In this document: in pieces, positions 1-38,112 of the stretch
How positions within the stretch are numbered: the first letter of the stretch is position 1
Layout: the number at the start of each line of letters is the position of its first letter
IMG/VR virus record: IMGVR_UViG_3300006030_000014
Span: 1 to 38,112 of that record
DNA length: 38,112 bases
Source of the DNA: a virus
Direction: 5' to 3' (one strand)
The notes under the pieces: model-generated
What the model was told of the DNA's origin: nothing
Seen by the model: the letters and a program-made list of their open reading frames with translations, nothing else
The model's database searches: none
Program-made: the position numbers and the translations under genes

Positions 1-60
1 TGAGTACTCACTGACGGGGCCAGCTTTGCCCTAGACCCCACCAATCAATTTAAAAAAAAA
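1..60. repeat. 60-bp terminal direct repeat, left copy
   Basis: Bases 1-60 are identical to 38053-38112. This is the usual sign of a circular contig whose assembler left an overlap, or of a short terminal redundancy. Nothing in the segment codes for protein. It ends in a run of nine A. With the preceding base at 38052 it forms the 12-bp palindrome GTGAGTACTCAC. Confidence 0.95.
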
Positions 61-89
61 TTTGAGACTCGTTTTTGCGGCCATTTTTT

Positions 90-111
90 GGCTGGCAGAA
101 AAGCCTTTTTT
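90..111 (+). terminator. Possible weak intrinsic terminator, plus strand
   Basis: GGCT at 90-93 pairs with AGCC at 102-105 around an 8-base loop and is followed by TTTTTT at 106-111. The stem is only 4 bp, so it is weak. In the circular genome it would be the third terminator-like element met by plus-strand transcripts leaving the 35684-37767 operon. Confidence 0.3.
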
Positions 112-113
112 CG

Positions 114-323
114 TCAGGCCCGAGTCGTGGAATTTTTTTCTTTGCCGACCGTTTGGATTTCTTGGGCGTTTTCTTGAATTGTCAAAGAGCGTGGCGAAAG
201 TTGGTCTTCGCCTTTGTAGCCGTGTGCGTAAGCCGCTCGAGCCACCTGCAACGCTTTGGCTTTGGTAGGAAATGGGCCTTTACTTCCCCACATCCACCCG
301 GATTTGGTGTGTCGCAGCGGCAT
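114..323 (-). CDS. Small conserved phage protein, unknown function
   Basis: A 69-residue soluble basic protein. The N-terminal half (KSGWMWGSKGPF, then TKAKALQVARAAYAHGYK) has the form of a short conserved family I recall from phages of aquatic bacteria, usually near virion genes; no function is known to me. Its ATG follows the TAA of the upstream Dps-like gene with no gap, so the two are almost certainly co-transcribed leftward from the 723-830 region. The C-terminal part is polar and looks disordered. No clear terminator follows before the contig joint. Confidence 0.7.
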   Translation of the reverse strand: MPLRHTKSGWMWGSKGPFPTKAKALQVARAAYAHGYKGEDQLSPRSLTIQENAQEIQTVGKEKNSTTRA

Positions 324-722
324 TTATCTGAGGAACCGAAGTTTGTACAACGTGGTGTTCACAAGGTTGGCGATGTTGTCAACCTCGTTTTGAATCTCGC
401 TGTCTTTGGGAAAATCGGCTGCGGATCTGAAGTTTTTAATTTCGTCCGCCAAGTCAGACAAATAGTACAACGGATTATCCGCGGGCAAAAACTCCACAGA
501 TAAAGTGCCTATTTTTTTGGAAAACTTTCCTTGGTATTCCTCGACCAGCGAGTCCACGGCGTCGCTCATCTCATCGTAAAACTCGCCGAGTGCCATGTGT
601 TGGGAGAAGGAGTCTGTCTTCCAGTGCATCAGATGGGTCTGGCTGACCGAGTGCAAGAGCACGGACACAAGCTGATCAAAGCTCGACGGTCCTGCCTGCT
701 CAATGGATGCTTTGAATTTCAT
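324..722 (-). CDS. Dps/ferritin-like protein (DUF5856-like)
   Basis: A 132-residue protein. Residues 28-66 contain the pattern H30-x2-HW-x-T-x-S-x4-H42-x-AL-x2-FYD50-x6-D57-x3-E-x2-QG. This resembles the ferroxidase-centre helix pattern of Dps proteins (HW, then LH, then FYDE, then D-x3-E). Small phage proteins of this type have been grouped as DUF5856; that assignment is from memory. It is shorter than cellular Dps (about 160 residues), so it could be a truncated four-helix fold or a structural protein that reuses it. An AGGGAGG ribosome site lies just upstream of the ATG at 722. Iron binding is inferred only from the motif. Confidence 0.65.
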   Translation of the reverse strand: MKFKASIEQAGPSSFDQLVSVLLHSVSQTHLMHWKTDSFSQHMALGEFYDEMSDAVDSLVEEYQGKFSKKIGTLSVEFLPADNPLYYLSDLADEIKNFRSAADFPKDSEIQNEVDNIANLVNTTLYKLRFLR

Positions 723-738
723 GGTGCCTCCCTATTGC

Positions 739-767
739 ATCGTATCCGATTCTTCGCTACATTGCAA
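739..767 (-). promoter_or_regulatory. Putative sigma70 promoter for the 722-114 gene pair
   Basis: On the minus strand, TTGCAA (762-767) and TACGAT (739-744) are 17 bases apart, each matching four of six consensus positions. The inferred start near 732 leaves a very short leader before the AGGGAGG ribosome site, so the true start may lie further upstream. Confidence 0.3.
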
Positions 768-830
768 TCGTTTCAAGACGCATGGAGATTGGTCTTGACG
801 GGTTGATCAAACCTATCGGGATTACACCGG

Positions 831-1039
831 TTCAATCTCCAGTCGTGTTGAGTCAAGACGCATGGACACCGAGGCAAATTCAGTGCGAACGTCAGCGCAT
901 CTGATGAGGCTATAACCTGACGGATCAGTGTCCAGCCGTTTTGGATCAAGACGCATGGGGATTGGAAATCTACCCAAGCCGAGGCCGGTACGCAGCAATG
1001 CGGAATCAGTCCCCAGCCGTCTTGAGTCAAGACGCATGA
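831..1039. repeat. Array of three 35-bp palindrome-containing repeats
   Basis: Copies lie at 831-865, 924-958 and 1005-1039, with 58- and 46-base spacers. The shared core is TCA-x-T-x2-CCAG-C/T-CGT, then TTG, then TCAAGACGCATG. A fourth, partial copy (TCAAGACGCATGG) is at 773-785. In copy 3 the core is a perfect inverted repeat, CGTCTTGA-G-TCAAGACG (1018-1034). In copy 2 (937-953) the two changes from perfect pairing become U-G and G-U pairs in plus-strand RNA. Copy 1 has one mismatch. The array fills the otherwise gene-free stretch 723-1142 between divergent transcription units. Roles could be repressor sites, origin iterons or RNA hairpins. Confidence 0.8.
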
Positions 1040-1142
1040 TCATCAAGCAAAACGTCTTCTCCTCCTTTGGTGTCTTGCAAGCTAGCCGTAGGCCACATGG
1101 ATTGAGCAAGTGGGGTGGCTCCCGTGATGATCAGCCGTTTTG

Positions 1143-1217
1143 GCCCATAAAGCGTAGAAAGCGACGCGCCGGATTTGTAACCCGGAAAGCAAGGCGCAAG
1201 TCCTTGTGTGGGCACCA
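1143..1217 (+). tRNA. tRNA-Thr (anticodon UGU), CCA encoded
   Basis: I folded this by eye. The acceptor stem GCCCATA (1143-1149) pairs with TGTGGGC (1207-1213), with one G-U pair. The D stem GCGT/ACGC (1152-1155, 1164-1167) is perfect. The anticodon stem 1169-1173/1181-1185 has four of five pairs, with an A-C at the loop edge. The loop TTTGTAA carries TGT at 1176-1178. The T stem CAAGG/CCTTG (1190-1194, 1202-1206) is perfect, with loop CGCAAGT in place of the usual TTC start. Discriminator A1214 is followed by CCA 1215-1217. The four-base variable loop and the atypical D and T loops are slightly unusual, but all four stems form. Confidence 0.85.
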
Positions 1218-1286
1218 ATCAAGGGGCTCCACAAGCGTGGTGAGCATTCGGGCTTCGATTCCTCTGTAGTCAGCAATAGTCGGGGG

Positions 1287-1315
1287 TTGCGCCCCGAAGT
1301 CCCTTTCAGTACAAT
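1287..1315 (+). promoter_or_regulatory. Putative sigma70 promoter of the first early operon
   Basis: TTGCGC (1287-1292) and TACAAT (1310-1315) are 17 bases apart; the -10 matches five of six consensus positions. It lies between the tRNA and the first early gene. Its -35 overlaps a small hairpin, CGGGG/CCCCG (1281-1285, 1292-1296). The leader contains a second hairpin, GGCAGAG/CTCTGCC (1332-1338, 1347-1353), that could act in control. Confidence 0.45.
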
Positions 1316-1414
1316 TTGCGAAACCCGGCTAGGCAGAGAGTAGCTACTCTGCCGAAAAGCGTCCTCCGTCCCGCCTGCCGTTGGTTTCCTTTAGGACGGT
1401 GTTTAGGACGCGAG

Positions 1415-2161
1415 ATGCACTACTACCAGTTCCACATTGGTGATTACGTCACCCACACCAAGCACCTCACACTGCTGGAGGATTTGGCGTTCCGACGCCT
1501 GCTTGACCATTATTACCTCCACGAACAACCAATTCGCCAGCGAGAAATCGCTCGACAAATAGGAATGCGCGACCACGAGCAGGAAGTGCTTTCCGTGCTT
1601 GAGGAATTTTTTGTTAGCACTGAAGACGGCTACATCAATACTCGCGCCGACAGGGAAATCGAAGCTTTTAAGGCAAAGATTGAACAAGCGTCTAGAGCCG
1701 GTAAAGCTTCTGCTGAACGAAGGTCTAACGCTCGTTCAACGGACGTTCAACCAACCAATAACCATAAACCAATAACCAATAACCAAGAACCATTAATTAA
1801 AGAAGCTAAAGCTTCTTTGTCGGGAAGTTCCTTCCCTCCCTGCCCGCATCAGCAAATTTTGGATCTTTGGAAGAAAAACCTCCCGCACCTTGCACAGCCT
1901 CGAAGCTGGGAAGGGTCTCGCGTTGCAACGCTAAAGGCCAGATGGATTCAGGCTGGCAAGCCATCGTCCTACTCTGAAGGCGGCTATGCAACCGTGGAGG
2001 AAGGGCTTCAGTGGTGGGATTCGTTCTTCGATTACTTGGCCAAAGACACTCGATTGAGTCACGGGTTTGAGTCCAATGGAAGGATCTGGAGGCCCGATTT
2101 GCCATGGATCTTGAATGCGACCAATTTCCAAAAAATCATTGACGGGAAGTACAACAAATGA
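1415..2161 (+). CDS. DUF1376 (YdaU-like) replication-region protein
   Basis: A 248-residue protein opening with MHYYQFHIGDY and continuing through LEDLAFRRLLDHYYL, the hallmark of DUF1376/YdaU, a family found in the replication region of lambdoid and related phages. The N-terminal domain covers about residues 1-105 and resembles winged-helix replication proteins. A low-complexity Asn/Thr/Pro linker follows (about 112-130), then a C-terminal domain rich in Trp. An in-frame ATG 33 codons upstream would add sequence unlike the family, so I chose 1415, with AGGACG just upstream. The linker DNA holds the origin-like repeat cluster at 1754-1836. It is the first gene of the early operon and overlaps the next by ATGA. 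Confidence 0.85.
   Translation: MHYYQFHIGDYVTHTKHLTLLEDLAFRRLLDHYYLHEQPIRQREIARQIGMRDHEQEVLSVLEEFFVSTEDGYINTRADREIEAFKAKIEQASRAGKASAERRSNARSTDVQPTNNHKPITNNQEPLIKEAKASLSGSSFPPCPHQQILDLWKKNLPHLAQPRSWEGSRVATLKARWIQAGKPSSYSEGGYATVEEGLQWWDSFFDYLAKDTRLSHGFESNGRIWRPDLPWILNATNFQKIIDGKYNK
1754..1836. other. Candidate replication origin inside the DUF1376 gene
   Basis: Five tandem heptamers run from 1754 to 1788: ACCAATA, ACCATAA, ACCAATA, ACCAATA, ACCAAGA. They are followed by the AT-rich CATTAATTAAA. Next comes a perfect 9-bp inverted repeat, AAAGAAGCT/AGCTTCTTT (1799-1807, 1810-1818). After it is a second, GGGAAG/CTTCCC (1822-1827, 1831-1836). Iterons plus an AT-rich stretch within an initiator-like gene is the layout of lambda ori inside gene O. 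Origin function here is inference; a repetitive peptide linker could also explain the heptamers. Confidence 0.4.
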
Positions 2162-2388
2162 AAACTTTTAAGCGAGACGAGCGGATTGCTGACGAAGCAA
2201 ACAAGGAGGCCGCGGAGTACCGGGCTTTGATGTGCCAAGCGCAGGGCTGTCAAAACCGGTGGAGCGTGGACTTTGGCAATGGCCGGTGGTGTACTTGGCA
2301 CGACAGAAAACCCAAAGAGAACCGCGGCAAGCCAATGCCCGATCACATTCGCGCTTTGATGGAATCAGCGATCAAGAGGTTCCCATGA
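2158..2388 (+). CDS. Small zinc-finger-like protein
   Basis: A 76-residue polar protein with C26-x4-C31, then C45-x2-H48, a plausible single zinc site. It begins inside the stop of the DUF1376 gene (ATGA overlap) and ends inside the start of the next gene by the same arrangement, so it is translationally coupled on both sides. I do not recognise a family. Its position between a replication gene and the NinB/nuclease genes suggests nucleic-acid binding. Confidence 0.7.
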   Translation: MKTFKRDERIADEANKEAAEYRALMCQAQGCQNRWSVDFGNGRWCTWHDRKPKENRGKPMPDHIRALMESAIKRFP

Positions 2389-2630
2389 TCGGCTGCATGG
2401 GCGGGTGGTGTACCAAGCGCGACAAGTGCGCACATTACGACTGGCAACCTGTTTTTGTCGAAAGGCTTTGTGAAACTGATGAGTGCTATTTACCGAGAGT
2501 TTGTTATCAAGAATCCCGCAACGTGGGAATCGTTCATGGCTTTTGCCAAACAGAACGTGAAAGCCCTAGCCGAGGGTGGTCGGCCCCTTCGATTAATTGC
2601 GACATCGTCAGACTCCAAAAGGAATACTGA
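2385..2630 (+). CDS. Small Cys-rich phage protein (MGGWCTKRDKC type)
   Basis: An 81-residue reading frame starting MIGCMGGWCTKRDKCAHY, a pattern I recall from short Cys-rich proteins of proteobacterial phages; function unknown. Cysteines at residues 4, 9, 15, 29, 34 and 40 could bind metal. The ATG overlaps the previous stop (ATGA). The second half overlaps the NinB gene by 152 bases in another frame and looks like a shadow of it. The native protein may therefore have been shorter, with a lost stop, or NinB translation may be coupled through it. Confidence 0.6.
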   Translation: MIGCMGGWCTKRDKCAHYDWQPVFVERLCETDECYLPRVCYQESRNVGIVHGFCQTERESPSRGWSAPSINCDIVRLQKEY

Positions 2631-2898
2631 GCAAAATAAACGATATTGGGGATTTGTTCTTAAAACTGTCGCCGATCAAGCATGGGTTGAGGGCAAGCAA
2701 TATTCCCAAGACGTTTGGCATGAATACTTCGCTAGAAAGTTTGGGGTTTGCGAAGATATTACTTTGCCGGACGGCGAGGTTATAACTCGCAGAAAATCCA
2801 CCACGCAAATGACAGTTTCAGAGTTTGCTGAATATATGACTCAATGCGAGAGTTATGCGGCAACTAAACTAGGGGTTGAGTTTGTTTCCCAAGTTTAA
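2479..2898 (+). CDS. ninB: NinB-like recombination protein
   Basis: A 139-residue protein of the NinB (Orf) family: the ssDNA-binding mediator that in lambda stands in for RecFOR. The family features are the early basic segment, RNTEQNKRYWGFVLKTVADQ, a Trp-containing mid region, and a C-terminal helix with TTQMTVSEFAEYMTQCESYA. I take the ATG at 2479; an in-frame TTG at 2455 adds eight residues but has no better ribosome site. It belongs with the ERF annealase, exonuclease and SSB downstream. Confidence 0.8.
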   Translation: MSAIYREFVIKNPATWESFMAFAKQNVKALAEGGRPLRLIATSSDSKRNTEQNKRYWGFVLKTVADQAWVEGKQYSQDVWHEYFARKFGVCEDITLPDGEVITRRKSTTQMTVSEFAEYMTQCESYAATKLGVEFVSQV

Positions 2899-3184
2899 AT
2901 ATTTTCGAGACGCTCGAATTCTCAAAGTCTGTCGAGAGATGCCTTGCATGAATTGCGGGACTCGAGATGGCACGGTGGTGGCCGCGCATTCGAATCAATC
3001 GAAACATGGCAAGGGCCGCGGGATCAAGGCCAGCGATCAGTACGTTGCGGCGCTTTGTTATGCCTGCCACACTTGGCTGGACCAAGGATCGGCCAGCCGG
3101 GAGGCTAAAGTGGCGATGTGGGATGAGGCGCACCGACTGACCCGCATGATTTTGGAGGCTGACGGACTATGGCCTCGAACTTAG
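2882..3184 (+). CDS. DUF1364 (YbcO-like) putative HNH-type nuclease
   Basis: A 100-residue protein of the DUF1364 type, which includes YbcO of E. coli prophage DLP12. It shows PCMNCG, then AAHSNQ-x3-GKG-x-GIKA-x-D, then LCYACHTWLDQG: two CxxC metal knuckles around an AH and a CH, typical of a beta-beta-alpha-metal nuclease fold. I prefer the TTG at 2882 (AGGGG six bases upstream, MFPKFKYFRDARIL matching the expected N-terminus) over the TTG at 2876. It overlaps the NinB stop by 17 bases. Likely role: cutting branched DNA during recombination or packaging. Confidence 0.8.
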   Translation: MFPKFKYFRDARILKVCREMPCMNCGTRDGTVVAAHSNQSKHGKGRGIKASDQYVAALCYACHTWLDQGSASREAKVAMWDEAHRLTRMILEADGLWPRT

Positions 3185-3516
3185 AAGAACTTTTGTGTTT
3201 TCAACTGAAGGCTCTAGGGCTTTCGTTTGTGCGGGAACATAGGGTGGTGCCAACCCGTCGCTTTCGTTTCGATGTAGCCTTTCCTGATGCCCTTCTTGCG
3301 GTCGAAATTCAAGGAGGGACATGGATCAATGGCGGGCATTCGCGTGGCAAGGGCATTGAACGCGATTGCGAGAAGGCCGCGGAGGCCATGATCTTGGGAT
3401 GGCGAGTCCTTCATGTGACCACCGATCAAGTGCGTACCGGACAGGCGTTGCAGTGGATCCAAAAGCTCTTGGATCCCACACTGTCTATTGGGGAAAGTCC
3501 CTATAGGAATCGCTAG
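3169..3516 (+). CDS. PD-(D/E)XK endonuclease-like protein (DUF559/VRR-like)
   Basis: A 115-residue protein with RRFRFD35VAFPDALLAVE46IQGGTW, then GGHSRGKGIERDCEK. This is the core of small phage nucleases of the PD-(D/E)XK superfamily, with an E-x-Q in place of E-x-K at the third catalytic position. The motif GGTW-x3-GHSRGKG is typical of the phage branch, often proposed to resolve branched DNA. GGAGG lies ten bases before the ATG, within the DUF1364 gene, which it overlaps by 16 bases. Two adjacent nucleases in a recombination block suggest junction processing. Confidence 0.75.
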   Translation: MASNLEELLCFQLKALGLSFVREHRVVPTRRFRFDVAFPDALLAVEIQGGTWINGGHSRGKGIERDCEKAAEAMILGWRVLHVTTDQVRTGQALQWIQKLLDPTLSIGESPYRNR

Positions 3517-3555
3517 CCCTAGTCGCACAATGAGGGCTCAACAACTGGAGTACCT

Positions 3556-3660
3556 ATGTGGCCTTTCCCTCCGACTCTTCCCCCTCTCGACTTCCCACCC
3601 GCGGTTAAGCCTGTCAGGCAGCGCCGTCAACCCATCCCTTTCAAGGAGGCTCCCTTTTGA
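3556..3660 (+). CDS. Proline-rich micro-protein, unknown
   Basis: A 34-codon frame, nine of its residues proline, ending KEAPF. GGAG lies five bases before the ATG, and its stop overlaps the TTG start of the next gene. Codons are in the phase expected of the operon, but the protein is too short to assign. It could be only a coupling leader for 3657-3818. Confidence 0.4.
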   Translation: MWPFPPTLPPLDFPPAVKPVRQRRQPIPFKEAPF

Positions 3661-3818
3661 ATGCTGATCAAATCCTAGAGCAAATCGACCATATTGCCGA
3701 ACGGTTTTTCGATGAAAAAGAAATACTGGAACGCGCAGAATATAAAGTCCTTTTGCTTTCTTCCAAAATCCGAGAACTGGTTGCTCTTTTGAATTCATAC
3801 AAACTGGAAAGACTATGA
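3657..3818 (+). CDS. Small helical protein, unknown (TTG start)
   Basis: A 53-residue frame beginning TTG, with a full AAGGAGG ribosome site (3643-3649) seven bases upstream. The product is charged and helical throughout (NADQILEQIDHIAERFFDEK at the start) and looks like a short coiled coil. It ends in an ATGA overlap with the ERF gene. Upstream and downstream coupling plus the strong ribosome site make it a real gene. Confidence 0.65.
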   Translation: MNADQILEQIDHIAERFFDEKEILERAEYKVLLLSSKIRELVALLNSYKLERL

Positions 3819-4363
3819 ATATATATCACAAGATAAATATAGCGCGTCGAAAGTTTCATCAATTGAAACTTAAAAAGACAGGCAATAATACATTTGCTAA
3901 ATATATGTATTGGGAATTGGCAGACTTTTTAGTTCCAGCTCTTGATATATTTAATGAAGTGGGATTATGTGGAATTGTGACGTTTAATCATGATTTTGCC
4001 GTTTTAGAAATCCATGATATTGACGATCTCAGCATCAAATTGGTTATCAGCTCTCCAATGGGTTCGGCGCAGCTCAAAGGCTGTCACGAAGTACAGAACA
4101 TTGGCGCAGTTGAAACCTATCAAAGACGCTACCTTTGGATGGCCGCGCTTGAGTTGGTCGAGCATGATGCAGTAGAGCAAGACCTTCGGCCCGATATAGA
4201 CGCTTTTGAGGCCGAGTGGCTACCCAAGCTCAGAGACGCCTCTTTGAACGGCATGGAGGCCCTGCAAGCGGCTTTTAAGGCCATCCCAAACGGGGACGCC
4301 AAAAGCAAGCTATGGGCGACGCACTCTAAATCTCTGAAGGAGGCCGCAAATGGAGCAGCGTAG
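3815..4363 (+). CDS. erf: ERF-family single-strand annealing protein
   Basis: A 182-residue protein matching the ERF family of P22-type annealases. It has a core of KYMYWELADFLVPAL, then a beta-rich middle, then IGAVETYQRRYLWMAALEL, corresponding to the conserved GS-x2-TY-x-RRY segment. ERF proteins form rings that anneal ssDNA and usually work with a 5-prime exonuclease and SSB, which are the next two genes here. The early part (residues 1-45) is more AT-rich than its neighbours, hinting at mosaic exchange. It starts by ATGA overlap and ends 14 bases inside the exonuclease gene. Confidence 0.85.
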   Translation: MNIYHKINIARRKFHQLKLKKTGNNTFAKYMYWELADFLVPALDIFNEVGLCGIVTFNHDFAVLEIHDIDDLSIKLVISSPMGSAQLKGCHEVQNIGAVETYQRRYLWMAALELVEHDAVEQDLRPDIDAFEAEWLPKLRDASLNGMEALQAAFKAIPNGDAKSKLWATHSKSLKEAANGAA

Positions 4364-4949
4364 TCCAGAATGGTTTGCCGCCCGTCTTGGGAAAGTCACG
4401 GCCTCTCGAATCGCCGACATCATGGCGACCACCAAAAGCGGCCCCGCGGCCAGCCGGGAGAACTATGCGGTTGAGCTGGCCCTTCAGAGGTTGACCGGCG
4501 TGCTCGAGGAGTCCTACACCAATGCAGCTATGCAATGGGGCGTGGACAAAGAACCCGAAGCCAGAGCTGCATATGAGTCCGTGGAAGAAGTTTTTGTGAC
4601 CGAGGTGGGGCTAATTGACCACCCAACGATTCCAATGTCCGCAGCCTCTCCTGATGGGCTTGTCGGGGATTTTGGTCTGATCGAAATCAAATGCCCCAAA
4701 AGCGCGACTCACCTAGCCACGCTTCGCTCTGGCAAGCCGGATATGAAGTACGTCTATCAGATGCAATGGCAGATGGCCTGCACGGGTCGTTCATGGTGCG
4801 ATTTTGTGTCCTATGACCCAAGGTTCCCAGAAAAGCATCGTTTATTTATGGCTCGAGTCCTTAGAGATGAAAAGATGATTGGGGAGTTGGAATCCCAAGT
4901 TCTTAAGTTCCAACAAGAAGTTGAAGAAATTGTGAAGGATCTGAAATGA
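4350..4949 (+). CDS. YqaJ/lambda-type recombination exonuclease
   Basis: A 199-residue protein of the YqaJ viral recombinase fold. The N-terminus EQRSPEWFAARLGKVTASR is diagnostic, followed by the catalytic PD-(D/E)XK signature SPD102G, then E112IK114, and a C-terminal YQMQWQMACTG segment. Lambda exonuclease is about 226 residues, so the length fits. It would resect 5-prime ends to give ssDNA for the ERF partner encoded just upstream. AGGAGG precedes the ATG. It ends by ATGA overlap with ssb. Confidence 0.9.
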   Translation: MEQRSPEWFAARLGKVTASRIADIMATTKSGPAASRENYAVELALQRLTGVLEESYTNAAMQWGVDKEPEARAAYESVEEVFVTEVGLIDHPTIPMSAASPDGLVGDFGLIEIKCPKSATHLATLRSGKPDMKYVYQMQWQMACTGRSWCDFVSYDPRFPEKHRLFMARVLRDEKMIGELESQVLKFQQEVEEIVKDLK

Positions 4950-5281
4950 AATTAATTGGTATTGGACGCCTTGGCCGTGACATTGAAGTGCGGTACTTGG
5001 CAAGCGGAACCGCGGTTGCAAACCTGTCAGTGGCTTGGAACTGGGGCAAGAAGGGTGATGACGGCAAGCGGCCTACACAGTGGCTTGACGCTCATTTTTA
5101 CGGGCCTTTGGTAGAAAAGCTTCAGCCGCATCTCAAAAAGGGCGTGGAAGTCTTTATTGACTGCCGTGATGTGCGGATTGAGACCTTTGAGAAAAAAGAT
5201 GGAATGGGGACAAAGTTGTCCGCGGCCATTCAAGACATTCAATTGATTGGATCATCAAAGAAAGACGAGGTGCCATTTTGA
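4946..5281 (+). CDS. ssb: Single-stranded DNA-binding protein
   Basis: A 111-residue SSB with the OB-fold pattern GRLGRDIEVRYLASG-x4-NLSVAWN, then WLDAHFYG-x-LVEKLQPHLKKG. It ends in DEVPF, a short version of the acidic-Pro-Phe tip by which SSBs recruit partner proteins. It lacks the long flexible linker of cellular SSB, as is usual in phages. It is coupled to the exonuclease gene and completes the ERF-exonuclease-SSB set. The next gene starts within its stop codon. Confidence 0.9.
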   Translation: MKLIGIGRLGRDIEVRYLASGTAVANLSVAWNWGKKGDDGKRPTQWLDAHFYGPLVEKLQPHLKKGVEVFIDCRDVRIETFEKKDGMGTKLSAAIQDIQLIGSSKKDEVPF

Positions 5282-5439
5282 AGAATATCAAGACGCCACG
5301 CACGTTGGCCGAATGCTCGTTTGAGGTCGGCTATTCACAAGCTTATCTTGAAAAACGTTCTCTCGCGGCTTACAGGTTCCTGCAAATCCTTGTGGTGGCC
5401 TGCTGCCTTTTCTTTGTCTACATCCTTACGAAAGTCTGA
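5278..5439 (+). CDS. Small single-pass membrane protein (TTG start)
   Basis: A 53-residue protein starting at a TTG that overlaps the ssb stop, with GAGG seven bases upstream. The first 32 residues are soluble and charged. The end, FLQILVVACCLFFVYIL then TKV, is a clear transmembrane helix. The orientation would leave most of it in the cytoplasm. The family is not recognised; membrane micro-proteins in this position could act in host takeover. Confidence 0.6.
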   Translation: MKNIKTPRTLAECSFEVGYSQAYLEKRSLAAYRFLQILVVACCLFFVYILTKV

Positions 5440-5442
5440 GAA

Positions 5443-5667
5443 ATGAAAAAGATACAACAAATCAAGAAACTCTCAAAGCAGGGCATGAAGCCACGCGAAA
5501 TTGCTTCTTTGCTTGGGACCACTCGGCAGTACGTCTATACGGTCCGTTCTGAAATGAAAAAGAAAGCGGCCAAGATGAAGCCGGTCAAGGTCGTGGAATT
5601 AAGCTTTTTTGACAAACTTAAATTGAAGGTCGCATCATGGATCAAGCCCACTTCGATCACCCGTTGA
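5443..5667 (+). CDS. Small helix-turn-helix protein
   Basis: A 74-residue basic protein. Residues 4-35 form a helix-turn-helix of resolvase/Trp-repressor type (IKKLSKQGMKPREIASLLG then TTRQYVYTVR). The rest is Lys-rich, so it should bind nucleic acid. It is the only clear DNA-binding regulator candidate in the window. It could be an early-gene regulator, or a recombination accessory given its position after ssb. It begins three bases after the stop of the membrane micro-protein. Confidence 0.7.
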   Translation: MKKIQQIKKLSKQGMKPREIASLLGTTRQYVYTVRSEMKKKAAKMKPVKVVELSFFDKLKLKVASWIKPTSITR

Positions 5668-5828
5668 ACATTGTGATCGGTTATGGCCGGATTATTTATG
5701 TCGATATCTACGAGTCATGGGTGCTCCCCGGAGGGACGTACACAAAGAGTCAAGAAATCGCAGAGTCCACCGCTCGATTGATTGATGAATTGACTCGTCA
5801 GCATCAGGATCGCCACAAATGGGATTGA
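5637..5828 (+). CDS. Small protein, unknown function
   Basis: A 63-residue acidic protein starting at an ATG inside the end of the HTH gene (31-base overlap). It has a beta-rich first half and a helical Glu/Arg-rich second half ending DRHKWD. No motif is recognised. The overlaps with both neighbours and its even codon use support translation. Confidence 0.6.
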   Translation: MDQAHFDHPLNIVIGYGRIIYVDIYESWVLPGGTYTKSQEIAESTARLIDELTRQHQDRHKWD

Positions 5829-6031
5829 CTGCTTGGTTCAACCCCACACAAAAGCCTCGACGCGCTGGCGTCTATCAACGACGCCATCGCCATCACGGGT
5901 TTTATGTATGGGCATTGTGGGACGGATCGAAATGGATGCGAGGCTGTTCAACGGTTAATGAGGCCGCAACAGAAACACAATCATCAACTCATCAATTGAC
6001 GGGCTTTTATTGGCGAGGTCTTTTGAAATGA
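5819..6031 (+). CDS. Small conserved phage protein, unknown
   Basis: A 70-residue protein of a type I recall from proteobacterial phage early regions: NPTQKPRRAGVYQRR, then WALWDGSKW, then QLTGFYWRGL near the end. The recurrent P-x2-P-x2-GVY, W-x-W and WRGL pattern suggests a compact beta-sheet domain of unknown function. It overlaps the preceding stop by ten bases and ends in an ATGA overlap with the next gene. Confidence 0.65.
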   Translation: MGLTAWFNPTQKPRRAGVYQRRHRHHGFYVWALWDGSKWMRGCSTVNEAATETQSSTHQLTGFYWRGLLK

Positions 6032-6327
6032 CAGCAAACTCTATCCAGTTTTATTCCGGTTCCGCAGGAATCGAAGTCCTCAGGCTGTCCAAAGATGGAG
6101 TCTGGGCAAACCCAGAGATTCCCGCTGATGATGCAGCTAAGTTGGTTCTTGAAGCTATTGACTACAACATCAAAATGTTGGTTCAGAAAGCAGTTGAAGA
6201 AGAGCGTGAGGCGTGTGCGAAAGTGTGCATGGAAATAGAGCAGTCTGAGCCGCTGTCCAATCGCGTCGGTTGGGAACATGGCACCGTTGATTGCGCTGCA
6301 GCCATCAGAGCAAGGGGAGAGAAATGA
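6028..6327 (+). CDS. Small protein with a conserved C-terminal helix, unknown
   Basis: A 99-residue protein. The start at 6028 overlaps the previous stop (ATGA) and is better than a TTG at 6010. The beta-rich N-terminus (FYSGSAGIEVLRLSKDGVW) is followed by a helical tail, EEEREACAKVCMEIEQ, and AAAIRARGE at the end. This tail recurs in many unrelated small early phage proteins that I have seen. Function unknown. Confidence 0.65.
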   Translation: MTANSIQFYSGSAGIEVLRLSKDGVWANPEIPADDAAKLVLEAIDYNIKMLVQKAVEEEREACAKVCMEIEQSEPLSNRVGWEHGTVDCAAAIRARGEK

Positions 6328-6569
6328 CACAACCAGAAGCACTACGTCTGGCTGACCATCTAGAGCGTGAATACTATGTGCCAGCAGCTTATGAACTGCG
6401 CCGCTTGTATTCGGTGAATCAGGAGTTGCTGGAGGCGTTGAAAGATGCAGCCGAATGTATCGAAAGCTGGGGCGAATATGCCAGCGATTACTTTCAAGAC
6501 AAGCATGATTTGGCAGGTGACGTTAATCGCATTCGGGCGGTCATTGCAAAAGCAGAGGGAAAGACATGA
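6324..6569 (+). CDS. Small helical protein, unknown
   Basis: An 81-residue all-helical protein (TQPEALRLADHLEREY, then ELLEALKDAAECIESWGEYA). An ATGA overlap fixes the start at 6324. It resembles the short coiled-coil proteins common in these early operons, and no catalytic motif is present. It is followed by another ATGA overlap. Confidence 0.65.
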   Translation: MTQPEALRLADHLEREYYVPAAYELRRLYSVNQELLEALKDAAECIESWGEYASDYFQDKHDLAGDVNRIRAVIAKAEGKT

Positions 6570-7228
6570 CACCACTTGTTCAAGAAGCTGTGCGGCTTGC
6601 TCCGCATCCAGAAACAGCAATGTGGTTTGACGTTGGCACGATGGAGCCGTTGTCAGAGGCAAAGCGTTATCCAGTGGATGTTCTAATGCACCCACCATTC
6701 CAGCGGACGGGCATTGCAGGCGTGGACTCTAAGGGTCGTAAATTCAGTCTGTGGCTGACCGCCGGAGAAAATAGCGTCACCACTGCTGGCTGCACGATGG
6801 AGCCTGTCAGCTACTTTGCGCCGTTCGCGTATCTCAAAACAGACGATGGAATGAGGTACTACAACAACAATAAAGAGGTTAGCAAGGCAGAGATTGATCC
6901 AGTGCTGCGAATGGTCTGCGCCGTTCTGAGCAAGCTATCAATAGGAGGCCAAGCCTACAAGCCCACTCCCAAGCCCACGTTTCTAAATAAGAAGCGCATG
7001 GCAAAAGGAAAGCCTGCTCTGACCTTTGATTGGCACACTGTGGAGATTGGGCCAAAGACTGAGAAGAACGAGGCGCAAGGAGGTACTCACGCAAGCCCGA
7101 GATTGCACGACAGGAGAGGTCATTGGCGTTTCATCAAAAAGACTCAGCGGCAGGTCTGGGTGAAGTCCTGCAAGGTTGGAGACGCCAGCAAGGGTGTCGT
7201 GTTCAAAGATTATGAGGTGACGGTATGA
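6566..7228 (+). CDS. Conserved phage protein, unknown (220 aa)
   Basis: The largest unknown protein of the early operon, 220 residues. The N-terminal two thirds is a mixed fold without a motif I can name. The last 50 residues, GGTHASPRLHDRRGHWR, then VWVKSCKVGD and VVFKDYEV, form a basic beta module that I recall at the C-terminus of other phage proteins with a similar H-x-SP-x5-RRGH-x-R pattern. The His/Arg clusters suggest nucleic-acid or metal binding, but that is inference. Confidence 0.65.
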   Translation: MTPLVQEAVRLAPHPETAMWFDVGTMEPLSEAKRYPVDVLMHPPFQRTGIAGVDSKGRKFSLWLTAGENSVTTAGCTMEPVSYFAPFAYLKTDDGMRYYNNNKEVSKAEIDPVLRMVCAVLSKLSIGGQAYKPTPKPTFLNKKRMAKGKPALTFDWHTVEIGPKTEKNEAQGGTHASPRLHDRRGHWRFIKKTQRQVWVKSCKVGDASKGVVFKDYEVTV

Positions 7229-7605
7229 ACATCATCGTAGACCGCGCAGTGATTGAGCAGGCGTTGGAGGCGTTGGAAGAAGCCGAAAACGTGCTCACAT
7301 GGGATGGATTTCAAAGAGCAGCAGACGCACTACGCGTTGCGCTGGCAGAGCCGGAGCAGGAGCCGGTGGCGTGGATGCTCAAGAGTGGCCACGGCACAGA
7401 GTTCAATGAATGTATAGCCGACGAGCTAAAAGCGTTGACATGGAAAGGCAAGCCTATGTGGGTGCCGCTCTACACCGCCCCACCCAAGCGCAAGCCGCTG
7501 ATTGAAGAAGAGATTGCTTATGCTGTCCGTGAAATTGATTTTCCATCAATCACAGCAATTGCACGAGCCATTGAAGTTGCTCACGGCATTAAGGAGGAAT
7601 CATGA
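7225..7605 (+). CDS. Modular small phage protein, unknown
   Basis: A 126-residue protein in three parts. A helical start carries the 20-residue unit RAVIEQALEALEEAENVLTW. A linker-like EPEQEPVAWMLKSG leads to WVPLYTAPPKRKPL, a segment that recurs in many proteobacterial phage early proteins. A helical end, EEEIAYAVREI, follows. The mosaic look suggests domain shuffling among small phage proteins. It is coupled to both neighbours by ATGA overlaps. Confidence 0.65.
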   Translation: MNIIVDRAVIEQALEALEEAENVLTWDGFQRAADALRVALAEPEQEPVAWMLKSGHGTEFNECIADELKALTWKGKPMWVPLYTAPPKRKPLIEEEIAYAVREIDFPSITAIARAIEVAHGIKEES

Positions 7606-7847
7606 ATCTCAAACAATTTGACAAAGCACTCGAAAACCACGATTGGATGTATATGTACGCCGATGACGGGCGGTGGTATCGAGCTGGTCGAGATAACGCA
7701 ATCAAGCTTGAGCGTATCTCAAAGATGTCACCAGAGCACGAAGAGTTATTTTTGGCGTGGTGCGATTGGGTCAATCAGTGCGATAAAGAAGACTCAACCG
7801 AAAAGAGAGACGAAGTCCGCAGGAGGCTGTGTGGACAGACTAACTAA
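7602..7847 (+). CDS. Small acidic protein, unknown
   Basis: An 81-residue acidic protein rich in aromatic residues near the start (NHDWMYMYADDGRWYRAGRD), with an AAGGAGG ribosome site and an ATGA overlap. Tyr/Trp with Asp/Glu over the whole length gives it a DNA-mimic-like charge, but no fold is recognised. It overlaps the nuclease-like gene that follows by 17 bases. Confidence 0.6.
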   Translation: MNLKQFDKALENHDWMYMYADDGRWYRAGRDNAIKLERISKMSPEHEELFLAWCDWVNQCDKEDSTEKRDEVRRRLCGQTN

Positions 7848-8307
7848 AGAAGGCTTGAACGCTTTAGAACATGAGCGGTATTTCGCCGAATGGTACGAAG
7901 ATCGATTCAATTGCACATGGGTTGAAACCGCTCCAGACAGTCCGGCCCGCGTGGATGCAATGATTATTGAAAAGAATGTTTTAACTGAAATAGTGGAAGT
8001 TAAAGTTCGCTTTGATATGAGCCGCGAGACGCTAAAATCACATCGTCAAAACCGGTGGCTTATCACATGGGACAAGATTGAATCAATATTGACCCTATCA
8101 AAATTGCTTCACGTCCCGGGTATTGCGGCACTGTATATGCCCAATACTAAAGAAGCCCTACTCCAGCAAATCTCTACTCATGATGGCATATTGGTGCCAG
8201 ACGTTTATTTGTCCAATACAGAAACTCAAGCCACTATAAACGGTGGTCGAGCAGTACGAACCAACGCATTTGTCGATATGACCAATGCAATCGCTTTTCC
8301 ACTATGA
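7831..8307 (+). CDS. PD-(D/E)XK-like nuclease
   Basis: A 158-residue protein starting at GTG 7831, with AGGAGG four bases upstream. The stretch ARVD42AMIIEKN, then IVE56VK58VRF, is the D...E-x-K core of the PD-(D/E)XK nuclease superfamily. Residues before it (LEHERYFAEWYEDRF) form the usual leading helix. The remainder, with HVPGIAALYM, is consistent with the closing half of the fold. It could repair phage DNA, degrade host DNA or resolve junctions. A longer frame from 7618 exists but overlaps the previous gene entirely. Confidence 0.65.
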   Translation: MDRLTKEGLNALEHERYFAEWYEDRFNCTWVETAPDSPARVDAMIIEKNVLTEIVEVKVRFDMSRETLKSHRQNRWLITWDKIESILTLSKLLHVPGIAALYMPNTKEALLQQISTHDGILVPDVYLSNTETQATINGGRAVRTNAFVDMTNAIAFPL

Positions 8308-8597
8308 AATGTCCTCAATGCGACCAGCCATCAATCATCCTCGAGACACGGGGTCCAAAGAAGCGCCGCAAAAGAAGGTGCCACAACTTGCACGTCTTTT
8401 GGACGGAAGAGGTGATTGTTCAGAAACGTACCGCCTCCAGTGTGAAGCCAGATCAGTCCTTAAATTACCCTTTCGGGAGCGACGTATTCACCTCAATGAG
8501 ATTGAACGCATCCGAGGAAAGCCCGCTCGAGAGACTCTTGAAGCTGAGATTTGGCGGCAGTTCAAACAGTCTCAATGAGCCGGAGGTTAGCGCGTAA
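8304..8597 (+). CDS. Zinc-ribbon protein, NrdR-like N-terminus
   Basis: The first 38 residues (C3-x2-C6, RKRRCHNLHVFWTEEVI) form a zinc ribbon like the N-terminus of NrdR and of short phage proteins of the form CPxCxxxxxVLETR...RRRxC. The start overlaps the nuclease stop (ATGA). After about residue 40 the sequence loses family character, and another frame (8399-8578) takes over. Either the true protein has acquired a read-on tail or a frameshift has occurred. It may bind nucleic acid. Confidence 0.6.
   Translation: MKCPQCDQPSIILETRGPKKRRKRRCHNLHVFWTEEVIVQKRTASSVKPDQSLNYPFGSDVFTSMRLNASEESPLERLLKLRFGGSSNSLNEPEVSA
8399..8578 (+). CDS. Small helical phage protein overlapping the zinc-ribbon gene
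   Basis: A 59-codon frame from TTG 8399: TYRLQCEARSVLKLPFRERR, then NEIERIRGKPARETLEAEIW. This has the look of a small phage protein family (YR-x2-CEAR-x-VL, ER-x-RG). It overlaps the zinc-ribbon frame almost completely and lacks a clear ribosome site. It could be translated by re-initiation or a frameshift, or be the remnant of a longer gene. It converges with the glycosyltransferase gene, overlapping its end by 17 bases. Confidence 0.45.
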   Translation: MDGRGDCSETYRLQCEARSVLKLPFRERRIHLNEIERIRGKPARETLEAEIWRQFKQSQ

Positions 8598-9614
8598 CCG
8601 CTCATCATCTGGAGCAAATTCAAGAGCTTTGTGAATCATCTCCAAAGCCTCTTCTTTTCTTCCCAAATGATGTGCCGCAATTGCCCCGTAGTCATATGGC
8701 TTTTCAGTCCAGCACGTCGGGTCACAGGTATAGACCAATGCCTTGTCTTTAATTGCTAGGGCCTGTTTAACCGCATAAAGCGATTCTTCCCAATTGGCAA
8801 ATATGTAAGCAAACTCCGCTATTTTGAGCCACGGCTCTCGTGTTTGAGGAGCTTCTGCAACAGCAATTCTTGCCCACTTTATTGCTTCAAACCAATTTTG
8901 TTTGTGAGCATAGCCATCGGCAAGTAGCCGCATGGCATAGCATCGCTCATTAGGCCAATTGGCCTCTGGCATCTCAAGATACTTATGAAGCTCGGTGATG
9001 GCTTCATCCCACAAATGATAGAACGTCAACTCGCGGCAAAAGTAAAATCTGTTTCTAGGGCAGCGTGGGTCTTCTTTGACAGCCATGCGAAGCAGGTCCA
9101 TGTACTGACCGCGAGACTTTGTGGGGTCAGGATGATGACTGACCAAGAGCTTATCGGTGATTGCGTAAACCTCTTTAATGCGGCCATCTGGAACCGGGTA
9201 CTCATGGACCGGGTGGTGCCAACGGTATCCGTGCCGAGCGTGAATCTTCTCGTAATAAAACAGAATGTTATGGCCCCAATCAAACTTGTAGCGCAGTCGA
9301 GTGGTATCAGCAGTCCAAACACGCTCAATCTCTTCCCGCCAGCCGGGTTCTAAAACTTCGTCCAGATCAAGACTGATGACAACATCAATATCTCGTGGAA
9401 GAAGGGCTAGGGCAGCGTTTCTAGCATCATCAAAGCGCCAAGGCGTCACGCATATATCTCGAACCGTAGCGCCGCATTCTAGGGCCTTCTGGACGGTTCC
9501 ATCAGTGCTTCCAGTGTCCGCTATCAGGATTAAATCAGCGTCTTTTGCTGAATCACAGAAGCGTTGAACAAATTGCTCTTCGTTTTTAGAGATTGCGTTG
9601 ACTGCTATTTTCAT
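8562..9614 (-). CDS. GT2-type glycosyltransferase with TPR-like C-terminus
   Basis: A 350-residue protein. Residues 1-45 match the family 2 nucleotide-sugar binding start, with SKNEE and AD33TGSTDGT. D83-L-D85 is the DxD metal/sugar-nucleotide motif. The segment YRWHHPVHEYP (about 128-140) resembles the acceptor side of GT2 enzymes. From about residue 200 the sequence is a series of TPR-like helical pairs (WDEAITELHKYLEMP, then WFEAIKWARIAVAEAP, then KEEALEMIHKALEFAPDD). It is the last gene of the leftward late operon, three bases after the endolysin. Possible targets are a virion protein, such as the GPT-repeat fibre, or host envelope sugars. Confidence 0.85.
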   Translation of the reverse strand: MKIAVNAISKNEEQFVQRFCDSAKDADLILIADTGSTDGTVQKALECGATVRDICVTPWRFDDARNAALALLPRDIDVVISLDLDEVLEPGWREEIERVWTADTTRLRYKFDWGHNILFYYEKIHARHGYRWHHPVHEYPVPDGRIKEVYAITDKLLVSHHPDPTKSRGQYMDLLRMAVKEDPRCPRNRFYFCRELTFYHLWDEAITELHKYLEMPEANWPNERCYAMRLLADGYAHKQNWFEAIKWARIAVAEAPQTREPWLKIAEFAYIFANWEESLYAVKQALAIKDKALVYTCDPTCWTEKPYDYGAIAAHHLGRKEEALEMIHKALEFAPDDERLRANLRLIETV

Positions 9615-9617
9615 GTC

Positions 9618-10094
9618 TTATCCTATAAACAAAGCTCGCTCATCCTTTCGTCGATTTTGCAAGCCCTTAAGAATCTTACCACCGGCCATGCAGTATTTTA
9701 GGAATTCTTCCGCAGCGCCTTCCATATCTCCGCGCAGAATCTTTTGACGGAGGGTGCTACGCTGAAGCGTTCCCAAACCAACATTAAAGCTAAAGCTGAC
9801 AAGAGCATCAAATTGCCCTTGCGTAAGTGGAACAGGGCAGAATCGCTCAACACCGCGCTCAAAGCGGTCAAGATCGTGTCTGAGAATTGCATCTATTTCC
9901 TGCGCTGAAAAAATCCGGTTGTCACCGTCACCCAATTGCACCCGATCTCTTTGATCAATTGGAAGTTTTGCTTGATCCGGGTAAAGAACATGACCGACTC
10001 CAATCGTCCATAGTTTTGCTGGGCAACGGTATGGCTTGTTTCGCACACCTTCATGGTGCTTGATCATGTCAATCGCTAATGGACTGACGTTCAT
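9618..10094 (-). CDS. Endolysin, GH24 (T4-type) lysozyme with Cys in the triad
   Basis: A 158-residue muramidase. HHE15G supplies the catalytic Glu, and LWT30IGVGH follows. In the usual E-x8-D-x5-T triad the Asp position here is C24 (E15-x8-C24-x5-T30), a variant known in some phage GH24 lysozymes and tolerated in T4 lysozyme. FDALVSFSFNVG and NRRKDERALF are the standard C-terminal family motifs. There is no signal peptide or N-terminal membrane anchor, so release needs a holin. It starts by ATGA overlap with the holin-like gene. Confidence 0.9.
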   Translation of the reverse strand: MNVSPLAIDMIKHHEGVRNKPYRCPAKLWTIGVGHVLYPDQAKLPIDQRDRVQLGDGDNRIFSAQEIDAILRHDLDRFERGVERFCPVPLTQGQFDALVSFSFNVGLGTLQRSTLRQKILRGDMEGAAEEFLKYCMAGGKILKGLQNRRKDERALFIG

Positions 10095-10606
10095 TTACCG
10101 AAAGCTCTGCCGCCAAAATGAAATGTGATGATGGCAGCAAACATGATCCGCGTATCTTCATCCCACAGCATCTCGGCCAAGTCCTTGAAGCTGGCTCCGG
10201 TGGTGTAGCCGTGAACGAAAATCAAAATGTCGATCAGCACCAGCAGGAAAAAGAACCCAAGCGTCAGGACGGAGCGCGTGGCAGCGCGTAGGTTAGTAAC
10301 CCACTGAGCAGCGCCCTTGCCAATCTCTTCGTCGTGCTTGTAGATGGCTTCCATCTCGGCTTGCTGCGCTGCGATTTTGGATTGAGTGACCGCAGTAGAG
10401 GTCTGCATCTCTATTTGCTGAGTGTGGATTTCCTCCACTCGCGCTTGCGCCTCAAACCCAGCTTTACGCATTTCAAGCTCGCGCTCAATCTGCATCTTGG
10501 CAAGATCAAGCTCGTGCTTTTTGTCTGCGCGATTCTGGAAGAACTCCAAGAATTTTGGCGTCCCAGACATAAGAAACGAAATCAGCGTTGAAAGTAGAGT
10601 CAACAT
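10091..10606 (-). CDS. Probable holin, 3TM family (GTA-holin-like)
   Basis: A 171-residue membrane protein. A first hydrophobic stretch (LTLLSTLISFLM) is followed by a long charged coiled coil (about residues 25-100). A strong helix, LGFFFLLVLIDILIFVHG, comes next, and a final amphipathic stretch ends FHFGGRAFGK. The NLRAATRSVLTLGFF region resembles the 3TM holin family found next to lysozymes. The ATG at 10606 overlaps the upstream TAA (TAATG); a TTG six codons earlier is less likely. It sits directly before the endolysin, the expected holin place. Confidence 0.7.
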   Translation of the reverse strand: MLTLLSTLISFLMSGTPKFLEFFQNRADKKHELDLAKMQIERELEMRKAGFEAQARVEEIHTQQIEMQTSTAVTQSKIAAQQAEMEAIYKHDEEIGKGAAQWVTNLRAATRSVLTLGFFFLLVLIDILIFVHGYTTGASFKDLAEMLWDEDTRIMFAAIITFHFGGRAFGK

Positions 10607-11070
10607 TACCGTACCGCCTGCCAAACAAGGCTCAAGATTACAAACATCACTGCGCCGACGATAAAGATGACCGTCAGAATGTCAGCGATTTCCTTGGCCT
10701 CTTTCTTCCTGCGAGCTTCCCGATCTTTCTCAGCGCGGGCCTCTTCTATCTCTGCCCGGTGTGCTTCTGCCACCCGAGCCTCAATCTTTGACCACACATC
10801 AGCGTTGCCGCTGTAGATGAACAGGTTTTTTAGTTCGGCCTCAAACTGCTCCTGCTGCATCAACTCCATTTCTATTTGCACGGCCTGCGCCATGCTGGAG
10901 CCGCCTTTTTTCTTGGCCTGCGCTACCGCCTTGGCAGTTTCGTATTTGGCCTCAAAAAACTTGCCAACCAATGGCCCAAGAGAGCGAACGTCATCAACCG
11001 TTGCCTTTGCTTTCTTAATCAGCGCAACAGCAGACTGAACAGCAGCAAAAGCACTTATTGGGTCGATCAT
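10606..11070 (-). CDS. Phage protein with C-terminal membrane anchor, unknown
   Basis: A 154-residue protein: MIDPISAFAAVQSAVALIKK start, a long Ala/Lys/Glu coiled coil (about 40-125), and a C-terminal helix, ILTVIFIVGAVMFVILSLVW. Proteins starting MIDP(I/L)(S/T)AF with this layout occur in the late region of aquatic phages; their function is not known to me. In this cassette it might be an inner-membrane spanin-like or holin-control protein, but no lipobox partner is visible. Confidence 0.65.
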   Translation of the reverse strand: MIDPISAFAAVQSAVALIKKAKATVDDVRSLGPLVGKFFEAKYETAKAVAQAKKKGGSSMAQAVQIEMELMQQEQFEAELKNLFIYSGNADVWSKIEARVAEAHRAEIEEARAEKDREARRKKEAKEIADILTVIFIVGAVMFVILSLVWQAVR

Positions 11071-11408
11071 GACGCACTCGTTTCCACCCTGTCACTTCCT
11101 TTGGAGACAGTGACCTTGCCGCCTTCAATAACAACACTCATTGGTTGCTCTGGCTTGTCAAGACGCTCAATTAAATTGTGCATTACAGCAAACTCGGGCT
11201 TTTCTTGCTTTTCAGCAGTCCCCGCGATGCCGTTCATCATGTTGATGATGGCTACTAACGCGCCGCCAATCATGGTCATCACTGCGGTAATAGCGGCTTC
11301 TGAAAGAAAGTATGACGAGCCTACGCCGATACAAACAATCAGCGTTATATAGAACAGACCAAATCTGCCAATGGATTTCCCGGCGACTTCTTTGGCTGAC
11401 TGTTCCAT
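11067..11408 (-). CDS. Two-helix membrane protein, holin or antiholin candidate
   Basis: A 113-residue protein with two adjacent membrane segments (about 17-35, LFYITLIVCIGVGSSYF, and 38-60, AITAVMTMIGGALVAIINM) and a polar tail of about 45 residues. This class II holin-like layout makes it an alternative or regulatory partner to 10091-10606. It is coupled to both neighbours by 1- to 4-base overlaps. It does not match a family I can name. Confidence 0.6.
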   Translation of the reverse strand: MEQSAKEVAGKSIGRFGLFYITLIVCIGVGSSYFLSEAAITAVMTMIGGALVAIINMMNGIAGTAEKQEKPEFAVMHNLIERLDKPEQPMSVVIEGGKVTVSKGSDRVETSAS

Positions 11409-11641
11409 TACTTGTCCACCTTGTGGTCAAGCTTGGCAAAGATTTGTCGGCAGATATCTTTTAACTCGTCAATATCTCGCCGGTAATCTTCTTTTGCAAC
11501 ATAAAAACGTGGCAAATCCTCTTTGAGCTTGCCTAAATCGACCTTTAGTTCTTTAACAGCATCCCACAATTCACGAGCGAACCAGCCCAGCGCCGCCAAT
11601 GCAGCACCAAGAATGATGTTGATCACGGCCTGCGTTTCCAT
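11408..11641 (-). CDS. Small membrane-anchored coiled-coil protein
   Basis: A 77-residue protein: a single N-terminal membrane helix (INIILGAALAALGWFA), then RELWDAVKELKVDLGKLKED and a charged coiled coil ending DIDELKDICRQIFAKLD. This is a recurrent small late-region protein of proteobacterial phages, function unknown. I chose METQAVINI at 11641 over a start four codons upstream that would overlap the previous stop region. It could belong to the lysis or tail-fibre cassette. Confidence 0.65.
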   Translation of the reverse strand: METQAVINIILGAALAALGWFARELWDAVKELKVDLGKLKEDLPRFYVAKEDYRRDIDELKDICRQIFAKLDHKVDK

Positions 11642-11643
11642 GC

Positions 11644-12003
11644 CTACACCCAAGTTTGCTGGTCTTCATTCCAAACGTGCGATTGACCATCATTCGGATA
11701 CGCTACAGGGCAAACCCATTGGCAAGTTTGTTCATCAAAGGTCCAACTCTCAAATGGTTGTGGAGGTATAAAAGCGTCTAATTGAACGTCATATTTATAA
11801 CCAATCCCGGCAAAATTTTTTCTAAATGGGATTCCGCCATTCAAATGCGCACCATTTTTAGTATTGTAGGACGTTCGTTTTACAGTCAGTCTTAACTCAG
11901 CACTGTAAAACACCTCCCAATCATAAGGGCCTTCATTTTCATCTTTCCCAGTGATAACTTGAATGACAACATTATTTTTGTCAAGAACAGCGTAATTTGC
12001 CAT
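11644..12003 (-). CDS. Tail-fibre-associated protein of aquatic-phage type, unknown
   Basis: A 119-residue beta-rich protein. ANYAVLDKNNVVIQVITGKDE is a compact start. The motif FRKNFAGIGYKYD, DAFIPPQPF-x2-W, then W-x-CPVAYPNDG and WNEDQQTWV, resembles a protein well represented near tail-fibre genes in cyanophages and other aquatic phages. It lies between the collagen-like fibre and the lysis genes, so a tail-fibre accessory or virion role is likely. Nine bases separate it from the fibre gene. Confidence 0.65.
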   Translation of the reverse strand: MANYAVLDKNNVVIQVITGKDENEGPYDWEVFYSAELRLTVKRTSYNTKNGAHLNGGIPFRKNFAGIGYKYDVQLDAFIPPQPFESWTFDEQTCQWVCPVAYPNDGQSHVWNEDQQTWV

Positions 12004-12012
12004 TTATTTGCC

Positions 12013-15000
12013 TCACCAAGAAATGGTGCCAGTACCGGCAGTGAAGGTGTACACCTTATAACCGGCTCGACTTGTTGTGTCTAAGGTGTATGTCAATCCG
12101 GCTCCAATGGTCGTGATATTTGGATAGATATTGCTATAAGCAATGATGATCACACCAGAACCACCGTTGCCGCCAGTACCATTGCCACCACCACCGCCGC
12201 CAGCGCCGCCGCCACCGCTACCGGTATTTACGGTTCCGCTCCCAGCAAGCGTATTTTCTGTCGAGCCAGTACCGCCGCCACCCGCGCCGCCAACACCAAC
12301 AGGTTGACCTCCATAACCACCGCCGCCACCACCGCCAGCTCTGGTGACAGATGTGCCGGTGATTGAAGAAGTTGCGCCAGCGCCACCAGTACCGCCGCCA
12401 GCGCCAGCAGACTGACCCACTGCGCCAGCACCGCCACCGCCAGCGCCAGAATATGCGCCAGTACCAGCACCACCCGCATAACCTTGCCCAGCCACCCCAG
12501 CACCAGCGGCAGTCGCGTTATAACCGCCACCGCCACCGCCAGAGCCGCCGCTTGAAGCAGGCGCACTGGCCCAACCGCCACCGCCACCGCCATAGCAAAC
12601 CACGTTGACCGCGGAGCCAACAAATGTGGAATTGCTACCAATAGAACCGACTCCACCAGCACCATATCCAGTGCTCATGCCATCGAAACCGGCACCACCG
12701 CTACCAATTGTCAATGAATACGTTACTGCATTGAATAACGAAACAGAGCTTGTTAGATAGCCACCAGCGCCGCCAGCACCAGCGTGACGAGAACCACCAC
12801 CGCCGCCGCCTGCAATGACAAGATATTCAACAGGAATCGTTACACTTAAACTGTTAATAATAAATGCAGCATAGGCTTTCCACCCTTGCGCAGCTCCTGT
12901 ATATACAAGTTCTATGGAACCATTTTGAGTTGTAAATGGAACTGGGAACGTGGACCCATTAATGTTGTTGCCGTTTCCATTTAACGTCAAATAATTTGTA
13001 TTCCATGTTCCAGCAAAATCAGTAAAAGTGATCATGTCTCCAAGACTAGGAGACGCTGGCAATGTAACAGTTATTGCGGATGAGGATGTATTGCACAAAT
13101 ATCCATTTCCAACAGATGCCGTGAAATTGGACGTTTGAACAGCTTGCCAAGAAATGCCGCTGCCGCCTCCAGATCCAGCGGGACCTGTGGGTCCAGTCGG
13201 GCCAGCAGAGCCCGAAGTGCCTGTAGGACCTGTGGGGCCACCAAATGCCCCAGTCGGTCCAGTAGGGCCTATTGATCCATTGGTTCCTGTTGCGCCCGTA
13301 GGGCCGGTAGGACCCGTTGACCCAGCAGAACCAGCAGCACCTGTGGGACCAGTAGGACCGGTTGTGCCAGCGCTTCCCGAAGCGCCCGTGGGTCCGGTAG
13401 GACCGACAGTTCCAGCTGTTCCGGCTGCACCCGTAGGGCCGGTTGGTCCAGTTATGCCATTAGTTCCTGCTGCGCCTGTTGGACCCGTGGGGCCGGTAGC
13501 GCCAGCAGTGCCAACATCTCCAGTTGGCCCCGTGGGGCCTGTAGGCCCGGTGGCGCCAGCACTTCCAGCGGTGCCGGTAGGCCCAGTAGGTCCGGTGGAT
13601 CCATTAGTTCCGGCAGCGCCGGTAGGACCCGTAGGACCGGTTGAGCCGTTTGCACCTGCCGAGCCAGTAGGACCGGTAGGACCGGTAATTCCAGCGGTTC
13701 CTTGCGCACCAGTGGGACCTGTCGGACCGGTGACTCCCGCTGTACCGGATGTTCCTGTTGGGCCAGTGGGGCCAGCAGCGCCGGTAGGACCCGCTTGCGT
13801 GTACATCACTTGCGTTGCAGTGAAAATCACGCCGGGAACTGCGGGGCTTACTGGAGACGTACCCGCAGGATCAGATTCAATCGTGACTTGAGTGCTTGTG
13901 GTCGCCCAAATCAATTCAATGTAATCACTGGCTGCGACTTGCGATACAAAGTTGACAGTCATCAAGCCATAGCCGGATGTGCCGCCATGACTTGAATTGA
14001 TGCTCAGTTTGGTATCACTATTGGCAATGTCGCCGGTGCTTCCAGTATCGTTTTTGCGCAACCAGACATTAACGTCGTGGACTTGGGTATCGCTGTTTGC
14101 GAACTGAATTGAGAACGTCAGACTGTACGTTCCTGCATTAGCAAAAGTAACTCGGCTACCAGAAACAACACTGACTCCACTATTGCCAGCGTCTGCACTA
14201 TTCAACGTAATTGCATACGCAGTATTTGCCGCTGTCGCAGTTTGAGTTGTTGTATCCCAGAACGAGCCCCAATAACCCAACGTGCCACCAGCGCCCGTAG
14301 GACCCGTAGGTCCATTAACACCATTTGCCCCGGTAGGTCCAGTAGGTCCATTTACTCCAGAAGACCCGGCAGCACCTGTCGGTCCAGTTGGGCCGGTAGG
14401 GCCTCCGGGAGTCCCGGGAGCGCCCGTCGGACCCGTAGGTCCAGCAGTCCCGGCATCGCCAGTAGGGCCGGTAGGGCCATTAGTTCCGTTAGATCCTGTC
14501 GGGCCAGTGGGACCTGTTGTGCCAGCACTACCCGCCGAACCTGTCGGGCCAGTGGGGCCAGTTGTTCCGCTTGTTCCGCTTGCGCCTGTGGGACCCGTAG
14601 GACCAGATGCTCCAGTAGGGCCTGTGGTTCCACTTGTGCCCGCCGCGCCCGTGGGACCCGTAGGGCCTGCAACCGTTGACGCCGCTCCGGTAGGACCAGT
14701 AGGACCGGACGTTCCCGCGGGGCCGGTAGGACCGGCAACAGTTGAAGCGGCTCCCGTAGGACCAGTAGCGCCTGTAGAGCCAGTGGGGCCAGTGGGGCCA
14801 GCCACGGTTGAATCCGCCCCCGTTGGTCCTGTAGGTCCAGTATTTCCAGTAGCGCCAGATGCGCCAGTAGGACCTGTTGGCCCCGCAATACTTGAAGCCG
14901 CTCCAGTCGGACCGGTCGGGCCTGCATTACCTTGCGGGCCAGTGGGGCCTGCAACCGTAGATGCCGCGCCTGTGGGACCCGCCGCTCCAGTAGGTCCAGT

Positions 15001-15597
15001 CAAACCAGCAGAACCGGTCGGACCAGTGGGACCAGCAACGCTCGAGGCAGCACCGGTAGGACCTGTGGCACCAACAGATCCAGTTGGACCTGTGGGTCCA
15101 GCAACAGTTGAGGCAGCGCCGGTGGCTCCGGTGGGGCCTGTGGGACCCGTATTTCCTGTTGGACCCGTAGGACCCGCTACGGTAGATGCCGCGCCAGTGG
15201 GGCCAGTAGGACCCGTAGGACCTACATCACCTTGAGGACCGGGAGCGCCAGCAAGATTAACGTCCCATGCTGAATAAACACCAGAGCCAACAATGGTGTC
15301 AATGTTAACAACCATGGCCCCTGTACTTGCGTTGTACGAGGTAACCAAACCGGACATATAGTTCAATGAATCATGCGCAATGATGATTGATTGAGCCGCG
15401 CTGTAGGCAAGTCCAGTGCCGGTTGTTAGACTTTGAGTGCCAAGGGCAATCGTCAAGCTATCCGTGCTTGTGCTTGAATAAATGTCACCAGCAGCCCCGG
15501 TGGGACCGACCGTACCGATGGGGCCAGTAGGACCAATTACCCCGCGGTCAACGATTGCGGTAATGTCATTGCCCGTCTGAACGATAATGTTGGTCAT
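12013..15597 (-). CDS. Collagen-like tail fibre with Gly-rich receptor-binding tip
   Basis: A 1194-residue fibre. The N-terminal domain (about 1-115) should attach to the tail. A first collagen-like run of GPT/GAA triplets (about 117-438) is followed by a C1q/TNF-like beta domain (about 440-600). A second GPTGPTG run (about 601-804) leads to another beta domain (about 810-920). Next come poly-Gly loops (GGGGGG blocks, about 922-1150) and a short closing beta domain ending in TISW. The Gly-rich part resembles phage adhesins whose Gly loops carry host specificity. Triplet codons vary, so the repeats are not recent copies. It follows the hub and 15594-16061 genes. Confidence 0.85.
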
Positions 15598-16061
15598 ACG
15601 TTGATCACTCCGTCAGAACGGACCAAGAACAGCAAAAAGATGATTGAATCGTAGGCTGGAGTTGTCCCGGTTGCAGGGAACGAAATCTTGATGCGCCCAG
15701 AAAACGCTACGCAATCTTGAGCATTAATGTCCAGCTCTGGATCAGCAGCAATCAATCCCCAAACACTGTCATCAATGACCACGGTAAAAACGCCAGTGGC
15801 ATCAATGCGATTGGTGATATTTAGCGAAATTGGAGTTGGCGTCGGCGTGTAATTTCCAATGTCAAACGTCAGACCGTTACGAGTGTCTGTGACATTGCTG
15901 ATGTTGCGCCGCACAATTTGAGCGGTAATGTCCACGCCGGTAATGTCGGTGCCGAGCGTGATGTTCCAGTATTGCTTTTGCTGCCAGACAAGCTCGCCAG
16001 CAAGAATTTGGTTATCAAAACCGAACGTCTGGTTCAGCGTGTTTTTATTAAAGACTGCCAT
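15594..16061 (-). CDS. Tail structural protein, probable fibre attachment
   Basis: A 155-residue all-beta protein, [20 protein letters not shown], with DITAQIVRR and a C-terminal [12 protein letters not shown]. Such proteins lie directly before fibre genes in aquatic phages. Its stop overlaps the fibre start (ATGA), which suggests a fixed stoichiometry. A baseplate-like link between the hub and the collagen fibre is likely but unproved. No enzymatic motif is present. Confidence 0.6.
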
Positions 16062-16084
16062 GATTCCCCTACCTCGGGTTGTGA

Positions 16085-16110
16085 CGCTTCCTACAATCTT
16101 GCCGGAAGCG
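16085..16110 (-). promoter_or_regulatory. Intergenic hairpin before 15594-16061
   Basis: The 99-base gap between the hub and the next gene contains a perfect 7-bp inverted repeat, CGCTTCC/GGAAGCG (16085-16091, 16104-16110). There is no T run, so it is not an intrinsic terminator. It could mark a processing site or stabilise RNA between hub and fibre messages. Confidence 0.4.
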
Positions 16111-16160
16111 GGATGACCTGTCTTGTCTTATCAATAATGTACAACTAACGCATAAATGTA

Positions 16161-19061
<2,901 letters not shown>

Positions 19062-19063
19062 TT

Positions 19064-19489
19064 TTATTCCTTGACAAATGTGCTGTCGATTTTGCGGAAG
19101 CCTTGCTTTTCAATGTTGATATCGCCCATCAGCGAGGCCGTCACAATGTGCGCTCTTCCTGCCTCAATAAGCTCTTGTGCTTTTTTGTTAAAGGCCACAA
19201 ACAATCGACCACCAACCATTCCATTTCTGTGATCCGGATGAACCCACCACGCCAATTCTTTGATCTCTAAGACTTTGGGATTCCAAAAATTAGGCGTAAT
19301 GATTGCGGCCAGCATTCCTTTGCCTTCTTCAATCAAAACAAATCCACGGCCCAAAATGAGCGTGAGAAAGATGTTATTGACATGGGCTTCATCATCACTG
19401 TTATGCAGAGCTTTGATTGGCGATTCTTTGGCATAGCAGCGCATCATTTCTATCAGCGCCGGAATGTCAAACTTGTTTGCCTCTCTCAT
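19064..19489 (-). CDS. GNAT-type acetyltransferase in the tail module
   Basis: A 141-residue protein with a GNAT layout: an N-terminal helix ([16 protein letters not shown]), central strands ([12 protein letters not shown]), then [20 protein letters not shown], where the R/Q-x2-G-x-G/A acetyl-CoA loop is H-R-N-G-M-V-G-G. A final segment has a strand-helix, [10 protein letters not shown]. The ATG at 19489 overlaps the upstream stop (ATGA); an earlier in-frame start is less likely. It lies between minor tail protein and hub genes, a place where GNAT-like proteins occur in some siphophages. Substrate unknown. Confidence 0.75.
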
Positions 19490-20148
19490 GGGTTTACATC
19501 CAACCCACCAGTGTCTTTCCATTGGCCGCCATTGGTTCCGTTTGATACAGAGCCGCCAGAAGGAGGTGAGCCGAAATCAAAGAATTGATTAGAGATCAAA
19601 CTGACTCGGTTCATAGATGTATCGCTTGGGTATACAAACTGCCAACTCTTTTGATTGGTTCGCATTCCAGCAACTCGGCTTTCTAGTACCTTACGCATTG
19701 AGCAGCACGAGATTGAGCAAGTCGCTACTCGAGAACGAAGCTGATCATTCCAATCTTCGGTGATTGATACGTTGTTAATGATGCCGGTGTAACGCTTAAA
19801 GAACTGCGTTGTTGGGCTTGTGATGATCTGATTGTCTGTGTCTAGGAAGCCGCGCCAAACCTCAACAGAGCTTCCTTTAATGTCCGCGCTGAGAATCAAT
19901 GACACATTGGCTGGGTCAATGCCAACCAAAGCAATCATCAGATCATCCGACGATGCTTTAATGTCCTGCTGCACATCACCAAGAGACAGCAGCGACCCAA
20001 GGCCGGAGAACGTGATCCCGCTGACCGTCACAGGCCCTGCTGCATTGCAGAATGTATAAGTCGTTGGCGACGTTGTGCCTACAATAAGCCTAATGAACTC
20101 AGCGTGTCTGATATTGGCACTGGAGAGTGCCGCTATTGTGGTGGTCAT
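19486..20148 (-). CDS. Minor tail protein (tail-tip, DUF2163-like)
   Basis: A 220-residue beta-rich protein. The N-terminal half (IRHAEFIRLIVG, YTFCNAAGPVTVSGITFSGL) and later VEVWRGFLDT, then YTGIINNVSITED, resemble tail-tip proteins of the DUF2163 group and lambda gpL-like proteins. Three Cys (TCSISCCSM) near residue 145 could bind metal or an Fe-S cluster, as lambda gpL does. Its place between the distal tail protein and the hub is as expected for tail-tip assembly. Confidence 0.65.
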   Translation of the reverse strand: MTTTIAALSSANIRHAEFIRLIVGTTSPTTYTFCNAAGPVTVSGITFSGLGSLLSLGDVQQDIKASSDDLMIALVGIDPANVSLILSADIKGSSVEVWRGFLDTDNQIITSPTTQFFKRYTGIINNVSITEDWNDQLRSRVATCSISCCSMRKVLESRVAGMRTNQKSWQFVYPSDTSMNRVSLISNQFFDFGSPPSGGSVSNGTNGGQWKDTGGLDVNP

Positions 20149-20795
20149 GGTGCGACATTCTCCCTAAACACAAACGGACCATCCCATTGAACAAACGCGC
20201 CGTTCGTCATTGGGTTTAGCGTGTAGGTGGGGCACTGCTCCGCATAAACAGGAAAGTACACAGCTGATCCCACAGCCGTCAGAGTCCCTACGCTAGGCGT
20301 ACCAATAACAGGTCGGTGGATGCCTACTGACACAGTGCTTCCAGAACCTCTTAAAACAGCCGCAGTGACCTTGTAGACGTATGACCCAAGCTGGAGAAAA
20401 TCGCCAGCAGCGAACACCACTGTGGACGATGCCACGCTAGGCAGGTTGCCGATTGTGAGCGTTTGAGAGTTGGTGGCCGGTACAGATGCAAGCGTTAAAG
20501 CCGCAGCTTGCGCCCCAGACAAACCACCTTTGTACTCAGTAAACCATGACAGATTTGAACTTGAGAACGTGATGTTTTGGGCGTACTCTCGATCCGAGTT
20601 GTCGATGCTTTGGATCACATCTCGCACTTGCGGGTAATACAGAAACGCATGAGGCGTGATGGTGAACACCCAAGGCACGGCGTTTAGATAGCCTGCCGTG
20701 CGAACTTGACCGCCCCGAGTTACCTGCTCACCCACCACGCGACGGGTGTTGACCGTCATGCTCTGCTGAATGTCAACAATCGTTTGGAATGACAT
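20145..20795 (-). CDS. Minor tail protein, distal-tail-like
   Basis: A 216-residue beta-rich protein directly after the tape measure gene. The pattern of an N-terminal segment (MSFQTIVDIQQSMTVNTRR), WVFTITPHAF and a C-terminal YTLNPMTNGAFVQWDGPFVF fits the first tail-tip protein (gpM/Dit-like). Its TAA/ATG junction with the tape measure gene has no gap. The assignment rests on gene order and length. Confidence 0.6.
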   Translation of the reverse strand: MSFQTIVDIQQSMTVNTRRVVGEQVTRGGQVRTAGYLNAVPWVFTITPHAFLYYPQVRDVIQSIDNSDREYAQNITFSSSNLSWFTEYKGGLSGAQAAALTLASVPATNSQTLTIGNLPSVASSTVVFAAGDFLQLGSYVYKVTAAVLRGSGSTVSVGIHRPVIGTPSVGTLTAVGSAVYFPVYAEQCPTYTLNPMTNGAFVQWDGPFVFRENVAP

Positions 20796-23222
20796 TTAAG
20801 ACCTCCCACGGCCTACGGCCAGACTCTTTTGGGCGTAAGCGTTTGCAGCCCATACTGCATTGGATGAACTCAACAATCTTTGCTCAAAGCTCTTGACGTC
20901 GATTGCGTTGATGTAGTTATTGGTTACGTTTGTGGTGCCCATTCCAAGTTGGCTATTTGGAACAATTGTCCCCGCTGATCGTGGCATGAATAATTCTGGT
21001 CCTTGTTCGCCAACCAAATAAGCTTGGCTAGAAGATACTGATCCTCCAGCGGCTTTAGGGCCTCCAAATTTGACGCCAGTGGTTGGCAATGAATAATCTA
21101 CACCACCGGCCCCCGGAGTTCCAAAGAATGCGCCACCAATAAATCTAAATATAGAAAGCATTTGTGCCTTCAGCTGAATCAAGATCAAATCTTGAATAAT
21201 GCTTCGAGCCAAATCTTTAAATGACAATTTGCCAGTACGCACAAAGTTTTCTAGCGCATTAGACATATTATTCCAAACGCTATCTGACATTTCTTTCATC
21301 TTTTGGAAAGCGTCAGTTACATTGACCAATCCTTTTTTCAATTCATTTTGGTCAGTTAATCGTTTGATTACATTATCTCGATCAGCATTATCTGGAAGCG
21401 TGCGTTTAATTTCTGCAATTTGTTGCGCAAGCTCAAGATCAAGCATCATCAACTTTTGCTCTTTTTCACTCATAAAGAGACCTTGTTGTTGAAGCTCAAG
21501 TTTCTTTTGATCGTTTTGTAATGAAATATTCTCTAAAGTAATTTTGTCATTTATTGCTTTAATTTGATTTTCATAAGCAGTATCAGCAGCAGCGCGATCT
21601 TTTGCAGTTTCATCACGCAATTCTTCCCATGCCTTTAATTCATCGGCATAACGCTTCTTGCGAACGTCGGAAATCTTTTTGTCAGATTCCAACATGATTT
21701 TGTCAACAAGCTCACGATAATTTTGAGCATTAAGAGTTGCAAATACTCCTCGCTCTTCTTCATTCTTTTTAGCAAGATCAAACTTTGCAGATTGAATTTC
21801 TGCTTCAGCATCAAGTTCAATTTTGCCGATTTCAGTCGCTTCTTTTTTCTTGCGCTCAATATCATTAAGCATTTCTTGCTTTTGAGCGTCTCTTTGTAAT
21901 TGACGTTCTTTAGCAAGTCCTCCGGCCTCTGCCCTCAACCGAATCTTTTCTTTTTCCTTGGCAGCGTTTTCTTCTTCTTGATTTTGACGTTTTAATTCTT
22001 CTCTTAATTTAGGAAGCAAATCACGAAGCTGTTTTAGCCTGCCAGCAGAATATGTAATGCTTCCGGGTTCTTTTGTGCCGCCTTCAGTAATACGGCCAAT
22101 TTCATCTTCTACTTCTTTTATGCGATCCGCAATACTGCTAGGGCGGCCAATGCCTAAAATGGCATTCCACATCTTTGACGCTTTTTGTTGAACAGCATCA
22201 AAAATTTGCTCAAGAAGACCAAATTCACGTCTTAATTTCTTTTTGCTTTCATTTAACAAATCAGCAGTTTCAGCTGCATTTTGTTGCCATTTGCCTTCTC
22301 TTTCTAATTGCTCAATATGCTTGTATTGAGCCAATGTCAAAAAGTTATATTGATCATTTAATCTTTTAGCACTGGACGCAGTACCATCAAATGCCGGAAT
22401 TAATTTAGATGCGACATCTTTTGCCGTTTCACCGCTAAGTTTTGATATTGTTAGGACAGCTTCTGCAACAGGGCCAACCGCTTGTTTTGCGACACTGCCA
22501 GAAGAAATAACAGCCATCAATACTTCTTTGGCATTTCCTACAGTTTGTTTTGTCGAGATAGCAAGCTTCTCAGACATTTTGTAAAATTCATCCGTGGAAA
22601 TTCCTGCATATTTACCAGTTAATGCAAGGCTTCCCACCAATTGATCAAACTCTTTACGGCCAGCATATGCTGCATAAGCAAGTGTCCCAAATACAGTAAC
22701 AAGACCACCAATAGCAAGACGAATTGGCGTGAGTAACCCTCCAATAATCTTGAATGTATTTCCAATGCCGCCTAATTGATCTTTTAATTGACCGCCTTGC
22801 TGAAGCAAAGCAATCATTGCATTTTGACCAGATACGATCTGAGTTACAAAGTCAGTTGTTTGATAAGTCAGCGCAAGCTTTTGTTGATCACTAAGACCGG
22901 CTTGAACTTTCTTTTGTGATACGGCAACTTGATCGTATGCTTTTGCCATTTCAAGCAATTGCGTCTTGAATAATGGCGTAGCGTTTTGATAACGTCCAGC
23001 AGCAATCTCTCTTTCAATTAAAGTAACTTTGCTGACTTCTTTGCCGTAATCTTCAATGGCATATTTAAGAGCAATGATTTCTTTTGCTGCGGCATCAGAA
23101 TCACGCTGAATCGCTCTTTTGAGCTTATTATTTTCTTCAATGGCTTTATTAACAGACGCGGTAAATTCTGCTGTATCGCACGCCAGCACAACCCCAAGTC
23201 GAGCAATATTACTGGAAGCCAT
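20796..23222 (-). CDS. Tail tape measure protein
   Basis: An 808-residue protein. The N-terminal region (about 1-130) is helical and Lys-rich; 130-165 has TDFVTQIVSGQNAMIALLQQ, the signature of lambda-type tape measures. A membrane-active stretch (LTPIRLAIGGLVTVFGTLAY) follows near 170-190. A long charged coiled coil runs from about 330 to 650. The C-terminus FKDLARSIIQDLILIQLKAQ matches the lambda tape C-terminal module. At about 1.5 angstrom per residue this predicts a tail near 120 nm. More AT-rich codons than the neighbouring genes hint at a separate origin. Confidence 0.9.
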   Translation of the reverse strand: MASSNIARLGVVLACDTAEFTASVNKAIEENNKLKRAIQRDSDAAAKEIIALKYAIEDYGKEVSKVTLIEREIAAGRYQNATPLFKTQLLEMAKAYDQVAVSQKKVQAGLSDQQKLALTYQTTDFVTQIVSGQNAMIALLQQGGQLKDQLGGIGNTFKIIGGLLTPIRLAIGGLVTVFGTLAYAAYAGRKEFDQLVGSLALTGKYAGISTDEFYKMSEKLAISTKQTVGNAKEVLMAVISSGSVAKQAVGPVAEAVLTISKLSGETAKDVASKLIPAFDGTASSAKRLNDQYNFLTLAQYKHIEQLEREGKWQQNAAETADLLNESKKKLRREFGLLEQIFDAVQQKASKMWNAILGIGRPSSIADRIKEVEDEIGRITEGGTKEPGSITYSAGRLKQLRDLLPKLREELKRQNQEEENAAKEKEKIRLRAEAGGLAKERQLQRDAQKQEMLNDIERKKKEATEIGKIELDAEAEIQSAKFDLAKKNEEERGVFATLNAQNYRELVDKIMLESDKKISDVRKKRYADELKAWEELRDETAKDRAAADTAYENQIKAINDKITLENISLQNDQKKLELQQQGLFMSEKEQKLMMLDLELAQQIAEIKRTLPDNADRDNVIKRLTDQNELKKGLVNVTDAFQKMKEMSDSVWNNMSNALENFVRTGKLSFKDLARSIIQDLILIQLKAQMLSIFRFIGGAFFGTPGAGGVDYSLPTTGVKFGGPKAAGGSVSSSQAYLVGEQGPELFMPRSAGTIVPNSQLGMGTTNVTNNYINAIDVKSFEQRLLSSSNAVWAANAYAQKSLAVGRGRS

Positions 23223-23705
23223 TTACTTTCTCCGGCGATTTAACTTTGCTGCGTAATCTTGAATAAATGATCCAAGTTTTTGACCAAAAGAAGTTACAAC
23301 ATCTTCAGCGTTGTAATCAAGAGCAGGTCTTAAAAATGGGCGCATTGGTGTTCTTGCATTACCAAACTCTTGAGCCAACGACACGGCACTTTTTTTAACT
23401 GAAACAACTGCAATTACAGAATCTGTGTCATTAACGTAATACGACATCTTGTCTTTTTCTGTTGGGATTCTCGCATCCAATCGAACGGTATCTCTCAAAT
23501 GAATTGGGCCATTGTTCTTTTCGTCATACGGAGCCCTTGCAATTACTTCGTTATAAACCACTTCCATGGCCTCTTTAGCCGCCTTTGCCATGGTGTTTCG
23601 AGCTACAGCATCCGCTCTCATTCCTTGAGCTAAAGCTTTTAATTGAGCGTCAAGCTCTTCAAACCCTTCGGTTCGAAAACCTCTATTGTTTGGCGTGTAG
23701 TCCAT
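23223..23705 (-). CDS. Tail component, HK97 gp10-like
   Basis: A 160-residue protein. FEELDAQLKALAQG at the start, then AKAAKEAMEVVYNEVIARAPYD, HLRDTVRLDAR, and EFGNARTPMRPFLRPALD give the typical HK97 gp10 family pattern (helical start, ARAP-x4-G-x-L, E-F-G-x3-M-x-P-F-L-RPA). I chose MDYTPNNRGF at 23705, since 18 more residues upstream would be shadow of the previous gene. In this family the protein acts in tail completion; here it sits after the tail chaperone frame and before the tape measure, which is unusual. Confidence 0.75.
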   Translation of the reverse strand: MDYTPNNRGFRTEGFEELDAQLKALAQGMRADAVARNTMAKAAKEAMEVVYNEVIARAPYDEKNNGPIHLRDTVRLDARIPTEKDKMSYYVNDTDSVIAVVSVKKSAVSLAQEFGNARTPMRPFLRPALDYNAEDVVTSFGQKLGSFIQDYAAKLNRRRK

Positions 23706-24042
23706 TGAAGTATTTCCCCGCACCGGGCGCTTGAGAGATAAAGGACAACAACTGCTCATTGGCCTGCGCAGCCTGCTCTTCGGGCGTCAGAGGCGGCACA
23801 ATGTACTCATGGGTACTTGGCAGTACATCCCTCATTTTGAAGGGCGTAGCGCCTTGTTTAAGCTTGGCGTTAAGGTTCCCCGTAGTCAGCGACGAAAGGG
23901 CCACAAGGATTGCCTTGTTGCCTATGAACCCATCACTAAGAAGGATTTCAATGTCGCGCATTTCATCGGCGGGAATGGAGTCAGGACATCCACCATGCGC
24001 GTATATGTACGCTCTTGCTTGACGATGAATGTCCCGAACTAG
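23683..24042 (-). CDS. Tail assembly chaperone, C-terminal (T-like) part via -1 frameshift
   Basis: Read from the slippery site, 119 codons run open to the stop at 23683: LVRDIHRQARAYIYAHGGCP, then MRDIEILLSDGFIGN. There is an internal ATG at 23961, but the 27 codons upstream of it are open and read as protein, so I infer a fusion with the upstream chaperone: 149+119 = 268 residues. The arrangement matches G and G-T of lambda, which bind the tape measure and major tail protein. The end overlaps the gp10-like gene by 23 bases. Confidence 0.75.
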   Translation of the reverse strand, partial: LVRDIHRQARAYIYAHGGCPDSIPADEMRDIEILLSDGFIGNKAILVALSSLTTGNLNAKLKQGATPFKMRDVLPSTHEYIVPPLTPEEQAAQANEQLLSFISQAPGAGKYFNGLHAKQ

Positions 24043-24488
24043 TTTTTTCGGGATTCCTTATAACCGGGCTGGATTGCCTCACTTATCTTCGACAAAATCT
24101 CAAGCTGCACGGCAAACGGCCATTCAGCCTCGACATCATCGTATGTAATATCGTCAAGGTTCCCCGCCTCGGGGATCAAGAGCTTGATAAATTCAACAAT
24201 GCGATTTTCCATCTTCATGGCCGATTGCACAAGCTCTTTTGTAGAGCGACCATCTACGATCACATCGTCTTTTTTGATTTCTACGCCATCTTTGGATTCT
24301 TTAAATCCGGCCACCGCTTTGTCATAGCGGGCCTTGAAAGCGGCATCATTGATGGTTTCGCATCGAGCAGAGATTTCCTCGAGCTCTTTGGTCAGAGGGA
24401 TGCGAACCTTAAAAGTGTGCCCACCAAGCTCAAATGTCTTGGTGCGGAGTTGGAGAGAGTCTCCGAATGCGCTAGCAAGTTTGCTCAT
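24039..24488 (-). CDS. Tail assembly chaperone, N-terminal (G-like) part
   Basis: A 149-residue acidic and charged protein. FELGGHTFKVRIPLTKELEE at the start, helical middle (DKAVAGFKESKDG, with STKELVQSAMKMENRIVEFI), and a C-terminal WPFAVQLEILSKISEAIQPG are typical of siphophage tail-assembly chaperones. It is located between major tail and tape measure genes as expected. It ends at TAG immediately after the slippery heptamer, so most ribosomes would yield this short form and a fraction the fusion. ATGA overlap with the upstream gene. Confidence 0.85.
   Translation of the reverse strand: MSKLASAFGDSLQLRTKTFELGGHTFKVRIPLTKELEEISARCETINDAAFKARYDKAVAGFKESKDGVEIKKDDVIVDGRSTKELVQSAMKMENRIVEFIKLLIPEAGNLDDITYDDVEAEWPFAVQLEILSKISEAIQPGYKESRKN
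24042..24048 (-). promoter_or_regulatory. -1 ribosomal frameshift site A AAA AAC
   Basis: On the minus strand the codons CGA AAA AAC TAG end the chaperone frame, so the heptamer A AAA AAC lies in the correct X XXY YYZ phase directly before the stop. An inverted repeat, TCCCGAA/TTCGGGA (24047-24053, 24032-24038), flanks and overlaps it. Slipping by -1 gives the open frame 23683-24042. Confidence 0.85.
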
Positions 24489-24712
24489 TGTCTTTTCATG
24501 TTGATTATTTTGTGGAAGATTGCCTCATTGAGGTCAATCGCGTACTGGACTACCTGTGCGGGAGTCATCTTGTCTGCGTGCATTTTGGCGATTTCATGAG
24601 CCAAAGTAATCGCAGTCATTCTTTGCTGCAAAAAGCCAAACCAGTCCTTGCGGGACTCAGCTTGGCTTATTAGGTATTGCAACAGGTCGTTATTGTTTTG
24701 TATTGTGGTCAT
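24485..24712 (-). CDS. Small tail-region protein, unknown
   Basis: A 75-residue helical protein (NDLLQYLISQAESRKDWFGF, then MTAITLAHEIAKMHADKMTP). It sits between the second major tail protein and the chaperone. A three-base gap follows the upstream micro-gene, and an ATGA overlap leads into the chaperone. It may be a further small chaperone; no family is recognised. Confidence 0.65.
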   Translation of the reverse strand: MTTIQNNNDLLQYLISQAESRKDWFGFLQQRMTAITLAHEIAKMHADKMTPAQVVQYAIDLNEAIFHKIINMKRQ

Positions 24713-24715
24713 CGT

Positions 24716-24883
24716 TTAGTGATATTTGGCGAGGACCGACAAAACAACAGCTTCAGCGGTATCAGGCTCAACTTCAGCAAGAGCGTCCTCGAGTTCATCA
24801 TGATCGACTACTTGAGCACGCGCCGCCATGTCAAGGTCGCCCCGAAGGGCAACCAATTCGTCAATGATTTCTTGGAGGCTCAT
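24716..24883 (-). CDS. Small acidic protein next to the tail genes
   Basis: A 55-residue acidic helical protein (SLQEIIDELVALRGDLDMAA, with VVDHDELEDALAEVEPD). Its ATG overlaps the TAA of the second major tail protein by one base (TAATG), with GGAG nine bases upstream; the gene ends three bases before the next. The compact coupling makes it real although short. Function unknown. Confidence 0.65.
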   Translation of the reverse strand: MSLQEIIDELVALRGDLDMAARAQVVDHDELEDALAEVEPDTAEAVVLSVLAKYH

Positions 24884-25401
24884 TAGTTGTTACTCCAACC
24901 GTATTGATTACCGCGGGGGTGAATCGTGAACACGCATTTGGCTTCAGCGCCGGGTTGAGCATCGATTTGGAACTGCCCCACACGCGCATTAAAAGCGTAG
25001 GCGATGGTGTTTGTCCCATCTACCGCGGCCACCACAAATGTGCGATCCACAATCCCGGAATAGGCGTCAGAACGGATCTGAAGCAGTGCGGTATCCGAAG
25101 GATTCCACGCAGCCGTGATCGTCATTGAGGTTGGAGCGGACTGCACCGGGATCTTGTCGGATTGACGCGATCCAGCGACCCCGAAGGAGGCCACGGCGTC
25201 ATCTTGGCCAAACGCAGGAACCGCTTCCACAGGAACGGCCACGCCAGCCGATCCAGTGCCGTTTGCAGCCGTGCCAACGATGGTTTGGACTTGAGATGCC
25301 CATACCGACAAATTGGCCGTCGAGAGCGCCGTAGGCGTAGCCGCGGATTGCATCCAAAGCGATGCGCTAAAACCCGGCAATACTTTATTTGGAACTGACA
25401 T
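24883..25401 (-). CDS. Major tail tube protein, paralogue B
   Basis: A 172-residue protein closely related to the gene just upstream (25410-25904). They share an identical block of more than 40 residues beginning EAVPAFGQDDAVASFGVAG, and the ending HPRGNQYGWSNN. Paralogue B has about 11 extra residues near 45-56. Length, position before the chaperone and the beta pattern fit a siphophage tail tube protein. Across the identical block the DNA of the two copies differs at many synonymous sites, so both seem to be under selection. Two tube proteins could build a mixed tube or make separate tube and tip rings. Confidence 0.75.
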   Translation of the reverse strand: MSVPNKVLPGFSASLWMQSAATPTALSTANLSVWASQVQTIVGTAANGTGSAGVAVPVEAVPAFGQDDAVASFGVAGSRQSDKIPVQSAPTSMTITAAWNPSDTALLQIRSDAYSGIVDRTFVVAAVDGTNTIAYAFNARVGQFQIDAQPGAEAKCVFTIHPRGNQYGWSNN

Positions 25402-25409
25402 TTTTCACC

Positions 25410-25904
25410 TCAAGCGTTGTTAGACCAGCCGTATTGGTTTCCACGGGGATGAATCGTGAAAGTCGCTTTAGCTTCTGCTCCGGGCTGCGCGTCAATCTGG
25501 AATTGACCCACACGACCATTAAAAGCGTAATAAACGATATTTGAGCCATCAGAGGCCGAAATCACATAAGTACGCTCTGTAATGCCAGAATAAGCATCGG
25601 TACGGATTTGCTGAATCACTGTGTCAGACGGATTCCATGCCGCAGTAATGGTCATGGAAGTCGGCGCGGACTGAACCGGGATTTTGTCGGATTGCCGAGA
25701 ACCGGCCACGCCAAAAGAAGCAACCGCATCATCTTGACCAAAAGCAGGAACTGCTTCGATCAACATTTGGTTACCACTGACAGCAATTGCCGAGACGTTT
25801 GCCAAAGTAGACAATTGAGCAACTGTTAACGCCGTAGGAGAAGCCCCCGACTGAGCGTACATCGCCGCACTGAAACCCGGTAAAACTTTATTTGGGAGGC
25901 TCAT
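25410..25904 (-). CDS. Major tail tube protein, paralogue A
   Basis: A 164-residue protein, nearest in order to the head-tail connector genes. MSLPNKVLPGFSAAMYAQSG, a divergent stretch (30-48), then the conserved block shared with paralogue B, then FQIDAQPGAEAKATFTIHPR. It is the tube protein expected just after the tail terminator; no immunoglobulin-like extra domain is present. The pair lies only eight bases apart, in the same frame direction, consistent with a tandem duplication. Which copy forms the bulk of the tube cannot be told from sequence. Confidence 0.75.
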   Translation of the reverse strand: MSLPNKVLPGFSAAMYAQSGASPTALTVAQLSTLANVSAIAVSGNQMLIEAVPAFGQDDAVASFGVAGSRQSDKIPVQSAPTSMTITAAWNPSDTVIQQIRTDAYSGITERTYVISASDGSNIVYYAFNGRVGQFQIDAQPGAEAKATFTIHPRGNQYGWSNNA

Positions 25905-25938
25905 TTTTATCCCTCAGAAAAAGTTGAACAAAATTGTC

Positions 25939-26352
25939 TTATGTTGGGATGTCAAGTGTGCAATCGAGAAATATTTCAGCCATTTTTTCGTCATTGTTAT
26001 ACGAGTTATATAGCCAAAATACATCTGCTTTAGCAATCCAAAAGCCTGTAGGCCCACCAAATTGCCCAGTGTAGCCATGTAGCGATTGTAGTATCTGATT
26101 TGAAATTGTGAAACCATCTTCGATGCCTTGAGTGAATATCGAGATTTGGAAGATGGGTCTGTCAATTCCTTTGTTGTTTTGACTTGGCCCCGTAAAAACG
26201 GGTTGATGGACGTTGCGAAGCTGCCAAGTGATGAATTTAGGTTGAGTGGAAAAATTGCGGTTAAACGACGCATAGACCGGCACAGGCGTGACAATTTGTT
26301 CCAGTTGGTATTGGATTGCCTTGCCATATAGAACTGGATTGTTCTGACTCAT
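25939..26352 (-). CDS. Tail terminator / tail completion protein
   Basis: A 137-residue protein. The start MSQNNPVLYGKAIQY overlaps the upstream stop (ATGA), so the ten residues before it are excluded. The layout (helix, strands WQLRNVHQPVF and RPIFQISIF, helix, final strand LDCTLDIP) fits tail terminator proteins such as lambda gpU, and it stands at the expected place between the connector and the tube proteins. Sequence identity is not strong, so this rests on order and size. Confidence 0.6.
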   Translation of the reverse strand: MSQNNPVLYGKAIQYQLEQIVTPVPVYASFNRNFSTQPKFITWQLRNVHQPVFTGPSQNNKGIDRPIFQISIFTQGIEDGFTISNQILQSLHGYTGQFGGPTGFWIAKADVFWLYNSYNNDEKMAEIFLDCTLDIPT

Positions 26353-26690
26353 ACCGCAGTCGTCGGATCTTGCCGGTAACACATTAGCAAAACGGTCATC
26401 CGATCATCGGATTCCCGCGCACTGTCAATCCTCCAATCAAATCCTTTCCATTTAATTGAATATAAATTTTGGTTATCAATTATTTCTTTTGTATTGGGCG
26501 TGTAATTCAGCGTGAAATATGTCAAATCGTTATATAGACGATATTTGTCTGCAATCTTGACAGTATTTGCAACCGCAGATACTCGAGCCCGAGTAATAAA
26601 CCATTTAGAAATAGTAGTGCTCTGTTCGCCAAAATCACTTTTGCCAAACGTCAATTGGTTAACAGTGATATTTTCAAAACGAGCGACCAT
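26349..26690 (-). CDS. Head closure / head-tail joining protein
   Basis: A 113-residue beta-barrel-like protein: N-terminal NITVNQLTFGKSDFG, central WFITRARVSAVANT, then KWKGFDWRIDSARESDDRMT. Order, length and the WRID-x6-DD pattern fit the head-closure (SPP1 gp16 / HK97 gp7-like) proteins that plug the connector. It is adjacent to the connector protein with no gap and overlaps the tail terminator gene. Confidence 0.6.
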   Translation of the reverse strand: MVARFENITVNQLTFGKSDFGEQSTTISKWFITRARVSAVANTVKIADKYRLYNDLTYFTLNYTPNTKEIIDNQNLYSIKWKGFDWRIDSARESDDRMTVLLMCYRQDPTTAV

Positions 26691-27362
26691 TTACATTACC
26701 AATGGCTTGTAAGGTTTCAGTAATTGATCAAAACCAAATGGAATGTTGTGCTGGATCGGTCCAGTTGTGTTTGCGCGATTGTTGTACAGATGCGTCAACA
26801 ATAGCAGTCCAGCTTGCTTAATTACAGGGTAAGTGGACAAAGGATTTGCCACTGTGTTGTAAACAGCAATGACCGGAGCCGTCATCATGAAGTTGATGTT
26901 GCTAGGCAATTCGGTCAAAACGATCTTATTTCCAGACGGGTCGTAGTAATACGTTGTTGGAGACAGCAACACAAACGTCGATGGCGTGGAAGCATTCCAG
27001 TATCCCACCGACGTAACCGTTACACCGGGCAACGTCGTGTTGTAGTTTTGCGAGACCTCTGGAAGATCAAGCGACAATGGGATGCCCCAAAGCGTTGAAG
27101 CTTGGTAATACACCCGATATGTGGCCGGGAAAATAGACAACCCAAGATAGTCTTCAACAGCCTGTCGCGTTGCCAACTCAAGGCTTTTTAGGTAAACGTC
27201 TTGGCTTTCATCGTCAACTAAATTAAGTTGTTGAGAAATCTCATCAAGAGACAGCCACGGCGTTGCAATGTCACGGTTGATCTGTTCAACTTTTTGATAG
27301 TTGAACGGATTGCGTGAAGCCGCAAGATCCGGCGCAAAGCTCAACAAATCATTTGTTGACAT
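26691..27362 (-). CDS. Head-tail connector protein (gp6-like)
   Basis: A 223-residue protein following the second capsid gene by one base. The central part, LKSLELATRQAVEDYLGLSI then YRVYYQ, is the pattern of HK97 gp6/phiE125 gp8-like connectors, which bind below the portal. The extended N-terminus (about 40 residues) and the C-terminal AGLLLLTHLYNNR then N are also usual for the family, whose members are 100-220 residues long. Confidence 0.75.
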   Translation of the reverse strand: MSTNDLLSFAPDLAASRNPFNYQKVEQINRDIATPWLSLDEISQQLNLVDDESQDVYLKSLELATRQAVEDYLGLSIFPATYRVYYQASTLWGIPLSLDLPEVSQNYNTTLPGVTVTSVGYWNASTPSTFVLLSPTTYYYDPSGNKIVLTELPSNINFMMTAPVIAVYNTVANPLSTYPVIKQAGLLLLTHLYNNRANTTGPIQHNIPFGFDQLLKPYKPLVM

Positions 27363-27363
27363 T

Positions 27364-28368
27364 TCAGACCTTCACGCGAACACCAGCAAACGGATTGCGA
27401 ACAGAACTCACCACTCGCTTTTCGGCGTACATGGTCACGAAGCCGGGTTTGGTTTGTTCCATCATCTGCACCGAGAACTCAGTGTGGTCGCCAATCGTCA
27501 AGAATTGAGGCCAATTGGCAAGGTAGATTGGATAAGTGCTTGATAGATACGGGTTTGGAATAACGGGCCAGCCAAAGATACGGCCCACTGCTCCACCATC
27601 TTCATCACCCACTTCCAAGAAGATCGGCAGACCTTGCAAATCAGTCAGATCGCGCAAGGCTTGAATCGTGGCCGGACTAATGTGCCACGCAGTGCCCGGA
27701 AGACTCCAATATTGACCGGGCAATTTAGACGCGGCAGCAGTAATGTCCGTATACGCTACAGCCGTGGTTGCCGTTTGCGTGGCAATGCTGTGGATACCAT
27801 TTGTAATGGCCGTGCCAGAAGTGCCATAGGCGCTTGCAGAAGCATCGGCATACATATCCAAACCACGCAGACCAGAAGTCGCGCCTGTGGTCGTTGTAGT
27901 GCTTCCTGCTTGGTCATTATTGATCGCCATTGATGCGCCCTCAAGCTGAGAGAACTCTTGCATCAAGTCGCCAACGATTGCGGGATCAAGATTGTTAACG
28001 TCTGACAACACCGCGGTGCGGATCGGCAGTTGAGCCGCAACAACACGAACAGGGAGTTGCCAAATTGTTGTATTTGTACCGGGGGATCCGGCGTCAGGAA
28101 CTACTGTATAGCCCCAAGGATTACCAGCTTGGTTTGTTGCGTTACCGGTCTTGGCAACGAATTGCATATCGGAGCCCATTGCAGGAACGATCCGAGATGC
28201 TTGACGGAAAGGGTTTGCGTAACGCAGTGCGGCGAACGCATCGTCGAACACAACATTACCACCAACTCCCGAACCAGAGCCAGTGATGGATGAAGCCTCA
28301 CGCAAGTCAATGTTGACTCGTTTGTGTTCGTGAATAGCTTGCTTAATTGATTCGAGAATTGTGGTCAT
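27364..28368 (-). CDS. Second major capsid protein (HK97 fold), paralogue 2
   Basis: A 334-residue HK97-type capsid protein without the N-terminal scaffold (delta) domain: MTTILESIKQAIHEHKRVNI leads in about 30 residues to the shell domain. It aligns along its length with the upstream capsid protein: FAALRYANPFRQASR with FVALRLYNPMRGLSR, SIWQL with TTIWQL, QFPIRTA with QLPIRTA, LRGLD, QYW, RNPFAGVR with RDPFSGVR. So it is a diverged tandem duplicate, not a fragment. Alone it lacks a scaffold, so it would have to co-assemble with paralogue 1, perhaps as pentamers or a minor shell form. Confidence 0.85.
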   Translation of the reverse strand: MTTILESIKQAIHEHKRVNIDLREASSITGSGSGVGGNVVFDDAFAALRYANPFRQASRIVPAMGSDMQFVAKTGNATNQAGNPWGYTVVPDAGSPGTNTTIWQLPVRVVAAQLPIRTAVLSDVNNLDPAIVGDLMQEFSQLEGASMAINNDQAGSTTTTTGATSGLRGLDMYADASASAYGTSGTAITNGIHSIATQTATTAVAYTDITAAASKLPGQYWSLPGTAWHISPATIQALRDLTDLQGLPIFLEVGDEDGGAVGRIFGWPVIPNPYLSSTYPIYLANWPQFLTIGDHTEFSVQMMEQTKPGFVTMYAEKRVVSSVRNPFAGVRVKV

Positions 28369-28397
28369 GTTGATACTCTGCTAAAGGTCAGAAAAGA

Positions 28398-28414
28398 AGG
28401 GGCGCAAGGCCCCT
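28398..28414 (-). terminator. Hairpin between the two capsid genes, possible attenuator
   Basis: On the minus strand AGGGGC-CTTGC-GCCCCT is a perfect 6-bp stem starting five bases after the first capsid stop. It is followed by TCTTTTCT, an imperfect U run. It could partly stop transcription and lower expression of everything downstream of paralogue 1, starting with paralogue 2, or protect the first message from 3-prime decay. Confidence 0.6.
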
Positions 28415-28418
28415 CCCA

Positions 28419-29762
28419 TCAAGCACCAGTTGCGGTGGAGCGATAGCGCACACCAGAGAAGGGGTCGCGCACCGAGGTGGCGAGACGCTTCTCACCGAAG
28501 AACGTGATATAGCCGGGCAACGTCTGGTCGTAGCGGCGCATGATCATGTTCAAGCGGTCGATGATTGTGTGATAACGCTGCCAATCGCAGAACCACAGGG
28601 GATACAGCGACGTAGTACCAGCAGAACCACCAGCAGAGGTCGGGTTATCAACGTATTTGTTGACCACCACATCGAAGCCCAACAGTTGACCAACGATTCC
28701 GGGCTCAGCAGCAGGGTGCATACGCTCAAAAATCGGTGTGCCGTTGTTGTCTTTCAGACCACGGATCGCAGCCAACATCACTGGATTGATCATCCACTTC
28801 GCAGTGGGGGTCCAGTATTGTTGCGGCAGCGCGTAGACCATGTTCACCAGATCTTGGAATGTGACGTTGTTCGTCGATCCAAAACCGTTGGTGGTCAACT
28901 GGTCATACGTTGCCAGCGAGTGCAGGCCGGAAGTGCTCGAGGTGCCAGAGGTGCCGAAAGCAGCAGTAGAAGTCGTGCCACCAGCGTAAGGCGAATTTGC
29001 GCCGCCGTACTGGTCCAAACCACGCAAGCCATCAGCGCCACCCGTGGTCACGGTAGAACCCGTGCCGGTCTGGTCGTTGTTGGAAATCATGGATTGGCCT
29101 TCAGCTTGGCTGAACTCGGCCAGCATATCGTCAACGACATTAGCTTCCAAACCATCAATGTCATCCAGAGCCGCAGTACGGATCGGGAACTGCACGTTGA
29201 TGTCTTTCAGCACCAATTGCCAAATGCTGGTGTTTTCAGTTGTCGGCGTGCCGTTGTCTTGAATGCCATAGCCCCACTGAGCGCCAGCGTTGCCGGTCTT
29301 GACGCGGAACTGATAGGACGAGCCATCAGTAGCGACAGTACGCGACAGGCCACGCATCGGGTTGTACAGACGCAGAGCAACGAACACGGGGTCGTATGCA
29401 GTGCGACCGCCCTTGCCGTCACCGCCAGCAGTCAACTGCGATGCTTCGTTCAGATAAGCCATGTATTCCGACTCATCAGCAAACATCTTCAGTTCTTTTT
29501 CGATTTGCTTGCCGCCTTTGTAGAAAGCAGCGAGTTGCTCACGAACAGAACGGTTAACGTCTTGACGAACCGATTTGGCGATAGGACGAATGATTTCGGG
29601 AGCTTGCACGGAGGCCACTTTGGCTTCCAGCGCAGCAATCTTTTCATTCACTTCGGCCTTGACAGCTTCGGCAACTTCAGCAGCCTTGGTGACTGCTTCT
29701 TCAGCCTTGGCAATGGTGGACTGCTCGATGGCGTCCAGCTTTTCCAGAATAACTTGAGACAT
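28419..29762 (-). CDS. Major capsid protein (HK97 fold) with scaffold domain, paralogue 1
   Basis: A 447-residue protein. Residues 1-105 form a Glu/Lys/Ala-rich coiled coil, the delta scaffold domain, probably removed by the protease encoded just upstream near residues 105-118 (SQLTAGGDGKGG). The remaining 330 residues are the shell domain: FVALRLYNPMRGLSR, SSYQFRVKTGNAGA, a conserved WGYG, DDIDGLEANVVDDMLAEFSQ, then LPQQYW and the C-terminal RDPFSGVR. It is the main capsid candidate because it has its own scaffold and precedes the hairpin. Confidence 0.9.
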   Translation of the reverse strand: MSQVILEKLDAIEQSTIAKAEEAVTKAAEVAEAVKAEVNEKIAALEAKVASVQAPEIIRPIAKSVRQDVNRSVREQLAAFYKGGKQIEKELKMFADESEYMAYLNEASQLTAGGDGKGGRTAYDPVFVALRLYNPMRGLSRTVATDGSSYQFRVKTGNAGAQWGYGIQDNGTPTTENTSIWQLVLKDINVQFPIRTAALDDIDGLEANVVDDMLAEFSQAEGQSMISNNDQTGTGSTVTTGGADGLRGLDQYGGANSPYAGGTTSTAAFGTSGTSSTSGLHSLATYDQLTTNGFGSTNNVTFQDLVNMVYALPQQYWTPTAKWMINPVMLAAIRGLKDNNGTPIFERMHPAAEPGIVGQLLGFDVVVNKYVDNPTSAGGSAGTTSLYPLWFCDWQRYHTIIDRLNMIMRRYDQTLPGYITFFGEKRLATSVRDPFSGVRYRSTATGA

Positions 29763-29764
29763 GA

Positions 29765-30559
29765 TTAGCCTTTCAAACGGGCATTGAGTATTTTGAGAAG
29801 TTCGCGCTCTTCAAGAGCTTGAAGAATCTCAGCTTCGGTCGCTTCCGCGGCAGAATCACTCTGTACGGGCGTTTCGTTCTCAACCTTTTGCTCTGCATCC
29901 CGCTCAGCAATGACAGTCTTGAACACGGACGCGGCAGCGACCGCATCCCGTTTGGATAGCCCTGCATCCCGCAGCGCCGACTCCAAAACTTTGAGATCAG
30001 CAGAACCATCAGGCCGGAAATATTCCAGCTTCTGGACTTCTGCTTGAGGATTATTTGGGTGCATGACTACGGACACTTCGTGCAAACCACCTTTAGTGAT
30101 TTGGAAATATCCTTCCATATCATCTGAACCGGCAGTCATTGGAGTGCCGTCTTCTTTGACCCACTGATATTCGTCAGCGTAAGCACCAACCGAAACGCCG
30201 CCAAACATATTGGGGCTTTCGGTCATAATTTGATAAAGGTCGGAGCCGGTGGTTGTATTGACATACATCCGGCCACAAGCAGTCATGCCGGTATCATCAA
30301 ATTCAAACGATGTCCATTCGCCAACAGGAATCGCATTGGATTCATGATTAACGAACATGGGCAAAGGACGCCCAGCCTTTGAGAAATCTTCAGCCCATTG
30401 CATAAATCCTTCGGGCTGATAATTAAATTTGCGTCCGTCTGCGCCTTCTCGAGCACCCCAAGTAGTAACTCGGGCCTCAATCTTTCCGGTCGGTTCTGCG
30501 TGGTCTGCCTCTTTTTCGAGGTTGAGTTTCGCTTCGCAGATGATCTGGACTTGTTTCAT
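29765..30559 (-). CDS. Prohead maturation protease (HK97 gp4-like, U35)
   Basis: A 264-residue serine protease of the HK97 gp4/herpes assemblin fold. The conserved H72 occurs in PMFVNHESNAIPVGEW, and S123 in MFGGVSVGAYADEY, as in the family His...Ser arrangement. EVSVVMHPNNPQAEV is the conserved final strand. The tail (about 205-264) is acidic and coiled, probably a scaffold-binding part. AGGGGT lies six bases before the ATG at 30559. It cleaves the delta domain of the capsid protein that follows. Confidence 0.85.
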   Translation of the reverse strand: MKQVQIICEAKLNLEKEADHAEPTGKIEARVTTWGAREGADGRKFNYQPEGFMQWAEDFSKAGRPLPMFVNHESNAIPVGEWTSFEFDDTGMTACGRMYVNTTTGSDLYQIMTESPNMFGGVSVGAYADEYQWVKEDGTPMTAGSDDMEGYFQITKGGLHEVSVVMHPNNPQAEVQKLEYFRPDGSADLKVLESALRDAGLSKRDAVAAASVFKTVIAERDAEQKVENETPVQSDSAAEATEAEILQALEERELLKILNARLKG

Positions 30560-30665
30560 TGATTACCCCTACCATTTTCGATTGGTCGATGTCTTGTATT
30601 TTAGGGGCTTTGGCCTTGACCATTTTTGCCAAGGCTGCTAGATATCTTCTATCAGTTTGGATCAT
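30477..30665 (-). CDS. Possible small basic protein between portal and protease
   Basis: A 62-codon frame that begins three bases after the portal stop and overlaps the start of the protease gene by 83 bases. The first 35 residues (IQTDRRYLAALAKMVKAKAP) look like a helix; the end (PRKRGRPRRTDRKD) is very basic. It fills a 109-base gap that otherwise codes for nothing. No ribosome site is seen, so it may not be translated. Confidence 0.4.
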   Translation of the reverse strand: MIQTDRRYLAALAKMVKAKAPKIQDIDQSKMVGVINETSPDHLRSETQPRKRGRPRRTDRKD

Positions 30666-30668
30666 AAG

Positions 30669-32066
30669 TCAAGTCTTACCAATATTGGCTTTGCGTTTTT
30701 GATTACCGCCGCCACCGCCCGTGTCTTGTGGGGATGATCCGGGAGTCGGTTCTGCTTTTTTGGCGTCAACTTTTAATTCGTCGCCGCCTTCAATAAATGG
30801 CATTCCAAGATATTCCCGTGCCTCATTTGGCGTCATTATGCCAGCAGCTACCGCGGCAGACACATAATTAACTTGGTCCAGCGGAGCGCCTTTTAGGAAA
30901 TTGCGAGTATCAAACTCAATATGCAATGACGGATATCCGGCCAAAAGACTTTGCTTTAGCTTTTGCTGGATATTAGTGATAATTGGAAACATCGTGGATT
31001 TATAGAATTCATCCAGCAATGTTTGAGTATTGTTGTATTTTTGGTCTTGAATTCCGATCATCGCCGGAGGGACTCCAAAAAGACCAGCAATCCGCTTCAT
31101 TGTCTGAAGCTTCAACTCCCGCGCATCCGCATCTTGAAGATTCAGCATCTCAAGACGCTCGTACTTCATGCCCGAATCCAGCAGCATCCCTTGGCCCGGT
31201 TTGGACGGATCAGTCTGCCGTGAATTTGTCATTGACGCCCACGCCTCTTTTAAACGGGCCGCAATTTCTTTGTATTTTCCATCGGGGATGACTTGATCGG
31301 TCACAAACATCCCAGAGGGCTTTGCGCCGTTCAGCATGATGTAGTTGGCGTACAGGTCGATGTCTTGGTCTAGGCTGACCAATTCAACGGCCAGAATGCC
31401 GCGGTTAAAGCCTGCGGAGCCCTGCCAAGGGGCTTCCTTGATGTGCATGACTTGGTGGGCCTGCAACGGCTGATCCTTGGAAAATCCGTAGGATGGTGTC
31501 GAGAGGCGATATTGGGGATAACGAGTAGGCGTCAATTGGACCGCGATCAAGGTCGAGTCCAAGATGTACATCTCAATAGGCGTCTGTGTCGGATTCGTCT
31601 GATCCTTGCGATACCAAAGCGTGAAGGTTTCGCCGGTCAGGTCATGCCACATGAGCCACTGATACCAGAACTCATATTGCGACTGAAACGCATTGGGGTT
31701 TTGCAGCAGGCCAAGAACTTGATTGGCCTTCGTGGCATTGTGCTTTGATACTTTGTCGGATGTAGACGCATCGACATAAGTACCGTCATCAAGCCTGCAC
31801 ATAACTCGAACAGGCAATTGAGACAATGCTCGAGCTTTAATAGAAACACAAGCCATCACCGTGGAATTACGACTTAGCGTCGAAATATCCAGCACTCGAC
31901 CCGCTTGATTGACGGTCGAGGTAGTGACATAGAGGATTTGGGTGTTAACTGTTCCGCGTTTGGAATCACCTTGGTAGATGATATTATTTCCCAAGGAAGT
32001 TTGACCAAATAGCGTGTTTGATGAGTTGTCATCAGACTTTTTCTTGAAAATATCAAACAATTTCAT
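30669..32066 (-). CDS. Portal protein (HK97 family)
   Basis: A 465-residue portal of the phage_portal/HK97 type: a disordered start (about 1-55), then VLDISTLSRNSTVMACVSIK followed by RALSQLPVRVM, the family signature. Next come WQGSAGFNRGILAVELVSLD and the channel region FGVPPAMIGIQDQKYNN (about 330-346), and a helical C-terminal crown with EGGDEL. It forms the dodecamer at the packaging vertex, which terminase docks on. The ATG lies inside the end of the homing endonuclease gene, which overlaps it by 14 bases. Confidence 0.9.
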   Translation of the reverse strand: MKLFDIFKKKSDDNSSNTLFGQTSLGNNIIYQGDSKRGTVNTQILYVTTSTVNQAGRVLDISTLSRNSTVMACVSIKARALSQLPVRVMCRLDDGTYVDASTSDKVSKHNATKANQVLGLLQNPNAFQSQYEFWYQWLMWHDLTGETFTLWYRKDQTNPTQTPIEMYILDSTLIAVQLTPTRYPQYRLSTPSYGFSKDQPLQAHQVMHIKEAPWQGSAGFNRGILAVELVSLDQDIDLYANYIMLNGAKPSGMFVTDQVIPDGKYKEIAARLKEAWASMTNSRQTDPSKPGQGMLLDSGMKYERLEMLNLQDADARELKLQTMKRIAGLFGVPPAMIGIQDQKYNNTQTLLDEFYKSTMFPIITNIQQKLKQSLLAGYPSLHIEFDTRNFLKGAPLDQVNYVSAAVAAGIMTPNEAREYLGMPFIEGGDELKVDAKKAEPTPGSSPQDTGGGGGNQKRKANIGKT

Positions 32067-32724
32067 CGCTATTCCTTGGAATAAATGACCAACCGTCTTT
32101 TGGCTTGTACAAGTACAACTTGCCGTTTTTCACACATTTATTGCCAAAACATCTTACACGAATGGCTTTTTCTTTGCAATTGTTGGCTGCCGCCGCTTTA
32201 GCAACAGTCTCAAAAACTCCCATTGGCGTACTGTAGTAGCCTTTAAATTGAACATTTTTGACGCCTACTTTTTTGTATTCGTCACGTTTCCATACAGGAA
32301 TCCACCCTTCTTCAATCTTTTTTGCCATCGTCTTTTTGCGTTTGTCGATGGTCTTTTGCGTCTGTTTTTTGCCGATATTTGCCAGTTTCAACTTATTTTT
32401 GTGGATTTCGGTCTTTGGCACCCCTTTATTTACCGGATTCCCCGTCTGGCCGTAGCCGCCGAGCGTGCGATTGCAGAGCTTGCCTAATGATGCAAAGTAT
32501 CGAATAAACCGCTGTTCTTCATTGAATGACTGCTGTTCTGTCAAGCCAGATCGAATGATTGTGACCTTAAAGCCCCCATGCTTGGCAACAATTGAATTCC
32601 AATGGTTGTTTCGTGACAATGGGCTCCATGCTCGTTTGCCGCATCCTTTGCCGACATAGAACACTTCTCCATTTGGTTTTAGGTGGATGTATACATAAAA
32701 CCGTGTAGACTCTGCATCGCTCAT
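32053..32724 (-). CDS. GIY-YIG homing endonuclease (free-standing)
   Basis: A 223-residue protein. FYVYIHLKPNGEVFYVGKG (residues 9-27) is a GIY-YIG-class motif, with R31 and a downstream Glu near 62 as likely catalytic residues. A basic linker (IHKNKLKLANIGKKQTQKTI, about 107-126) resembles the NUMOD-type minor-groove segments that bind target DNA. A C-terminal domain (GVFETVAKAAAANNCKEKA) is a likely helix-turn-helix. It stands alone between terminase and portal genes, as SegA-SegE type genes do in T4. Its target would be an allele of the terL-portal junction lacking it. Lys-rich, AT-richer codons fit recent insertion. Confidence 0.85.
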   Translation of the reverse strand: MSDAESTRFYVYIHLKPNGEVFYVGKGCGKRAWSPLSRNNHWNSIVAKHGGFKVTIIRSGLTEQQSFNEEQRFIRYFASLGKLCNRTLGGYGQTGNPVNKGVPKTEIHKNKLKLANIGKKQTQKTIDKRKKTMAKKIEEGWIPVWKRDEYKKVGVKNVQFKGYYSTPMGVFETVAKAAAANNCKEKAIRVRCFGNKCVKNGKLYLYKPKDGWSFIPRNSDEIV

Positions 32725-32756
32725 GGCATCAATCCCTTTTATTGATGACTTGGGAA

Positions 32757-32791
32757 GTAGCGGCTTAGAGTTCGTACCTCTAGGCCGTTAC
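32757..32791 (+). other. 14-bp intergenic hairpin between terL and homing gene
   Basis: In plus-strand sequence, GTAGCGGCTTAGAG (32757-32770) pairs with CTCTAGGCCGTTAC (32778-32791) around a 7-base loop. Two of the pairs are G-U, so it pairs fully only as plus-strand RNA, the strand opposite to the late transcript. The minus-strand RNA would carry two A-C mismatches. It lies in the 71-base gap beside the homing nuclease and could mark its insertion point. Confidence 0.55.
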
Positions 32792-32795
32792 GCTT

Positions 32796-34475
32796 TTATA
32801 GCTCAAGACTTCGGAAACCCCAAGCGTCAGACACAAACACGTTGTCCAAATGGCAGTGTACGGCCATAATCATTGTAATGATCCCATCCACCTTTGCGGA
32901 AGGGTCTGCTTCGTTCTTGCGAACCTTGATATTGCCGTTAACGTCGGTATAAACCTCGCAATTGCCCAATTGCCAGCCCACAAACGGGTTGCCATCGTGT
33001 TTGATGGCTTTCTTCATAATAAGTTGCTCAGTGGCCTTGGAAGGGCTGGAAAGCATCGCCATTCCCTGCCCAATCTTCTTGACCGGCAGGCCATCGGCGT
33101 ACAAATTAGCCACTAGGTTGGTGGCGTTGTAGGGGTCATACCCTATTTCCTTGACTTTATACCTTTCGCATTCCTTACGGATGTATTGCTCAATTTCATT
33201 GGTATCGGTCACATTACCGGACGTCAGCTTGAGAATACCCGTTTTGACTGCCTGCAAATAAGTGGACTTGTAATGGTTTGGGATTAACTCGAGCGAGTCT
33301 TCCGGCAAAAAGAACTGAAACTTGGCATAAAAGTCTTCTTCCGTGTAGCGGTGAAGCGTACAAACCGCGTTCAAATCTCTAGAATATGCGAGGTCGAATG
33401 CAATAAAAGTGCTTTCCGGCTCCCTAGAGTCCATCTCAGCAATTGACTCATCCCAATATTTGCGGTCCAACCACGCGGTGTTGGCTGACACATAAATATT
33501 GAGCTGCTTGCAAAGAAACTCGTTAAGGCTGGCAGGTTTAGCCGAAGCTTCCGCGGCCATTTGGGAAATGTGCTCAGTGGACACCGAAATGCCCAACATG
33601 GGATTGGCCTTGCCCCACGTCTTGGGGTCGGCCCAATTGTCGCCTTGGTCGATGCTGTACAGCAGGCCAAACCACTTGTTTGTGTCTTCCGCGGCACCCC
33701 TCAAAACGCTTCTAAAGTGCGTCAGATCCTCGTAGAACTTGGTTTCCTTGGTAAAGGATGCCGTGGTCATATAAAGGCGCAGCGGGTTCTTGCGTGCGCC
33801 CATACCAGAATGCAAGACCTCAATAGATGACCGCTCGGTGATCTGAGCCGCCTCATCGATGATTGCGCAGGACGGATTCTTGCCATCACCGGTCTTCCGG
33901 TTTTCTCGAGACAGTGCCCGATATGTCGAGGTGGAATCGCCTTGCTTTTTGATCTCCGACCGATAAACCAGAAACTTCGCGGCCAGATTGGCGTCCATGG
34001 CCTCGGTAATGGCCTTGGAGGAGTCAAAGCAGATGGAGGCTTGATCTCGGTTGGTGGCTAGGGTAAAGACTTCGGAACCAGCATCGCCAAACTGAAGCTC
34101 ATATAACGCAATGATTGAGGCAATCGTTGTTTTGCCGGACTTGCGAGGTACGAACAAAATAACGTCAGTCACCCATCGTTTTGACTGATCTTTCCGATCT
34201 CGAAACCCATAGATACCCGCTATCAGCAGAATCTGAAACGGTTCCAGCAGGATCGGCTTTCCAGCATCCGGTCCTTTGACGTGGCGGCAGAACTTGACGA
34301 ACTTGAGCGGGTGCTCGGCCTTGGCAGGCACAAACTCATACGGAGCGTCCTTCTTCTCAGCCATGTCCAGAAACCTCTGGCAGGCCAGCCGGACATCTTC
34401 ACAGGCCACAATATCGCCCCGGCATACTCCCGAGGCGTACTGGAATGCAGGCTCAAGCAGTGGCGAATAACTCAT
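32796..34475 (-). CDS. terL: Terminase large subunit
   Basis: A 559-residue packaging motor-nuclease of the HK97 TerL group. Walker A is FVPRKSGKT (109-117); Walker B is CAIID207E208AAQ; LYMTTAS (234-240) is the coupling motif. The nuclease domain starts with FIAFD361LAYSRDLNA, and KVDGIITMIMA near 532 gives another metal-binding Asp. Length fits the family (500-600). It overlaps TerS by 23 bases. It would cut concatemers, probably at cos near the region 34837-35162. Confidence 0.95.
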   Translation of the reverse strand: MSYSPLLEPAFQYASGVCRGDIVACEDVRLACQRFLDMAEKKDAPYEFVPAKAEHPLKFVKFCRHVKGPDAGKPILLEPFQILLIAGIYGFRDRKDQSKRWVTDVILFVPRKSGKTTIASIIALYELQFGDAGSEVFTLATNRDQASICFDSSKAITEAMDANLAAKFLVYRSEIKKQGDSTSTYRALSRENRKTGDGKNPSCAIIDEAAQITERSSIEVLHSGMGARKNPLRLYMTTASFTKETKFYEDLTHFRSVLRGAAEDTNKWFGLLYSIDQGDNWADPKTWGKANPMLGISVSTEHISQMAAEASAKPASLNEFLCKQLNIYVSANTAWLDRKYWDESIAEMDSREPESTFIAFDLAYSRDLNAVCTLHRYTEEDFYAKFQFFLPEDSLELIPNHYKSTYLQAVKTGILKLTSGNVTDTNEIEQYIRKECERYKVKEIGYDPYNATNLVANLYADGLPVKKIGQGMAMLSSPSKATEQLIMKKAIKHDGNPFVGWQLGNCEVYTDVNGNIKVRKNEADPSAKVDGIITMIMAVHCHLDNVFVSDAWGFRSLEL

Positions 34476-34836
34476 CTACTTCTGTTGGCTTGTTTTGTTT
34501 TTTCGGGCGACCCTTGGCAACCAATGCAAGTTCACCAAGAATCTTAATGACCTTATCAGTGGAATCATTGCGAGTTTTGATCCACGGACTTTGTGCAGGC
34601 CCCGAATTGTATTCAGTAATTGACCCTTGCTCATTTATCAAAGTTTGAGCAGACAGCAAACTTTCCATTTGCATCAAAAGCATTCCAATCAAGGTTTCAT
34701 CACTCGCGCTCAGAGTTCCTGTCGAGTTTTCAACCTCTGCTCGAATCGCAGTTTCAAAAGCCTTGGAGTCCCAAGTGGATGGGTCCCTCAAATAGCCAAT
34801 GATGTGGCGTGGAGGGGGTAATTTGCGCGTGGTCAT
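34453..34836 (-). CDS. terS: Terminase small subunit
   Basis: A 127-residue protein starting MTTRKLPPPRHIIGYL, with AAAGGGA just upstream. Longer in-frame starts lie in non-coding-looking sequence. Helical segments FETAIRAEVEN, then SDETLIGMLLMQMESLLSAQ and DKVIKILGELALVAKGRPKK fit the P27-like small terminases of HK97-type phages. It would recognise the packaging site and regulate TerL. Identification depends mainly on order directly before terL. Confidence 0.75.
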   Translation of the reverse strand: MTTRKLPPPRHIIGYLRDPSTWDSKAFETAIRAEVENSTGTLSASDETLIGMLLMQMESLLSAQTLINEQGSITEYNSGPAQSPWIKTRNDSTDKVIKILGELALVAKGRPKKQNKPTEVDELFATA

Positions 34837-35162
34837 CGGGAATTCCCTTTGGTTTGTCTTGTGGAGGGGCAGTATAGTCGTACCGGTCCCCCTCGTATAC
34901 CCCTCCTCTGTAATTGACCCCGCGCCTGCTCCCGACCGCGCACATGACATTTTAGTTTCAAAATCGCACGCAAGTTATTGATTTTGCTCACTTTTTTGCA
35001 TTGTCATTATCAGAATGGAATGCAAGGCAATTCTTGGAATCAACGCTAAGTGTTTGATTGATAAGGGAATTATTCGCGGCCGCGGTCAATAGCGCGCCGA
35101 TGGTAGGCCCGATGCGGCGTCGATGTACGTTGATGGGCGCCAATGATGGGCGCCTGCTGCGG
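34837..35162. other. Non-coding region next to terS, candidate cos/packaging site
   Basis: No gene is seen in these 326 bases. Features include the palindrome GGGAATTCCC at the terS edge and G-rich minus-strand blocks near 34865-34920. The 10-bp palindrome CGCGGCCGCG overlaps the end of the direct repeat that follows. GCGGTCAAT occurs twice (35082-35090 and 35159-35167), and TGATGGGCGCC twice (35131-35141 and 35144-35154). An HNH gene on one side and terS on the other is the usual setting of a cos site. No convincing late promoter was found by eye. Confidence 0.4.
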
Positions 35163-35591
35163 TCAATCGAGCGAAAACCCGGATTCAATCAATCGGGGGA
35201 TGTCATCCGGCCCGAAGTCCCGATATCCAAACGCTCGATATATTCCCTTCGATTCGAGACCCGTTTTAATTGAATGACACGGTACGCAAAGGGATTGAAG
35301 GGGTATTGTCCGAAAGTATTCCCTGCCCATAGTGCGCCACGGGATAACGTGATCAACGACCGATGCGGATTGAATCACACCCCGGGTTTTGCAACCACAG
35401 CAAAGGGGCTCACGGGATAATTGAGCGGCGCGTATGCTTGCCCATGCTTGCCCCTTATATAAATCATTATCGGACCGGGAAGGGGCTTTGTTGCCCATCG
35501 TGGGGGCATGGTCCTCGCACCATCGGGAATGGTTGGCCGAAGGGGCTCGACAGCCCATGTGAGCACACTGTGATCGGGGGATCGAGGGCAT
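35163..35591 (-). CDS. HNH endonuclease next to terminase
   Basis: A 142-residue protein. A zinc-knuckle-like N-terminus (C9-x4-C14 then C25) precedes the HNH core: CCGCKTRG, then VVD80H81VIPWR, then LQSLCVPCH106SIKT. Two metal-binding Cys pairs frame the DH and CH, as in HNH proteins beside terS in HK97-like phages, where they aid specific cutting at cos. It is the first gene of the late operon as read, and the start at 35591 leaves only 92 bases to the divergent early operon. Confidence 0.85.
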   Translation of the reverse strand: MPSIPRSQCAHMGCRAPSANHSRWCEDHAPTMGNKAPSRSDNDLYKGQAWASIRAAQLSREPLCCGCKTRGVIQSASVVDHVIPWRTMGREYFRTIPLQSLCVPCHSIKTGLESKGIYRAFGYRDFGPDDIPRLIESGFSLD

Positions 35592-35617
35592 GGTGTGATC
35601 TAAGGGTTTCTACGGAA

Positions 35618-35645
35618 TTGAGACTAGACCTAGTGCACCTACATT
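35618..35645 (+). promoter_or_regulatory. Putative sigma70 promoter of the second early operon
   Basis: TTGAGA (35618-35623; five of six consensus positions) and TACATT (35640-35645; four of six) are 16 bases apart. The inferred start near 35652 is about 32 bases before the first gene. The 92-base region must also hold, or lie downstream of, a promoter for the late genes on the other strand. Confidence 0.4.
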
Positions 35646-35683
35646 TGAGGGACGGGCTTTTCCGTACTACTGGATGATCTAAC

Positions 35684-35965
35684 ATGAAACCTGCTAATCG
35701 CTTTACCAAGGGGCACTCTGTCTACACCTGCCGTCTCTGCACGCGGCGCACGCGGCAGACCGGCCGTGGCGACAATGAAATGATTGATCTCTGTGCCGAA
35801 TGCTTCGATCTCGGCGGGCTCGAAAACATGATCACGGATGGGCACGCATTGTCTGATCATGATGTCGATGTTGTTCACAGGCTACGGGCGATCATTGCCA
35901 GCAAGGGGGGCAACCCGGACCGGGCCTTTGATCTGTCATTGTTGCAAGGGGTGGATCATGTCTAA
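35684..35965 (+). CDS. Small zinc-finger protein
   Basis: A 93-residue protein with C16-x2-C19 and C37-x2-C40 (YTCRLCTRRTRQTG, then LCAECFDLGGLEN), a treble-clef or zinc-ribbon knuckle common in small early phage proteins of this kind (CRxCxRxTRxTG, LCxxCxDLxGxEN). Likely to bind nucleic acid or a host protein. It is the first gene of the second rightward early operon and overlaps the next by eight bases. Confidence 0.75.
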   Translation: MKPANRFTKGHSVYTCRLCTRRTRQTGRGDNEMIDLCAECFDLGGLENMITDGHALSDHDVDVVHRLRAIIASKGGNPDRAFDLSLLQGVDHV

Positions 35966-36230
35966 AAACGAAGCAATCAGAGCTTATATTATTGAGCGAT
36001 TCATTTATACGGGTGCCAAATACCTTTATATAAGTGACGTCGCGGCCGATCTTGGCACGAATGCTGTGACCGTGCGTAAAGCTTGCGATGAGCATTTAAA
36101 CGGGTTCGATTATTTTCAAGCGGATCGATGGTCTGGCAACAGTTTCTCGGGCCGGTATATTCAATCATGGTGCGTCGAACCAAGCAAAAAAACGCTGGTC
36201 GATGTTATCGCATCCATTCCGAAAGGTTAA
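35958..36230 (+). CDS. Small winged-helix-like protein, unknown
   Basis: A 90-residue protein starting MSKNEAIRAYIIERF, with AAGGGG seven bases upstream of the ATG at 35958. Residues 20-45 (YLYISDVAADLGTNAVTVRK) look like a helix-turn-helix (strand-helix-turn-helix), so a DNA-binding regulator is possible. A longer frame from 35838 is in the shadow of the previous gene. Together with the protein at 5443 it is one of two regulator candidates. Confidence 0.65.
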   Translation: MSKNEAIRAYIIERFIYTGAKYLYISDVAADLGTNAVTVRKACDEHLNGFDYFQADRWSGNSFSGRYIQSWCVEPSKKTLVDVIASIPKG

Positions 36231-36232
36231 TC

Positions 36233-36301
36233 ATGCGTGATATCGTTTTTGCCGTAGTTTTCGGGCTCGCTCTTGGTTTCTTGATTGTGCAGGGTTTTTA
36301 A
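36233..36301 (+). CDS. 22-residue membrane micro-peptide
   Basis: An ATG with AAAGG six bases upstream opens 22 codons, MRDIVFAVVFGLALGFLIV then QGF, a single membrane helix. It sits two bases after the previous stop. Phages of this kind often carry such micro-peptides, but with so few codons it is not certain that it is translated. Confidence 0.5.
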   Translation: MRDIVFAVVFGLALGFLIVQGF

Positions 36302-36322
36302 TATTCAACTGGAGATTATATT

Positions 36323-36565
36323 GTGGGCAAAACTGAACAGCAATTGATTAATGAAGCATTAAAACGTGGCGGGATTTTCCATGTGGATACTGTACGCGGA
36401 AGAGGTGCTAAAGGGGGGAAAATCACAGCAGGTATGCGCGAGCGAAAAGCCTTAACCAAATTGATTTTGGCAAAACGGGTAAAAATATTACAAGAAGATA
36501 CGAATATCGAATATAACTCGGGATGGGGCTTGCATTATTCCACAATTGTTTTTCAATTAATTTGA
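36323..36565 (+). CDS. Small basic protein, unknown
   Basis: An 80-residue protein with a GTG start preceded by GGAG. Lys/Arg/Gly-rich (RGRGAKGGKITAGMRERKAL), probably nucleic-acid binding. Its leader contains TTCAACTGGAGATT, the same 14 bases as in front of the DUF7227-like gene at 36595. No family is recognised. Confidence 0.65.
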   Translation: MGKTEQQLINEALKRGGIFHVDTVRGRGAKGGKITAGMRERKALTKLILAKRVKILQEDTNIEYNSGWGLHYSTIVFQLI

Positions 36566-36594
36566 TTTTCTAATTTTCAACTGGAGATTCTAAA

Positions 36595-37275
36595 ATGTCG
36601 AAAATTCATTTCGTGAGAGTGTCGTCAAATTCGAAAACGGGTCCAATTCCCGTAACATATTCCGAAAGGGGCACCTGCCCGCCATCGTGCCCACATTATC
36701 GATCCGATTGCTACGCCGAAGACTACTACACGTCGATGGCATGGAATAAGGTTCCGATTCGGGGCAGTGACCTTTCCGAGGTTTGCGAATCAATTAAAAA
36801 CCTTCCCGAGGGACAATTGTGGCGCATGAATGTCGCAGGTGATCTACCCGGAGCGGGCGAATCCGTCGATGCATATGCACTAGGTCAAATTGTGAAGGCC
36901 AATATTGGCAAACGGGGGTTCACCTACACACATAAGAAAAGCCTACAGGCCATCGAATGGGCCCGCCATGCTACCGAATGGGGGTTTACCGTGAACCTCT
37001 CAGCGGATGATGCTGGTGAGCTTGATCAGTTGGCGGATTGTGGGCTTCCAATGACTTGCATTGTGCCCATGGATACCCCGGAGCGATCCGAATCCCCCGG
37101 GGGCTTGCCTATCGTGGTGTGCCCGGGCCAAACCCGTGAGAATGTAACGTGCGCAACGTGTGGCCTATGCCAGCGTGCAGATAGACGGATCGTCGTTGGC
37201 TTTCGGGCCCATGGTACGCGGGCCCGAGTGACCGATGCAAAAGCCCGCCGAGTCATTCCAATTGCAAGGGGTTAA
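36595..37275 (+). CDS. DUF7227-like Cys-rich protein
   Basis: A 226-residue protein of a phage family I recall as DUF7227; function unknown. Conserved features are KIHFVRVSSNSKTGPIPVTY at the start, then C28-x3-C32-x6-C39YA, QLWRMNVAGDLPG, GKRGFTYTHKK, TVNLSADD, VVC175PGQTRENVTC185-x2-C188-x2-C191. Two clusters of Cys (28/32/39 and 175/185/188/191) could hold Fe-S or zinc. The alternating strand-helix pattern with a Cys-x3-Cys...Cys opening suggests a TIM-barrel-like metalloenzyme, but that is inference. It has its own GGAG leader. Confidence 0.75.
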   Translation: MSKIHFVRVSSNSKTGPIPVTYSERGTCPPSCPHYRSDCYAEDYYTSMAWNKVPIRGSDLSEVCESIKNLPEGQLWRMNVAGDLPGAGESVDAYALGQIVKANIGKRGFTYTHKKSLQAIEWARHATEWGFTVNLSADDAGELDQLADCGLPMTCIVPMDTPERSESPGGLPIVVCPGQTRENVTCATCGLCQRADRRIVVGFRAHGTRARVTDAKARRVIPIARG

Positions 37276-37277
37276 AA

Positions 37278-37589
37278 ATGAAAATCACAACAATGCAATA
37301 TTCTGTTTTTTCCGAAGATACCGAAGACCTTAGAGATTTTGACGAGATCGCTTTTCATGGAAAATGCTTCGTTTATAGCGATGCCGATACATTCTGGGGG
37401 GGCGAGGATTCGAGACCATATATCGGAATGATTCTAGATTCTCCGACATGGATTGAATTGTTTATTGAATCAATGCGGCAGCAACAGGCAACCCTTGATT
37501 TCAACCATTGTTTTTTTGAAGATATATCGGTCAAGAAAATATCAGACAATCCAGAATTGTTTCAAATTCGTTTAAACTTGGGGTCATAA
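37278..37589 (+). CDS. Small acidic protein, unknown
   Basis: A 103-residue acidic protein. KITTMQYSVFSEDTEDLRDF, then YIGMILDSPTWIELFIESMR. AAGGGG precedes the ATG, two bases after the DUF7227-like gene, so the two are co-translated. No family is recognised. Its charge and early location would allow an anti-host or anti-defence role, without direct support. Confidence 0.65.
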   Translation: MKITTMQYSVFSEDTEDLRDFDEIAFHGKCFVYSDADTFWGGEDSRPYIGMILDSPTWIELFIESMRQQQATLDFNHCFFEDISVKKISDNPELFQIRLNLGS

Positions 37590-37590
37590 A

Positions 37591-37767
37591 ATGAAAATTG
37601 GTGCAATAGGTGTATTTTTAAACGATACCCGCGACAATCCACGGCTGTTTCGATTCGTTGGAATGTATTCATGTGCGAATGGATACTTCGAACCAGTGGA
37701 TGATGAAGGGGCTCGCATAGTGCAGCGAATGCGCGATTTTTGGTCCCTGCTCGATTCGCTTCCCTGA
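37591..37767 (+). CDS. Small protein, last gene of the operon, unknown
   Basis: A 58-residue protein: MKIGAIGVFLNDTRDNPRLF, MYSCANGYFEPV, then a helical end, QRMRDFWSLLDSLP. GGGG lies about eight bases before the ATG, and the gene starts one base after the previous stop. It is followed 18 bases later by a strong terminator, which supports it as the last gene. Confidence 0.65.
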   Translation: MKIGAIGVFLNDTRDNPRLFRFVGMYSCANGYFEPVDDEGARIVQRMRDFWSLLDSLP

Positions 37768-37785
37768 TCGAACCTTCCCACAATG

Positions 37786-37811
37786 ACCCGGACATCGCTC
37801 CGGGTTTTTTT
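37786..37811 (+). terminator. Intrinsic terminator of the second early operon
   Basis: ACCCGGA (37786-37792) pairs perfectly with TCCGGGT (37799-37805) around a 6-base loop, and the final T opens a run of seven T. It is the clearest rho-independent terminator in the window, 18 bases after the last gene. Confidence 0.9.
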
Positions 37812-38052
37812 GAGAGTGTTTGCGAAGTGAGCGCCCACTGCGCATAGGTCAACCCGTGTCGATGCCGATGCGTTATCGTGGGCACTCCATCATGGACCCC
37901 TTAAAACGGCCCATGGCGCGTCAATTCTGGATTTTTGCTACCATGCCCCTATGGCTAGCGTTTTCGCGCTGTAGGCCCGTTTAATCGATTCTAGAGGCAT
38001 GGATGGAAACCCATGCTTTTTCGGCGAAGTGAGTGCCCACTTTTTTGAGATG
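37812..38052. other. Non-coding region before the contig joint, with short repeats
   Basis: No gene is visible. It holds a direct repeat, GCGAAGTGAG-C/T-GCCCACT (37821-37838 and 38024-38041). The 12-bp palindrome GTGAGTACTCAC spans 38052 and the terminal repeat. A second terminator-like hairpin lies between the repeats. In the circular map it faces the end of the leftward 722-114 genes. Operator or control roles are possible. Confidence 0.55.
37997..38021 (+). terminator. Second terminator-like hairpin
   Basis: GCATGG (37997-38002) pairs with CCATGC (38011-38016) around an 8-base loop and is followed by five T. It could back up the terminator at 37786. Confidence 0.5.
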
Positions 38053-38112
38053 TGAGTACTCACTGACGGGGCCAGCTTTGCCCTAGACCCCACCAATCAA
38101 TTTAAAAAAAAA
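38053..38112. repeat. 60-bp terminal direct repeat, right copy
   Basis: Identical to bases 1-60. Joining the two copies gives a circle of 38,052 bases. Whether it is an assembly overlap or true terminal redundancy cannot be told from one contig. Confidence 0.95.

Follow-up and report, generated by a model that had tools for sequence, protein, structure and literature searches.

The window, that is, the whole stretch of DNA analysed here, is an entire virus record of 38,112 bases and represents a siphophage of 38 kb. On its minus strand two related genes, hereafter A and B, stand next to each other with a gap of 50 bases between them. Gene A (28419..29762, minus strand) encodes a major capsid protein of 447 aa with an N-terminal scaffold (delta-like) domain, whereas B (27364..28368, minus strand) encodes a second HK97-fold shell protein of 334 aa that has no such domain and that we propose below as a vertex (pentamer) protein. 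Their surroundings are those of a standard siphophage head module (TerS, TerL, portal, S78 protease, A, B and head-tail adaptor), followed by the major tail proteins and the tape measure. The neighbours, all on the minus strand, were recognised by their family matches: the terminase large subunit (TerL; 32796..34475; PF20441 and PF03354), the portal protein (30669..32066; PF04860, E 8.5e-60), the prohead maturation protease (Peptidase_S78; 29765..30559; PF04586, E 4.2e-9; PHROG 3244) and the head-tail adaptor (Ad1 / gp6-like; 26691..27362; PHROG 40, E 4.2e-10; PF05135). The arrangement of two adjacent paralogous shell genes is firm.

Two further features of this region were recorded. An open reading frame between TerL and portal (32053-32724) matches the homing endonuclease family PHROG 314 (E 2e-15). 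The tail genes include tandem major-tail-protein paralogues (24883-25401 and 25410-25904; both PHROG 158, 70% identical), and both copies were detected in 71 loci of the set described below, so the tail tube may also comprise two paralogues.

Two HK97-fold proteins of common descent

The first-pass annotation of this DNA had described the two products as full HK97-fold shell proteins of shared ancestry, and each part of that description was borne out. Both proteins match PHROG 10 (major head protein) and belong to the Pfam family PF05065 (Phage_capsid; curated cut-off 24.2 bits), with 99.7 bits for A (E 2.5e-28) and 65.5 bits for B (E 6.8e-18). When the translations were aligned with BLASTP, A and B were 41% identical over 325 residues (E 3e-66), and a profile-profile comparison gave a probability of 100% (E 4.6e-91). 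The structure of B predicted with 58 sequences (mean pLDDT 74.9, pTM 0.76) has the HK97 fold, as it superimposes on the solved HK97-fold capsid 9gyi_A with Z 21.0 and on the capsid of RcGTA (6tb9) with Z 20.8 and rmsd 3.6 over 246 aligned residues. The model of A is weaker and of low confidence (mean pLDDT 59), yet it matches the RcGTA capsid 6tsu with Z 19.4 and rmsd 3.8 over 245 residues, likewise indicating the HK97 fold.

The relatives of the window, in which the first-pass annotation had suggested looking for the same pair, were collected by searching IMG/VR with A and B queries and then with alignment queries. This gave 263 loci including the window and phage P19250A, some of them overlapping on the same contig. 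A is followed by B on the same strand in 253 of these, including three with one gene whose reading frame is disrupted; the remaining 10 loci hold a single gene each and are cut by contig ends. Complete proteins alone make up 178 distinct A/B pairs. One scan of genome contigs added five further pairs, whose contigs had been binned with one archaeal and four proteobacterial assemblies; it also yielded two fragments truncated at the pair or inside it. Among the retrieved loci there was no untruncated relative without B, and no match to B was found in plasmids. The sole named phage found with the pair is Methylophilaceae phage P19250A (KX815270).

A tree was built from 39 A proteins, 39 B proteins and six single-capsid outgroups, in which all A proteins fall on one side and all B proteins on the other. 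SH-aLRT support was 100 for A and B together to the exclusion of the outgroups, 90 for the B branch and only 43 for the A group. Since A and B form separate clades, the duplication is older than the group, and a single duplication preceding the diversification of the group is the simplest reading. The outgroups used are distant and sit on long branches, which leaves the placement of the root between A and B uncertain; a closer single-capsid relative with which to root the duplication was found neither in the genome contigs nor in the viral contigs. A recent duplication restricted to the phage of the window was ruled out by the tree and the relatives.

According to the tree, B evolves faster than A in protein sequence. 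Over 30 independent pairs, the median dN/dS was 0.109 for A and 0.111 for B, and on this measure B is under strong purifying selection, equal to that on A. In 27 of these 30 pairs B showed more synonymous divergence than A. That B might be a pseudogene or resemble A by chance was ruled out by its dN/dS of 0.11 and the BLASTP E value given above.

In several relatives the interval between the two genes is longer. Locus L003 contains there (5617-5958) a domain of ~100 residues that matches PHROG 2859 (unknown function; E 1.2e-26), and a domain of this type also lies between A and B in L009, L060, L075, L088, L089, L097 and L101. As the domain is in frame with B, B may bear an N-terminal fusion in those relatives. 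The A-B spacer of L025 is 574 bases long (5409-5982) and has an open frame that, judged by eye, resembles a homing-endonuclease fragment.

Divergence and probable dose of the two proteins

The scaffold domain had initially been assigned to the first protein only, and this holds throughout the group: the median number of residues before the shared EAS..T motif is 105 in A and 26 in B. In the window, the domain covers ~residues 1-105 of A (29448..29762, minus strand) and corresponds to a gap in all B proteins of the alignment; helices are predicted at residues 2-51, 65-82 and 97-109 of A, in the model of low confidence. The ~23 residues that precede the shared arm in the window's B (~residues 1-23; 28300..28368, minus strand) are modelled as a helix (2-14) and a strand (18-21). 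In an alignment made with VIA-align, residue 2 of B falls next to residue 76 in HK97 prohead I, within the HK97 delta domain, and from the model this short segment may be what is left of a prodomain.

Beyond the scaffold domain, A exceeds B in length mainly through three stretches of 6-8 residues each in the A-domain part that B lacks; B has an insertion of its own, 3 residues long, in the E-loop part. The A-domain part of B also has a conserved acidic loop (residues 251-259, LEVGDEDGG; 27592..27618, minus strand), in which G254 is retained in 59/59 representatives and E252 in 55/59, whereas the loop of A at this position is unlike it and varies more. A profile alignment (69% probability) sets the acidic loop against IFGGPQAFTS of HK97 gp5, a region that we take to lie near the capsomer axis in HK97. 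The alignment of A with HK97 gp5 alone is weak (probability 11%), and we therefore claim no exact mapping to HK97 residues. In all, 62 positions are conserved in both A and B.

Directly 3' of the stop codon of A, the window contains GGGAGGGGCCTTGCGCCCCTTCTTTTC (28387..28417, minus strand), a terminator-like hairpin with a T-rich tail, which together with its flanks folds at -16.3 kcal/mol (z -2.85 relative to shuffled sequences). A scan of the window for consensus terminators missed it, and it was detected by direct comparison across relatives. Counterparts with varied stem sequences, each a hairpin with a T run, follow A in 51/59 representatives, as compared with 17/1180 base-shuffled spacers. 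The same combination follows TerL in 0/32 cases, portal in 0/42, protease in 3/50, B in 0/57, the adaptor in 0/54 and the second tail-tube gene in 9/39. Three relatives with longer A-B spacers of ~90 bases (L007, L090 and L104) have a second inverted repeat after the terminator-like hairpin.

Codon bias was used as a proxy for expression, one that is influenced also by gene length and amino-acid content. A has the lowest effective codon number (39.1), followed by B (43.3) and the tail-tube genes (43.3 and 43.7), while adaptor, portal, protease and TerL span 48.7-50.7 (portal 49.2, TerL 50.7). The ranking recurs within individual loci, B exceeding A in 202/215 and portal exceeding B in 143/155. 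The hairpin, the codon bias and the synonymous divergence, all of them proxies, suggest much A, middling B and little packaging machinery. A hairpin at this place would reduce all downstream genes, B not being singled out.

Proposed head architecture and comparison with known systems

Adjacent related shell genes with an apparent expression brake between them imply that the heads are probably made of two different bricks, a composition seldom met outside the large T4-type phages. We propose hexamers of A and vertices (pentamers) of B, the two working like gp23 and gp24 of T4; to this reading, comprising both co-assembly and position, we assign a probability of about 55%. It is suggested by an N-terminal asymmetry the same as that in T4, by the divergence in the A domain and by the probable difference in dose. 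A would be the major, self-scaffolding subunit, with its N-terminal domain guiding prohead assembly. This domain would then be removed by the S78 protease, whose gene lies directly upstream, and A, once processed, would fill the hexamers. B, having no long scaffold domain, would probably join a shell nucleated by A; as a minor subunit, its likeliest place would be the eleven five-fold vertices, as for gp24 of T4. The dose is probably set by the putative partial terminator directly after A, which, if its presumed strength is right, would lower transcription from B onwards.

The vertices of small phages are normally filled by the major protein, which counts against a vertex role for B. Support for co-assembly and for the hexamer/pentamer split may be drawn from the equal selection, the hairpin, the codon-bias ranking and the T4-like differences in the A domain. 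A decorated or size-switching shell had also been raised at first, and nothing specific was found to support it.

As far as sequence goes, the data would be compatible with B in pentamers or in other fixed or mixed positions. Single capsomers might contain both A and B, at fixed or variable positions as in the two-component Family 2B encapsulins, and this mixing might tune the stability or curvature of the shell, a possibility that we rate as rather low although it is the main rival. Such mixing would agree with the conserved tandem order, the equal selection and the positions conserved in both paralogues, and encapsulins set a precedent for mixed HK97-fold shells (PMC12407261). However, a distinct place is the better fit for a protein that lacks the scaffold domain and whose A-domain part has a loop of another kind and shorter stretches, and the probable excess of A fits a minority position for B. 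A heteromeric shell in which the two share capsomers, fixed or irregularly tiled, would mean a small self-scaffolding phage with a two-protein patterning of the head undescribed for tailed phages, and we consider it unlikely.

We regard it as improbable that B is instead a minor shell protein with a particular site or function, for instance in the portal ring, in regulating assembly or in determining size. The location of its gene between the capsid and head-tail adaptor genes and its intermediate codon bias would suit this role, but that bias is clearly stronger than in portal, protease and TerL, which argues against a very low copy number, and the full shell fold is retained. It is very unlikely that B stands outside the A virion, either unexpressed or forming a separate particle, for although presence in a genome proves neither expression nor co-assembly, purifying selection on B equals that on A, every untruncated relative has B, and B has no scaffold domain for self-assembly.

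By profile, the solved structures nearest to the proposed hexamer and vertex proteins are the RcGTA capsid Rcc01687 (6tb9; E 1.5e-9 for A and 7e-6 for B) and HK97 gp5. Both are also close in fold. HK97 resembles the present phage in its gene order, with the protease before the capsid, but it uses one capsid protein for hexamers and pentamers (PMC13185644), where here there are two. The named relative P19250A has a genome of 38.7 kb with this gene pair in the same order; its two proteins share 60% (A) and 59% (B) identity with those of the window. In its record A is labelled 'gene transfer agent capsid protein' and B 'hypothetical protein', which indicates that the pair was not recognised there; its B (L151, 6066-7124) could be re-annotated as an HK97-fold shell protein. 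The marine phage Venkman, whose gene order is reported to be similar to that of P19250A (PMC8163748), was rejected as a pair-bearing relative, as its annotation shows a single capsid gene with the scaffold encoded separately. A second capsid paralogue, diverged and relocated, occurs in the large Caulobacter phage Colossus (PMC3556154).

The two-component Family 2B encapsulins of Streptomyces lydicus likewise have two adjacent HK97-fold shell genes, and their products co-assemble (PMC12407261). The model of B matches both encapsulin chains (9bje, Z 16.1; 9bix, Z 15.7). Unlike a phage head, these encapsulins form a cellular compartment, and they contain an extra E-loop domain; the corresponding cyclic-nucleotide-binding-like domain (PF00027) had no match in A or B at E 0.001.

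According to a 2026 review, a single gene product makes up the T=7 head in phages of ~40 kb such as HK97 and P22, and distinct penton proteins are uncommon, T4 being the cited example (PMC13185644). This agrees with the initial view of the pair as unusual for a 38-kb siphophage, yet in its own lineage, as sampled here, it is universal. In the literature, of which our coverage was incomplete, no other small phage or siphophage with paired HK97-fold shell proteins was found.

In T4, the hexamers consist of gp23 and the vertices of gp24; cleavage by the protease takes 65 residues off gp23 and 10 off gp24, and the mutations in gp23 that bypass gp24 include A-domain sites between subunits of the same capsomer (PMC9958956). 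As with A and B, these are HK97-fold paralogues of which the major protein bears a long N-terminal piece and the minor one a much shorter one (PMC9958956, PMC3012670); here a median of 26 residues precedes the shared motif in the proposed minor paralogue, compared with 105 in A, and their cleavage is presumed. Divergence in the A domain is common to both pairs. The systems differ in that the T4 head is large and prolate, with the scaffold core as a separate component, and in that gp23 and gp24 are only ~20% identical, compared with 41% for A and B. Neither A nor B matched the T4-type capsid families in Pfam at E 0.001, both matching only PF05065. If our proposal is true, the gene now annotated as hypothetical acquires a function, and what a small genome gains by devoting 1 kb to another shell protein becomes a testable question in a widespread group of small, apparently self-scaffolding phages that strictly keep the pair. 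Such a group would also be a second, probably independent case of divided labour between hexamers and pentamers, in a system much simpler than T4.
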